This document shows positions 1-42,932 of a stretch of DNA of 42,932 nucleotides, piece after piece. The notes beneath the pieces were generated by a model. That model made no database searches and was not told where the DNA came from. It was given only the letters and a program-made list of their open reading frames with translations. How positions within the stretch are numbered: the first letter of the stretch is position 1; every line of letters begins with the position of its first letter. Source of the stretch: a virus. Location: the IMG/VR virus record IMGVR_UViG_3300006042_000002, positions 1 through 42,932 of that record; one strand, written 5' to 3'. The position numbers and the translations under genes are program-made.

Positions 1-114
1 GGGGTCGTCGGGGTTGGGTTCTGGTGGTGGCGGAACAATGGGATCGGGAGGATTCTTCTTGGAATAACTCCTCTTAGCAGTCTTGACGGGGGGCTTTTTC
101 TTGTTCTTGGCCAT
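1..114 (-). CDS. Partial lysine/proline-rich protein (cut by left edge)
   Basis: Only the first 38 codons are inside the window; the frame stays open to the edge. The start ATG is at 114, 22 bases after the stop of the upstream gene (137-391). No good Shine-Dalgarno is seen. The N-terminus is strongly basic (MAKNKKKPPVKTAK), followed by a proline-rich acidic stretch (VPPPPEPNPDDP). This composition resembles the tail of the product at 26428-26664. Such low-complexity arms often bind nucleic acid or act as linkers, but nothing here defines a function. Confidence 0.55.
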   Translation of the reverse strand, partial: MAKNKKKPPVKTAKRSYSKKNPPDPIVPPPPEPNPDDP

Positions 115-136
115 GATGACAAGTGTAGTCGAAGAA

Positions 137-391
137 TCAGTCCACTTCCACTGGAATCAGAGATACTGGTCGGGTACGTACCCGCAAGAAGATTATCGGT
201 GGTGTCAGTCCGCAGGGAGGAACAATACCGATTCCACCATTCTGAATCAGGATCTCCTTCTCGACGGCGAACTCCGTCCAGTTGTCGTATCCGATCCTAT
301 GGAACACGACCTGCCGCAGTTCCGGTTCCGTCATCTGTCCCCGCTCATCGAGGACGTCGAGAATGGCCTGATTCATTGGGCTAGTGGTCAT
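137..391 (-). CDS. Small protein, possible winged helix
   Basis: 84 residues from an ATG at 391 preceded by a GGAG/AGGA ribosome site. A longer frame to 646 exists, but it runs through the neighbouring gene and is unlikely. The first 30 residues (NQAILDVLDERGQMTEPELR) look like the opening helices of a winged-helix or MarR-type fold: a helix, a short turn, then a second helix starting with TEPELR. The C-terminal half is beta-like and proline-rich. It sits 28 bases after a TIGR02996 gene in the same operon. A DNA-binding role is an inference from the predicted helix pattern only. Confidence 0.55.
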   Translation of the reverse strand: MTTSPMNQAILDVLDERGQMTEPELRQVVFHRIGYDNWTEFAVEKEILIQNGGIGIVPPCGLTPPIIFLRVRTRPVSLIPVEVD

Positions 392-419
392 TCCTACTCC
401 AAAGTTACAGACAGAATGC

Positions 420-1271
420 CTACCATCCATCAAAACCGTCAATGTCTTCCTGAATGCGGCTTTCGTAATCGACAATAAGTCCACCTTCTGGGTTAATCTG
501 CGGAACATTGGCGTTGGAAATTCCGTAAACCGGAAATTGGAACTCGATTCCGGGGAACTTCCGACACCGCCAGATGCACTTTCCGTCTTCCGCTCGCAAC
601 ACGGAACGGAACTGGTCTTCCCATCCCGGAATGTCCCGTGGGTCATCCGTCAGGGCCACCTTTTGGATGGGCTGTGCAGTGTCGGGAACCGGACGACAGA
701 CATGCTTCCTGCCGGCACCCTTACACGTTTCACACGTCTCCCACTTGCCCTTGAAATTCAGAACCCACCCATCACGACCATACATTCGACAGGAACACCT
801 TCCGACGTCCTTCATATCCGGATGCCACACCAACTGATCCGCGTGCGTGAGGAAGTCTTCAGCCGGAAGCACTAATGACAACACGAAACCACGAGAGTAG
901 TAACAGCGTTTCAGATGGGGACGACCACGCAATTGCTCTGGGTCGCCTGGTAAGTGCCGAAAATCGAATCCTGCCAGACAAGGAGCAGCAGTCCACGAAT
1001 CCCCCTTGAATAGCACCCACAATTCCCGCTCACGTTGTTGCAGTCGGTTGACGTTGGAATATTCCTCAGATTGCCAGACATGCTTCGGTAAAGACTTCAC
1101 CATGTCTACAACTACACAATTCGCCTTCGCCAACTCTACCTGCACACGAATGAATTCCGCCCTGTCCTCTTCCCCCTGCTCCTGAATGCAGTCCGCATAT
1201 TCCAACCGCACCGAATCTTCGTCCGGATTCGTGATGATGGCCTGAAGCAATTGCCGCTGTGTGTCGGTCAT
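420..1271 (-). CDS. TIGR02996-domain protein with zinc-knuckle insert
   Basis: 283 residues. The start is fixed by an ATGA overlap with the upstream stop (1268-1271). Residues 1-50 carry the TIGR02996 domain (AIITNPDEDSVRLEYADCIQ, then RAEFIRVQVELAK). The middle contains the RGFV motif common to these proteins and a DnaJ-like CETCKGAG knuckle with a following C. The end reads FPGIEFQFP, matching the PGIEFVLP end of the paralogue at 28408-29253. TIGR02996 domains are known from Gemmata-like planctomycetes, often beside repeat proteins; their function is unknown. It is one of at least seven paralogues in this window. Confidence 0.85.
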   Translation of the reverse strand: MTDTQRQLLQAIITNPDEDSVRLEYADCIQEQGEEDRAEFIRVQVELAKANCVVVDMVKSLPKHVWQSEEYSNVNRLQQRERELWVLFKGDSWTAAPCLAGFDFRHLPGDPEQLRGRPHLKRCYYSRGFVLSLVLPAEDFLTHADQLVWHPDMKDVGRCSCRMYGRDGWVLNFKGKWETCETCKGAGRKHVCRPVPDTAQPIQKVALTDDPRDIPGWEDQFRSVLRAEDGKCIWRCRKFPGIEFQFPVYGISNANVPQINPEGGLIVDYESRIQEDIDGFDGW

Positions 1272-1744
1272 GACTTCACCCAGTTGTCGAGAAGCCAGAT
1301 GATTGCCAAATTTGCCGAATTCTGTCTCCGACCAGCAATCAAATGCGGAACGATACGACCCGAAAATATCCTGTGAGAGAAAATTAGTTCCCATTTGTCA
1401 TTAACTGACCAAAAACAGGTCTTGCCGTCATCACAGACTGCTGGATACGGACCAGACGTTTCCGGTTCGTACTGATTCGGCTCGAAAACATCCCTGACAG
1501 GTTCCTTCGCGGCCCACAACGCACAGTCGGCTGCGTTCTCCATGTCCTCAATCAGAAGTTCATCGACCAGCCCCATCGGACATCGCCGCTCCTGCACCCA
1601 GAAGTCAATCAGGTCGCGGATGTGCGAATTCGTTTGGTACAGACTGGCCACCGTCTTGGGAACGAACTGAGTAATCTTTACCTGCACCGGAGAATTCCCA
1701 CCCGTCCCCGTTGTCACAGTGCATGTAGCCATTACGTGGGTCAT
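1268..1744 (-). CDS. Hypothetical protein between two TIGR02996 genes
   Basis: 158 residues, coupled by 4-base ATGA overlaps to the upstream gene (stop at 1741) and the downstream gene (ATG at 1271). The second methionine, codon 5, is an alternative start. No family is recognised. Middle residues contain a helical segment with VDELLIEDMENAADCALWAA, and the C-terminal third looks mixed alpha/beta with two tryptophans. The context places it inside a TIGR02996 operon, so co-function with those proteins is possible but unproven. Confidence 0.7.
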   Translation of the reverse strand: MTHVMATCTVTTGTGGNSPVQVKITQFVPKTVASLYQTNSHIRDLIDFWVQERRCPMGLVDELLIEDMENAADCALWAAKEPVRDVFEPNQYEPETSGPYPAVCDDGKTCFWSVNDKWELIFSHRIFSGRIVPHLIAGRRQNSANLAIIWLLDNWVKS

Positions 1745-2172
1745 TCTGCTTCCTTGTTGAATTCATCCAAAATATGACACCGAAACTCGTCGTGGTCGAC
1801 TCTCCACCTACGGTCGCGAGGAACGTACTCGTAAGGACCAGGACGGACAGGAACTGCTGGGTCAGCCCGAACAGGCGTCCTTCGTCCTGGAGGATACGTT
1901 ATCTGCGGAACCGTGGGGGCAGGTCGAAGGAACAGTGATGGACTTACCACAACGGCAGCAAAGAGTAGTTTCAGACACGGCTGACGCTTCAGGTGGTCTG
2001 CAAGCTTGTGGACGTCGCGGATGATGTCTGCTGCCTTGTCCGCATCGCCACGCAGAGCCACTTCACATTCTGGCTCACCGTTCTCCTGAAGCCAATCTGC
2101 CAAAACAAGCTGAGCGTCCCTGTCCGTGGGGCAGGAACAGCACACACGAAGTAAGAGATTGCCGTCACTCAT
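1741..2172 (-). CDS. Short TIGR02996-like protein
   Basis: 143 residues. The N-terminus (RDAQLVLADWLQENGEPE) is a clear TIGR02996 core, but the usual AEFIRVQ segment is replaced by CEVALRGDADKA. It is the first gene of the leftmost minus-strand operon. Upstream lie an operator-like dyad (2250-2272) and a promoter (2288-2316). The central part has a hydrophobic stretch (LLFAAVVVSPSLFL) followed by an arginine/proline-rich region. It could be a degenerate or shortened family member. Confidence 0.75.
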   Translation of the reverse strand: MSDGNLLLRVCCSCPTDRDAQLVLADWLQENGEPECEVALRGDADKAADIIRDVHKLADHLKRQPCLKLLFAAVVVSPSLFLRPAPTVPQITYPPGRRTPVRADPAVPVRPGPYEYVPRDRRWRVDHDEFRCHILDEFNKEAE

Positions 2173-2249
2173 AAATGATCCCGTGTCGTGGTGAACCCAT
2201 TCGCCCCTATAAACCTGGTGCGGTGGGATTGTTGTTTACGGACCCATCG

Positions 2250-2272
2250 TTGCAACTACTAACCCGTTGCAG
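2250..2272. promoter_or_regulatory. Operator-like dyad TTGCAAC-N9-GTTGCAG
   Basis: A 7-bp inverted repeat with one mismatch, spaced by 9 bp (TACTAACCC). It lies just downstream of the minus promoter at 2288-2316 and upstream of the gene starting at 2172. The same arrangement recurs at 21892-21914 and 26696-26718, so it is probably a binding site for a dimeric phage regulator. Confidence 0.5.
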
Positions 2273-2287
2273 TGGGGTGTCTGCTGA

Positions 2288-2316
2288 ACTCTACCCCACG
2301 ATTACACTTCGGGCAA
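2288..2316 (-). promoter_or_regulatory. Sigma70-like promoter for the 2172 operon
   Basis: On the minus strand TTGCCC (2311-2316), a 17-bp spacer and TAGAGT (2288-2293). Its -35 box abuts the -35 box of the plus-strand promoter at 2317, giving back-to-back divergent promoters. Confidence 0.55.
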
Positions 2317-2344
2317 TTGCTTTTGGTAGATTGTATTGTAAAGT
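2317..2344 (+). promoter_or_regulatory. Sigma70-like promoter for the 2378 gene
   Basis: TTGCTT (2317-2322), a 16-bp spacer, TAAAGT (2339-2344). It lies 34 bp before the ATG of the single plus-strand gene at 2378 and directly abuts the divergent minus promoter. Confidence 0.55.
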
Positions 2345-2377
2345 TCATCGTGTCCGGTCCTTCCAGGGGAATTCATA

Positions 2378-2629
2378 ATGAGCCGTGTTCATACACTCGA
2401 AAAACTGTCCGGATACGTGGCGGATTTCGTTCTGTCTGACTTTCCACTGCACCTACTGGTGGGTGACGATGGGATGCCAGGGGAGCCGTTACAACCCGAC
2501 ATGGAAGGACTGATTGAACTGCAAGGACTCTTGAAGAGTTCCGGAATCCCGCTGTGTGAACAAGCGGCCAACAAGATCGGGGTGTTCAGGCTAATGCAGA
2601 CTGTGGAACAGGCACGGAAGAAGCAGTAG
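2378..2629 (+). CDS. Small plus-strand island protein
   Basis: 83 residues; AGGGG lies 9 bases before the ATG and a promoter lies at 2317-2344. It is alone on the plus strand between two minus-strand operons, and its last 44 bases overlap the 3' end of the opposing gene (2586-3215). The protein is mainly helical and acidic, with no recognised domain. Single genes placed opposite an early operon at divergent promoters are often regulators in phages; that role here is inference from position only. Confidence 0.65.
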   Translation: MSRVHTLEKLSGYVADFVLSDFPLHLLVGDDGMPGEPLQPDMEGLIELQGLLKSSGIPLCEQAANKIGVFRLMQTVEQARKKQ

Positions 2630-3215
2630 CGTACTTGGTCGAGACCTGCCGGATCACATCAGGATGCACAGCTTTCAGGAACGCATCGAACTGACAGCAC
2701 ACAATGTATTCCTTTTTGTCTACCACTATGACTTCCATTTCCACCACGGGAGCTTGAATCTGCATCCGATGCTGTCCATCGGTATCGATGTCCAATTCAA
2801 GCCACAACCGGTGAGGGACTGTCAATGTCGTGGCACAGCGATTCCGCTTGTGGATGATGGCCCAGAACGGAACCCCCGCGTGACGGGCCGATTCCTGAGC
2901 CTGAACAATCCACTTCTCGTAAATCTGCTCGGCGGAATCGTCTGTACAGTCCAGAAGTGCGTGAATCGACGCCTTCGGATACCCGCGTTTAAGCTCGCAG
3001 GCAATCAGGTCCGTCAGGGAACGACCACGCTCGTCCAAAGCACAGATATCCCCACAATGAGCACGGGTGGTCTTCTTCTGCAACTTAGCACGCTGCGTAG
3101 CCCTGCCTCCCGACTGACTGGTCCGCCAGAAACAGATGTCATCATCGTCCGTCCCAAGCCACCACGATGAGATCTGCTTGCAGATCTCACGCTCATATTC
3201 GCCTCCCTTGCTCAC
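2586..3215 (-). CDS. Putative PD-(D/E)XK nuclease
   Basis: 209 residues from a GTG that overlaps the upstream stop (GTGA, 3212-3215). A longer frame to 3353 would overlap the neighbour. Residues 1-11 (SKGGEYEREICK) give the glutamate helix typical of restriction-like folds. Further on CGDICALDE, then IACELKRGYP, matches the (P)D...(D/E)xK pattern of phage Holliday-junction resolvases and related nucleases. The C-terminal half is not recognised. It sits in the recombination operon (RecA at 3983-5083), which suits resolution or processing of recombination intermediates. The family is assigned from motifs only. Confidence 0.6.
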   Translation of the reverse strand: MSKGGEYEREICKQISSWWLGTDDDDICFWRTSQSGGRATQRAKLQKKTTRAHCGDICALDERGRSLTDLIACELKRGYPKASIHALLDCTDDSAEQIYEKWIVQAQESARHAGVPFWAIIHKRNRCATTLTVPHRLWLELDIDTDGQHRMQIQAPVVEMEVIVVDKKEYIVCCQFDAFLKAVHPDVIRQVSTKYATASSVPVPQSALA

Positions 3216-3535
3216 GATCCACCTTCTTTCAAGTAATCCGCCAGTGCTCTTGCGGCACTCAAATCGCCAATCTGAATAAGGCGAGCCATCGTCGCGGCTC
3301 CTTCGGAAATCGTTTCCGGGTTGGCGTGGATGAACTCTCCACACCATTGCCACGGATCGACCTCTGGCCAGCTACACACAGTCCGACTGCGAACAACAAG
3401 AACAATCGGAGGATGCCTCTTGCAGGTCATTTCCGAATCCTGATATAGCACATTCCCTTCCGGTCCGACGTTCCGGGATCGCATCTGATAATACCGACAG
3501 TTTGAACAGGACTGTCCTTCAGGCTTATCGGCCAC
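3212..3535 (-). CDS. Small cysteine-rich (zinc or Fe-S type) protein
   Basis: 107 residues. The chosen start is a GTG at 3535, one base after the upstream TAG, with GGAGGA 7 bases before it. The first 60 residues carry CSNCRYY, then CKRHPP, a WPEV motif and WCGEF. This C-x2-C...C...C arrangement is common in small phage and proteobacterial proteins and probably binds one metal or a small Fe-S cluster. The C-terminal part is helical (ARALADYLKEGG). Coupled at both ends by overlaps in the recombination operon. Function unknown. Confidence 0.7.
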   Translation of the reverse strand: MADKPEGQSCSNCRYYQMRSRNVGPEGNVLYQDSEMTCKRHPPIVLVVRSRTVCSWPEVDPWQWCGEFIHANPETISEGAATMARLIQIGDLSAARALADYLKEGGS

Positions 3536-3536
3536 G

Positions 3537-3986
3537 CTATTCCTCCGATTCGAGGAATCGAATCGTCTTGCCCAACTTTCGAGAATACTCCAATTCCCGC
3601 CGCGTGGACTCACCAATGTACTTTCCAACGTTCAGTATGAGCACCTCATCTGCCATCTCGATCTTGCGGAAATGAAGCTCATCGAGAGCTTTCTTGATTG
3701 GACCGTTCATGTCGAGGGCTTCGGCATGACCGAACACGGCGACTGATAGCACAATTCCACCTGCCAGTGTTTCCTCCTTCAATGCCTCTTCAAACGCATC
3801 CCGGAATCGTGTGCTGCCGCACAGACAGACAACTTTTGGTCGGGGGGTCTGCACTAACTTCATGGCCCTCCCTAATTCATGATCGAACTCGTTCTTGAGT
3901 GTCACGAAGTCGTCATCAACAATTGGCGTATTCCGCCACCGGTTGCCGATGTCCACCAGTTTCTTCAGTTGTTCCCGGTCAGTCAT
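3537..3986 (-). CDS. Nucleoside 2-deoxyribosyltransferase-like protein
   Basis: 149 residues; ATGA overlap with the RecA-like gene upstream. The core reads VVCLCGSTRF, then GGIVLSVAVFGHA, then ELHFRKIEMADEVLILNVG and GESTRRELEYSRKLGK. This matches the DUF4406/nucleoside deoxyribosyltransferase superfamily: a Rossmann-like strand ending in GSTRF, and a GxST-containing loop with a glutamate (ELEY) near the catalytic position. Family members exchange or hydrolyse nucleobases of deoxynucleosides. A role in nucleotide salvage would fit the ThyX and Dcd genes of this phage, but activity is inferred. Confidence 0.75.
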   Translation of the reverse strand: MTDREQLKKLVDIGNRWRNTPIVDDDFVTLKNEFDHELGRAMKLVQTPRPKVVCLCGSTRFRDAFEEALKEETLAGGIVLSVAVFGHAEALDMNGPIKKALDELHFRKIEMADEVLILNVGKYIGESTRRELEYSRKLGKTIRFLESEE

Positions 3987-5083
3987 AATCCGTACCTCGA
4001 TTTGCGGTTTCCCTTCGACGCATCCTCAATTGCAGACCACATGGCCTGCACGATGGCCACCAACTTCGATTCCAGGTTGTTATTCTCGATGTGCTTGATG
4101 AGGGCATCCCGTGTGCCCTCAAACTCCAGTTCCGGAGCCTTGATAGTGTTCTTCTGCTTGTCCCACACACCCTCTTCCAAAAGGAAATCCACACTAGACC
4201 CGATGGAATCGAATCCCAAGTTCCTCTGGAAGGGAATCAATGGAACTTTCCCTTCCCACCCCGTCAGGTGATTCTTCTGGATATCCACCTGGATGTAAGA
4301 ACCGATTTCACGCTCCCGCCCCAGGACGGTCTTCTTCATCGGACCCTTGACGGAGAGCCACAGTTCGAGCCTGGCGTAGAACTTCAATGCCCTGCCACCT
4401 GCCCGTGTCTTCTGTCCGGGGATGTGGCCCCCAATCTTGTCCCGCGTCTGGGAGATGAGCAGAAGAATGCTTCCGGTATCCGACAGTCCTCTGGATACTC
4501 TCCCGATGTGCTGGGAGATGTACTTCACCTTCGACATTGCATAGGTTCCAGGAGATTCCTTGTCCTTCTCGAAGGCGTCCTTCTCAGCCTGGAATTGTTT
4601 GTCGTCCTCGTCGGCTCCGATGGCATCCACCGAATCCAATGCATAGATGCACGGACCCTTCCCCAGAGCGTCATCGAGATTGAAGAAGAACTGCTGGACT
4701 GTTTCCGAATACTCAGGATTGGTCTTGGTTCCTCGTGGGGGTTCGATTCGGTCGGCCGTTTCCTGACCGTAGATTCCCGCGACGTCCAGGAGCATCCCCC
4801 GTTCGGCATTGTCGAAGACCAGTCGATGTTTGGCGAAGGAGGGGTTGCGTGCCGCCTCCGCGAACATATCCTGGACAAGGCGGGACTTTCCACTCGAAGA
4901 GTCCCCCACCACGTAAGCGTACTTACCCTTCGGAATCAGACCATCGGGTCGACCGGATGCAGCCAGATTCAGTGTCGTGATGCCACTGGAGAGCCAATCC
5001 AAATCCGGGATGGCGGACGTCCGTGGAACCGCAGTGGTCAACCGGGATTCCAGTTCCTCAACTTTCGACTTTGATTTCGCCAC
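3983..5083 (-). CDS. RecA-like recombinase
   Basis: 366 residues from a GTG at 5083, one base after the upstream TGA, with GGAGG in front. Longer starts would overlap the neighbour. The Walker A is GDSSSGKS (60-67), the Walker B strand CIYALD ends at D150, a SQTRDKIG segment follows at 211-218, and RAGGRALKFYARLELWL (227-243) corresponds to the RecA GGRALKF region. The length is close to bacterial RecA. It should form ATP-dependent filaments on single-stranded DNA. Neighbouring SSB, nuclease-like and helical genes suggest a recombination module. Confidence 0.9.
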   Translation of the reverse strand: MAKSKSKVEELESRLTTAVPRTSAIPDLDWLSSGITTLNLAASGRPDGLIPKGKYAYVVGDSSSGKSRLVQDMFAEAARNPSFAKHRLVFDNAERGMLLDVAGIYGQETADRIEPPRGTKTNPEYSETVQQFFFNLDDALGKGPCIYALDSVDAIGADEDDKQFQAEKDAFEKDKESPGTYAMSKVKYISQHIGRVSRGLSDTGSILLLISQTRDKIGGHIPGQKTRAGGRALKFYARLELWLSVKGPMKKTVLGREREIGSYIQVDIQKNHLTGWEGKVPLIPFQRNLGFDSIGSSVDFLLEEGVWDKQKNTIKAPELEFEGTRDALIKHIENNNLESKLVAIVQAMWSAIEDASKGNRKSRYGL

Positions 5084-5084
5084 T

Positions 5085-5411
5085 TCAGCCTCCGTACTTC
5101 TTCTTGAGTTCTTCCAGTTTCTTTCGGTCTTTGACTTCCTGTTCCCGTGCCTTCTCAGCTTCCCTGGCGTCCTGATGCTGCTTTCGGAAAGGTCCGAGGT
5201 CCGGAATAATCGCCGCGTCGTAGGGAACAACGATCAGCTTCTTGACTCCCGGATCACTGTATTCGGAGGGGTCGGTCACAGTTCCTGCCATCTCATTGGC
5301 AAAATCCGCCAGTGATTTGTCCGATTCCATCACCTCATAACTCATGTTACACCCAATCGTGTAATCACACCCCTCACCAAACCCCTTCATGATGACAATG
5401 TACTTCGCCAC
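5085..5411 (-). CDS. Hypothetical protein preceding RecA
   Basis: 108 residues from a GTG at 5411, one base after the upstream stop. The N-terminal half (AKYIVIMKGFGEGCDYTIGC) looks like a compact beta-alpha domain. The C-terminal 40 residues are a highly charged helix or coiled coil (AREAEKAREQEVKDRKKLEE). The spacing to RecA is a single base, with the RecA ribosome site inside this gene. The family is not recognised. Tight coupling to RecA and a charged tail make an accessory role possible. Confidence 0.65.
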   Translation of the reverse strand: MAKYIVIMKGFGEGCDYTIGCNMSYEVMESDKSLADFANEMAGTVTDPSEYSDPGVKKLIVVPYDAAIIPDLGPFRKQHQDAREAEKAREQEVKDRKKLEELKKKYGG

Positions 5412-5412
5412 G

Positions 5413-5874
5413 TCAGACGCCCTTATTTGGTTCGATTCCGTAAAGAAACTGCAAGTACGATAACCGAGTGGAAAGATATTCAACCGCTTCCAGGTGAGTG
5501 CGGAAGACCTTCTTGCTGTAAGGAGACATCAAAACTTCATCCGGAACGAAGCAATGCGGTCTGTTCCCAAAAGGAATAAATTTCCACATCTCCGATCCAT
5601 GACCACCATACCATGCCCACCTGTGAGCAGGAGGAACTTTTCGTCCCTGCACTGGCTCGGAACTAGAACCAATGTTGTGCCATAATCGTTTGTGGGGGCA
5701 CTTCCTACGCTTCCACATCCAACGGAAAGCATGAGCCAAGTCGGGAAGATCGAACTCGTCGTACAGATCCGCACATGCCGCGTAGCCGTCGAAGTCTCCG
5801 GGTGCTTCCTCGAACTGAGCAAGCATGATCCGGAGACTTTCTGGCATCACAACTTCAGTCGAACTCCGGTTCAC
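5413..5874 (-). CDS. Degenerate TIGR02996-like protein
   Basis: 153 residues from a GTG in a GTGA overlap with the SSB stop (5871-5874); an ATG at codon 10 is the alternative. The N-terminal segment has GDFDGYAACADLYDEFDLPD followed by LAHAFRWMWKRRKCP, resembling the domain's ADWLEExGDP core plus helix, though the match is weak. The rest is aromatic-rich, with histidines and tryptophans (HRWAWYGGHGSEMW). It lies between RecA's partner and SSB, so it may have joined the replication operon rather than the other TIGR02996 genes. Confidence 0.65.
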   Translation of the reverse strand: MNRSSTEVVMPESLRIMLAQFEEAPGDFDGYAACADLYDEFDLPDLAHAFRWMWKRRKCPHKRLWHNIGSSSEPVQGRKVPPAHRWAWYGGHGSEMWKFIPFGNRPHCFVPDEVLMSPYSKKVFRTHLEAVEYLSTRLSYLQFLYGIEPNKGV

Positions 5875-7076
5875 TTCGCGGCTTTCTTCTTGGAAGGAGG
5901 GACAGGATCATCGTCATCCTTGCTGCCCGCGTCCTCGTCGTCCCACGCATCCTTGCTCTTGAGATCGAAAGTCGTGTCAGCTTCTTCGAGCTTCAAGTCC
6001 TCAAAGGGGAACTGCATGGGCCTCTCACGTCCAGGAATCTTCACCAGACACGTCTTGTTGTCAATGTCTGATGAAACGACCGGCACAGTGATCGGTTCCC
6101 CCTTCCACTCTACAACCACCTTGTCTCCGGTGGCGAAGATGTACGGCTTGCCGTCATCACGGGGCGTGTCTTTCCTCGCTGTCTTCTCTTCCTCCATCCG
6201 ATTCTTCGTCTTTTGCGTCGGGAGAGGAAGAGTCGGCTTTGGCTTCTCGGACTGACCGTTCTGGGTCGGGGATTCCTTCTTCGGAGGAGGAACGGAATTG
6301 TCTTCTTCGTGTCCACCTTCCTCCTCCTCGTAATCGTCCCCTTCGTAGATTCGTTTCAGACGCTCGTAGGTCTCCTCCACCGGAATCGCATCCAGGTCAA
6401 TGCCGTGATCGAACAGTTCTTCCGGAAGTGGCTCCTCCCGGTTCACCATCGAGTGAACCAGGAAGTCCGTGTAGGACCGATCCCCTGCCGATTCCTCCTT
6501 GCAGGTGACGTTCAGGGACAGACCACTGACAGGGTGGAAGTAGAACTTGTGCTTCTCGCGTTCCTTCTCGGAACGGAAGCCTTCCACGTAATCCACGATG
6601 TGGGCACCGAAGTTGTGGATGCTCACCTCCCACAATTGCACGCCCTTGTGGGTCTCGTCGTTGTCGTACACGAGCCACAATTGACGCTCCTTCGCCTTCA
6701 GACGCTCCGCTGCCTTCTTGGACTCGTTGTCCGGCTTCTCCAGCAACTTGTCCCGGTGTTGACAGATAGGGCACTTCTTGCCGAAGTTCTTCGACAGACA
6801 GCAGAACGGCTCGTTGTTCACTCCAATGCCGTAGTGAACCCAATAAATCCGGTGTGGGAACAACACACCCGGCTTCTTGGAACGCCTGAGCCCCTCCACG
6901 AACCGATTCCGATTGTCCGTCACCAGGAACGGAATAATGTCCAACCGGTGACTGCCAGACTTCTTCGGTTTGAAGACTCCCACCCCATTCGGGATGGCGA
7001 TTGCTCCACGGCTCTTACGCTTGGCGTCATCCGTCTTGCCATCGTCAACTTCCCACTGACGAGGAGATCTCGCCAT
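5871..7076 (-). CDS. gp32-like single-stranded DNA-binding protein
   Basis: 401 residues; ATG at 7076 after a GAGGGGGA site. Residues 70-107 (VLFPHRIYWVHYG, CCLSKNFGKKCPICQH) match the zinc-binding core of T4 gp32-type SSBs, with Cys92/93, Cys102, Cys105 and His107 as likely ligands. A long acidic, proline/lysine-rich linker follows (about 240-300), then a small beta domain (KVVVEWKGEPITVPVV) and an acidic tail (WDDEDAGSKDDDDP). Such tails recruit replication partners. The extra beta domain and second acidic tail are longer than in T4 gp32 (301 residues). It sits beside RecA and the helical gene at 7109. Confidence 0.85.
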   Translation of the reverse strand: MARSPRQWEVDDGKTDDAKRKSRGAIAIPNGVGVFKPKKSGSHRLDIIPFLVTDNRNRFVEGLRRSKKPGVLFPHRIYWVHYGIGVNNEPFCCLSKNFGKKCPICQHRDKLLEKPDNESKKAAERLKAKERQLWLVYDNDETHKGVQLWEVSIHNFGAHIVDYVEGFRSEKEREKHKFYFHPVSGLSLNVTCKEESAGDRSYTDFLVHSMVNREEPLPEELFDHGIDLDAIPVEETYERLKRIYEGDDYEEEEGGHEEDNSVPPPKKESPTQNGQSEKPKPTLPLPTQKTKNRMEEEKTARKDTPRDDGKPYIFATGDKVVVEWKGEPITVPVVSSDIDNKTCLVKIPGRERPMQFPFEDLKLEEADTTFDLKSKDAWDDEDAGSKDDDDPVPPSKKKAAK

Positions 7077-7108
7077 AACAAATCCCCCTCACTTGGTTGT
7101 GAAACACG

Positions 7109-7600
7109 TTACTGACTGGAATCGATCCCGTCTCCCTCAACACTTCGCGATCTTCCTTCACTGATTCGTCTGCGTCCTTCTGGAGTGGATGCCTCTGGTG
7201 GACGCTCACTAAAGTAAGAAATCTGTACCAGATCCACCAACCGACCCACTGACTGTCGCATGGACTCAAACGCGGACGTATCCGCTTCCGCCAAGTCCAT
7301 TAGCTTCCGTGCCAGGTTGAATTCCGCCAAAGCCCGCTCGTATTCCGGATGCGTCACGACCGTGGCTTCGACTTCCGCTTCGTTGGGCTTGGCACGCAGG
7401 TCGAACTTGTCCGGGTTCTTGCGAATCTGAAGCAGAAGTTGGGCGTGCTTCACCTCCAATCGGGCCTTTGCCTGAGCATGTTCATGCCGTGCGTCCGCTT
7501 CCCGAATGCCTGCCTCCCGGATACGGGAAGGCATTTCGATGAGCTCCTTGTCCAGCCTGTCCGAGTTGATCTGGAACGGATTATCGATTGGCTTTGTCAT
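7109..7600 (-). CDS. Helical phage protein, candidate recombination mediator
   Basis: 163 residues; ATGA overlap with the gene upstream (7597-7600). Nearly all-helical: residues 25-60 form a coiled coil rich in Arg, Glu and Ala, followed by IRKNPDKFDL, a TVVTHPEYERA segment and a second long helix (NLARKLMDLAEADTSA). This pattern (DKF.L..PTEA-type, HPEY, long helix) recurs in a phage family encoded beside SSB or RecA genes. Its place directly upstream of SSB suggests a UvsY-like loading factor, but this is inference; no diagnostic motif exists. Confidence 0.65.
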   Translation of the reverse strand: MTKPIDNPFQINSDRLDKELIEMPSRIREAGIREADARHEHAQAKARLEVKHAQLLLQIRKNPDKFDLRAKPNEAEVEATVVTHPEYERALAEFNLARKLMDLAEADTSAFESMRQSVGRLVDLVQISYFSERPPEASTPEGRRRISEGRSRSVEGDGIDSSQ

Positions 7601-7905
7601 CCTCCATACTCCCACAGCAAACGTCCGACGATGGAAACTGCACCCGAAATCCCCGCCAGAGTCAGACCGACTGCCAGGGGGAAAGAAACCTGTGCCCCTT
7701 CCCCGTTGTGGGCACGCTCTTTCTTTTCCATGTATGCCAGAGTTCTCATCTGGAAACTTTCGGGGGTATCACTAACTCCGGGAGTCGGTACATGGCCAGT
7801 GCAATAGCAATTCCAGTTCGCGGCCCCGAACCCGAACAGACCTGCCGACACCACAAACAGACCGAAGAACAACAGAAATTTCTTGTACTTCTCTAGTTCA
7901 ATCAT
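7597..7905 (-). CDS. Small two-span membrane protein
   Basis: 102 residues, ATG at 7905. One hydrophobic span near residues 9-28 (FLLFFGLFVVSAGLFGFG) is followed by NWNCYCTG with paired cysteines. A second span lies near residues 73-92 (FPLAVGLTLAGISGAVSIVG). About 40 polar residues between them probably lie on one side of the membrane. It overlaps the next membrane-protein gene by 8 bases upstream. Function not recognised. Confidence 0.7.
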   Translation of the reverse strand: MIELEKYKKFLLFFGLFVVSAGLFGFGAANWNCYCTGHVPTPGVSDTPESFQMRTLAYMEKKERAHNGEGAQVSFPLAVGLTLAGISGAVSIVGRLLWEYGG

Positions 7906-8101
7906 CCTTCACCTCCCGAAAGAACACCATCCAAAGGAAACTACTAATCTGAAGACCACCTGCTGTAGCCAAAAACCCCGTGAAGATGCACCAAGCAAGA
8001 TACACAGCCAAAGGAAGTGCGTCGTAAATACACCAGTTGACACAAATGACAATAAGTGTACAAACAGTCACCGACAACAACTGCAGGGATTTCTCTGACA
8101 T
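7898..8101 (-). CDS. Small membrane protein
   Basis: 67 residues; GAGGTG ribosome site before the ATG at 8101. Two hydrophobic stretches (LLSVTVCTLIVICVNWCIY and AVYLAWCIFTGFLATAGG) occupy most of the chain, followed by a short charged tail (FFREVKDD). It is paired with the membrane gene at 7597-7905 and co-transcribed with the replication genes. No family is recognised. A holin-like role cannot be excluded, but no lysin is adjacent. Confidence 0.65.
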   Translation of the reverse strand: MSEKSLQLLSVTVCTLIVICVNWCIYDALPLAVYLAWCIFTGFLATAGGLQISSFLWMVFFREVKDD

Positions 8102-8109
8102 AATTCACC

Positions 8110-8514
8110 TCAGAATCGCCAGTTTGGAATCTTCTGTCCCATATCCCAAAGTTGAAACAGAAGCACACCCAAATTCTGCAAACCGTTCCGTCCACAGAAA
8201 TGCTTGCACGAACGTAGTTGCTCCTGAGTGTCCCCAAACAATCCCTTGTCGCCAGGGTGGAAATCCCAGTCAGAGCATCCATCACATTTCAACGCCCCTT
8301 CCGCAAACACCTCGGCGTCTTTCTTGTCCTTGACTGGACCCATTTCCCCGAGATACCAAACTTCCCAGACATCAGAGTCGGCAGCACGTGTTGGGCATGT
8401 CTGATAAACGAAAAACTCGATTCGATACGGATAAACCTTGTAGTCCACAAGGAATTCCAAGTCCTTGAAATATCGCGTGTCCTCTTCAATGACTTTGTTG
8501 GTATCTTCATCCAT
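8110..8514 (-). CDS. Hypothetical protein with cysteine cluster
   Basis: 134 residues from the ATG at 8514, chosen because GAGGTGG precedes it and the longer frame would overlap the clamp-loader gene. The N-terminal half is beta-rich (EFLVDYKVYPYRIEFFVY). A CDGCSDWDF motif and a further C-x3-C (CKHFC) follow, which could bind a metal ion. No known family. It lies just downstream of the clamp loader in the same transcript. Confidence 0.65.
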   Translation of the reverse strand: MDEDTNKVIEEDTRYFKDLEFLVDYKVYPYRIEFFVYQTCPTRAADSDVWEVWYLGEMGPVKDKKDAEVFAEGALKCDGCSDWDFHPGDKGLFGDTQEQLRSCKHFCGRNGLQNLGVLLFQLWDMGQKIPNWRF

Positions 8515-8522
8515 TTCCCACC

Positions 8523-9476
8523 TCACGCTTTGTGAACGATTTCCCATGCCCCCACACAGAGCATCGCATGACCTGATACCTTATCAAAAAGCGGCTTGTC
8601 GAAGCAGCACACGACCTTGTAGCCCATCTCCGAACGCTTGTCGCCCTTGAGCATCATGGTCCGTGCTGTTGCCAGAAGCATGAGACGAATACTTTCGGGA
8701 TCTTCCTCCTTGATGTCTTCGAGGACTTTCGCCACCTCGCCCCAACTGGCTTTGCCCTGGAAGGGAAGGAGAGTCTTCACCAGATCGAACACTGCCCGCT
8801 CCACCCCCACACCACCCACTGCTGCCAGACGCTGCTTGGGGTCGGTGATCTTGATGACCTTCTGAAGTTCCTTCACGGCGTTGCGGGCACTCCCGTTGGC
8901 CACTTCCACGATCTTGTCGACCACCCGACTATCGAGTTCCACGCCTTCTTTGGTGGCGATGTACGTGACGAGGTAAGCTAGGTCTTCGTGTTTGATGGGC
9001 TTGATTCCCACCATCACACACCGTCCCCGAATGGTGGGGAGGATCTGCTTGGGTTCGGTGGTGCAAAGGCAAAAGATCACGTGGGGCTGTGATCGCTCCA
9101 TCACCATCAGGAAGGCTTCCTGTGCCCCCTTGCTGCGACGGAGGGTCTGGAATTCGTCCAGAACCCACATCCTCTTGCCGCCACCGATGGCGGATGCCGT
9201 AACCGCATCCTCTAGGTCACGAATGAATTCCGTTGGTTTTGCGATGGTCCCGCAGTTCACCTCGGATAAGTCGAACTCGTTGATCTTTTGGTCTCTGGCA
9301 ATGACGCCCGCAAGCGTGGTCTTCCCGCCTCCTGTTCCCCCGTGGAACATCACACAGCGAGGAATGTCCTTGCCCCACGACTTGACGATGGCGACAGCTT
9401 CCGGCTGTCCCACCACCTCGTCCAGAGTCTGGGGACGGTATCGCACATCCAGATCGTCACTTTCGTCTTTTGCCAT
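8523..9476 (-). CDS. AAA+ clamp loader subunit (DnaX/RFC-like)
   Basis: 317 residues. The N-terminal RYRPQTLDEVVGQ is the box found in RFC and DnaX subunits. Walker A is GGTGGGKT (46-53), Walker B VLDE (105-108, continuing FQ), and IRGRC (149-153) matches the sensor/SRC arginine-finger region. The C-terminal third is helical, as in clamp-loader collars. It should load the sliding clamp encoded at 18125-19225. A single loader gene is present here, so it may act as homo-oligomer or with host subunits. Promoter at 9499-9526. Confidence 0.9.
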   Translation of the reverse strand: MAKDESDDLDVRYRPQTLDEVVGQPEAVAIVKSWGKDIPRCVMFHGGTGGGKTTLAGVIARDQKINEFDLSEVNCGTIAKPTEFIRDLEDAVTASAIGGGKRMWVLDEFQTLRRSKGAQEAFLMVMERSQPHVIFCLCTTEPKQILPTIRGRCVMVGIKPIKHEDLAYLVTYIATKEGVELDSRVVDKIVEVANGSARNAVKELQKVIKITDPKQRLAAVGGVGVERAVFDLVKTLLPFQGKASWGEVAKVLEDIKEEDPESIRLMLLATARTMMLKGDKRSEMGYKVVCCFDKPLFDKVSGHAMLCVGAWEIVHKA

Positions 9477-9498
9477 CGAAACTTCACTCCCGTTACGA

Positions 9499-9526
9499 AC
9501 TATACAACTGTTCTAGTCGAATGCAA
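9499..9526 (-). promoter_or_regulatory. Sigma70-like promoter for clamp-loader operon
   Basis: Minus strand TTGCAT (9521-9526), 16-bp spacer, TATAGT (9499-9504), in the 67-bp gap before the clamp-loader ATG. The same TTGCAT-N16 layout occurs at 34054-34081. Confidence 0.6.
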
Positions 9527-9543
9527 ATCACTTTTTGAAAAGA

Positions 9544-10350
9544 TTACTTCCACACTTCCGGGTCCGACATGCCGTCGAGCAAATCGTCCTTCGTCTTCGA
9601 TTGGAAGTCCGACGCCGGAAGCAGGAACTCTTCTTCGAGTGCTAATGCCACGCGGCTGCGAATCGTGTCGCAGAATTCCTTTTCCCGTTCAATAATAAGA
9701 CACAATCTTCCTTCCAGAACTGCTGCCTCGGCTGTTGTGCCCGATCCTCCGAAGGGGTCAAGAACAATGTCTCCGGGACGGGAATAATGCCGGATCAGTT
9801 GCCGCATGAGCATCAAAGGCTTGCCGCCCATGTGCTTCCGGTCACGCCATCCGGGTTCGGCCACGTACCCACCGGGAAGTGTTCCCCACTTATGCTGCTT
9901 GGCGGTGCGGCTGACAATGATCCAGTCTGTCCACGAAGAAGGACCATCACCACTCAAACGAACGCCCCGCCCCGGCTGAAAGAACGGCAACGGAGCGAAC
10001 ACGTACCGTCCCGCCTCTTCCATGTGCCGAATGATGTACGGGGCGTTGGTGTGGTCGTTCATGACCACAACCCACCCCGAACAGACCCGACACATCTCCG
10101 GAACGAAATTCGCGATATCCTTGAGAGTCCACGCTGCGTAGCCCAACGTCTTTCTGTATCCCCCGTCGTACCCTTTGTCGCCGGGACTCCGACCGATCAC
10201 GCTGTCATGTCCCTTGTGTGTTCTTTCGCTGAACGGAGGGTCGGTTATGCACGCGGCCACGCACCCGGAAGGAAGTCGCGGAAGCACGTCATCGGAGTCC
10301 TCGTTCAGGACGACCACGGACTCTTCGGGAGTGGGTAGACGAATCTTCAC
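9544..10350 (-). CDS. DNA methyltransferase, N4/N6 beta-class type
   Basis: 268 residues from a GTG in a GTGA overlap with the upstream stop. The catalytic motif DPPF (37-40) comes before the AdoMet-binding DPFGGSGTT (198-206), the order of beta-class amino methyltransferases. TDWIIVSRTAKQHKW lies between them. No restriction endonuclease is adjacent, so it is probably an orphan enzyme that protects or marks phage DNA. DPPF is compatible with N6-adenine or N4-cytosine methylation; the target base and site cannot be read from sequence. Confidence 0.85.
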   Translation of the reverse strand: MKIRLPTPEESVVVLNEDSDDVLPRLPSGCVAACITDPPFSERTHKGHDSVIGRSPGDKGYDGGYRKTLGYAAWTLKDIANFVPEMCRVCSGWVVVMNDHTNAPYIIRHMEEAGRYVFAPLPFFQPGRGVRLSGDGPSSWTDWIIVSRTAKQHKWGTLPGGYVAEPGWRDRKHMGGKPLMLMRQLIRHYSRPGDIVLDPFGGSGTTAEAAVLEGRLCLIIEREKEFCDTIRSRVALALEEEFLLPASDFQSKTKDDLLDGMSDPEVWK

Positions 10351-10673
10351 GACAACTCCGCAATGATGACCAGAAGTCGCTCACACTGTTCCCTGTCGAA
10401 CATCCCAATGTGAGCCTTCTCACGGGGAAGATCCATCACTCTTCGGAGCCACCGGTACGCTTCATTCCGATTGGCAAACTTCTTCTTTCCATACCACAAC
10501 GGATCGAACTTGGCATGGCATTGACTGCGAAGTTTCCGAGTCGGCTCATCAGCCGGGGTGGATGTCGACCCAGACCAGCAAGCCACTGTACACCCATCAA
10601 CGGAGCAATAAAACCGAACGCCGTACTGCGTCTTCTGTCCGATCAGTCGGGTGTTGTGAGTGGGACAGTTCAT
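10347..10673 (-). CDS. DUF3268-like zinc-finger protein
   Basis: 108 residues from the ATG at 10673, overlapping the polymerase stop (TGATG); an upstream ATG at 10703 is possible. The N-terminus NCPTHNTRLIG, then YCSVDGCTVACW, gives likely metal ligands. RKLRSQCHAKFDPLW, AYRWLRRVMD and AHIGMFDREQCERL match the conserved second half of the zinc-finger-containing DUF3268 family, which is common in phages. Coupled to polymerase and methyltransferase. Its role is unknown; nucleic-acid contact is plausible. Confidence 0.7.
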   Translation of the reverse strand: MNCPTHNTRLIGQKTQYGVRFYCSVDGCTVACWSGSTSTPADEPTRKLRSQCHAKFDPLWYGKKKFANRNEAYRWLRRVMDLPREKAHIGMFDREQCERLLVIIAELS

Positions 10674-12136
10674 CACGCCCATGATCCGTAAAGTTTTTGC
10701 CACTTGGCTTCATCAGCGGGAACCCACTTCCCGCCCCTCTCCACAAGCGACATCTTGTCGAACCAACTTCGGTCCACAGGGCAAGACTCGACTTCACACT
10801 CCAGAGGCACGTTAATCCACTTCCAGTCCCGCATGACACACCGAACCATCGCATCCCGGACGATGAAGATGACGTCTTCACGCTCCGAAGGAACAACATC
10901 CATCACCACGCAATCATGTATTTGGGCGATGATCCGACTTCCCATCTTGTACTTCTTGAGCGTTCGGTTGATGGTAATGATCGCCTTGAGCAGGCAGTGA
11001 TAAGCCGACCCCTGGATCGCGTAGTTCGTAATGTCGTTGCGGGCATGGGGACCAGTCATGATAAAGCCGGTCTTGAACTGACAGCCCCCATCCCGCTGGT
11101 AGGCAGATACCCAGTCCTTCCTCCACTGACCATACACCGGAAACCTCTCACCCCAAAAGTCCGCTTCCATCTCTTTCAAATGGTCTTCAAAGGTATTCTT
11201 GATGGGGGAAAGCTGTGGATCGCAATTGCCCAGTTCCTCGATCCCCTTATCGCGAAGGTGATCACGAAGCAGAACAGTGGAGTCCTTCAGCTTCAAATCG
11301 GACATCATGTCCCACACGTTCGGTGCAATCTTGGCGTAGAAACTGCCGTAGAAAAACGGGAACGTAACCTGATTCTTCGCCAGGTGACGGATCGCTTTGG
11401 TGACCTGATTCTCCTCCAACAAGAACACCTGCTTGGCGACGTCCATGTGCATGTCTTTACCCGACTCGATGTATTCCTTCATCGTCGGGTCCAGGTGGTA
11501 GCACTCGGATATTCTTACCTCCTGTTGTGCGTAGTCGAATTCGAGTATCTGGTTCCCCCGTCGCGGAAGCATGGACTTCCGGATCATCTCAGCCAGCATC
11601 GGCATCCGATTCGGCTGATTTTGGACGTTAAAATCCGAGCACGAACTTCTGAATGAAGATACAACGTTATGGTGATACACAGGATGAGAATACCAGTCCC
11701 CGTCCTGATGCTGCACTATCTCTCGGTGGATGCCCACCAGGAAGGTGTCCCGTCCTTTCCGAAGGTGCTGCATCTCCAGATACATCTTCACAATCGGAAG
11801 GTTGATTCCCTCCAGAGCTTTCTCGGATGCGGACGCACGCTTGCCACTCTTGGTCTTGACCTTCGATTTGTGTCCTTTCTCCGTAAACACAATCGTCGCC
11901 AGTTGCTCGGCACTGGCCAGATTCGTCCTGTCTCCGAACTGCCGGGACCACAGTCGGTAGTCGTCGTCCTGACGCATCTTCTGTTCGAGGCTCTTGATCT
12001 GTTCCGCCGTGTCCGTGAGAGCCTTCTCCAGGTAATCCCTATCAATCCGTATTCCGTGTCCTTCTATCTCAGATAAGGCCAAAGTTCCTTCAAGGAGTAG
12101 CTGGCAGGCTTCATCGGTCGGGGTGAAGGTCTTCAC
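10673..12136 (-). CDS. Family A DNA polymerase, polymerase domain only
   Basis: 487 residues from a GTG (GTGA overlap, 12133-12136). Motif A is LEFDYAQQEVRI (D201), preceded by SSFRSSCSDFNVQNQP as in Pol I. The O-helix region RHLAKNQVTFPFFYG (250-264) is one residue longer than the usual K-x7-YG spacing. Motif C reads QIHDCVVMDV (HDC at 407-409), where most Pol I enzymes have HDE. There is no 3'-5' exonuclease domain; one is encoded separately at 16139-17407. This should be the replicative or repair polymerase of the phage. Confidence 0.92.
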   Translation of the reverse strand: MKTFTPTDEACQLLLEGTLALSEIEGHGIRIDRDYLEKALTDTAEQIKSLEQKMRQDDDYRLWSRQFGDRTNLASAEQLATIVFTEKGHKSKVKTKSGKRASASEKALEGINLPIVKMYLEMQHLRKGRDTFLVGIHREIVQHQDGDWYSHPVYHHNVVSSFRSSCSDFNVQNQPNRMPMLAEMIRKSMLPRRGNQILEFDYAQQEVRISECYHLDPTMKEYIESGKDMHMDVAKQVFLLEENQVTKAIRHLAKNQVTFPFFYGSFYAKIAPNVWDMMSDLKLKDSTVLLRDHLRDKGIEELGNCDPQLSPIKNTFEDHLKEMEADFWGERFPVYGQWRKDWVSAYQRDGGCQFKTGFIMTGPHARNDITNYAIQGSAYHCLLKAIITINRTLKKYKMGSRIIAQIHDCVVMDVVPSEREDVIFIVRDAMVRCVMRDWKWINVPLECEVESCPVDRSWFDKMSLVERGGKWVPADEAKWQKLYGSWA

Positions 12137-12456
12137 TGTTTCTTTTCCTGATCGGCAATCTCTTGCAACTGGATCGCCCGTGACACTGCCGCCAACACAC
12201 CCTTCAAGTCATCCAACTCACTACCTTTGCCACGATTCCCACAACAGAGTAGTTTCTTGATCGCATGGGCACGGGCAGGACAGGTCACCCCAAACGCAAC
12301 CAGAACTGCGTAAACATCCACAGAAATTGGCTGTCTCACGTTGTCAGGCTTCGCGGAGTGTATCAGCCGAAGGTATTTCTTTCCTTCGTGCTTATCGATA
12401 CCAACGGCTCCTGACTTTGACTCAGGAGTGGTTTGCGGACTCTTGGGAGTAGGCAA
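12133..12456 (-). CDS. Conserved phage hypothetical protein
   Basis: 107 residues from a TTG at 12456, one base after the ThyX TAA, with AAGGTG in front. After a polar N-terminus, residues 47-75 (ISVDVYAVLVAFGV, CPARAHAIKKLLCCG) and a final helix (LAAVSRAIQLQEIADQEK) form the pattern VDVYxVLxAF.VTxPAxxHAxKKLLxxGxRG. I recall this pattern from many phage and planctomycete hypothetical proteins. Function unknown. It is coupled by GTGA to the polymerase gene. Confidence 0.65.
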   Translation of the reverse strand: MPTPKSPQTTPESKSGAVGIDKHEGKKYLRLIHSAKPDNVRQPISVDVYAVLVAFGVTCPARAHAIKKLLCCGNRGKGSELDDLKGVLAAVSRAIQLQEIADQEKKQ

Positions 12457-12457
12457 A

Positions 12458-14377
12458 TTACACCTTCTTGTATTTGGGACGCCAAAAACCTGCTGCATCC
12501 TGCTCGAAGTCACCAATGAGCATTGGTTCCCTCTTCTTCATCTCCACGACAATCCGGCTGAACACGTGAAGGATTTCTTCCTCCGCAGCAGGCTCACACC
12601 GCATCGTCATGACATGGCGAATCGCTCGGATGTTCCCCGTCCACACACCACCTGTCGCACATCCCATCCCAACGATACGGCGGAACAGAGAGGTGAGTTC
12701 CTTCTTCTGCTTGAAGGAGGACTCTGGTTTCAATTCGTCGGCCCAGACTGCCTCTAATACCTTGTACCACTCCTGTTGGGCACCAAAGGCACGTTGCATT
12801 ACAATCCGAGTCAATTCCTTCTTGTGTTCAACATCCAACGGAGTTGCCGTCTCATGTCCATTCCTGATACATTCCAAGATCACGTAAGGACTCCAGTGTA
12901 GGTAGTTCCTAGCGACGTCGTCCTCTCTTGCTGATCCCTGAATGTACGTCGGTTCCCAGTAAGGAATGTTTTCCCCGAACCGGATGAACCGCATCGAACC
13001 TTCCGAGATGGCCCACCCCGCTCGATGCCTGTTCATTTCCCCAGTAAATATGCGAGACACGTTCTCGATTGCAAACGAGTAGACAGCGTGCTCAAGAACA
13101 CTATTTCCACACCAAACCGGGTATCCGTTCCGTCGAACATACAAAACATGCTGCGTGTCTTCCGGCATCTGTGCACAAAACACCTCGCCAGACCAGTCTT
13201 CAACCCAACTAGTCCGGCCCTCAGAACCAGCGTACTTGTTGACTTCCGGCTTCAAACTCCGGGAGGATAAAATGGACATCTGAATGAGAGGCTTTGTTCC
13301 GTATGATGTCGGCCGGTCTTCCGGTCCGTACACTTTACGTACGTTAGCTGCGATCCCGACGTGTAAACAGAGTTGCATGATCTGACCGGAAAGAACCTCA
13401 CTGGTCGTGTGAAAAGAATCGTCGGCAACTCCTTCGTGGCCGTCTGACTGCATCAGACCTTCCAACAGGCCAGCAAGCCCGTCACGCGACGATTGAATCA
13501 AAACCCCCGAAGGGATGCACTTCTCGCCGTCGGCGTAGATTTCAGAGAACAGATGACGGTACGATGCCGGGAATCCCAAAGAGTACCGATCCGTACCGTC
13601 GTATCTAATTTCCCACTCGCCCGGCTGCAATTGATTCAGTTGATCAACCACCCGGTACAGCCACGTCACTTTCCTGGGACGACGAAGCCGGAATCGAACG
13701 GTAAGGCCACTCTCGTAACTCCCGTCGCCGATTGAAAATCCGAGCAACCGCAGCACATCCGCCGGGTATCCCACCTCGCAAGTGGAGTCCCACGTTTGGG
13801 CCGATTTCAAATAAGCGTGGGAGCCAGCGTCAAGCGAGTCTGCTCGAATCAGCTTAAAGTCTTCACGCTTGCGCCCGTTTCTAGTTGTAGTGGGGCAAAC
13901 ATACATCTGGTGGTTAGGAGTGACCAGCAGGTCAACCCCGCGGGTTTCCACCCGATACATGCGTCCGGTGTAATCGACGGCGGTCACCGCATCCGGACGG
14001 CAGTACACCAAACCGCCTGATTTATTCAACGTAGCCAGGTAATCCTGCCGAGTGACTTCTGGCCACGGCTTCCACCCGGCAGACGTCAACACGTCGGTTT
14101 CCGAGTCATAACATCCGTGGCCGGTCTTGAGAATATTATCGATGTACTCGCCCCAGTCAGAACGGACCTTCGACAGGTTCGGATTTTGAGTCGTATCGAA
14201 ACTTAAATAACATCGTTTGGCCGATACACCAATCGTCAACGCGGAGTCAGTCACCGTTTCCGGCGGGGGAAACGTGTAATCCTTGACTCCCTTGAACTCC
14301 AGCCATCGCTTCATTTCGTCGCGGTCGGCTGTCGTCTTCTGGATGAAAAAGATTTCAATGGGAACTTTGGTCGGCAT
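12458..14377 (-). CDS. thyX: Flavin-dependent thymidylate synthase ThyX with intein
   Basis: 639 residues from the ATG at 14377, preceded by GAGGGG and promoter 14405-14433; longer starts lie upstream of that promoter. N-extein residues 1-88 end in KTGHG. Residues 89-425 are an intein. The C-extein starts SVLEHAVYSFAI, restoring the ThyX GHGSVLEHA element after splicing. The signature follows as NRHRAGWAISEGSMRF, a variant of RHRxxSxxxxSxRY with one extra residue. The enzyme methylates dUMP to dTMP using FAD, NADPH and methylene-THF. Upstream Dcd would help supply dUMP. Confidence 0.93.
   Translation of the reverse strand: MPTKVPIEIFFIQKTTADRDEMKRWLEFKGVKDYTFPPPETVTDSALTIGVSAKRCYLSFDTTQNPNLSKVRSDWGEYIDNILKTGHGCYDSETDVLTSAGWKPWPEVTRQDYLATLNKSGGLVYCRPDAVTAVDYTGRMYRVETRGVDLLVTPNHQMYVCPTTTRNGRKREDFKLIRADSLDAGSHAYLKSAQTWDSTCEVGYPADVLRLLGFSIGDGSYESGLTVRFRLRRPRKVTWLYRVVDQLNQLQPGEWEIRYDGTDRYSLGFPASYRHLFSEIYADGEKCIPSGVLIQSSRDGLAGLLEGLMQSDGHEGVADDSFHTTSEVLSGQIMQLCLHVGIAANVRKVYGPEDRPTSYGTKPLIQMSILSSRSLKPEVNKYAGSEGRTSWVEDWSGEVFCAQMPEDTQHVLYVRRNGYPVWCGNSVLEHAVYSFAIENVSRIFTGEMNRHRAGWAISEGSMRFIRFGENIPYWEPTYIQGSAREDDVARNYLHWSPYVILECIRNGHETATPLDVEHKKELTRIVMQRAFGAQQEWYKVLEAVWADELKPESSFKQKKELTSLFRRIVGMGCATGGVWTGNIRAIRHVMTMRCEPAAEEEILHVFSRIVVEMKKREPMLIGDFEQDAAGFWRPKYKKV
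13103..14113 (-). other. LAGLIDADG-type intein inside ThyX
   Basis: 337 residues. The N-terminal splice block is CYDSETDVLTSAGWKPW, block B GVDLLVTPNHQMY, and the endonuclease-type motifs are RLLGFSIGDG and LAGLLEGLMQSDG. The C-terminal blocks are VLYVRRNGYPVWCGN followed by extein Ser. Cys1, the block B TxxH, terminal Asn and +1 Ser support splicing. The usual penultimate His is replaced by Gly (CGN), which is known in some active inteins. Both dodecapeptides keep their acidic residues, so homing activity is possible. The insertion is at the GHG/S site next to conserved dUMP/FAD-binding residues. Confidence 0.88.
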
Positions 14378-14404
14378 GTCGCCCCTCACAAATGTGGTAT
14401 CGGT

Positions 14405-14433
14405 AGTATGGGACACGAATTGCTGAAAGGCAA
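14405..14433 (-). promoter_or_regulatory. Sigma70-like promoter for thyX
   Basis: Minus strand TTGCCT (14428-14433), 17-bp spacer, CATACT (14405-14410). The -35 region continues TTTCAG, matching the shared phage promoter element seen at 20704, 27163, 36620 and 39879. Confidence 0.65.
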
Positions 14434-14450
14434 ATTTTACAAAGGGGAAA

Positions 14451-15575
14451 TTATCCGCATCCCGAACTGGACTGGCAATCTTGACACTGTAAGCAGGTTC
14501 CGACCCGAACGACCCGAATGCTTCCACAGTTCGTACAGGGATCGCCGGTGAAGCCCATTTCCCTTGCTGCCTGAATCGAAGTTCCTTCCAGGGGAGTCAT
14601 TTCGGACCACAACGCCCTCCACCTCGGGGTGTGATTCGGTGCGTCGTAAGTCCGGACAGGTCGATTGATGAGAAGATGTGCCCCCCACTCGGTCAGTTTC
14701 TCGACTACACCCTCACATCCGTGGACGGCAGGCTCATCCGGGGCATTGATTGTGACCCGCTGTCCGACCTGGAGAGTAGGCGACTTCATTCGAGAAACCT
14801 CTCGCTTGTGCCTCGTGTAGCGATTCGTCATCTGGGCACGAGTTCTCTTCAACTCTTTACCAATGTCCCGAAGTGTGCGTCCGTCCGCTACTCCCAACAC
14901 CATCACTCGTGCCTCACGAGCCGTCCACGATTTGTGACGCTTCGCCACTGGGGAGGAGACTCGCGTGCGGACATTCTTGTAGCACGTCCGACATACACCA
15001 CGCCGAAAGATTGTCTTCTCTTTCTGGCAAGAGGGACAGACACCCTTCTTGCCCCTGCCCGTGGCGTGACACTCGACAATTCGGGTATGCCGCGAGCGGT
15101 TCCCAACCTGACCTGCACACGATGCCTGGCAAAACCGTTGATCAATTTTATTCTGAACGAAAGGGTGGTTGCACCAAGCACACTCCAACACCACGACAGG
15201 CTTCTTGGTATGCTCACGGGGCCGTTCACCTACTCTCCGTCCATTTGCAAGGCAAGAGCATTTTCTAGAACAGAAAAAAATCCTCTTATGAGGAATTACT
15301 TCAAACTCTGCACCACACTCTTCGCATTTGCGAAATACAACCTCACGAGTCTTCTTGACGACATCAAATCGTTTCCGAATGGTGACGATTCCCGAAGCAG
15401 CGTCGGGACGTCCACGACCAAACCGAAAGCCGATGTTCCCGCCAATCCGTTCTGTTCGCTGCTCTTCAATCCCCAATCGCGAGAATCCGTCACTCTCTTC
15501 GAGGGATTCCCAGAACTCCTGCATTTCTTCGCTAGGAGTCCAGTATTCCCAGGATGGAGGGAATTCTTCGGGCAT
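14451..15575 (-). CDS. Multi-zinc-finger DNA-binding-like protein with RNR-type tail
   Basis: 374 residues; ATG at 15575 behind AGGAG. Three cysteine modules occur in order: CEECGAEFEV...FCSRKC, CAWCNHPFV...FCQASC and CPSCQKEKT...CRTCYKN. They resemble zinc knuckles that accompany homing endonucleases. A Myb-like helix-turn-helix (SWTAREARVMVLGVADGRTL) follows, then a KOW/SH3-like strand region. The last 30 residues (MGFTGDPCTNCGS...GTCLQCQDC...GCG) match the zinc-ribbon tail normally found at the C-terminus of B12-dependent ribonucleotide reductases. No RNR catalytic domain is present. It lies between dcd and thyX. Confidence 0.75.
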   Translation of the reverse strand: MPEEFPPSWEYWTPSEEMQEFWESLEESDGFSRLGIEEQRTERIGGNIGFRFGRGRPDAASGIVTIRKRFDVVKKTREVVFRKCEECGAEFEVIPHKRIFFCSRKCSCLANGRRVGERPREHTKKPVVVLECAWCNHPFVQNKIDQRFCQASCAGQVGNRSRHTRIVECHATGRGKKGVCPSCQKEKTIFRRGVCRTCYKNVRTRVSSPVAKRHKSWTAREARVMVLGVADGRTLRDIGKELKRTRAQMTNRYTRHKREVSRMKSPTLQVGQRVTINAPDEPAVHGCEGVVEKLTEWGAHLLINRPVRTYDAPNHTPRWRALWSEMTPLEGTSIQAAREMGFTGDPCTNCGSIRVVRVGTCLQCQDCQSSSGCG

Positions 15576-15585
15576 GGGAGTTCTC

Positions 15586-16161
15586 CTACTCCGAGTACAT
15601 CCGGGAAGCCACCGGACCAGATGAGTCTGCGTACCGTCCCTTATATGGTTTACGCTCACCTTGAAGCGTGTGGAACGTCAACTGGCCAATTCGCATTCCG
15701 GGATAAATCATGACCGGGTGAACGCAGGTGATCTCCAGCGTGAACTGTCCCCGCCATCCGTCGTCACCACGTCCCGCTGTCAGGTGGATTTGAATGCCCA
15801 GTCGACCGACCGAAGAACGTCCGTCGATGTAGGGAACCAGTCCCTGACACTCGATCCATTCCTCCGTGCTGCCCAGATACAGAATTCCTGGCCTGAGCAA
15901 GAATCCTGTATCGGGAATGCGAATCCTAGAAACTTCCGGATTCCGCGAATCAATGCCATCAATGAACCCGCCCCCAAAACAGGGATCTTGCATCGGAGTT
16001 AAAACATACCACGACACCGAATTTCCAAGATGGATGTCGTAGGAGTTCGGCCCTGCCAGTTCGGGGTCGAATGGGTCAATCTTCAGGAACGGTAAGGTTT
16101 CCGGACTGTTTCGACTGGACTCCACGATCCGAACAATTTCAGGACCGGTCAGTATTGGCAC
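15586..16161 (-). CDS. dcd: dCTP deaminase
   Basis: 191 residues from a GTG at 16161; the first 23 bases overlap the upstream exonuclease gene. Diagnostic segments are PNSYDIHLGN, the GRSSVGRLG loop (114-122), TAGRGDDGWRG and FTLEIT with the catalytic Glu143. YPGMRIGQLTF and YADSSGPVASR near the C-terminus close the active site. The trimeric enzyme deaminates dCTP to dUTP, the first step toward dUMP for the ThyX encoded next door. Whether it also has dUTPase activity cannot be read. No separate dUTPase gene was seen in the window. Confidence 0.92.
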   Translation of the reverse strand: MPILTGPEIVRIVESSRNSPETLPFLKIDPFDPELAGPNSYDIHLGNSVSWYVLTPMQDPCFGGGFIDGIDSRNPEVSRIRIPDTGFLLRPGILYLGSTEEWIECQGLVPYIDGRSSVGRLGIQIHLTAGRGDDGWRGQFTLEITCVHPVMIYPGMRIGQLTFHTLQGERKPYKGRYADSSGPVASRMYSE

Positions 16162-17407
16162 GACGGAGCCTTTCCTTCTGAATTCGAGCTACTTCCCACT
16201 CTAGTCTAGAATCGAACCCGTTGTATCGGAGCAGTTGCCCCATGTCCAATTCCCGTATTCGGTTGATTGCGTAACCACCCTTATCTGTCGAATGCAAATA
16301 CGGCTCGATGTGGGAGTTGTAGTCCGGCATACCCAAAAGACAGAACGCCTGAAATTTTAATCCCGTAATCCCCGACTGATCCTTCCGCTCCCCACCTTCC
16401 TTGCCACCACGAGGGTCCAACGTGTGAGCCGTCAACATCGTACAGTGATCCCAGCCCCGAACCTCAATGCCCAGCTTCTCCCGAATCCAATTATGCTCGA
16501 ACTTGATGTTGGTCCCACGCTTAGTCACCCTCGAATCAAGAAGAAGACGCTTCATCTCAGGCAAGACAGGACCATACCACGGGAACGCGATGGTTTCGAT
16601 TCCCTCCCAACAGATTGAACAGGTCACGATTTCCGACAGCCGATGATGCGGCTTCTTCATGTTCGTTTCCAAGTCGAAAACGATTGTGCCGCCTGTGTAC
16701 TTTTTGATGCGTTCTGCCGCTTCGGATGCGGAGTGGATGCACTCGATTTCCTTCTCGTAGTCCGGGGGACCGTCTGGCCACGGCCTTCCCTGTAATTGCA
16801 CGGCTTCCGTCAGGTGACGCTCGTAATCCATCCGCTTGACGGGGTCTTTGTCCTCTTTGGACTTGTCCCGGCCATGATAGAAGAAACTGGCGGGTTGATA
16901 CGTCGGACAAATCCACGAGTTGATCTGCCGTGCGGGAATCTTCCATCCTACCCACCGTTCGATTGGACCGACTTTGGGCTTCCAGAGCCACCCAATCAAC
17001 GACCGGACGGCGTCGTGTCCCAGAAGAATGATCGTGGACGGATTCAGTTCCTTGATCGTCCTGATCAAGTTTGGACGGCAATGATCGACGGCATTTGCAG
17101 GGGTTGATTCGGGGGGCTTGCAAATGACGGCGTTGTAGAGCCAGCAATCCCGCCGAACTTCGATTCCGTACTTGCGGAGGGTAGACTTCAGATCACGACC
17201 AGTCGGTCCCACGAAGGGCTTTCCCTCTGTGTCCTCGTCTTGACCTGGCCTTTCAGAGACAATCAAAATCCCCTTTCGTCCTTCCCCATCCACCGGCATC
17301 TTCGGTGTCTTGCAAGTACGAAATAAAGAACAGGCATCGCAATTGGCCCGAAGGGGGGTCTCCACTTTGGTTGGGGCGAAGGCGTCAGGGGAAAAGAATC
17401 CGTCCAT
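16139..17407 (-). CDS. Uracil-DNA glycosylase fused to 3'-5' exonuclease
   Basis: 422 residues; ATG at 17407, two bases after the upstream stop. Residues 20-140 match a family 4-type UDG: CDACSLFRTC with Cys23/26, SERPGQDEDTEGKPFVGPTG, and Cys96 and Cys110 completing a likely 4Fe-4S site. Residues 240-410 are a DEDD exonuclease: TIVFDLET (D245, E247), TNIKFEHNWI (Glu304 at the usual Asp) and YNGFD (Y395, D399). The exonuclease resembles Pol I proofreading domains and complements the polymerase lacking one (10673-12136). The fusion suggests coupling of uracil recognition with DNA end processing. Confidence 0.85.
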   Translation of the reverse strand: MDGFFSPDAFAPTKVETPLRANCDACSLFRTCKTPKMPVDGEGRKGILIVSERPGQDEDTEGKPFVGPTGRDLKSTLRKYGIEVRRDCWLYNAVICKPPESTPANAVDHCRPNLIRTIKELNPSTIILLGHDAVRSLIGWLWKPKVGPIERWVGWKIPARQINSWICPTYQPASFFYHGRDKSKEDKDPVKRMDYERHLTEAVQLQGRPWPDGPPDYEKEIECIHSASEAAERIKKYTGGTIVFDLETNMKKPHHRLSEIVTCSICWEGIETIAFPWYGPVLPEMKRLLLDSRVTKRGTNIKFEHNWIREKLGIEVRGWDHCTMLTAHTLDPRGGKEGGERKDQSGITGLKFQAFCLLGMPDYNSHIEPYLHSTDKGGYAINRIRELDMGQLLRYNGFDSRLEWEVARIQKERLRRANTDRS

Positions 17408-17409
17408 AC

Positions 17410-17823
17410 TCACTTCCAAGCAAGGATCATCGCAAGAACTTCGGGACCGACTACGGACCAATCCACCACCGGACGTCCACCGGCTTTTCCACTCCCACGG
17501 AGCGGACACCCATACGCCGCATCATCCACGTACAAATTCGCGTATACCTTCGGGGATTGCGTCCAGGAAGCCTGCGTGGGGTTCTCATTGACAGCGTGAA
17601 ACTCTACCCCATTCCTGCGGCAGAATTCCACCGCTTCCGTCAGAACAGGGGCATTCTCACATCCTGGACCCGTCCGACCATCACTCCGCATCGTCCACAG
17701 GATCAGCTTCGCCCCTGCTTCCTGCCACATCTTCATCCACTCGAACGCTCCCGAAACGGGTGGACCGATTTCGGGGAACTCATGTACCACAATCGTCCCG
17801 TCGAAGTCCACGCAAATGATCAT
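17410..17823 (-). CDS. HAD-superfamily phosphatase
   Basis: 137 residues. HAD motif I is VDFDGTI (5-11), motif II WTMRSD, and the motif IV region is LYVDDAAYGCPL near the C-terminus. The small size without an obvious cap domain matches phage and Bacteroides BT0820-like HAD proteins, which dephosphorylate small substrates or nucleic-acid ends. It is co-transcribed with dcd and the UDG-exonuclease, so nucleotide turnover is a reasonable guess. The substrate is not indicated by sequence. Confidence 0.85.
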   Translation of the reverse strand: MIICVDFDGTIVVHEFPEIGPPVSGAFEWMKMWQEAGAKLILWTMRSDGRTGPGCENAPVLTEAVEFCRRNGVEFHAVNENPTQASWTQSPKVYANLYVDDAAYGCPLRGSGKAGGRPVVDWSVVGPEVLAMILAWK

Positions 17824-17832
17824 TGAAATCCC

Positions 17833-18132
17833 TCAAATGTAAAACTCTTTCCCGCAGCGTTTGCACTTCATTGTGACGAAATGAAATGGCTCACCATGCC
17901 CACTATCAGGGTAGTCGTGATAATCCCGATCATCACACGACATCTCACAGACAGCTTCCATGTCAAGACGGTAGAAGGCAAGGAATCGTCGCCACGCACG
18001 GTACAGCAATCCTAGTTTCCTCGGTTCTGGCGGGTAACACATCGGACAGTCTTCCCAGCCACCGTTTTCCTTCCAATCGCCTGGTGATGGCACCATCCCC
18101 AAATCTTTGCAAAGAGGACAAAGACTACTCAT
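17833..18132 (-). CDS. Small zinc-ribbon-like protein
   Basis: 99 residues; ATG at 18132 with GGGAG 8 bases upstream, overlapping the end of the clamp gene by 8 bases. CPLC near the N-terminus, CPMC about 20 residues later and CKRCGKEF at the C-terminus offer three C-x2-C pairs. Between them is a basic helix (LYRAWRRFLAFYRL). The arrangement suggests one or two zinc sites and nucleic-acid or protein contact. No family name is assigned. Confidence 0.7.
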   Translation of the reverse strand: MSSLCPLCKDLGMVPSPGDWKENGGWEDCPMCYPPEPRKLGLLYRAWRRFLAFYRLDMEAVCEMSCDDRDYHDYPDSGHGEPFHFVTMKCKRCGKEFYI

Positions 18133-19225
18133 CGTCATCACTCCCGTAGTCGCCGTCGGAGTCCTCATCGTCGGCAGGGACTGTGACGGCTTCCCGTGGG
18201 GGCTTCTCCTTGCCTTCTGTCGATTTCCCAAGAACTGAGACGAAGGACCATTTGTCACCCACCACCTTCAACCGCCCATCGCTCAACTGGCAGGCGTCGT
18301 AAGCCTTCACCAGACGACTCAGGTGTTGGGCTTTGATCCGGAACGCGAACGCTTCCCCGTCGTAGGAGATGTCGAGTTCTTCCTCGGCCCACCCTTGCGG
18401 CCCACCACCATACACCGTCATTCGACCAGGAGTGAGCTTCACGACCAGCTTATCATCCTTGCCGTTGGCGAACACGCTGGCAATCTTGGCTGCGACTTCT
18501 GCCCCTTTGGGCAGGATGGCAGGTGTTCCCTCGAACGAGAGGAGCCGCGTGACTCCGTCCGTGGGATAGTCGTCCATATGCCTGCGGCAGGAAAAGATTA
18601 AGGTCTTGTTCCGGAAGTGAACCCAATCGGGAGTTGTTCCGATCTTGGTCAATCCCAAAGGCACCATCTGGGACAGGGTTTCGGCCAGTACCAGAAACGA
18701 CTCCGTCACCCCGGATCGGACCATGAACCGTGTAGCCTGTCGCTTGTCGCAGCTTTCCAGGTATTCGGGGTGAATGTGGATACAGCGTGCCTTGAACTCT
18801 TCCGTGGTCCCGGCTGCGGTGATTTCGGTTTGCTCCACAGCCCGTGAGAAGTCTTCTGGAAGCAGCGTCCACGATTCCGGCAGTGATACGTCTTCGAGTG
18901 CCAGAGTGATCTCCGCTTCAAGCCTGACGGCGGACTTCTTGCGTCCTGCTTTCATGGTGAACTGATTGTCCTTGATCGCGATGTCGATTTCATCGTCATT
19001 GATGGCTTCGACCCATCGCATCAGGGGTTCAGCAGCAACCGCCCCCGTGATGTCGTCAGGAAGTCCGGACTGAGTGCGAACACAGATTTCGCCGTTGAAA
19101 GCGTAAGCCCACGAATCCTGAAAAACGACCGCCTTACTCTGCTCCAATGTTCCCTTCTTTGACAATCCAGGTTGAACACGACCAAGAAGATTCAGGAACG
19201 TCTCTCGGTTGATTCGATGAGTCAT
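18125..19225 (-). CDS. Sliding clamp, DNA polymerase III beta-like
   Basis: 366 residues, the length of bacterial DnaN; GGAG 5 bases before the ATG. No sharp motif exists for clamps, but the order of strands and helices fits: RETFLNLLGRVQPGLSK at the N-terminus (DnaN helix 1), a KAGRKKSAVRLEAE strand pair like the LSLKSGRARFRL turn of DnaN, and later paired beta sheets. The C-terminus is extended by an acidic tail (ADDEDSDGDYGSDDDE) absent from bacterial clamps. It should encircle DNA and hold the polymerase, loaded by the product of 8523-9476. Confidence 0.8.
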   Translation of the reverse strand: MTHRINRETFLNLLGRVQPGLSKKGTLEQSKAVVFQDSWAYAFNGEICVRTQSGLPDDITGAVAAEPLMRWVEAINDDEIDIAIKDNQFTMKAGRKKSAVRLEAEITLALEDVSLPESWTLLPEDFSRAVEQTEITAAGTTEEFKARCIHIHPEYLESCDKRQATRFMVRSGVTESFLVLAETLSQMVPLGLTKIGTTPDWVHFRNKTLIFSCRRHMDDYPTDGVTRLLSFEGTPAILPKGAEVAAKIASVFANGKDDKLVVKLTPGRMTVYGGGPQGWAEEELDISYDGEAFAFRIKAQHLSRLVKAYDACQLSDGRLKVVGDKWSFVSVLGKSTEGKEKPPREAVTVPADDEDSDGDYGSDDDE

Positions 19226-19341
19226 ACATACTCCGTGGAACTACCATCCGCACCTACAAATCAGGCACGGTTTAGTGACAATTCTATGGCAGGTCACATG
19301 CTTCCGCGATTACGAACTCGTCGCGGTGGGAATGGTTTGAG

Positions 19342-19483
19342 TGGTTCCGCAGGGAATCGAACCCTGTAGCAGTGCGTTTACGCCTCCGCACCATCAGCCC
19401 TTTTTTGCCCCCGCTTTACACAGCACCTATCGCTGCTTCATCGTGGGATGGGTTTTACGTTGTCCCCAGCAACGCCCGGAACC
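19342..19483 (-). ncRNA. tRNA-like RNA 1, about 142 nt
   Basis: The 5' end GGTTCCG (minus, 19477-19483) pairs perfectly over 7 bp with CGGAACC (19343-19349), directly joined to a canonical 17-nt T-arm (19350-19366: CAGGG, TTCGATT, CCCTG). An A follows as discriminator; CCA is not encoded. The 118 nt between have no acceptable D-arm plus anticodon arm. A hairpin CGTTG-CTGGGGA-CAACG lies near the 5' end. It is too long for a tRNA and too short for a standard tmRNA. It sits in the 464-base gap 19226-19689; the rest of that gap has no convincing gene. Confidence 0.5.
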
Positions 19484-19689
19484 TCCGTGCCGCTGTGTCT
19501 TTCCACTGCGGCGGTAATGTCACAGGTGTCCAGGCCATTTCGGGTGACTGTCCCCACACTACGTCGCCTGGCTTGACGCTACTTCCCCCTAGTCGTCTCA
19601 GGGTTTTCGATTTCCGGCTTTTTCATTCCCTCTTGCGAGGGCGGGTCGATCTCCAAGACCAGTTCGCGACGGAAAAGTTCTGTGTTCCA

Positions 19690-20160
19690 TCATCCCCGAC
19701 AACCAACTCCCCTGCTCCGAAATCGCTTGAACGGACAGAGGGTAGTGACCCGTTCATTCTTCAATCCCACCAGGGGAATCAGTGGATCGGTCAGGATCAG
19801 CCCCTCGACGTAATAATCGACGGCGGGCATGTTCTTCAGGTAAACTTTGATGTCGACCGTTCCTTTGGGCCAGTTCGGTCCGAATGACCACGCGAAGATG
19901 TTCCCCTTGACGGCACATTTACCCTTGTCGAGTAATTCAGGTTCCAGACTCCAGATCTCGTAATTCACCGGCTCGTTTTCCGGTTCGACGGTTCCGCTGA
20001 ATCCCCAGAACCCCCCTTTGCCCATCGGGACGGTCTCGTTGTCTTCCGGGACGTTGATTTTCAGTTTGTTGACGAGGGACTTGCTGGAAACCACCTTTCG
20101 TTCAGGAACAAGGGAAGTCGCAACCGCGAAGATCACTACCAATCCCATCAGGGTTTTCAT
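19690..20160 (-). CDS. Secreted protein, possibly with frameshifted C-terminus
   Basis: 156 residues from the ATG at 20160, which has GGAG 7 bases upstream; the ATG at 20172 lacks one. Residues 1-20 (MKTLMGLVVIFAVATSLVPE) are a signal peptide or anchor. The remainder is beta-rich (GGFWGFSGTVEPEN, GTVDIKVYLKNMP) and may form an Ig-like sandwich. The last 20 residues are basic and out of character, while other frames downstream (to 19579) read protein-like. It lies between the tRNA-like RNAs. Family unknown. Confidence 0.6.
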   Translation of the reverse strand: MKTLMGLVVIFAVATSLVPERKVVSSKSLVNKLKINVPEDNETVPMGKGGFWGFSGTVEPENEPVNYEIWSLEPELLDKGKCAVKGNIFAWSFGPNWPKGTVDIKVYLKNMPAVDYYVEGLILTDPLIPLVGLKNERVTTLCPFKRFRSRGVGCRG

Positions 20161-20200
20161 CAAGTGCTCCATGCGTGAAAAAGTTCTGACCCCTAATCAA

Positions 20201-20340
20201 AGATCTTGGAAGGAATCGAACCTTCCGTCTCTGGCTATTGAACGTGGCCTGACCGGTACTACGTGCTGCGTTGATAGCAGCATCATTTAACCAGCGGAGC
20301 CTAATTACGCCAGCGGGTTCACCAGAACCACCCCAAGAGC
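20201..20340 (-). ncRNA. Possible tRNA-like RNA 2, about 140 nt
   Basis: A canonical T-arm (20209-20225: GAAGG, TTCGATT, CCTTC) is followed by a 7-nt acceptor-like strand CAAGATC (20202-20208). The best 5' partner is GCTCTTG at 20334-20340, six of seven pairs. Like RNA 1, a hairpin with loop CTGGTG (GGTT/AACC) occurs close to the 5' end. An internal hairpin GCTGC-TATCAAC-GCAGC has a 7-nt loop but no U33. The 5' boundary is uncertain. Confidence 0.35.
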
Positions 20341-20415
20341 AACTGCTCGACTTTGCTAACCATGTGTGACTGTCAAGCAAGCCACACTTGATTCCCTCCG
20401 ATGACACCAAATAAA

Positions 20416-20479
20416 GTCAGGACTCGCCAGTCACGCCCGCACCTCAAGAGATCGCACCTTCTGACCAACGAGTCCTGAC
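20416..20479 (-). ncRNA. Structured element closed by an 11-bp stem
   Basis: GTCAGGACTCG (20416-20426) and CGAGTCCTGAC (20469-20479) are perfect inverted repeats enclosing 42 bases with further short pairings (GTCA/TGAC, GGTGCG repeats). It begins 2 bases after the 3' end of tRNA-Arg on the minus strand and is followed by TTTATTTGG. It could be a processing signal, a small RNA or an attenuator. Confidence 0.45.
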
Positions 20480-20481
20480 AG

Positions 20482-20555
20482 TGGTAACGCCGGGACTCGA
20501 ACCCGGAACATCAGGGTTAGAAACCCCGTGCTCTATCCATTTGAGCTACGCTACC
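20482..20555 (-). tRNA. tRNA-Arg (UCU)
   Basis: A complete 74-nt cloverleaf on the minus strand. Acceptor GGTAGCG/CGTTACC, U8-A9, D-arm GCTC...GAGC, anticodon arm CGGGG-TTTCTAA-CCCTG giving anticodon TCT with U33, variable ATGTT, T-arm CCGGG-TTCGAGT-CCCGG, discriminator A. CCA is not encoded. It reads AGA, a codon likely to be rare in a GC-rich planctomycete host and useful to the phage. Transcribed from the promoter at 20681-20709. Confidence 0.95.
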
Positions 20556-20680
20556 AATCCGAAGCAATCAAAGTAGTGAGTTCCTGAGTCGCACAGGACG
20601 TCTCATCACACCTTCAGGGGCAGATCGCTAGCAACCTTCCCCCGATCCGGCCGGATAACTTTGACTGCTTCGGCACCACT

Positions 20681-20709
20681 CTTATAGTCCACATTTCCGT
20701 GAAAGGCAA
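20681..20709 (-). promoter_or_regulatory. Sigma70-like promoter for the RNA region
   Basis: Minus strand TTGCCT (20704-20709), 17-bp spacer, TATAAG (20681-20686): the best -10 box in this phage's TTGCCT promoter set. The -35 continues TTTCACGG, as in the shared element. It directs transcription into tRNA-Arg and the tRNA-like RNAs. Confidence 0.7.
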
Positions 20710-20710
20710 A

Positions 20711-21856
20711 TTAAACGGAACCGTATTTTTTTCTTTTCTTGGCTCCGGGTTGAGGAGTCTTGCCCCTCCCATTCAGGAAATGCCCCCACTTGCCCGCGTA
20801 GGGACCACGAGTCACCTTCTTCTTCCAGACGTACAAGCCATACACCATCCGCAGTCGGGTGGGGACGTGGTTGTTGACGGTGTGGGTCAGGGACTTCTCA
20901 GTCTTCTTCGGAAACTTGAGTCCCAGAAGCCTGACAAGCTGTGCCTTCGTGACGCAGGAATCCTTCTGCCCTGCCTCTTTCAGAATACGAACGATTTCGT
21001 AGGCCACCCCTTTGGTCGGTACAGGGAGGGGGCTGGCGTCGTAGTGAGCCACCATCTCATCCCAGGTCATGTCCTTGTTGCCGACACGGTAGACACCCTT
21101 CTTCCGCTTCTTCGCCTTCAGTGGTTTGCGGCGGACGTACTTCCGCTTCGGTTTGGGCTGTGGGGGTGGGATGAGAAGTTCCGGCTCTGTGCAGGTGCCT
21201 GAGAACAGTTCATTGATCTCGTCATCGAATTCTGTCTCGATTTCCTCGATGACACGATCGACCTCTTCATCGGGGGCTTCAATCACGGAAACCGCTGGAT
21301 CACGGTTAATATTCAAATTCGTATCCAGCAGTCCTTCCACCCCACTCGCCCGTTCTTCGCTCCTATCAACCGGGAGCAATCGGTCTGATTCAACCGTCCC
21401 TGAAAGAGGAGGAGTCTCCACGACATTCGACCCGTCGTGGTGGGTTTGAAGAGGAGTTGGTTCCAGTGGAGTGTCCCCCTCCTCCAAAAGATCGGGGATG
21501 CCATTCACGACACTGTCACCACTTTCCAAAGCAACGTGATCTTCCGAACCATCGGAATTCACCAGAACAACTTCCACAGTCGCCGGGGGAGCTTGGGATT
21601 CCCGAACTTCTGGCTCGACGTCGTCAACCACTTCCACCGTCCCTCCTCCAAATTGATGAGCGTAAATCTTATCGTAAAGGTCCAAATCGTCCTGGGACGA
21701 CTTCAAGGACTCCACCTGTTCCGGTGATTCCAGGAACTTGGTAATTCCCGTTCCCTCGTTCACGCGAACGGACAGCTTGCCCACTGGCCACGATCCTGCG
21801 TCGGGGACTCCGATGGTTCCCAGAAGTTTCACCAGTTCTGAACGAGATACCAACAT
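20711..21856 (-). CDS. Putative DNA-binding protein with acidic linker and winged-helix end
   Basis: 381 residues from the ATG at 21856 with AAGG before it. Residues 1-30 are a helical start (VSRSELVKLLGTIGVPDAGS). A long acidic, low-complexity middle (about 70-250, many Glu, Asp, Pro) leads to a basic stretch (KPKRKYVRRKPLKAKKRKKG). The C-terminal 100 residues look like a winged helix (MTWDEMVAHYD, AYEIVRILKEAG, VTKAQLVRLLGL) and end in a basic tail. The architecture fits a DNA-binding regulator or nucleoid-type protein. It is preceded by a dyad and promoter at 21892-21954. Confidence 0.65.
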   Translation of the reverse strand: MLVSRSELVKLLGTIGVPDAGSWPVGKLSVRVNEGTGITKFLESPEQVESLKSSQDDLDLYDKIYAHQFGGGTVEVVDDVEPEVRESQAPPATVEVVLVNSDGSEDHVALESGDSVVNGIPDLLEEGDTPLEPTPLQTHHDGSNVVETPPLSGTVESDRLLPVDRSEERASGVEGLLDTNLNINRDPAVSVIEAPDEEVDRVIEEIETEFDDEINELFSGTCTEPELLIPPPQPKPKRKYVRRKPLKAKKRKKGVYRVGNKDMTWDEMVAHYDASPLPVPTKGVAYEIVRILKEAGQKDSCVTKAQLVRLLGLKFPKKTEKSLTHTVNNHVPTRLRMVYGLYVWKKKVTRGPYAGKWGHFLNGRGKTPQPGAKKRKKYGSV

Positions 21857-21891
21857 CGCTTGCCTTTTGTCGTGACCACGCCGAAGCCGTG

Positions 21892-21914
21892 TTACGGCAA
21901 CTAACCCGCCGCAA
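21892..21914. promoter_or_regulatory. Operator-like dyad, diverged copy
   Basis: TTACGGC-N9-GCCGCAA, a 7-bp inverted repeat with one mismatch. It shares ACTAACCCG and the following GCARTGGGGT with the copy at 2250. It lies just downstream of the -10 box of the minus promoter at 21924. Confidence 0.45.
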
Positions 21915-21923
21915 TGGGGTACT

Positions 21924-21954
21924 AGTATCCTACCCTGTAATACACATAAGGCAA
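21924..21954 (-). promoter_or_regulatory. Promoter for the 21856 gene
   Basis: Minus strand TTGCCT (21949-21954), 19-bp spacer, GATACT (21924-21929). The spacer is longer than ideal, which often signals activator dependence. It is divergent from the plus promoter at 21996. Confidence 0.45.
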
Positions 21955-21995
21955 ATTCATTTCGAGTCACGGTCTGACTTTATCGCGAACGTTGC

Positions 21996-22025
21996 TTGCT
22001 TCTCTGTGTCTTACAGGGGTATAGT
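21996..22025 (+). promoter_or_regulatory. Promoter for the 22066 gene
   Basis: TTGCTT (21996-22001), 18-bp spacer, TATAGT (22020-22025). It lies 41 bp before a gene with a strong ribosome site. Confidence 0.55.
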
Positions 22026-22065
22026 ATTTGCACACAAGACGCTTCGCCCGACTGGAGGTGACAGA

Positions 22066-22251
22066 ATGACTCGGGAAGATCGACTCCGACTGGCTGAGTT
22101 CCTGGCGAGGGAACCGCTCGTCTCTGAAGAAGAAGCTCGCAGCGAACTGGGACTGACTCCGAAGTGGATGGAAGAATTATCTTCCCCGACCACTCCGGAA
22201 CCGAAAAAGGAAATCCGTCGTCCTTCGGATCGAAAGCCAGTGCTTGCCTAG
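22066..22251 (+). CDS. Small plus-strand island protein, possible helix-turn-helix
   Basis: 61 residues; GGAGGTG lies 7 bases before the ATG, one of the best ribosome sites in the window, and a promoter lies at 21996-22025. Residues 1-40 are helical; VSEEEARSELGLTPKWMEEL resembles a helix-turn-helix. The tail is basic and proline-rich (PEPKKEIRRPSDRKP). It stands alone on the plus strand opposite two minus operons and overlaps the helicase stop by 4 bases. Position and fold pattern suggest a regulator, by inference. Confidence 0.7.
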   Translation: MTREDRLRLAEFLAREPLVSEEEARSELGLTPKWMEELSSPTTPEPKKEIRRPSDRKPVLA

Positions 22252-23636
22252 AAAGAACTGAGCAGGCACGGCTGACCGATTGCCAAACAGCCTGCGTACC
22301 ACGCACATCGGTTCTCACCGAATTCCAGTCCACGCCCCACAACCCAGTTTCTCCGCGACAGACCTAGTTGTTTCTCTTTGGGGGTCTGATTGATTCCCAC
22401 CATTCCCGTGACGAATGCCATCTTCAGGTGATATCCCCCAATGTGTTCCCGTTTCAACACGCGAGCTTCAAACCCTTCCCGATTACACTGAGTCGCGGTC
22501 AGGACGAGCGTGTGTCGCTTCTGGGACATCGAACGCATCGCCATCCAGGTTTCCCTTTCCTGATCAAGCTTATCCAACTTCCGGTCGATGGGTGCCGCTA
22601 AATCCGCGTAGTCAAAACAAACGATGTCGGGGAAGAATCCGTCCCTGGCACACTCATCCAGAATCGCGTCTGCCGCTGTAACGGACAGTGTCCCGGCTGG
22701 ATTGTTCCATAGTTTCAGATGACCACTCTCTGCCATCTGAGCGAACACTTCCCTGACGTGGGGAACTGTGATGCACGTCCGGTCTTCCCACTCCACTGCC
22801 ACGTCAGGCATTTCTCCGTCGTTCGATTCCAACTTGACCGGCATCGGAATCCGCTTGGTCCTGTTCCCGTCCGCATCGAATGGACGCTCCGTGGACCGGC
22901 AAGCAAAGCGAATCATCACGTCTTCCCGCGTGTCGTCGCCCATCTCAAAGTAAGCCACCTTCAGTCCCTGCTGCACGGCTCGAATGGTGATATCCTGAAG
23001 GTCGTATGACTTCCCCCCTTTTTCTTTGGACAAGAAAGACACGAATCCACCCCTGCGAAGGGCTTTGTCGTAGAAATTCCCCATTGCACCGGGAAGTTCC
23101 AGCATGGACTCCGTTCGCCTCTCGAAAGCGGCTTCCAGTGCTGCCTGGTCCGTCAGGACGTCGATTCCTGAACCAAGTCCCAGTTCAATCTTGCGGCTTT
23201 TCTCTACGAGAGCATGAGCCTGCTCGACGTCCCCACGTTCCAGGCAAGCTGTCATCTGGGCTGCCAGGTCTTTCAGACGGACACCCTCGAAATACCTCCC
23301 CGCGATGTCGAGCAGGTGATCCGGGGTAAGCTGTTGTTTCAGTCTTTCGGTTTCCGCAGATAGCCCCGACAGGAGACTTCCCACTGCTCCCACAAGTTCA
23401 GCGTCTTTGTTGGTGTCGGCCCACTCGTGGAAGTACTGCTGGACGGCACCTTTCGGGGCGGTGTTATACTTTCGATAATGAACAACTGCCCACTGTACGA
23501 TAAGATTCGCATGTCGGGAACTGAAGAGTCCATGATCTTTCCATTTCTGGGCGACTGCCGCGAGGACTTTCTTTGACACGATGCATCCAATCATCACCTG
23601 ACGTTCTGCTGTTCCATCGCGTTGAGTGACTTTCAT
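22248..23636 (-). CDS. DnaB/RadA-like replicative helicase
   Basis: 462 residues. The N-terminal 150 are helical, as in DnaB N-domains. The RecA-like core starts at GGFVSFLSKEKGGKS (197-210), a Walker A in which the usual first glycine is serine (SKEKGGKS). Walker B is DIVCFDYADL (D342), and a TATQCNREG segment corresponds to the DnaB sensor/Q motif. LSRRNWVVGRGLE near the end resembles the C-terminal region of SF4 helicases. It is the likely replication-fork helicase, working with the primase at 29477-30355. No dedicated loader is recognised. Confidence 0.8.
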   Translation of the reverse strand: MKVTQRDGTAERQVMIGCIVSKKVLAAVAQKWKDHGLFSSRHANLIVQWAVVHYRKYNTAPKGAVQQYFHEWADTNKDAELVGAVGSLLSGLSAETERLKQQLTPDHLLDIAGRYFEGVRLKDLAAQMTACLERGDVEQAHALVEKSRKIELGLGSGIDVLTDQAALEAAFERRTESMLELPGAMGNFYDKALRRGGFVSFLSKEKGGKSYDLQDITIRAVQQGLKVAYFEMGDDTREDVMIRFACRSTERPFDADGNRTKRIPMPVKLESNDGEMPDVAVEWEDRTCITVPHVREVFAQMAESGHLKLWNNPAGTLSVTAADAILDECARDGFFPDIVCFDYADLAAPIDRKLDKLDQERETWMAMRSMSQKRHTLVLTATQCNREGFEARVLKREHIGGYHLKMAFVTGMVGINQTPKEKQLGLSRRNWVVGRGLEFGENRCAWYAGCLAIGQPCLLSSF

Positions 23637-23659
23637 GGTGGACGACCTTCCGTGATTTC

Positions 23660-24370
23660 TTATGTTCCTGCCAGTTCAAAGGTCAACGCATCCAGCCCTA
23701 CTAACTGCCGTCCGAACGCCACACACGCCTGCGAGATGTCTTCGTGAGCAAGTTCTTCTGTATCGTACTGATAGTCTTGAAAATCTACTTCAGAAGGATA
23801 CGTATAGTCAACTCTCCCCTTGAGCAGCATCTTGAAGGACATCGGCAGGGCAGTTCCTGTCCCATCGTGGTGAATTCTGAGGGATGTCCCAATCCGAATA
23901 AAAGTACCCGGACGTTGCAGATATCCCCCCACAACTAAATCCGTCAACTTCACATGCTGAACCGGATGATGACGAAAGATCACCTTCGCCAGACGCATGA
24001 ACTCCATAACGGTAATTTCGATTCGATGAAAGAAGCCACGACGGAACTCCCACGCATTCATTGACCCAACGAGAGGACTCCCTACTTTGTCCCACGTCTT
24101 TGACCAGTGATACAGATCCTTCGACCACGCTGGATGAAGTAACTCAGCCGAACGCTTCACGAGCGGAACGGCGGAATTCTCGCACATCTCGCGGTTGTGG
24201 TAACTCAGAAAGTAACTGGAATCGAATGTCGCCAGTTGACACTGAACACGAATGAACTCGGCTTTCTCGGGCTGGTTGTTCTCGTCCAACCAGTCAGCGT
24301 AGATGAGCCGCACGTCGTTGTCGGTCGGATTAAGGAGAATCCCCTGATGGAGTGCTTCGCCGTCAGTCAT
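23660..24370 (-). CDS. TIGR02996-domain protein
   Basis: 236 residues; ATGA overlap with the upstream gene fixes the start at 24370. The N-terminal domain reads NPTDNDVRLIYADWLDENNQ, then AEFIRVQCQLA. In the middle EFRRGFFHRIEI matches the RGFxxxV motif of the family. No zinc knuckle is present, unlike the copies at 420 and 30365. It lies directly downstream of the helicase but is separately coupled to the gene at 24367-25074. Confidence 0.85.
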   Translation of the reverse strand: MTDGEALHQGILLNPTDNDVRLIYADWLDENNQPEKAEFIRVQCQLATFDSSYFLSYHNREMCENSAVPLVKRSAELLHPAWSKDLYHWSKTWDKVGSPLVGSMNAWEFRRGFFHRIEITVMEFMRLAKVIFRHHPVQHVKLTDLVVGGYLQRPGTFIRIGTSLRIHHDGTGTALPMSFKMLLKGRVDYTYPSEVDFQDYQYDTEELAHEDISQACVAFGRQLVGLDALTFELAGT

Positions 24371-25074
24371 TTCACTTCCTCCAAGACTCGATTCCACGAC
24401 CCGTCATCTTCCCCCGCCCATCGGATAAGGATTCCCTTGAGGTAACTAGATGCCAGGTCATGCGTTGGCGTCCACGTATGGGGAACCAGATCTCCTGACC
24501 ACTCTGCCCACCTTCCGTACTTACGATGAACCGACTTGAAGAAATCCGTCAGGTATCCCGCCACATCCAAGTAGACGACCAGTTCCCGATAAGCGTCCTT
24601 CACTTTCGGATCGGTCGACGTGGCTAGTTTGGACTTGAAGGACTTCAGGTTCTGAACCGAACGGCAGACAACACCCCGAAGTTGTTTCTCGGTGTTGACG
24701 AGCCAAGTCAGTTCCTGAGTCATTTCCAGAACGTCCCTTTCCTCCTGAGACAGTTCCGCCTGTTTTCCGTCAAGCAACACGGCTCGTTCAATCTCCTCCC
24801 CGATCCAGTCCCAGTTGTTACGAAAGTCGTCCCCGCTCTGGACCTTCGGACGTTCGATCTTGAGTTGGATGTACTTGTTTACACGGGTGACGACGACTTC
24901 TTCTCCATGCTGATTGATGAGAAGCTCGAACGCCTTCTCCCAACGGGCTTGACGCTTGCGGGTCCACCCCATCGCCTGAATGTGATCCCGAATCTTTTCG
25001 GCCATGCCGCGTGCGAGAATTCCCGCTCTGTCTTGCTTGGCGGTCCCGAAGTCGATGTCGAAAGTGTCATCCAT
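24367..25074 (-). CDS. Hypothetical helical protein
   Basis: 235 residues from the ATG at 25074 with GGGGAAG in front; it overlaps the upstream gene by 8 bases. The frame extends to 25254, but that part overlaps the neighbour. Predicted mostly helical, with charged segments (MGWTRKRQARWEKAFELLIN, LDGKQAELSQEERDVLEM) and a C-terminal region with several aromatics. No domain is recognised. It lies upstream of the helicase in the same run of genes, so a replication accessory role is possible. Confidence 0.65.
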   Translation of the reverse strand: MDDTFDIDFGTAKQDRAGILARGMAEKIRDHIQAMGWTRKRQARWEKAFELLINQHGEEVVVTRVNKYIQLKIERPKVQSGDDFRNNWDWIGEEIERAVLLDGKQAELSQEERDVLEMTQELTWLVNTEKQLRGVVCRSVQNLKSFKSKLATSTDPKVKDAYRELVVYLDVAGYLTDFFKSVHRKYGRWAEWSGDLVPHTWTPTHDLASSYLKGILIRWAGEDDGSWNRVLEEVK

Positions 25075-25576
25075 CTTTCTTCCCCACCAAAACCTTCTGG
25101 AGTGCCAGTCGGGTCTTGTTAATCCAGTCCATGTAAAGAGCATCCAGATCGTCACCCATTGCCACGGCACCGCCAGTTTCCATGATCTGCACAGCCCCGT
25201 CCACCACACGATTCTTGATCGCGTTGTCGTACCGGATGCCCGCGACCATCGCATCGAACATATCAGTACAGGCGGAAATCAACTTGGCGTTGGCTCTCCC
25301 TCTCCGGTCTTCCGTGCCCGATGTAATCACGAAGACGTGAGCCAGTTCTGACCATGCGTTCCTTCCTGACGCACTGTCAATCTTGGCGTAGGGAACGTGA
25401 CTTTCCCGATCATCGTGGTAGAGTACTTCCTGCTCCTCGAAATCCGGAAACTCGACTGTCCACGGACCCGGAGAGAACTGTGGATAAATGGAATCCACAT
25501 CACACAAGTCCGATTCCAGCTTCGGATCGATTGGCACAATTTCCAGTTTCGGATTGATGGGAACGATTTCAGACAT
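25067..25576 (-). CDS. Phage APW/ANA-type hypothetical protein
   Basis: 169 residues from the ATG at 25576 (TGATG overlap; a GTG one codon earlier is possible). After a repeated N-terminal element (EIVPINPKL, then EIVPIDPKL) comes GPWTVEF, a variable strand region, and GRANAKLISACTDMFDAM. This (G/A)PW...ANAxLIxAxxxM pattern is a widespread phage family of unknown function. A shorter relative lies at 35661-35978. Confidence 0.7.
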   Translation of the reverse strand: MSEIVPINPKLEIVPIDPKLESDLCDVDSIYPQFSPGPWTVEFPDFEEQEVLYHDDRESHVPYAKIDSASGRNAWSELAHVFVITSGTEDRRGRANAKLISACTDMFDAMVAGIRYDNAIKNRVVDGAVQIMETGGAVAMGDDLDALYMDWINKTRLALQKVLVGKKDG

Positions 25577-26133
25577 CACGAGGTCTCCATTGGATTGATT
25601 TCAACGACAGGCTTCTTGCTATCCATCCCCATTCGCATCAGGGGCTGCTCCGACTCTAGCACGGGACTAACCATCTTGCTGGTAAAAGAACTGAAACAGC
25701 GAAAATCCTGCACGAATCCTTTCCACAAAGAAATTTCCATCGAACAGGCGTAAATCTTCGATTCATTCCGGGAACGCCACCCCACACCTTCCAGACCAAT
25801 TCGCATCCACACCTTGCGTCCATTGACCATAAAAATGGGATTTCCCTGAATGTACGAGTCCATCGAACCCACGCGATACGGCTTGTGAAGCTTCAAGGTC
25901 GCGGGAACAAGTCTCTTCCAGTTGTCACTGACCCACTTGTACCCGGCTCGGGGCATTCGATCCGTGCCTCCTACTTTCATCGAGCAGGACACTCGTATGA
26001 ATTCAACTGTCGCCTTTACCAAATCGTCCGTGTCCGGGGATGCGTGTTCCTCCAGCCAGTCCCCATACATCAGCCGGGGCACGTCTTCCTGGGGATTGGC
26101 TCGAATCGCATCGAGTAGTGACTGACATTCCAT
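25576..26133 (-). CDS. TIGR02996-domain protein
   Basis: 185 residues. The domain reads IRANPQEDVPRLMYGDWLEE, then VEFIRVSCSM after a short insert. WKGFVQDFRCFSSF near residue 150 is the family's RGFxxxV segment with Lys replacing Arg. The ATG at 26133 is preceded by AAGGGG about 12 bases upstream. It is the head of a group with the APW-type protein. The C-terminus lacks the PGIEF end seen in longer copies. Confidence 0.82.
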   Translation of the reverse strand: MECQSLLDAIRANPQEDVPRLMYGDWLEEHASPDTDDLVKATVEFIRVSCSMKVGGTDRMPRAGYKWVSDNWKRLVPATLKLHKPYRVGSMDSYIQGNPIFMVNGRKVWMRIGLEGVGWRSRNESKIYACSMEISLWKGFVQDFRCFSSFTSKMVSPVLESEQPLMRMGMDSKKPVVEINPMETS

Positions 26134-26176
26134 CTGGTCTACACCCCTTGACTCCTACAAACCGGGAGCAATCGGA

Positions 26177-26419
26177 TTACTTTTCATCAACGGGACGGGT
26201 CGTTGAAGTGCGGACCCCTTTTATGAAACCACGTCCGAACCTTCCGGTCCTGTCACCGACCTGCTCCCCGATATTCTCCGCGTCAGGAAGAATAATCTTG
26301 GGTTTTGGTTCTGGTGGGGGAGTGGGCTTCCAGGGCTGAAACACGAACAGGAACAAACTGACAACGAACACAACACCCAACAAAATCAGCCATCCAGGGG
26401 GTTTTTCATCGTTTCTCAT
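26177..26419 (-). CDS. Single-span membrane protein
   Basis: 80 residues; ATG at 26419 behind GAGGATT. A short charged N-terminus (RNDEKPP), one hydrophobic span (WLILLGVVFVVSLFLFVF), then a proline-rich stalk (TPPPEPKPK) and a glycine/arginine-rich end. The topology is probably N-in with the tail outside. No family recognised. Confidence 0.65.
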   Translation of the reverse strand: MRNDEKPPGWLILLGVVFVVSLFLFVFQPWKPTPPPEPKPKIILPDAENIGEQVGDRTGRFGRGFIKGVRTSTTRPVDEK

Positions 26420-26427
26420 GGAAATCC

Positions 26428-26664
26428 TCACTTCGACTTCTTGCGTTTCCGTGTCTTCTTGGGTTCCGGGGGAGGTGGATTGACGAACTCCTCCACCTGG
26501 ATTTCCAGTGCCTCGTACCGCTGCATGTCCTCTTCCCAAGCTCTTTTACAAAGTCGGTACTGAACCGGAGTCAAAACGAACCGCTGCTTCACTTTGACAC
26601 GGAATTCAAAGACTTTCTGCCAATCTTCAGCGGACAAGAAGGTTTTCTTGCGTGTGACATCCAT
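26428..26664 (-). CDS. Small basic protein
   Basis: 78 residues from the ATG at 26664. GGAG lies about 10 bases upstream and an operator-like dyad at 26696-26718. The first 55 residues are helical and basic (FRVKVKQRFVLTPVQYRLCK). The tail is proline- then lysine/arginine-rich (NPPPPEPKKTRKRKKSK), similar to the cut gene at 1-114. The composition suggests nucleic-acid binding, but nothing more specific can be said. Confidence 0.65.
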   Translation of the reverse strand: MDVTRKKTFLSAEDWQKVFEFRVKVKQRFVLTPVQYRLCKRAWEEDMQRYEALEIQVEEFVNPPPPEPKKTRKRKKSK

Positions 26665-26695
26665 TCGTGGGCACTCCTGTTCATGCGTCTGGGAT

Positions 26696-26718
26696 TTGCA
26701 ACTACGAACCGGTTGCAA
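26696..26718. promoter_or_regulatory. Operator-like dyad TTGCAAC-N9-GTTGCAA
   Basis: A perfect 7-bp inverted repeat with a 9-bp centre (TACGAACCG), 32 bp before the ATG at 26664 and just after the stop of the upstream gene. It is the best copy of the element at 2250 and 21892. Confidence 0.55.
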
Positions 26719-26722
26719 TCGG

Positions 26723-27082
26723 CTACGGCCTACTAGAACTCGGCAGAAAGTCTTCTGGGGACACTTCACCCGCTTCTTGCTGCTTATCGTCTGCCATCCG
26801 AACCAGCCAATTGCCCAGTTTCCGCAGATCCTTCGGCGGAATGCCACACACAGCGAATGTGGCGGTTCCTGTGGTGATGTGGAAGGTCAGGACAAGAGGA
26901 TTGCCCTTCTCGCCTGTACCCTCACCCTGAACCGAGAAGTCGGTTCCGTCTTCTTTGACATCGCCTTCCCAGTGAATGCCGCCAGGGAAGGACACTTCGT
27001 TGTGGAATGCCATGAGATTCTCGGGTTGGGTAAAAACAAAGCGGATGTCGGCTGCTCTTTGTGGGACTTCCGACTTGCCCAT
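26723..27082 (-). CDS. Hypothetical beta-rich protein
   Basis: 119 residues from the ATG at 27082; the ribosome site is weak, and an ATG at 27013 is an alternative. The centre looks like a beta sandwich (EVSFPGGIHWEGDVKEDGT, NPLVLTFHITTGTATFAV), followed by a helix (PPKDLRKLGNWLVRMADD). Promoter 27140-27168 lies 58 bases upstream. Not recognised; the fold may be a small modulator or structural protein. Confidence 0.6.
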   Translation of the reverse strand: MGKSEVPQRAADIRFVFTQPENLMAFHNEVSFPGGIHWEGDVKEDGTDFSVQGEGTGEKGNPLVLTFHITTGTATFAVCGIPPKDLRKLGNWLVRMADDKQQEAGEVSPEDFLPSSSRP

Positions 27083-27139
27083 CCGGTGGACCCGATACCG
27101 CAGGACTGGTCAGTCGCTCGGGTCAACACGACTGAAACA

Positions 27140-27168
27140 ACCCTAGCACACAATTTCCTGAAAGGCAA
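27140..27168 (-). promoter_or_regulatory. Sigma70-like promoter, shared element
   Basis: Minus strand TTGCCT (27163-27168), 17-bp spacer, TAGGGT (27140-27145). The block AATTGCCTTTCAGGAAATT is nearly identical to the plus-strand copies at 36620 and 39879, as is the following GTGTGCTAGGGTTG. It overlaps the RNase H 3' end. Confidence 0.65.
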
Positions 27169-27176
27169 TTTTCCAC

Positions 27177-27596
27177 TCACTTTATTTCGGCCAACTCGTC
27201 ACATTCGGAATTCTTGTCTCTTGGTATCCACTGAACTTCCCATTCTGTATCAATCTTCGCCAACAGCTTCCAAGCAGTCTCCCGAAGTGGTTTCAGATGG
27301 TCCGCCTTGATCTTCCAGTTGCCCACCAGCGTCTCCAGGACGAGCTTGGAGTCACCTTCAATGCGAAGGGTGTCAGGTGATGTACAGAGACAGGCAATCC
27401 ATCGTAGGCCAGCGATGAGGGCTTCGTATTCCGCTGTGTTGTTGGTTTGGGTGGGTAGTCTGGAGTTACCCCGACCCTTTGCGATGGGGTGATTGTCAAG
27501 AGTGTGTAAGGTCCATCCGAATGACGCTCTGGCTTCGGGTGTTCCATTACCCAGGCAACCACCATCGAAGCGAAGGATCAGGTTCAGGAGTTTCAT
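27177..27596 (-). CDS. rnhA: Ribonuclease HI
   Basis: 139 residues. The four acidic residues are in place: RFDGGCLGN (D11), NNTAEYEALI (E56), EGDSKLV (D82) and SECDELAE (D133). The WIPRDKNSECDELA segment replaces the usual WVxGHxGxxxNExAD, so the loop histidine is absent; this is common in archaeal-type RNase HI. It should remove RNA primers or R-loops during phage replication. It is preceded by the 800-base noncoding stretch, from which it may be transcribed. Confidence 0.9.
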   Translation of the reverse strand: MKLLNLILRFDGGCLGNGTPEARASFGWTLHTLDNHPIAKGRGNSRLPTQTNNTAEYEALIAGLRWIACLCTSPDTLRIEGDSKLVLETLVGNWKIKADHLKPLRETAWKLLAKIDTEWEVQWIPRDKNSECDELAEIK

Positions 27597-27599
27597 GAT

Positions 27600-28345
27600 T
27601 TACCTTAATTTCCAATCCCTGTACGTACGGGGGGGATTCCCCTGTCAGCAGCACTATTAGATGGCATCTAAGAGTAACTGTCTGATAGTAGGTGAGCTTA
27701 CCGGGTGATCTGCTCCAAAGCCCTTTAAATTGCCGTGTCTGGGTTTAGTAGCGGTGTTTTAGGATCAAAGTCCTTGTGCATTTTGTCACCGGGACGTATC
27801 CCCCCATTCGGGATCGACTACCTTCCGTTGCCCGGCATAAACCTTACCCGAAACTGGGCAGGTTAACCCGCGTTTCCCCATTAATGGACAACCCTTTGAC
27901 AGGTTCAATCCACCAGTTGTTTCCCCCGGATTTCGGTCCGGGGCAATCTGGCACTGCGGCTCCGACCTCGCAAAAGCAATAACCTGGCGATCTTTTAAAC
28001 CAGGTGGCTTCCCCCACGACAACCCTCCTCGCCTTCCGTGAGTGAGCACGGTTTCATCAGTCCGGGTAGGCACTGAACTCACGCAGCGGGCGGTTCCGGT
28101 TGGACTGGGGCACACTTCCGTTTTGGTTCAGGATGACGTCCGTGAGACTCACAACCTGCATCACTCGAAATCTTTTTGGGTACTTTGGATTTGCCTTGCC
28201 GAAATGCCGTTTGAAGTGCTATTCTTCAGTTACGGGAGTCCGGTCCGATTCACCGACATACCCACTGTCGAAACGGCGTGATGCACCGAATCTGACAGGC
28301 TCAGAAGGGAAGGGGCGAAAGCTCTTTCCCTTCTGTGTTTCATAG
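27600..28345 (-). ncRNA. Candidate large structured noncoding RNA
   Basis: The gap 27597-28407 (811 bases) has no plausible gene but many inverted repeats: AGAAGGGAA/TTCCCTTCT around a GGGCGAAAGCTC tip (28303-28334), CCCCGGA/TCCGGGG (27924-27943) inside a CCAG/CTGG outer stem, ACCTGG/CCAGGT (27982-28005), CCGTG/CACGG near 28040, GAAAC/GTTTC with inner GGTTAACC near 27850-27880, ATCCC/GGGAT near 27800-27816 and ACTATTAG/CTAAGAGT (27655-27677). A weak promoter (TTGATT-N17-TAACCT, minus) sits just before the first hairpin. Strand is inferred from neighbours. Large phage RNAs such as GOLLD and ROOL are the nearest known analogues. Confidence 0.45.
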
Positions 28346-28407
28346 GTTATTCACGCCACGAGCCAGAATCAAGCCTAAAATTCCGCCGCTTCTTCTTCCG
28401 CGTCGTT

Positions 28408-29253
28408 CTATTCTCTTGGAAGCACGAACTCGATTCCTGGCCATTCCTTATTCAAAAGCCGTTTTCTCACCACTTCTTCCAGAATGTCGTGATCCCTGGC
28501 TTGCTCCCAGCTTTCACGAGAAACAAGTTCTCGTCTTCGACAACCATCAAAACGACCGCAATACATCTTGTTTTCAGGGCTGTAGTTGACAACCAGACGA
28601 GGAATCGTGGACAGCGTCACCTTCCCGACCGGGTGGGCATCCGTGATCGCGTCCCCGTTATCTTTCCAGCCGTACTGCCCGTCCCAGGGACAGTGAACTT
28701 CCGAAATCAGCCCACGGTGGAAGAGAACACCCATGTTGGGCACGAAGGGCAGCGTGCCGGAATTGATGCAGTATCCTGCTAGAGCAGGAAAACTCCAAGA
28801 AATCCAGTTGCGTTCGTAATCCTTGACTTTTCCGGACATGAGCGTGGACTGGCCCAGCAGAATCGCGTTAGCGTGCATTCGGTCTTGTTCAGCATTCGCA
28901 CAGGGATTGCAGAAGCCACAATTCCCACGGAATACTTTGTCTACAGGCGAATTTCCGTGGAATTCGTCGTAAATCGTCTCGTATCGTGGATTCCGGCACA
29001 GGAACCCCTTCGCAATCTTCACCTGAAGTCGAACGAACGTGGCCCAGTTTTCCTGCCCGTCACGCTCCAGAGCATCTGCGAACTGCTCCCGCCGTTCATC
29101 CGACGTCGGAGACGCCAACACACGCTGTCGGGCGGCATCCAGGGGCTTCTCTTGGTCGTCCAAGAAATCCGCGTAGATACCCCGACAGGCACGCTGTTCC
29201 TCAGCCGTGGTCAGGGAACGAATCTTGGTCAGGAAGTCGGTGGAAGACGTCAT
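28408..29253 (-). CDS. TIGR02996-domain protein, long form
   Basis: 281 residues; TAATG overlap with the upstream gene. The N-terminus has RACRGIYADFLDDQEK, a variant domain core, then a second related segment (REQFADALERDGQENWATFV, RLQVKIAKG). The middle carries CGFCNPCA, and HRGLISEVHCPW is the family RGFxxxV motif. The end is WPGIEFVLP, matching 420-1271. Just after the TAG the frame continues NDAEEEAAEF before another TAG, perhaps a relic or a readthrough tail. Confidence 0.82.
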   Translation of the reverse strand: MTSSTDFLTKIRSLTTAEEQRACRGIYADFLDDQEKPLDAARQRVLASPTSDERREQFADALERDGQENWATFVRLQVKIAKGFLCRNPRYETIYDEFHGNSPVDKVFRGNCGFCNPCANAEQDRMHANAILLGQSTLMSGKVKDYERNWISWSFPALAGYCINSGTLPFVPNMGVLFHRGLISEVHCPWDGQYGWKDNGDAITDAHPVGKVTLSTIPRLVVNYSPENKMYCGRFDGCRRRELVSRESWEQARDHDILEEVVRKRLLNKEWPGIEFVLPRE

Positions 29254-29456
29254 TAATCGGCCTCCACCACGACTGTTCCACTCTCTTCGTCACTCAAAAA
29301 GTAAATGGAAATTTCCTGACCATTGGCGAAGTGGAGAACAACTTCATCAGAAGTCTCTACACAAGAGTGTTCGTCTTTGCGGTGCTCCACGTCAATAAGT
29401 TCCGATCCACCGCACAGTTCCATGATCTGCTTTCGATCCACGATAATCTTCGTCAT
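29253..29456 (-). CDS. Small acidic protein
   Basis: 67 residues; GGGGA before the ATG at 29456. Predicted beta-rich and acidic (EVVLHFANGQEISIYFLSDEE). It lies between primase and a TIGR02996 gene, overlapping the latter's ATG by one base. Family unknown. Confidence 0.6.
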   Translation of the reverse strand: MTKIIVDRKQIMELCGGSELIDVEHRKDEHSCVETSDEVVLHFANGQEISIYFLSDEESGTVVVEAD

Positions 29457-29476
29457 GTTAGTTCCCCAATTTACTC

Positions 29477-30355
29477 CTAGCTGAGTATTTCCCTAAGTTC
29501 CTGGATTTCCCAGTCCGCCGCGTCTCCCGGATCACCCGTGGAAAGCTCCACGTTGAGTGTTTCCCCTGGATACACGCTGAGCAAATCTAGCATCCTTTCG
29601 GCTGCGATGCGTCCAGGAGCGTCAGGGTCCATTACAATTATTCGTTTGGGGTACTTGGCGATCCGGCACACCTGAATCTCGCTGAACGCGGTTCCGTAGG
29701 TGCAGACACAGCCGGGTCCGACACGCAGAGGACCGAACGGACCTTCAGTTACCAGAATGACATTCCCGACGAAATCTTCCCCTAGAAGCGTTGCCTTCAA
29801 ATCCACCGACTGTTCCGAAGGCTCAGCGGACAGGTATCGCAGGGGGGAGTTTCCGCAGTGTCGGCTTGTCCACGTCACCGGCTTCTTCTTGACGTGGACC
29901 GGGATGAAGATCCTCCACGCATGAGTCGATTCCGGTCCGATTCCCTGCACTTTCCAGGTGTCCGCCACGGCATCCGGGTCCAGATGTCGCTTCTGAAGGT
30001 ATTTCCGGTGTACGGGAAGAAGTTCACCTACTCCGGGGGGTGGAGTGTACGTTCCTGATGCTTTGGTGTGTTGTGGTTCGTCAAACGTCATCCAGGAGGA
30101 TATTTGCCCCAGAAGACGCAGGACGTCGCGTAATGGACGTCCTGACGCAGCAGAAAGGGTCTCACCAATCTTTAATTTTCCACAGACGAAGCAGGACACG
30201 CCGAAGGATCGGAGGTTGATCCCACAGCGGAATCGGTTGGAATTGGGGGAGCATAGAGGGCAGTCCAGACCGCACCATCCAAGACGAACGTGGTGGTGCG
30301 ATTCCGGTTCCCGATATTCGATGGAGAGTTCACGAAGAAGGTCGAAAATGGTCAT
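29477..30355 (-). CDS. DnaG-like DNA primase with zinc finger and TOPRIM
   Basis: 292 residues. An N-terminal zinc-binding region has CGLDCPLC (28-35) and SCFVCGK (54-60), with CGINLRSFG between, as in primase zinc ribbons. The TOPRIM domain follows: ILVTEGPFGPL (E204), then TYGTAFS and IIVMDPDAPGR (D243, D245). The protein is about half the length of bacterial DnaG, lacking most of the RNA-polymerase N-subdomain and the helicase-binding C-domain. It should make RNA primers for the polymerase at 10673 together with the DnaB-like helicase. Confidence 0.85.
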   Translation of the reverse strand: MTIFDLLRELSIEYREPESHHHVRLGWCGLDCPLCSPNSNRFRCGINLRSFGVSCFVCGKLKIGETLSAASGRPLRDVLRLLGQISSWMTFDEPQHTKASGTYTPPPGVGELLPVHRKYLQKRHLDPDAVADTWKVQGIGPESTHAWRIFIPVHVKKKPVTWTSRHCGNSPLRYLSAEPSEQSVDLKATLLGEDFVGNVILVTEGPFGPLRVGPGCVCTYGTAFSEIQVCRIAKYPKRIIVMDPDAPGRIAAERMLDLLSVYPGETLNVELSTGDPGDAADWEIQELREILS

Positions 30356-30364
30356 GGAGAAGAC

Positions 30365-31234
30365 TCAGCAGAATGAACACCCATCGTATCGGTCTTCAGG
30401 TTCTTCAAAAGGGATGACGCCATCGGCCAGCAGGTCGGCCCACACGTCCGCTTCACTTCGGTGTTTGTTCGGTTCGACCGGAGTTTGTCGCACTCCATGA
30501 CGGGTATCAGTGGTTCGCAACCATCCTACTTCTGTCGGATTGTAATGAGGATTGCTGGGAACTGCGTCCGTAACACAGACTTCCATTACGTCTGGGTGAT
30601 GTTGAATGACAGAAAGTAGCCAATCCGACGGCACTTTTCCTGTATAGACCTTCCCTCTTCCGTGGCATATCTCACAGTCACTTTTTGCACCCTTTCCCCT
30701 TACCAAGCACGAGCAGTTCACTTCGTCTTCCTGAACACACTCCTCCAACGTCGCGTAGACTCGTTTCATGCCACGGTGATACTCGACTTTGTGTTTATAA
30801 CTCCACGACTTCGCTTTTGAACTATATCCTTCGGTTATGGGGATACTCTGCGTCAGTCCGCCCGCATCGCCAGTTCCGTAACAAGAATGACAGCGAACTG
30901 TAAACCCCAAAGAGTCCGTCCGATTGCTCTTGCCACTACCACCACACTTTTCACACACCGGCCCCTTCCGCCACGTATCGGCGTACTGTTTGAGAATGGC
31001 GGATTCACGTCTCTCCAACTCGACGTACTCAGGATTTGGCACCTGAGAATACGATTCATCACGGTCAAAAGACTTATATGTGTGTGGCATGAGACACTGA
31101 ATCTGAATCAATTCCCCTTTCGCCTGTTGTGATTCGTCACCGTGCTCAAGCAACCAATCCGCTAGCATAAGCCGGGGCATGTCCTCATCCGGGGCGGAAT
31201 GTATGGCGTTGATCAAAGCGTCGTAGTCACTCAC
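30365..31234 (-). CDS. TIGR02996-domain protein with DnaJ-like zinc knuckles
   Basis: 289 residues from a GTG in a GTGA overlap (31231-31234). The domain reads SAPDEDMPRLMLADWLLEHG, then KGELIQIQCLMP. Two zinc modules follow: CEKCGGSGKSN with CHSCYGTGDAGG, and CSCLVRGKG with CEICHGRGKVY, the CxxCxGxG repeat of DnaJ. HRGMKRVYATL is the RGF-like motif. The C-terminus is acidic and ends in CSFC. It is paired with the similar gene at 31231-32202. Confidence 0.85.
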   Translation of the reverse strand: MSDYDALINAIHSAPDEDMPRLMLADWLLEHGDESQQAKGELIQIQCLMPHTYKSFDRDESYSQVPNPEYVELERRESAILKQYADTWRKGPVCEKCGGSGKSNRTDSLGFTVRCHSCYGTGDAGGLTQSIPITEGYSSKAKSWSYKHKVEYHRGMKRVYATLEECVQEDEVNCSCLVRGKGAKSDCEICHGRGKVYTGKVPSDWLLSVIQHHPDVMEVCVTDAVPSNPHYNPTEVGWLRTTDTRHGVRQTPVEPNKHRSEADVWADLLADGVIPFEEPEDRYDGCSFC

Positions 31235-32202
31235 TTTTGTTCCTCTGTGATCTTGTACCACAACACAGACTTCAAAGCCTTTGACAGGGCGGTGTTGGCA
31301 AGTTCGATAGTCTTGTAGTCAACGTGCGGCAGTTTTTGCCATATGATGTTAGGTATTCTAGCTTGATCCACCGTCTGATGAGCAGACTCGCCGTACCAAG
31401 AGAATCCGTGCCGTGATTCCGCTGGCACCCGATCCACCGGCATCACACCCGTGAGCGTGGGGCTGAAGTTGGCGTGCAGGTAGCGGGCGTAGTCAGTAAG
31501 TTGCCAGTGCTGCCCTGTTCGATCTTCCCCATCGCCGTTACATCGAAGATTGAAATCGCCACCGTGCCCATGCTGAGAGCACCCCTCGCCTGAACAGTAG
31601 CGGCAGTGACTTGGCTCCAGCACGCTCGCAATCGTTGGCACACTGACGCAAGCCACGTAGCCCGCTCGCCAAGTGCAGGGGGCTTTGCCTGTTCCGGAGC
31701 AGTCGGGACAAGGCATTTCTCTGACATGCCCTACCCCGCGCCCTTGACCGTTACAGGTGACGCACTTCGGCAACCAATCGGGGTTTGCCGCGATGATGGC
31801 GGACTCGCGGTTCGCCCAACCAACCTTCTGCTGGCTACTCGCGCTGCCCCACAGGGCATTAGCGGCGACTTGGACGCGGATTAGCTCAGCCCGGTCAGCC
31901 CGGCTCGTGTCGGGGACGAAGCCTGTACCTTTATTGTTGTCGTCTAGAATTCCTCCATTAGTTCGCTTGCCGCCGCAGTTCATGCATGGAACGTGGAAGC
32001 AGGAGCCAGGTTGACCGGCTAAAAGCCAACCCAAACCACCACCGTTTTCTGTCTTGTAGTTTGGTGCACACTTCGGGCACGTCTTATACACGCCCTCACT
32101 AGTTTCTTGTAGATGGTCCGCTAACGCCAATCGCAACCCTTCGTCATCGGGGCTTTCGGCAATGGCACGCATAAAAACGTCATCATCGGTAGTTGTGGTC
32201 AT
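31231..32202 (-). CDS. TIGR02996-domain protein with several zinc knuckles
   Basis: 323 residues. The domain is split: ESPDDEGLRLALADHLQETS, then a cysteine-rich insert (CPKCAPN, CMNCGGKR), then RAELIRVQVAANAL. More knuckles follow: CVTCNGQGRG, CPDCSGTGK, CRYCSGEGC and CNGDGED. RAGYVACVSVP is the RGF-like motif. The zinc insert inside the domain is unusual compared with the other copies. It is coupled by ATGA and GTGA joins to both neighbours. Confidence 0.82.
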   Translation of the reverse strand: MTTTTDDDVFMRAIAESPDDEGLRLALADHLQETSEGVYKTCPKCAPNYKTENGGGLGWLLAGQPGSCFHVPCMNCGGKRTNGGILDDNNKGTGFVPDTSRADRAELIRVQVAANALWGSASSQQKVGWANRESAIIAANPDWLPKCVTCNGQGRGVGHVREMPCPDCSGTGKAPCTWRAGYVACVSVPTIASVLEPSHCRYCSGEGCSQHGHGGDFNLRCNGDGEDRTGQHWQLTDYARYLHANFSPTLTGVMPVDRVPAESRHGFSWYGESAHQTVDQARIPNIIWQKLPHVDYKTIELANTALSKALKSVLWYKITEEQK

Positions 32203-32507
32203 GGTCCACCCATCCTTAGTCTACTCAGGTCGGGTTCTTCGCCACGCATCAGTTGCCGTACTTCCCAAGCCGTCAGTGGCTTACCGTAATACACGTCCAG
32301 CCAATCGTCACCGACTGGCATTTGAATGTAGCACAGGTCTCCATCTACTCGCCGAACGACGAAATAGAGGTTCGGGTATTGCGGCATAGGCACCCACCGC
32401 CAGCCCACCTTCGGTTCGGTGTTGGGCGGGAACAGGTGTCGGGGTATCGGAGCCGCTGTCGCGGGTGACGCGGCGAGTAGCAGGATGAGCAGGGCGGTGA
32501 GCTTCAA
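32199..32507 (-). CDS. Small secreted or periplasmic protein
   Basis: 102 residues from a TTG in a TTGA overlap with the upstream stop. Residues 1-19 (MKLTALLILLLAASPATAA) are a classical signal peptide with an ATAA-type cleavage site. The mature part is aromatic-rich (GWRWVPMPQYPNLYFVV) and ends in helix and charged tail. ATGA overlap with the following TIGR02996 gene. Function unknown; secretion into the planctomycete periplasm is inferred. Confidence 0.7.
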   Translation of the reverse strand: MKLTALLILLLAASPATAAPIPRHLFPPNTEPKVGWRWVPMPQYPNLYFVVRRVDGDLCYIQMPVGDDWLDVYYGKPLTAWEVRQLMRGEEPDLSRLRMGGP

Positions 32508-32695
32508 GACTTCGCCTCCGATTCAGGTTTTCCTTCCTGCAACTCCTCTCGCCGAAGAACCGCCTGGCAGTGGGGACATCGCCAGAGTTGCCTCGCAAGC
32601 CAGAACCGGCCAGCATCTTCGAGACTAACGCCCGACTCCCTTTTGCATTCGGGGCAGGTCGCAGTGTAAACGTGTTCCTTCAGAGGATTCCGCAT
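32504..32695 (-). CDS. Small zinc-ribbon protein
   Basis: 63 residues from the ATG at 32695 (TGATG overlap). CPECKRE and CPHCQA give two C-x2-C pairs about 26 residues apart, a zinc-ribbon layout, with an acidic C-terminus. Likely a metal-binding adaptor; no family name assigned. Confidence 0.65.
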   Translation of the reverse strand: MRNPLKEHVYTATCPECKRESGVSLEDAGRFWLARQLWRCPHCQAVLRREELQEGKPESEAKS

Positions 32696-33324
32696 CACTT
32701 CGCCTCCGTGAGTTTGGCATAAGACGCGAGAGCGGGACTTAGATCCCTCGCGTCGAGCATTCCCCAATTGCAATCGATTCGTGGGTTGCCGTCAGTGAGA
32801 ATCATCCTGGCACGGGTCATCCGCTCGATAGCCTCTGTTAGCTTTGTCGCCAGTTCACCCGCGACCCGACGCGCCTCAGAGTCGGACTCTTTGATGCGGG
32901 AGCAAGAGTCGAAGTTTCCGTCAGCCTGCCTTTTCTCGTCTGCCACGTCTTGTTTCAGCCGCTGGTTTTCCAATCGGAGTTCAGCAAGTTCATGATGCGC
33001 TCTATCGGCCTCAGAAGACTGAGTATTGCATTCATCCACGCACCCGTTTAACTCAGTCTTCAGCCGGTCGAATTCAGCTTTGGTCTCCGCGAGAAGGGCA
33101 CGCAAAAAAGCATCCGACTTACTGAGCCGCTCGTTCTCAGCCCGTAACTCGTCCACCTCGCTGGGAATCAGCACGCCCCGCTTGCCGTGTTCGGGGCATG
33201 TATCGCCGTGATGAGCACTGGACCACTCGCAGGTGCAGGCGAACCCGTTGCGACCGGACCAGTCCACGCCGACGTCAGGACCACGCATGTCAAACCCGAA
33301 TGATCGGGCTTCTTGATCTGTCAT
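32695..33324 (-). CDS. Coiled-coil protein
   Basis: 209 residues; AAGGAG lies 8 bases before the ATG. Residues 30-50 hold a small Cys/His cluster (CTCEWSSAHHGDTCPEHG). Residues 55-170 form a long coiled coil (LRAENERLSKSDAFLRALLA, LRLENQRLKQDVADEKRQ). A short C-terminal segment with DCNWGML follows. Probably a structural or scaffold-like dimer. It is the 5'-most of a coupled set with the zinc-ribbon and secreted proteins. Confidence 0.7.
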   Translation of the reverse strand: MTDQEARSFGFDMRGPDVGVDWSGRNGFACTCEWSSAHHGDTCPEHGKRGVLIPSEVDELRAENERLSKSDAFLRALLAETKAEFDRLKTELNGCVDECNTQSSEADRAHHELAELRLENQRLKQDVADEKRQADGNFDSCSRIKESDSEARRVAGELATKLTEAIERMTRARMILTDGNPRIDCNWGMLDARDLSPALASYAKLTEAK

Positions 33325-33372
33325 TTCCGCAACTCCTTATAGACAATTAACATACAATGCAGGTTGTCTCTG

Positions 33373-33663
33373 TTAGATCTCTTTCATAATCATGGCCCTG
33401 TCAATCTGCCCCAGAGCCACCAATCGCATGATCTGATACAAGGCTTCAGTTTCATTCGGAGCGTCAATCACGCCCATCAAAACCACGGGGGGAAGCGGGT
33501 ATGTAGTAATTCCCCATGTCCACTTGCCATCCTTCAAGCAAATGAATTTGTGCTGGACGCACACCATCTGACCGTCATCTCCGATATCGACAAACTCTAC
33601 CTCTGGTGGATTAACGAAGAGCAGGCAACACAGCCGTTCGGTTTCCGCTTTGAGTTCTTCCAC
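33373..33663 (-). CDS. Hypothetical protein
   Basis: 96 residues from a GTG at 33663 with GGAAGG in front, one base after the upstream TGA. The N-terminal helix (EELKAETERLCCLLF) is followed by a beta-rich centre and a C-terminal helix (ALYQIMRLVALGQIDRA). No family recognised. Part of a three-gene run starting at 34017. Confidence 0.65.
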   Translation of the reverse strand: MEELKAETERLCCLLFVNPPEVEFVDIGDDGQMVCVQHKFICLKDGKWTWGITTYPLPPVVLMGVIDAPNETEALYQIMRLVALGQIDRAMIMKEI

Positions 33664-33664
33664 G

Positions 33665-33835
33665 TCACCTTCCCTCCAATACAGGTTCCATCAGTCGATT
33701 CAGTTCCGCCTTCAATTCTTCGATCAACTCATCAGCCCTGGCAACCCCTTCCGGGTCGTGATCGTTGTCACGCCAGTACTCGGCTCGTCGTTGTTCGTTG
33801 GACAGTTTCGCGATTTGTTCACTGATAGTGATCAT
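33665..33835 (-). CDS. Small helical protein
   Basis: 56 residues, ATG at 33835, GGAG about 11 bases upstream. The sequence begins MITISEQIAKLSNEQRRAEY and continues with the helix ADELIEELKAELNRLMEP. The ribosome site of the next gene lies in its last codons. Predicted fully helical and charged. Function unknown. Confidence 0.65.
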   Translation of the reverse strand: MITISEQIAKLSNEQRRAEYWRDNDHDPEGVARADELIEELKAELNRLMEPVLEGR

Positions 33836-33855
33836 GGGCGTTTGTGCTCCGTTGT

Positions 33856-34017
33856 TTACTTCTGCACGCTCTCATAGGGCCACCTGGCAAATCCATCGCA
33901 TACCCACAGTCCATCCTCAAATTGATAGACTTTTCGTCCAAACTGGTCTGCCAGACCAGTTTCTTGCCCAATTAACTCCACGCCATCAAACCGAACAAAG
34001 GTGATTTTCTTTTTCAC
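33856..34017 (-). CDS. Small beta-rich protein, first gene of minus operon
   Basis: 53 residues from a GTG at 34017 behind a strong AAAGGAG site. The sequence starts MKKKITFVRFDGVELIGQ and ends with a tryptophan-containing strand (GLWVCDGFARWPYE). It follows promoter 34054-34081 at the 34 kb strand switch. The compact beta pattern could be an SH3-like domain, which is only a guess. Confidence 0.65.
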   Translation of the reverse strand: MKKKITFVRFDGVELIGQETGLADQFGRKVYQFEDGLWVCDGFARWPYESVQK

Positions 34018-34053
34018 TTTCGGTCTCCTTTGGTGTTCTTTCTGGACCGCTGA

Positions 34054-34081
34054 ATCCTACTCCACTCCGGATGGAATGCAA
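34054..34081 (-). promoter_or_regulatory. Sigma70-like promoter for the 34017 operon
   Basis: Minus strand TTGCAT (34076-34081), 16-bp spacer, TAGGAT (34054-34059), 36 bp before the GTG at 34017. Same layout as 9499-9526. Confidence 0.6.
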
Positions 34082-34088
34082 ACGGAAG

Positions 34089-34145
34089 AATTGCCTTTTA
34101 GGAAAATAGACACATCCCTGGTCAAAATTGCCTTTTCGGTAAATT
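34089..34145. promoter_or_regulatory. Two tandem TTGCCTTT dyad elements
   Basis: AATTGCCTTTTAGGAAAAT (34089-34107) and AATTGCCTTTTCGGTAAATT (34126-34145) repeat the dyad that overlaps -35 boxes elsewhere, but neither has a -10 box. They sit between the divergent promoters at 34054 and 34160, so they look like regulator sites rather than promoters. Confidence 0.45.
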
Positions 34146-34159
34146 CATCGCAACCATTG

Positions 34160-34188
34160 TTGACGGTACATGGATCGTGTTCCATACT
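34160..34188 (+). promoter_or_regulatory. Sigma70-like promoter for the plus-strand block
   Basis: TTGACG (34160-34165), 17-bp spacer, CATACT (34183-34188), 49 bp before the ATG at 34238. The -35 box is closer to consensus than in other phage promoters. Confidence 0.6.
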
Positions 34189-34237
34189 TCCGGTGTCTGA
34201 AGAACAAACCCACACAAGACCCGCACCGGAGAATACC

Positions 34238-35224
34238 ATGAAGACGCAACGATTCATTGCTATTGGGACTCAAGTGATTGTCAGGAACCACAAGAGCACG
34301 CAGGCTGTTGCTCACACCACGAAGACAGAACTGGATGTGACGGCTGAACGGAACCTTCAGAATGATGTGGAGTGTCCCCTGACGGGTGAGCAGGTGTGCC
34401 GGATCAGCCGTGACGGGTTCGACGTGTTCTTTCCATTGTTCAAGGTAAGAAGCCGCGTCGTAATCGAAAGTGGTGATGTGGATGAGTCATTGTTGAATGA
34501 ACAATTGAGCATGTTACAGTACGACGTGCCAGCCCGTGGTCCCAGTGCCGGATTCTCCCCCTGTGCCCGTCTGTACGGTGTCGCGGTTCCCATGACGGAA
34601 TCCGTATGGCTGGTGCGGAGTGGAGACGTCCCGTGGAACTTTATCAACGAAATGCTCGACATGGGCGTGTCAGTGGACGTGACCAAGCTCGACCCCTCCG
34701 AAACGCGGAACAAGGTTGCCCGTGCGTTGCAATTCTTGGAAGACAAGCTGGCCGAAAAGATTGCCAATGCCGAAGCGTCGATGGAGAGAGCACGTCAGAA
34801 GCTGGAACGCTCAGAAGCAGACGGAGTGACAGAAGAAGACGCCCTGGAAGCCTTCAATCGTCAGGCGGCAGTCATCGAAGCCAGGCTGCGGAAGTGGCTC
34901 AAGGATGTGGACACGGGGACCAGTCGATTCGGGATTCACGGCAACGCTTTCCACCTGAGTCGTCTGGGTGACCGTGCGACGAGTCTTCGGAGTGCAATGA
35001 ACGAACAGGCACGGGCTTATAGCCGTGCAACGGAAGTTCTGGCTCAGGTGGGGACGTCGGACGCTGCGGCTCTGGTCACTCTGGCTCAGAATGATCAGCT
35101 TCCGGTGGTGGTTCTGGCCGAAGCCCTTCACGATGCGGGACAATCGGACATAGCCGAAGCCCTGCAAGCCGCGTTCAACGAAGAGAACGAGTTCAGTCTG
35201 GTTGGTTCCGACGACGAAGAGTAA
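34238..35224 (+). CDS. Hypothetical protein with coiled coil and acidic tail
   Basis: 328 residues; GGAG 8 bases before the ATG, promoter at 34160-34188. The N-terminal half is mixed alpha/beta with VECPLTGEQVCRI and MTESVWLVRSGDVPWNF. Residues about 160-240 form a charged coiled coil (EKIANAEASMERARQKLERS). A helical segment follows, and the end is acidic (NEENEFSLVGSDDEE). It is the first and largest gene of an eleven-gene plus block with mostly unknown products. Its codons appear well adapted, suggesting high expression, but no function is recognised. Confidence 0.75.
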   Translation: MKTQRFIAIGTQVIVRNHKSTQAVAHTTKTELDVTAERNLQNDVECPLTGEQVCRISRDGFDVFFPLFKVRSRVVIESGDVDESLLNEQLSMLQYDVPARGPSAGFSPCARLYGVAVPMTESVWLVRSGDVPWNFINEMLDMGVSVDVTKLDPSETRNKVARALQFLEDKLAEKIANAEASMERARQKLERSEADGVTEEDALEAFNRQAAVIEARLRKWLKDVDTGTSRFGIHGNAFHLSRLGDRATSLRSAMNEQARAYSRATEVLAQVGTSDAAALVTLAQNDQLPVVVLAEALHDAGQSDIAEALQAAFNEENEFSLVGSDDEE

Positions 35225-35271
35225 GGATGATTTCCAGGGGAACGGATTCCCCGCTTTCTTGGAGAAATGAA

Positions 35272-35544
35272 ATGGAACTTGAAATCCGATTGACAGCAGA
35301 AGGCACGGTATTCACGGAGAAGTGTCGCCACATGGTTGATTTTCAGGAACTGAGTGTGTTCTGTCGTGGGATGCCCCCAATTATCCTGAGTCAGGTGATC
35401 CACTACGCCAAAAGCAAAGTGACGTTCGCACGGTACAGACTGTCATTCGGACCACGCGGCGGTCCCAAGATCGAGCAGTTGGAGAGATTTGACGATGACG
35501 AAAAAGAACCGTCTACTCCGAATCCTCTTCTGGAAATCGTATAG
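35272..35544 (+). CDS. Small hypothetical protein
   Basis: 90 residues from the ATG at 35272 with GGAG 7 bases before it. It begins MELEIRLTAEG and has a CRHMVDFQELSVFCRGMPP segment, then a basic stretch. It ends with TAG at 35542-35544, after which the same frame continues for 38 codons to another TAG (see 35548-35661). Family unknown. Confidence 0.65.
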   Translation: MELEIRLTAEGTVFTEKCRHMVDFQELSVFCRGMPPIILSQVIHYAKSKVTFARYRLSFGPRGGPKIEQLERFDDDEKEPSTPNPLLEIV

Positions 35545-35547
35545 AAA

Positions 35548-35661
35548 TTGCACGACGCTCTGGTCGAATACGACGAACACGGAATTGCAACTGGATACCT
35601 GAAAAGTCTGAACCAAGCTCGTGAAGTTCTTGGACTACCGTCCTTGAAGGAGAGAGATTAG
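35548..35661 (+). CDS. Possible 37-residue protein or readthrough tail
   Basis: An in-frame continuation beyond the TAG of 35272-35544, readable from a TTG at 35548: an amphipathic peptide with DALVEYDEHGIATGYLKS and AREVLGLPSLKERD. The ribosome site for the TTG is weak. The next gene's GTG overlaps its TAG, and the AAGGAG for that gene lies inside it. Either a small gene, or the C-terminus of the preceding protein interrupted by an amber codon. Confidence 0.4.
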   Translation: MHDALVEYDEHGIATGYLKSLNQAREVLGLPSLKERD

Positions 35662-35978
35662 TGGCAAAGAAAAAACAGAAGGGGATTGTCGTTCCACACT
35701 CGCCTGCCCCGTGGCGATGGCACGACAACGGACGGGACTTGCTAGACGCCAACGGGAAAGTCCTGTTGCAAATCAGTGATCTTCAACATGATGCAGACGC
35801 CAATGTCACGGTGGCAGGACCGGCTCTCGTGGCCGCGTGTAACAGAATGCGAAATGCGATCCTGAATTGGGGTCCGACTGACGATGGAACGCCCGAAGGA
35901 CAAGAAGTCGAAAATGCCCTGGACGGACTCATGGAAGCTCTTTTGTACGCGAAGTACGGTATTCAACCGGAGAAATGA
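35661..35978 (+). CDS. Phage APW/ANA-type hypothetical protein
   Basis: 105 residues from a GTG overlapping the preceding TAG, with AAGGAG before it. SPAPWRWHDNGRDLLDANGK and HDADANVTVAGPALVAACNR give the same APW...AN..L.AA pattern as the protein at 25067-25576, a widespread phage family of unknown role. A C-terminal helix follows (ALDGLMEALLYAKYG). Confidence 0.68.
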   Translation: MAKKKQKGIVVPHSPAPWRWHDNGRDLLDANGKVLLQISDLQHDADANVTVAGPALVAACNRMRNAILNWGPTDDGTPEGQEVENALDGLMEALLYAKYGIQPEK

Positions 35979-35979
35979 A

Positions 35980-36252
35980 ATGGTGATTTGGAAATTCGAG
36001 GTACCTCTCGACAAGATCAACGATGTTCTATCCGTCGAAATGCCTGCGGGTGCTCGGGTGCTCTCGGTGGGCAACCAGAACGAGAAGCTGTGTTTCTGGG
36101 CACTCGTAAATCCGCAAGAGAAGCCCGCAATGAGGTTGTTCCTTCTCGTGGGCACCGGCAATTCATCACCAGACGTGAATTTCGGGACGTTCATCGGGAC
36201 TGTTCAGTTCATGCAGGGCACTTTCGTTCTGCATGTGTTTGATGCCAACTAA
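35980..36252 (+). CDS. DUF7352-like small beta protein
   Basis: 90 residues; GGAG 7 bases before the ATG. VIWKFEVPLDKINDVLSVEM, PAGARVLSVGNQNEKLCFWA and a final GTVQFMQGTFVLHVFD fit a compact beta family (KFE...MP.GA.ilsv....LWALV...GTG...FIGT...FHVF) that I recall from phages and is probably DUF7352. Function unknown. It starts 2 bases after the upstream stop. Confidence 0.65.
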   Translation: MVIWKFEVPLDKINDVLSVEMPAGARVLSVGNQNEKLCFWALVNPQEKPAMRLFLLVGTGNSSPDVNFGTFIGTVQFMQGTFVLHVFDAN

Positions 36253-36264
36253 CGGGGAAACAAC

Positions 36265-36615
36265 GTGAAATTCGACTTAGAAGCTCACAACTGGCGTATC
36301 CTGCGTGGGCTGTTGCGTGCCAAGAATAAAGGACTCACCGGAGCCGAACTTCGCAAGCTCTGGTGGTCCCGTCGCAGCAAGAGTGGCAGGTTCCTGGATG
36401 AGCTTGTGAAGTTGAACTTGATTCAAGCCGTCAAGGTGTGCGACTGTACGTCCACGCTGCCCTCTGAAGTCCGAAAGCCAGTGCAGATGCGGACCGTGTA
36501 CACCATCACCGACGCGGGCAAGGTGGCTGCGGAATACGGAGAGTTCGAGAAACCGTTTCCGGTTCCCGCTCTAAGTCCCGTGGTGGCCAACGGAAAGGTG
36601 AAAAAGTCCAAGTAG
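36265..36615 (+). CDS. Winged-helix DNA-binding-like protein
   Basis: 116 residues from a GTG with GGGG in front. NWRILRGLLRAKNKGLTGAE, then SKSGRFLDELVKLNLIQAVK, and YTITDAGKVAAEYG form the helix, recognition-helix and wing pattern of winged-helix regulators, with the end of the wing marked by YxITxxGK. The C-terminus is lysine-rich. It directly precedes the duplicated promoter at 36620 and could regulate this block. Confidence 0.7.
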   Translation: MKFDLEAHNWRILRGLLRAKNKGLTGAELRKLWWSRRSKSGRFLDELVKLNLIQAVKVCDCTSTLPSEVRKPVQMRTVYTITDAGKVAAEYGEFEKPFPVPALSPVVANGKVKKSK

Positions 36616-36619
36616 GAAT

Positions 36620-36673
36620 TTGCCTTTCAGGGAATTGTGTCCTATGGTTGGGTGTTCCGAGAATGACACCCAA
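36620..36673 (+). promoter_or_regulatory. Promoter plus operator dyad, copy 1
   Basis: TTGCCT (36620-36625), 17-bp spacer, TATGGT (36643-36648). The dyad TTGGGTGT (36648-36655), 10-bp centre, ACACCCAA (36666-36673) overlaps the expected start of transcription. AAGGAAACACG then leads to the ATG at 36688. The whole unit is repeated at 39879. Confidence 0.7.
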
Positions 36674-36690
36674 CACAAGGAAACACGATG
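36620..36690 (+). repeat. 71-bp direct repeat, copy 1
   Basis: Identical, as read by eye, to 39879-39949 from the -35 box through the start ATG. The coding sequences that follow are unrelated, so only the regulatory unit was copied. Confidence 0.8.
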
Positions 36691-36906
36691 CCTGTTACAT
36701 TTGTCAAGCAGAAGGGGAAAATTGTCGGGATGAACATGACATTCGCCGAAATGCGGGTGTCTTACAAGATCCTAACCGGCAAGAAGATTGAGAATGACGA
36801 CTTCCAGGGAGCGGGCAAGGAAGTGATGGGGAAGTTCACGGAGAAGCAGATTCGCGATGCTGTGAACAGCTTCAACCACGAAGAGTACATGAAAGGCGAC
36901 TACTAA
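36688..36906 (+). CDS. Small helical protein
   Basis: 72 residues under the duplicated promoter. MTFAEMRVSYKILTGKKIEN, then FTEKQIRDAVNSFNHEEYMK; predicted helical and basic to neutral. No family recognised. Confidence 0.7.
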   Translation: MPVTFVKQKGKIVGMNMTFAEMRVSYKILTGKKIENDDFQGAGKEVMGKFTEKQIRDAVNSFNHEEYMKGDY

Positions 36907-36921
36907 CACGGAGGGAAATTC

Positions 36922-37131
36922 ATGACGATTATCGTTACACGCAAGGAATACAACACCCTGATCAGCCTGTTCCCGGCTTACATGGTCGGGGACTGGCTGG
37001 AAATGTCGAAGTCCTGGTCGCTTGCGGGTGTCACGGTGACGACCCAGCGACAGGAAATGAAACTGGGTCTGGAGTCCCGGCTCCAGATTGTCCGCAAAAC
37101 ACTGGAGGACGTGTCATGTCCACGAAAATGA
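36922..37131 (+). CDS. Small hypothetical protein
   Basis: 69 residues; GGAGGG before the ATG. Contains LISLFPAYMVGDWLEMSKSW and a C-terminal helix (GLESRLQIVRKTLEDV). It overlaps the next gene by 16 bases. Family unknown. Confidence 0.65.
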   Translation: MTIIVTRKEYNTLISLFPAYMVGDWLEMSKSWSLAGVTVTTQRQEMKLGLESRLQIVRKTLEDVSCPRK

Positions 37132-37823
37132 CTGAGGAAGCGAAAGCCCGATTGCGGGAAGTCGCAGCGTCCAAAAAGGGACGCGACACGCTACAAGGAC
37201 TGGACCAGACGGTCGGAGGCATAGGACTCGATTTCGTCATGGATCAACAGGCTTCCGCCCCGTTACCTGAAGTGAAAGTCGCAAAGAATGGATACGTGCT
37301 AACTCCCGGTCCCCACGGGATGACAGCAGCATCAGACGATGAAGGGGCAGTGTCAATTTCCTATTGGCGGGTACACAGTGAAAGCAAGAACCCTACCATC
37401 CCCTGGGTTCGCCTGAAACAATGCCCGCAGTGGGTCTTCGATGAGTTCGCGTCACGATGGACGGTCCGCAAGATCGCCTTCCAGTCCTACAAGGGACCAC
37501 AGACAGGAACTGAATGGGAAACCGTGACGGTGGTTCCCATCGACATTGCGGTGGCATGGTTCCGGTTCCTGTGGCCAGAAGAGGACCAGTGGGGTAAGCG
37601 AGTCAAGAAGTACTTCACCGGGTTCACCGAAGGGTGGATTCAGAAGTATCCAGGAGTGGGAGCACAATTAAAACTCGAATCCATGCCAGACCAGCCCGAA
37701 CTAGATCAGATGCCAGCACGAGTCACTAAAATCAGTCCAGAATCAGGAAGGACTTTCTGTCGAGTGGGGGACGGAAGTACGGTCTGGTTGATGAAGACGG
37801 ACAAGTGGGAAGTGATCGGTTGA
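37116..37823 (+). CDS. Hypothetical protein
   Basis: 235 residues; GGAGG lies inside the preceding gene, 7 bases before the ATG. A helical N-terminus (AKARLREVAASKKGRDTLQG) is followed by a tryptophan-rich middle (ISYWRVHSES, QCPQWVFDEFASRW, AVAWFRFLWPEE) and a beta-rich end (TKISPESGRTFCRVG). No family recognised. The gene is followed by a 28-bp perfect palindrome. Confidence 0.7.
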   Translation: MSTKMTEEAKARLREVAASKKGRDTLQGLDQTVGGIGLDFVMDQQASAPLPEVKVAKNGYVLTPGPHGMTAASDDEGAVSISYWRVHSESKNPTIPWVRLKQCPQWVFDEFASRWTVRKIAFQSYKGPQTGTEWETVTVVPIDIAVAWFRFLWPEEDQWGKRVKKYFTGFTEGWIQKYPGVGAQLKLESMPDQPELDQMPARVTKISPESGRTFCRVGDGSTVWLMKTDKWEVIG

Positions 37824-37847
37824 CGCAACCCTAATCGTAGTGCATTC

Positions 37848-37875
37848 TTCACCAGGGAAACGTTTCCCTGGTGAA
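37848..37875. repeat. Perfect 28-bp palindrome
   Basis: TTCACCAGGGAAAC joined directly to GTTTCCCTGGTGAA: 14-bp arms without a centre. In RNA it could form a 10-bp stem with an AAACGTTT loop, but no U-tract follows. It lies in the 74-bp gap before the gene at 37898. Operator, processing hairpin or weak terminator are all possible. Confidence 0.7.
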
Positions 37876-37897
37876 TCTGCTAACGGGAATCCATCTG

Positions 37898-38170
37898 ATG
37901 AGTGAACGAACCGGACAGCCCTGGAACGACTACCCAGAACTGTCGGAGGAAGTGAAGTCGATCCTCAATCGACTGAACGAAATCTCCGATGAACTCTTTG
38001 AAGTAGTTCGTCATCAACCATCCGTCAGGAGTTCCAGTCCGGAGTTCGCCATCGGGGTGGCGGTGGATGATCTACTGGCCCTGGCCGTGGACAGGCGATG
38101 GGAGTTCATTTCCTTGAAGGCCAGCATGGTGGCGATTCAGGCACTTCCCCCAGAACCAATGGATAACTGA
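37898..38170 (+). CDS. Small helical protein
   Basis: 90 residues from the ATG at 37898; a GTG at 37871 would lie inside the palindrome. Helical (SEEVKSILNRLNEISDELFE, AVDDLLALAVDRRWEF), ending four bases before the SNF2 helicase start. Family unknown; transcription with the helicase suggests a partner. Confidence 0.65.
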   Translation: MSERTGQPWNDYPELSEEVKSILNRLNEISDELFEVVRHQPSVRSSSPEFAIGVAVDDLLALAVDRRWEFISLKASMVAIQALPPEPMDN

Positions 38171-38173
38171 CAC

Positions 38174-39610
38174 GTGCAATTCCTGTCTAAACCATACCCA
38201 TTTCAGTCTGAGGATGTTCGACTGATGCAGTCGAAGTTCGGTGGACGTGTACTGAACAGCAACTCCGTGGGCACAGGAAAAAGTCTGGAGACTCTCCTGT
38301 TCATCCATAAATACCTACCAAAAGACCCTCCTGGACCTGTGGTCATCGTCCCACCCGCTCACCTGAAAATTAATTGGAGCCGGGAGATACTGAAACACAC
38401 GGGGCAACGTTCCTTCATCTGCTACCACGAACGAGTTCCACCTGAGACCCTTCCCCCCGAAGACCCCAATTCGATCCTGATTTGCAATTACAACATTCTC
38501 GTTCCGCCACGGTGGAGGAGCCGAATGGCATTCCCACCTGATTCATGGGCCGCATGGCTGAAGAACCTCAAGCCCCGGATGGTTGTAGCGGACGAAGGTC
38601 ACGCTCTGAAAGACATCCGGTCACAACGGACACGAGCATTCAAAAAGATGGTAGAAGGGGTTGAGTACGTCCACATCTTGACGGGAACTCCAATCACGAA
38701 TCAGCCGGGGGATCTGTGGCCACTTCTAAACATCCTTCGTCCTGACCTGTACCGTTCACAATGGGAATTCCTTAACCATCATTCCCATCTACGGAGATAC
38801 TGGTGGGGATGGCGTGCTACCGGAGCCAAAGACCTCGATCTCCTTCACGAAGAACTTTCTCGGACAGTAATGATCAGACGAAGGAAAGAAGACGTCCTGG
38901 AAGACCTTCCTCCCGTCACGTACTCGACAGTGCCCATCGAAGTGGACTTGCGAGATTACCGCAAAGCGGAAGGGGACTTCTTGGGATGGATGGAGAAGGA
39001 ATTCCCCACCAAAGCCCGCAACGCAGCGAAAGCGGAGCAGTTGTCGAAGCTGAACTTCCTGAAGCAGATGGTGGGGCAGTTAAAAGTCAAAGCTGTCATC
39101 TCCCTGATCGAGGATTACTTGGAATCGACGGATGGGAAGATCCTTCTGGGGGCTATCCACCATTCCGTGACGAAGCCACTGATGGAAGCGTTGGGGGGAT
39201 GTGCAGTTCTGGTCAATGGGAAGCTCACCGACAAGCAGAAGAACGAAGCATTCGATTTATTCAACTCGAACAAGAAGTGTCGAGTTCTGGTCGGGAATCT
39301 CCAAGCGGCAGGAACGGGTTGGAGTTGCCAGGCCACTTCCAATATCGACATTATGGAAATGCCGTGGGTTCCGTCTGACATCATCCAATTCATCGGAAGA
39401 TGTGACGGCATCAATCGTGGCATTCCGGGTACGGGTGCGTCTGTTCGCTTCCTGTTGGCTCCAAACACAATAGATGATGATCTCGCCAAAGCTAACGAGG
39501 TGAAGCAGAAGTGGGCCAATGAAGCGATTGATGGTTGTCCGGACGCGATGTCACTTCCCGTGCATCAGATGGTCCTCGAAGCGATGCGGAGGCGGCATGG
39601 AAACCGTTGA
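38174..39610 (+). CDS. SNF2-family DEAD/DEAH-like helicase
   Basis: 478 residues from a GTG. Motif I is SVGTGKSLET (31-40), motif Ia VVIVPPAHLKINW, motif II ADEGH (139-143), motif III ILTGTPITN, and motif VI QFIGRCDGINR (405-415) in the second RecA lobe. The length and order match compact SMARCAL1/HepA-like phage helicases. Such proteins remodel forks, reanneal strands or displace proteins. A C-terminal GNLQAAGTGWSC segment equals motif V. It overlaps the next gene by 14 bases. Confidence 0.9.
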   Translation: MQFLSKPYPFQSEDVRLMQSKFGGRVLNSNSVGTGKSLETLLFIHKYLPKDPPGPVVIVPPAHLKINWSREILKHTGQRSFICYHERVPPETLPPEDPNSILICNYNILVPPRWRSRMAFPPDSWAAWLKNLKPRMVVADEGHALKDIRSQRTRAFKKMVEGVEYVHILTGTPITNQPGDLWPLLNILRPDLYRSQWEFLNHHSHLRRYWWGWRATGAKDLDLLHEELSRTVMIRRRKEDVLEDLPPVTYSTVPIEVDLRDYRKAEGDFLGWMEKEFPTKARNAAKAEQLSKLNFLKQMVGQLKVKAVISLIEDYLESTDGKILLGAIHHSVTKPLMEALGGCAVLVNGKLTDKQKNEAFDLFNSNKKCRVLVGNLQAAGTGWSCQATSNIDIMEMPWVPSDIIQFIGRCDGINRGIPGTGASVRFLLAPNTIDDDLAKANEVKQKWANEAIDGCPDAMSLPVHQMVLEAMRRRHGNR

Positions 39611-39875
39611 ATTTTACGTGGATACTGATGGATTTCCGTGGACATTTCCACGGAACTGGCATCGAGGAAAGAAGATCCGAATTCCTGTCGAGATTGAGGA
39701 ATGCATCATTGAGTCCAAATTAGCCATTGACGAAGTGGACTACGCCTCCGGAATCGTGGCGGACTGGATGGAAGAGAACCGGGAACTGCTCCACCAACTG
39801 AACCCCGACGCTCATGATGCCGTGGACCGAATGACGACTTACTTCCGCAGAATGTGGCAAGAGGTGGGGAAATAA
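39597..39875 (+). CDS. Small hypothetical protein
   Basis: 92 residues; GGAGGCGGC before the ATG, inside the helicase 3' end. ETVEFYVDTDGFPW, then RIPVEIEECIIESKLAIDEV and a C-terminal helical half (AVDRMTTYFRRMWQEV). Coupled to the helicase, so possibly its regulator. Family unknown. Confidence 0.65.
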   Translation: METVEFYVDTDGFPWTFPRNWHRGKKIRIPVEIEECIIESKLAIDEVDYASGIVADWMEENRELLHQLNPDAHDAVDRMTTYFRRMWQEVGK

Positions 39876-39878
39876 AAA

Positions 39879-39932
39879 TTGCCTTTCAGGGAATTGTGTC
39901 CTATGGTTGGGTGTTCCGAGAATGACACCCAA
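39879..39932 (+). promoter_or_regulatory. Promoter plus operator dyad, copy 2
   Basis: TTGCCT (39879-39884), 17-bp spacer, TATGGT (39902-39907), then the TTGGGTGT...ACACCCAA dyad (39907-39932), as in copy 1. Confidence 0.7.
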
Positions 39933-39949
39933 CACAAGGAAACACGATG
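39879..39949 (+). repeat. 71-bp direct repeat, copy 2
   Basis: Identical to 36620-36690, ending at the ATG of the gene at 39947. Confidence 0.8.
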
Positions 39950-40189
39950 AACGCCATCCAAATCACGATTACAGGGCAGTATGCCACACTCAGCCGGGGG
40001 CGGATTTCTGCCAAGCACGTTCAGTCTGGAGTCTGGGGAGAGCGTGGTAATAGTACAGTGACGCTGGATCGTCCTGGCAAGTGGATGGTTTCCCAGACGG
40101 ATGGTTTCAATCGGAAGGAGACGGTGTACGTTACCGTCTCGGATGACGGGGAAATCAGTGGATTGGGGAGTCGGATGGAAGTTGTGTGA
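39947..40189 (+). CDS. Small beta-rich protein
   Basis: 80 residues under the second copy of the duplicated promoter. NAIQITITGQYATLSRGRIS, NSTVTLDRPGKWMVS and TVYVTVSDDGEIS suggest a beta barrel or sandwich. No family recognised. Confidence 0.68.
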   Translation: MNAIQITITGQYATLSRGRISAKHVQSGVWGERGNSTVTLDRPGKWMVSQTDGFNRKETVYVTVSDDGEISGLGSRMEVV

Positions 40190-40229
40190 GTATTCAGATG
40201 CACGATTCACGCCAAACCGGAGAATGAAG

Positions 40230-40451
40230 ATGAAGCTCGAAGACGCCAAGAAGATTGTAGCAGCCGCGAAGGAAGACGGCACAGAACTGCGACTTTATGA
40301 AAACTACAGCGGTCGGAGCACGTTCGGAGAAACGACCACGGGAATTGTTGGTTCCCTTGCGGAGATTGGCTACTACGCGGGGGTTGCTAAGGTTCCCGTC
40401 AAGTCGTTCCGTTGGGACAGCATGGGCAAGAGTGACAGTGTCTGCTATTGA
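40230..40451 (+). CDS. Small hypothetical protein
   Basis: 73 residues from the ATG at 40230, 7 bases after GGAG; an ATG two codons earlier is too close to that site. MKLEDAKKIVAAAKEDGTEL, then a glycine/serine-rich middle and a beta end (VKSFRWDSMGKSD). Last gene before the inverted repeat at 40463. Confidence 0.65.
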   Translation: MKLEDAKKIVAAAKEDGTELRLYENYSGRSTFGETTTGIVGSLAEIGYYAGVAKVPVKSFRWDSMGKSDSVCY

Positions 40452-40462
40452 ATCTCAAGTAA

Positions 40463-40511
40463 CCCGATTCACGCCAAAAGACCTCTCTCTGAAAATATGG
40501 CGTGAATCGGG
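40463..40511. terminator. Probable bidirectional terminator
   Basis: CCCGATTCACGCCA (40463-40476) and TGGCGTGAATCGGG (40498-40511) are a perfect 14-bp inverted repeat with a 21-base loop between convergent genes ending at 40451 and 40529. On the plus strand CACTTTTC follows. The loop is large, so factor dependence is possible. Confidence 0.6.
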
Positions 40512-40528
40512 CACTTTTCGAGAAGTGT

Positions 40529-40828
40529 TTAGCCTGCCAGGAGGCTCATGATGAAAGCCATGAGCATTTTACCGAGGTCCGAAGAAAGGAAGTCAGTAAA
40601 GAGCTTGATAAGCGAACCATCACCAATCGCACGGACTTGCGAAGTAGTATTGGCAAGTTCTGCCAGCTTCACCTGTGCCTCGTCTGGGGCGAGGGAGACA
40701 GCGGTGTCGAACAGGTTGTCATCAATCAGATTCGCTAACTGGATCGATTCGAGAAGGTTGTGGCCTTTTGCTCGAAGTTCCTGCCGTGCCTTAGCACGGG
40801 TCAGGAGAAGCAGTACCGGATGGTGCAT
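40529..40828 (-). CDS. Small protein with hydrophobic C-terminus
   Basis: 99 residues; GAGG before the ATG. Helical (ARQELRAKGHNLLESIQLAN, AQVKLAELANTTSQVRA), with a hydrophobic end (FLSSDLGKMLMAFIMSLLAG) that could be a membrane anchor. It is last in the minus operon with membrane proteins and the protease. Function unknown. Confidence 0.65.
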   Translation of the reverse strand: MHHPVLLLLTRAKARQELRAKGHNLLESIQLANLIDDNLFDTAVSLAPDEAQVKLAELANTTSQVRAIGDGSLIKLFTDFLSSDLGKMLMAFIMSLLAG

Positions 40829-40840
40829 GTGGAGCCTCGG

Positions 40841-40960
40841 TTAAGAGAAGAGAATCGACCAGCGGATTCCGTACAGGAAGAATATCGTCGTGGAAGCGAC
40901 GAACGCTCCCAAGAAGAAGTACGCTGGCCAGGGATTCGATTCGCAGCAGCAGTTTTTCAT
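40841..40960 (-). CDS. 39-residue membrane peptide with Cys cluster
   Basis: ATG at 40960 with GGGG 9 bases upstream. The sequence MKNCCCESNPWPAYFFLGAF leads into one hydrophobic span to a short end (YGIRWSILFS). Three adjacent cysteines precede the span. It lies 6 bases after a multi-span membrane gene. A holin-like or lysis accessory role is possible but unproven. Confidence 0.6.
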   Translation of the reverse strand: MKNCCCESNPWPAYFFLGAFVASTTIFFLYGIRWSILFS

Positions 40961-40966
40961 GTCGGA

Positions 40967-41215
40967 TTACCCCAAAGTACGGATTGCGTTGAAGATCAAT
41001 TCTCTTGCACAGACCACCTCCACCACGCACAGGACAGTGAAGATTACCACGAAGAACCATCCCCTGGGGTAAGAGGACCAGCACATCGCCAGGAACAAGG
41101 TGCTCATGACGATGTGAGCACATGCCTGGTAGACGCCATCCTTGACGCCCACGATGCGAGGAATCGCGACAGCGAAGGCCAGTACCAGCCACATGGCAGA
41201 ATAGGCGATGGACAT
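40967..41215 (-). CDS. Multi-span membrane protein
   Basis: 82 residues; TAATG overlap with the upstream stop. Three hydrophobic stretches: AMWLVLAFAVAIPRIVGV, AHIVMSTLFLAMCW and GWFFVVIFTVLCVVEVV. The size and number of spans match class I holins, but this is inference. Co-transcribed with a secreted coiled-coil protein and a protease. Confidence 0.65.
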   Translation of the reverse strand: MSIAYSAMWLVLAFAVAIPRIVGVKDGVYQACAHIVMSTLFLAMCWSSYPRGWFFVVIFTVLCVVEVVCARELIFNAIRTLG

Positions 41216-41769
41216 TACCAGCCTCGAAGTTTGGGAAACAGCAGGGGACGGGATTGTTGTGAGGATGGGCAGTTACCCCCAGAGCATCCGCCCTGAGAAC
41301 TACTCGGAATCACGTATTGGGGAGTAGCGAAAGTCCTGGGGTAGGACGCCTCCACTGCCCCATCACGGTTCGGATTCACCCGGCCTTCCACGAGAACCTT
41401 CACCTTCTGGCCGTTCTGATCCGTGGCCCAGACTTCTTCAATTCCCGATGGAAGGGCAGAAGCGACAGGCGACTTGACGGGGCACGACTGCGGACATCCC
41501 GTTCCCCCCTTCGATTTGCAGAAGGACGCTCCGCAGTTGGTACTGGCGGTACAGCCACACCCGGAAGAGACGACTCGCGACGGAACGGCTGCGGGACCAC
41601 CCCTGACGGCAAGCTGGGCCTTCAGGAGAGCAACCTCCTTTTCGAGAGCAGTCACCCTCTGCTCGACAGCCTCCACCTTGCCGTCGATGAGGTAGTATTT
41701 GGTCGGCTCGTCAGCCCGTGCCGCGAACGCCCCACACGCAAGAACAGCAATCGTGAATAAGTAACGCAT
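41215..41769 (-). CDS. Secreted coiled-coil protein with Cys-rich linker
   Basis: 184 residues; AAAGGA before the ATG. Signal peptide YLFTIAVLACGAFAARA, then a coiled coil (KVEAVEQRVTALEKEVALLK), a cysteine-rich section (SGCGCTAS, NCGASFCKSK, GCPQSCPV), a beta-like stretch, and a Gly/Ser/Cys-rich end. The many cysteines suggest disulfides or metal binding outside the cytoplasm. It follows the protease gene by 12 bases. Function unknown. Confidence 0.7.
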   Translation of the reverse strand: MRYLFTIAVLACGAFAARADEPTKYYLIDGKVEAVEQRVTALEKEVALLKAQLAVRGGPAAVPSRVVSSGCGCTASTNCGASFCKSKGGTGCPQSCPVKSPVASALPSGIEEVWATDQNGQKVKVLVEGRVNPNRDGAVEASYPRTFATPQYVIPSSSQGGCSGGNCPSSQQSRPLLFPKLRGW

Positions 41770-41781
41770 GATGAATTTCCT

Positions 41782-42932
41782 TTAAGGTTTGAGGGTGAGT
41801 GGTTCTTTATCGAACATCTGGAACGGATCGCGTTTGGGTTCACTGAACGACGTCTTCGGAACCGGGAAGTCCGTCTTGGTCTGAATCACGCTCCGACACG
41901 CCCACACGGAACCAAAGTCCGGTCCCTTGAACAGAGATTCGGGGATGATACAGTTCCCGGCCCCCAGAGTGCCGTCCCGCGAGTTGCCCCATCCCGCCCC
42001 CCACGAATTCCGGATACGCAGTGCCCACGTACCATCAGCGAGTTGAATCAGCCCATACGCACAGAGAGCGTGTCCACCCGACCCGCCGCGTCCCTGCCGG
42101 GGCAGGACGCCGTTGGAATCGACATCGAAGTTGTCGTACCACGCAATCGCGATCTGTGCAAAGAATCCCTGTTGTACAGCAGACGCCAGGGCGTCGAAGT
42201 CGTCGCACAGGTACGCTTCCGCGAATCGATTGGGCTTACGGGCTGCGATGGTGGCCGCGTCGTTGTACCGCCTGCCGTTCCAGATGTACGGAATCATCGA
42301 AGTCGGTGCGACACCATTCGTCAGGAGTTCGACCAGATTATCTTCGGGCATACTGCCCTGGTCACGCCCACCGTTGACCCGGCTGTACAAGTCGCCCGCA
42401 CTGGCGTAGATGTACGGCAATCCCGCCTGGTTCCGACACGCTTCCCACACTGTACAAGCCGAAGAACTCGCACACTGGCCAATGCCGTCCTGATCGTGAA
42501 CAGGAGGCAGGAATGCACTGAGATTAACCGGCTTCCACTTGTCGCGGGGAATGAGGGGGACGCTGGGGGTTTCACCAAACTTGACCCACTTCAACTTCGG
42601 CTTGGCAAGGCTTGCCCCCAGTGCCCGTTTCCCATTGTGGAGATCGAACGCGGCAATGAAGGCATCATCGGTCGTCGGGCAGGCGAGATCCTTGATGATC
42701 TTCCCATCCACGTCAAGTAGCCAAAGCCAGGGGAGTGTCTTCCCCACTGCAAGGGCTTTGAACTGAATCGCAGCCGGGTCGTCTCCATCGGCATTGATTG
42801 CAATGAGTCGGTGTGTCAGTCCCGACGCCCGATAGAAGCTCGCGACCTTCGGACTGCCCAGGATATCGCCACGCCACGCCTGAGCCTTCGCGGTGTCCTC
42901 CACAACAACGAATCGCGACACCTTCCCGGTTG
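41782..42932 (-). CDS. Papain-type (C1) cysteine protease with thioredoxin-like N-domain, cut by right edge
   Basis: 379 residues from a GTG at 42921, but the frame stays open to the edge (TGK precedes), so the true start probably lies outside. Residues 20-95 resemble a thioredoxin-like fold without CxxC (LTHRLIAINADGDD, LPWLWLLDVDGKIIKDL). The C1 peptidase core has DQDGIGQCASSSACTVWE (Gln144, Cys150), GGHALCAYG (His284) and RIRNSWGAGWG (Asn305). Papain proteases are unusual in phages; a virion maturation, host-attack or lysis role is possible. Confidence 0.88.
   Translation of the reverse strand, partial: TGKVSRFVVVEDTAKAQAWRGDILGSPKVASFYRASGLTHRLIAINADGDDPAAIQFKALAVGKTLPWLWLLDVDGKIIKDLACPTTDDAFIAAFDLHNGKRALGASLAKPKLKWVKFGETPSVPLIPRDKWKPVNLSAFLPPVHDQDGIGQCASSSACTVWEACRNQAGLPYIYASAGDLYSRVNGGRDQGSMPEDNLVELLTNGVAPTSMIPYIWNGRRYNDAATIAARKPNRFAEAYLCDDFDALASAVQQGFFAQIAIAWYDNFDVDSNGVLPRQGRGGSGGHALCAYGLIQLADGTWALRIRNSWGAGWGNSRDGTLGAGNCIIPESLFKGPDFGSVWACRSVIQTKTDFPVPKTSFSEPKRDPFQMFDKEPLTLKP

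Follow-up and report, generated by a model that had tools for sequence, protein, structure and literature searches.

Gene-free gap and genomic context

The window, that is, the whole stretch of 42,932 nt analysed here, is a virus contig, and the stretches compared are identical to IMGVR_UViG_3300006178_000002 (65 kb). An identical copy of its DnaN-like protein is encoded on IMG/VR contig 3300027866_000003. The locus of interest is a gap without genes, with the following features:

27177-27596, minus strand: RNase H gene, directly 3' of the putative RNA (PF13456, 1.9e-12; phrog_531, 1.1e-8)
27597-28407, minus strand: gene-free gap holding the putative RNA; no coding signal, conserved blocks inside, strand assigned via wobble pairs in relatives
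28302-28335, no strand assigned: strongest hairpin of the gap, with 15-nt arms and a GAAA loop on the plus strand, where it is terminator-like
28408-29253, minus strand: gene of a TIGR02996-domain protein (domain match), directly 5' of the putative RNA

The 811-base gene-free stretch described in the first-pass annotation fits exactly between the two minus-strand genes, and the minus strand is also that of most genes near the gap. Clear coding bias was found in no frame, the codon log-odds across the gap being mostly near 0 in every frame versus about 0.22 for real genes. According to the gene calls of a simple ad hoc script, this is the largest real gap of the window, two longer 'gaps' in the script's list having been excluded because they contain known ORFs. 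The genome is not otherwise gapless, as had been stated, since other gaps of about 300-540 nt are present. A conserved reading frame, which the first-pass annotation had named as an argument against an RNA, was not found, since the frame is not kept between homologues. A small minus-strand ORF within 28057-28218 (MQVVSLTDVILNQNGS...) was rejected because the homologous DNA of a relative (L089) has an indel and the frame is lost. Past the TAG that ends the TIGR02996 gene, an acidic tail (NDAEEEAAEF) continues in frame until the next TAG (28408-28373, minus strand), which could be chance or possible readthrough.

TIGR02996 is a Gemmata-associated domain of unknown function, an association taken from the family name and a search. 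It is present in six window proteins, all of them encoded on the minus strand (420-1394, 23660-24397, 25576-26133, 28408-29253, 30365-31261, and 31231-32202), and the host of the virus is therefore probably a Gemmataceae-like or Gemmata-like planctomycete. Two of these six proteins also carry zinc-finger-like CxxC repeats. Regarding other genes of the window, the minus-strand ORF at 12458-14527 encodes a ThyX-like thymidylate synthase of 689 aa in which the Thy1 match is limited to residues 475-668, and the insert preceding this part shows an intein-like start and end (CYDSETDV... and GYPVWCGN, by eye). A phage-encoded papain-family cysteine protease (Peptidase_C1) is located at 41782-42921 on the minus strand.

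Folding of the window sequence

The first-pass annotation considered the gap to be packed with hairpins. The inverted repeats that it named all exist, and the best of them is longer than claimed (28302-28335, 15-nt arms and a 4-nt loop). The local folding is ordinary, with mean z-scores of 120-nt folds of -0.46 (plus) and -0.50 (minus) versus -0.34 and -0.16 elsewhere in the genome, and only hairpin 28302-28335 clearly stands out among the 120-nt segments of the gap; this hairpin may be part of something else than the RNA. Hairpin density was rejected as evidence for an RNA because the local z-scores are those of the background. The whole 811 nt fold gave z-scores of -2.65 on the plus strand and -1.0 on the minus strand (80 shuffles). 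Moreover, the weak minus-strand promoter that had been proposed was not recovered by a sigma-70 scan (0 found). The window belongs to the more divergent part of the family described below, and some helices are weak in it. Hairpin density and promoter are thus a weak basis for a structured RNA, and the support for it comes from sequence comparison with homologues.

Homologues and conserved blocks

Searched with BLAST against 398 genomes from the Gemmata-containing class, the gap gave a single match, of 42 bp and 88% (E 2.8e-6, a value that refers to that genome alone). This match, on contig G236:C1109, sits in another gene-free gap of a phage-like contig, adjoining a same-strand RNase H-like gene (by eye). 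The use of the G236 gap as query led to two further members, G038 and G280; the G280 contig is prophage-like, with integrase, ParB-like genes, and apparent terminase and sigma-like genes (annotation by eye). Two conserved blocks were defined, and the conserved and paired elements of the window, all on the minus strand, are listed here:

27768-27849: block A, conserved core, common to at least 120 viral contigs (R1, 76.2 bits)
28065-28165: block B, second conserved block, including the first homology found, 28116-28156 (R2, 79.3 bits)
27789-27835: core outer helix (27789-27793/27831-27835 and 27795-27796/27826-27827), paired in 99.8% of cells (76 distinct sequences)
27810-27823: core inner hairpin, loop with (nearly) invariant GGATC..A..YACC; covaries in relatives
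27794 with hairpin-loop position 27819: long-range contact, window positions assigned by hand
27840-27864: hairpin adjoining the core (27840-27844/27860-27864); by hand, relatives have hairpins of other sequence in the same place
27751-27871: helix enclosing the core (27751-27758/27865-27871), bulged, weak in the window and strong in relatives

The covariance models R1 and R2 correspond to the two conserved blocks and were built from hand-chosen segments of four members. The window is among these four, so its scores of 76.2 and 79.3 bits are not independent, and the independent link is the BLAST match to G236. R1 then found G257 (with an adjacent R2 match), G078, G227, and Limnoglobus roseus, and in a wider sample G112, G037, and G039. 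Overall, the 47-base core (27789-27835) recurs in prophages or phage-like contigs of ten Planctomycetota genomes (contexts by eye). Block B is common to L092, L096, L097, and L127, and by eye also to L129. Genomic R1 matches scoring under about 29 bits (L131-L133) were left out, and the BLAST matches L081-L088 and L095/L098 were rejected as chance or coding matches.

Among IMG/VR viral contigs, at least 120 match a pattern of the 3' half of the core, versus none for a complement control pattern of equal G+C content and length; a version of the pattern with T alone at the covarying site gave 36 matches. R1, which also demands the 5' helix strand, recognized 79 of 80 listed loci at E < 0.01. On the other hand, BLAST with the consensus core did not find it in 50,697 GenBank phages or 72,556 plasmids, 0 of 195 genomes matched in a Myxococcota sample, and no TIGR02996-like motif was found in 79 viral loci of the family.

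Several type-2 contigs (L193, L149, L143, and similar ones) are arranged alike on the RNA strand, where a helicase or small nuclease-like gene is followed by the RNA and then by a protein of ~90 aa starting MAKDLVLLRYTD. This common gene order suggests that they come from one widespread uncultivated virus group.

Covariation in the core

All core pairs together form in 99.5% of cells in 76 distinct sequences, which were collected with a pattern that fixed or restricted the 3' letters and left their 5' partners free. The covariation score is 0.236 versus 0.085 for shuffled alignments, with 0 of 500 as high, and slid versions of the pairing are only 29-59% paired. The 11 members collected ahead of the pattern search had already shown 98.3% of cells paired and a score of 0.336 versus 0.128. 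One outer-helix pair occurs as G-C in 45 and A-U in 30 sequences, and one pair of the inner hairpin takes four forms (A-U 31, U-A 19, C-G 10, G-C 8). In the window, the inner hairpin has 3 pairs only, and on the RNA strand one of these is a mismatch.

Furthermore, alignment columns 35 and 98 vary together without exception (A-U 66, G-C 9; 75 of 75), and this long-range contact agrees better with the sequences than does 35-109, the simple pair in the helix as drawn. For the window's own type, the helix enclosing the core is supported by a permutation test on 50 members (2.96 versus 2.02, sd 0.14). The covariation in homologues proposed as a check in the first-pass annotation is therefore present, far above shuffled and slid controls.

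Strand and complete fold in type-2 relatives

Thirteen close type-2 relatives could be aligned over about 270 nt. Their fold comprises eight helices, two of which form a pseudoknot, with 97.6% of cells paired, 13 doubly changed pairs, and a covariation reached in 0 of 500 shuffles; slid versions are 36-50% paired. It should be noted that, as these members are closely related, some of the changes are not independent of one another. In the 12-bp helix that surrounds the core, six pairs are doubly changed and one is a U.G in 13 of 13. Together with the core loop, which is likewise invariant, this U.G pair has the look of an active or binding site, and could be one.

These relatives also bear on the strand. 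On the complementary strand, which was used to build R1, the 12-bp helix of 12 distinct members shows 119 Watson-Crick, 0 G.U, and 20 A.C cells; an A.C cell is a G.U on the other strand. For all eight helices read on the RNA strand, the ratio of G.U to A.C is 20:5, and the consensus energy is -85.2 versus -71.7 for the opposite strand. Because of this wobble asymmetry and the consensus energies in type-2 relatives, the RNA is assigned to the minus strand of the window, the same as the flanking genes. Across the family, the RNA strand carries both flanking genes in 45 of 73 loci and 72% of the nearby coding sequence. There are contrary signs, as the window sequence itself folds better as the plus strand and hairpin 28302-28335 points the same way; the strand was decided on the type-2 relatives, not on the window. 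A plus-strand RNA, based on the global fold and terminator-like hairpins, had been considered and was withdrawn, because an invariant C.A pair and the consensus energies favour the other strand. A helix search without constraints over all members was too noisy on this question.

Comparison with known RNAs

Neither the window nor its relatives matched any Rfam 15 model, including ROOL and GOLLD (conserved 3' region), and on this point the first-pass annotation was right. Group I and II introns and known ribozymes gave no Rfam match either, even when 401 and 511 nt from two relatives were scanned at a permissive threshold. No tRNA or tmRNA was detected in the gap with ARAGORN and Rfam, and the window has a single tRNA, a tRNA-Arg (20481-20555), 7 kb away. 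No description of this RNA family was found in the literature searched, whose coverage was partial, with subscription papers mostly outside it.

Processive antitermination RNAs of the put/EAR type would lie co-directionally upstream of varied genes, and the put RNA consists of two short hairpins. The new RNA is likewise co-directional and upstream of varied genes; however, it is far more elaborate and matches no Rfam antitermination family.

ROOL (Rumen-Originating, Ornate, Large) is a phage- or prophage-borne RNA of several hundred nt, with many helices and pseudoknots and of unknown function, which is often found near tRNA islands, while GOLLD is a large phage-borne RNA, also of unknown function, with a conserved part plus a variable part (PMC12286853). 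The RNA described here resembles ROOL in being phage- or prophage-borne, large, many-helixed, and pseudoknotted. Nevertheless, it has no Rfam match at any threshold used, its core differs, it lies away from the window's sole tRNA instead of by a tRNA island, and the search of GenBank phages did not find it. With GOLLD it shares the large size, the phage origin, and the combination of conserved and variable parts, but it lacks an Rfam match, is smaller (the compact type fits in ~260-nt gaps), and has another core. Among described RNAs, ROOL and GOLLD are its nearest counterparts in kind, not by homology, and as far as tested the RNA falls outside both families.

Possible mode of action

The homologues in many viruses and prophages and their covarying helices support in substance the earlier proposal of a large structured phage RNA, possibly of a new class. 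Judging from these comparisons, the gap almost certainly holds a real, conserved structured RNA that is not in Rfam. Its size is not constant, since family gaps range from 211 to >1,000 nt and a compact version occurs in gaps of about 260 nt. The genes directly 3' of the RNA across loci encode RNase H, DNA methylases, HNH, lysozyme, DUF2924, SNF2 helicase, DnaB, or terminase, and those 5' of it encode ResIII/DEAD helicases, PD-(D/E)XK nucleases, or ParB; an RNase H-like gene (by eye) also adjoins the RNA in the L089/L092 relative. Such varied flanking genes argue against the control of one gene and for a trans-acting RNA. In seven type-2 members the core is about 70-121 nt from the next start codon, and with this short distance a role in cis would also fit. 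Action of the RNA in trans is about as likely as not.

The explanation that we favour overall, with moderate confidence, is that the locus carries a minus-strand member of an undescribed family of large structured phage RNAs working in trans. The RNA would be co-transcribed with the operon or made from its own promoter, would fold independently, and could then work in trans during infection, stand-alone or as an RNA-protein particle, as proposed for ROOL and GOLLD. Action in trans is inferred from the variable size of the RNA and from its position beside genes that are unrelated from virus to virus.

It is rather unlikely that the RNA is instead a cis-acting leader whose fold in the nascent transcript controls what lies downstream, either as a processive antitermination RNA (put/EAR type) or as a switch in which the helix CACCGCU/AGCGGUG competes with the 12-bp helix. 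The flanking genes are co-directional in most loci, the type-2 RNA ends close to the next start codon, and the competing helix does exist, but it covaries little (35 of 500 shuffles as high), the downstream genes are unrelated between viruses, and gap sizes vary widely.

A ribozyme, for instance a self-cleaving or processing one, seems improbable. The invariant U.G pair, in a helix that otherwise covaries freely, and the nearly invariant core letters could form a catalytic site; nevertheless, conserved wobbles serve as binding sites too, the RNA matches no Rfam ribozyme or intron family, and its flanks show no evident interrupted gene. Finally, it is very improbable that there is no RNA and that the gap is a decayed gene or else a DNA element serving as a replication origin or as a site of packaging or recombination, since, although the window's local fold scores are ordinary and inverted repeats that mimic RNA hairpins would covary too as simple DNA cruciforms, DNA hairpins do not explain paired positions that are far apart and crossing (pseudoknot, contact 35-98), the wobble asymmetry favours one strand, and homologues keep no reading frame.

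Implications

Few large ornate RNAs are known from phages, and what they do is still an open question. The family presented here occurs in at least 120 uncultivated viral contigs and in Planctomycetota prophages, yet it is missing from Rfam 15 and from the GenBank phages searched, so it seems to be a widespread new RNA class that has been overlooked so far. More tentatively, although this is less likely than not, it may represent a widespread trans-acting RNA machine of uncultivated phages, whose catalytic or ligand-binding core would have a new fold unlike known phage RNAs. The compact version, with its ~260-nt gaps, its conserved fold of ~270 nt, and its strong covariation, makes work on the structure and function of this family practical.
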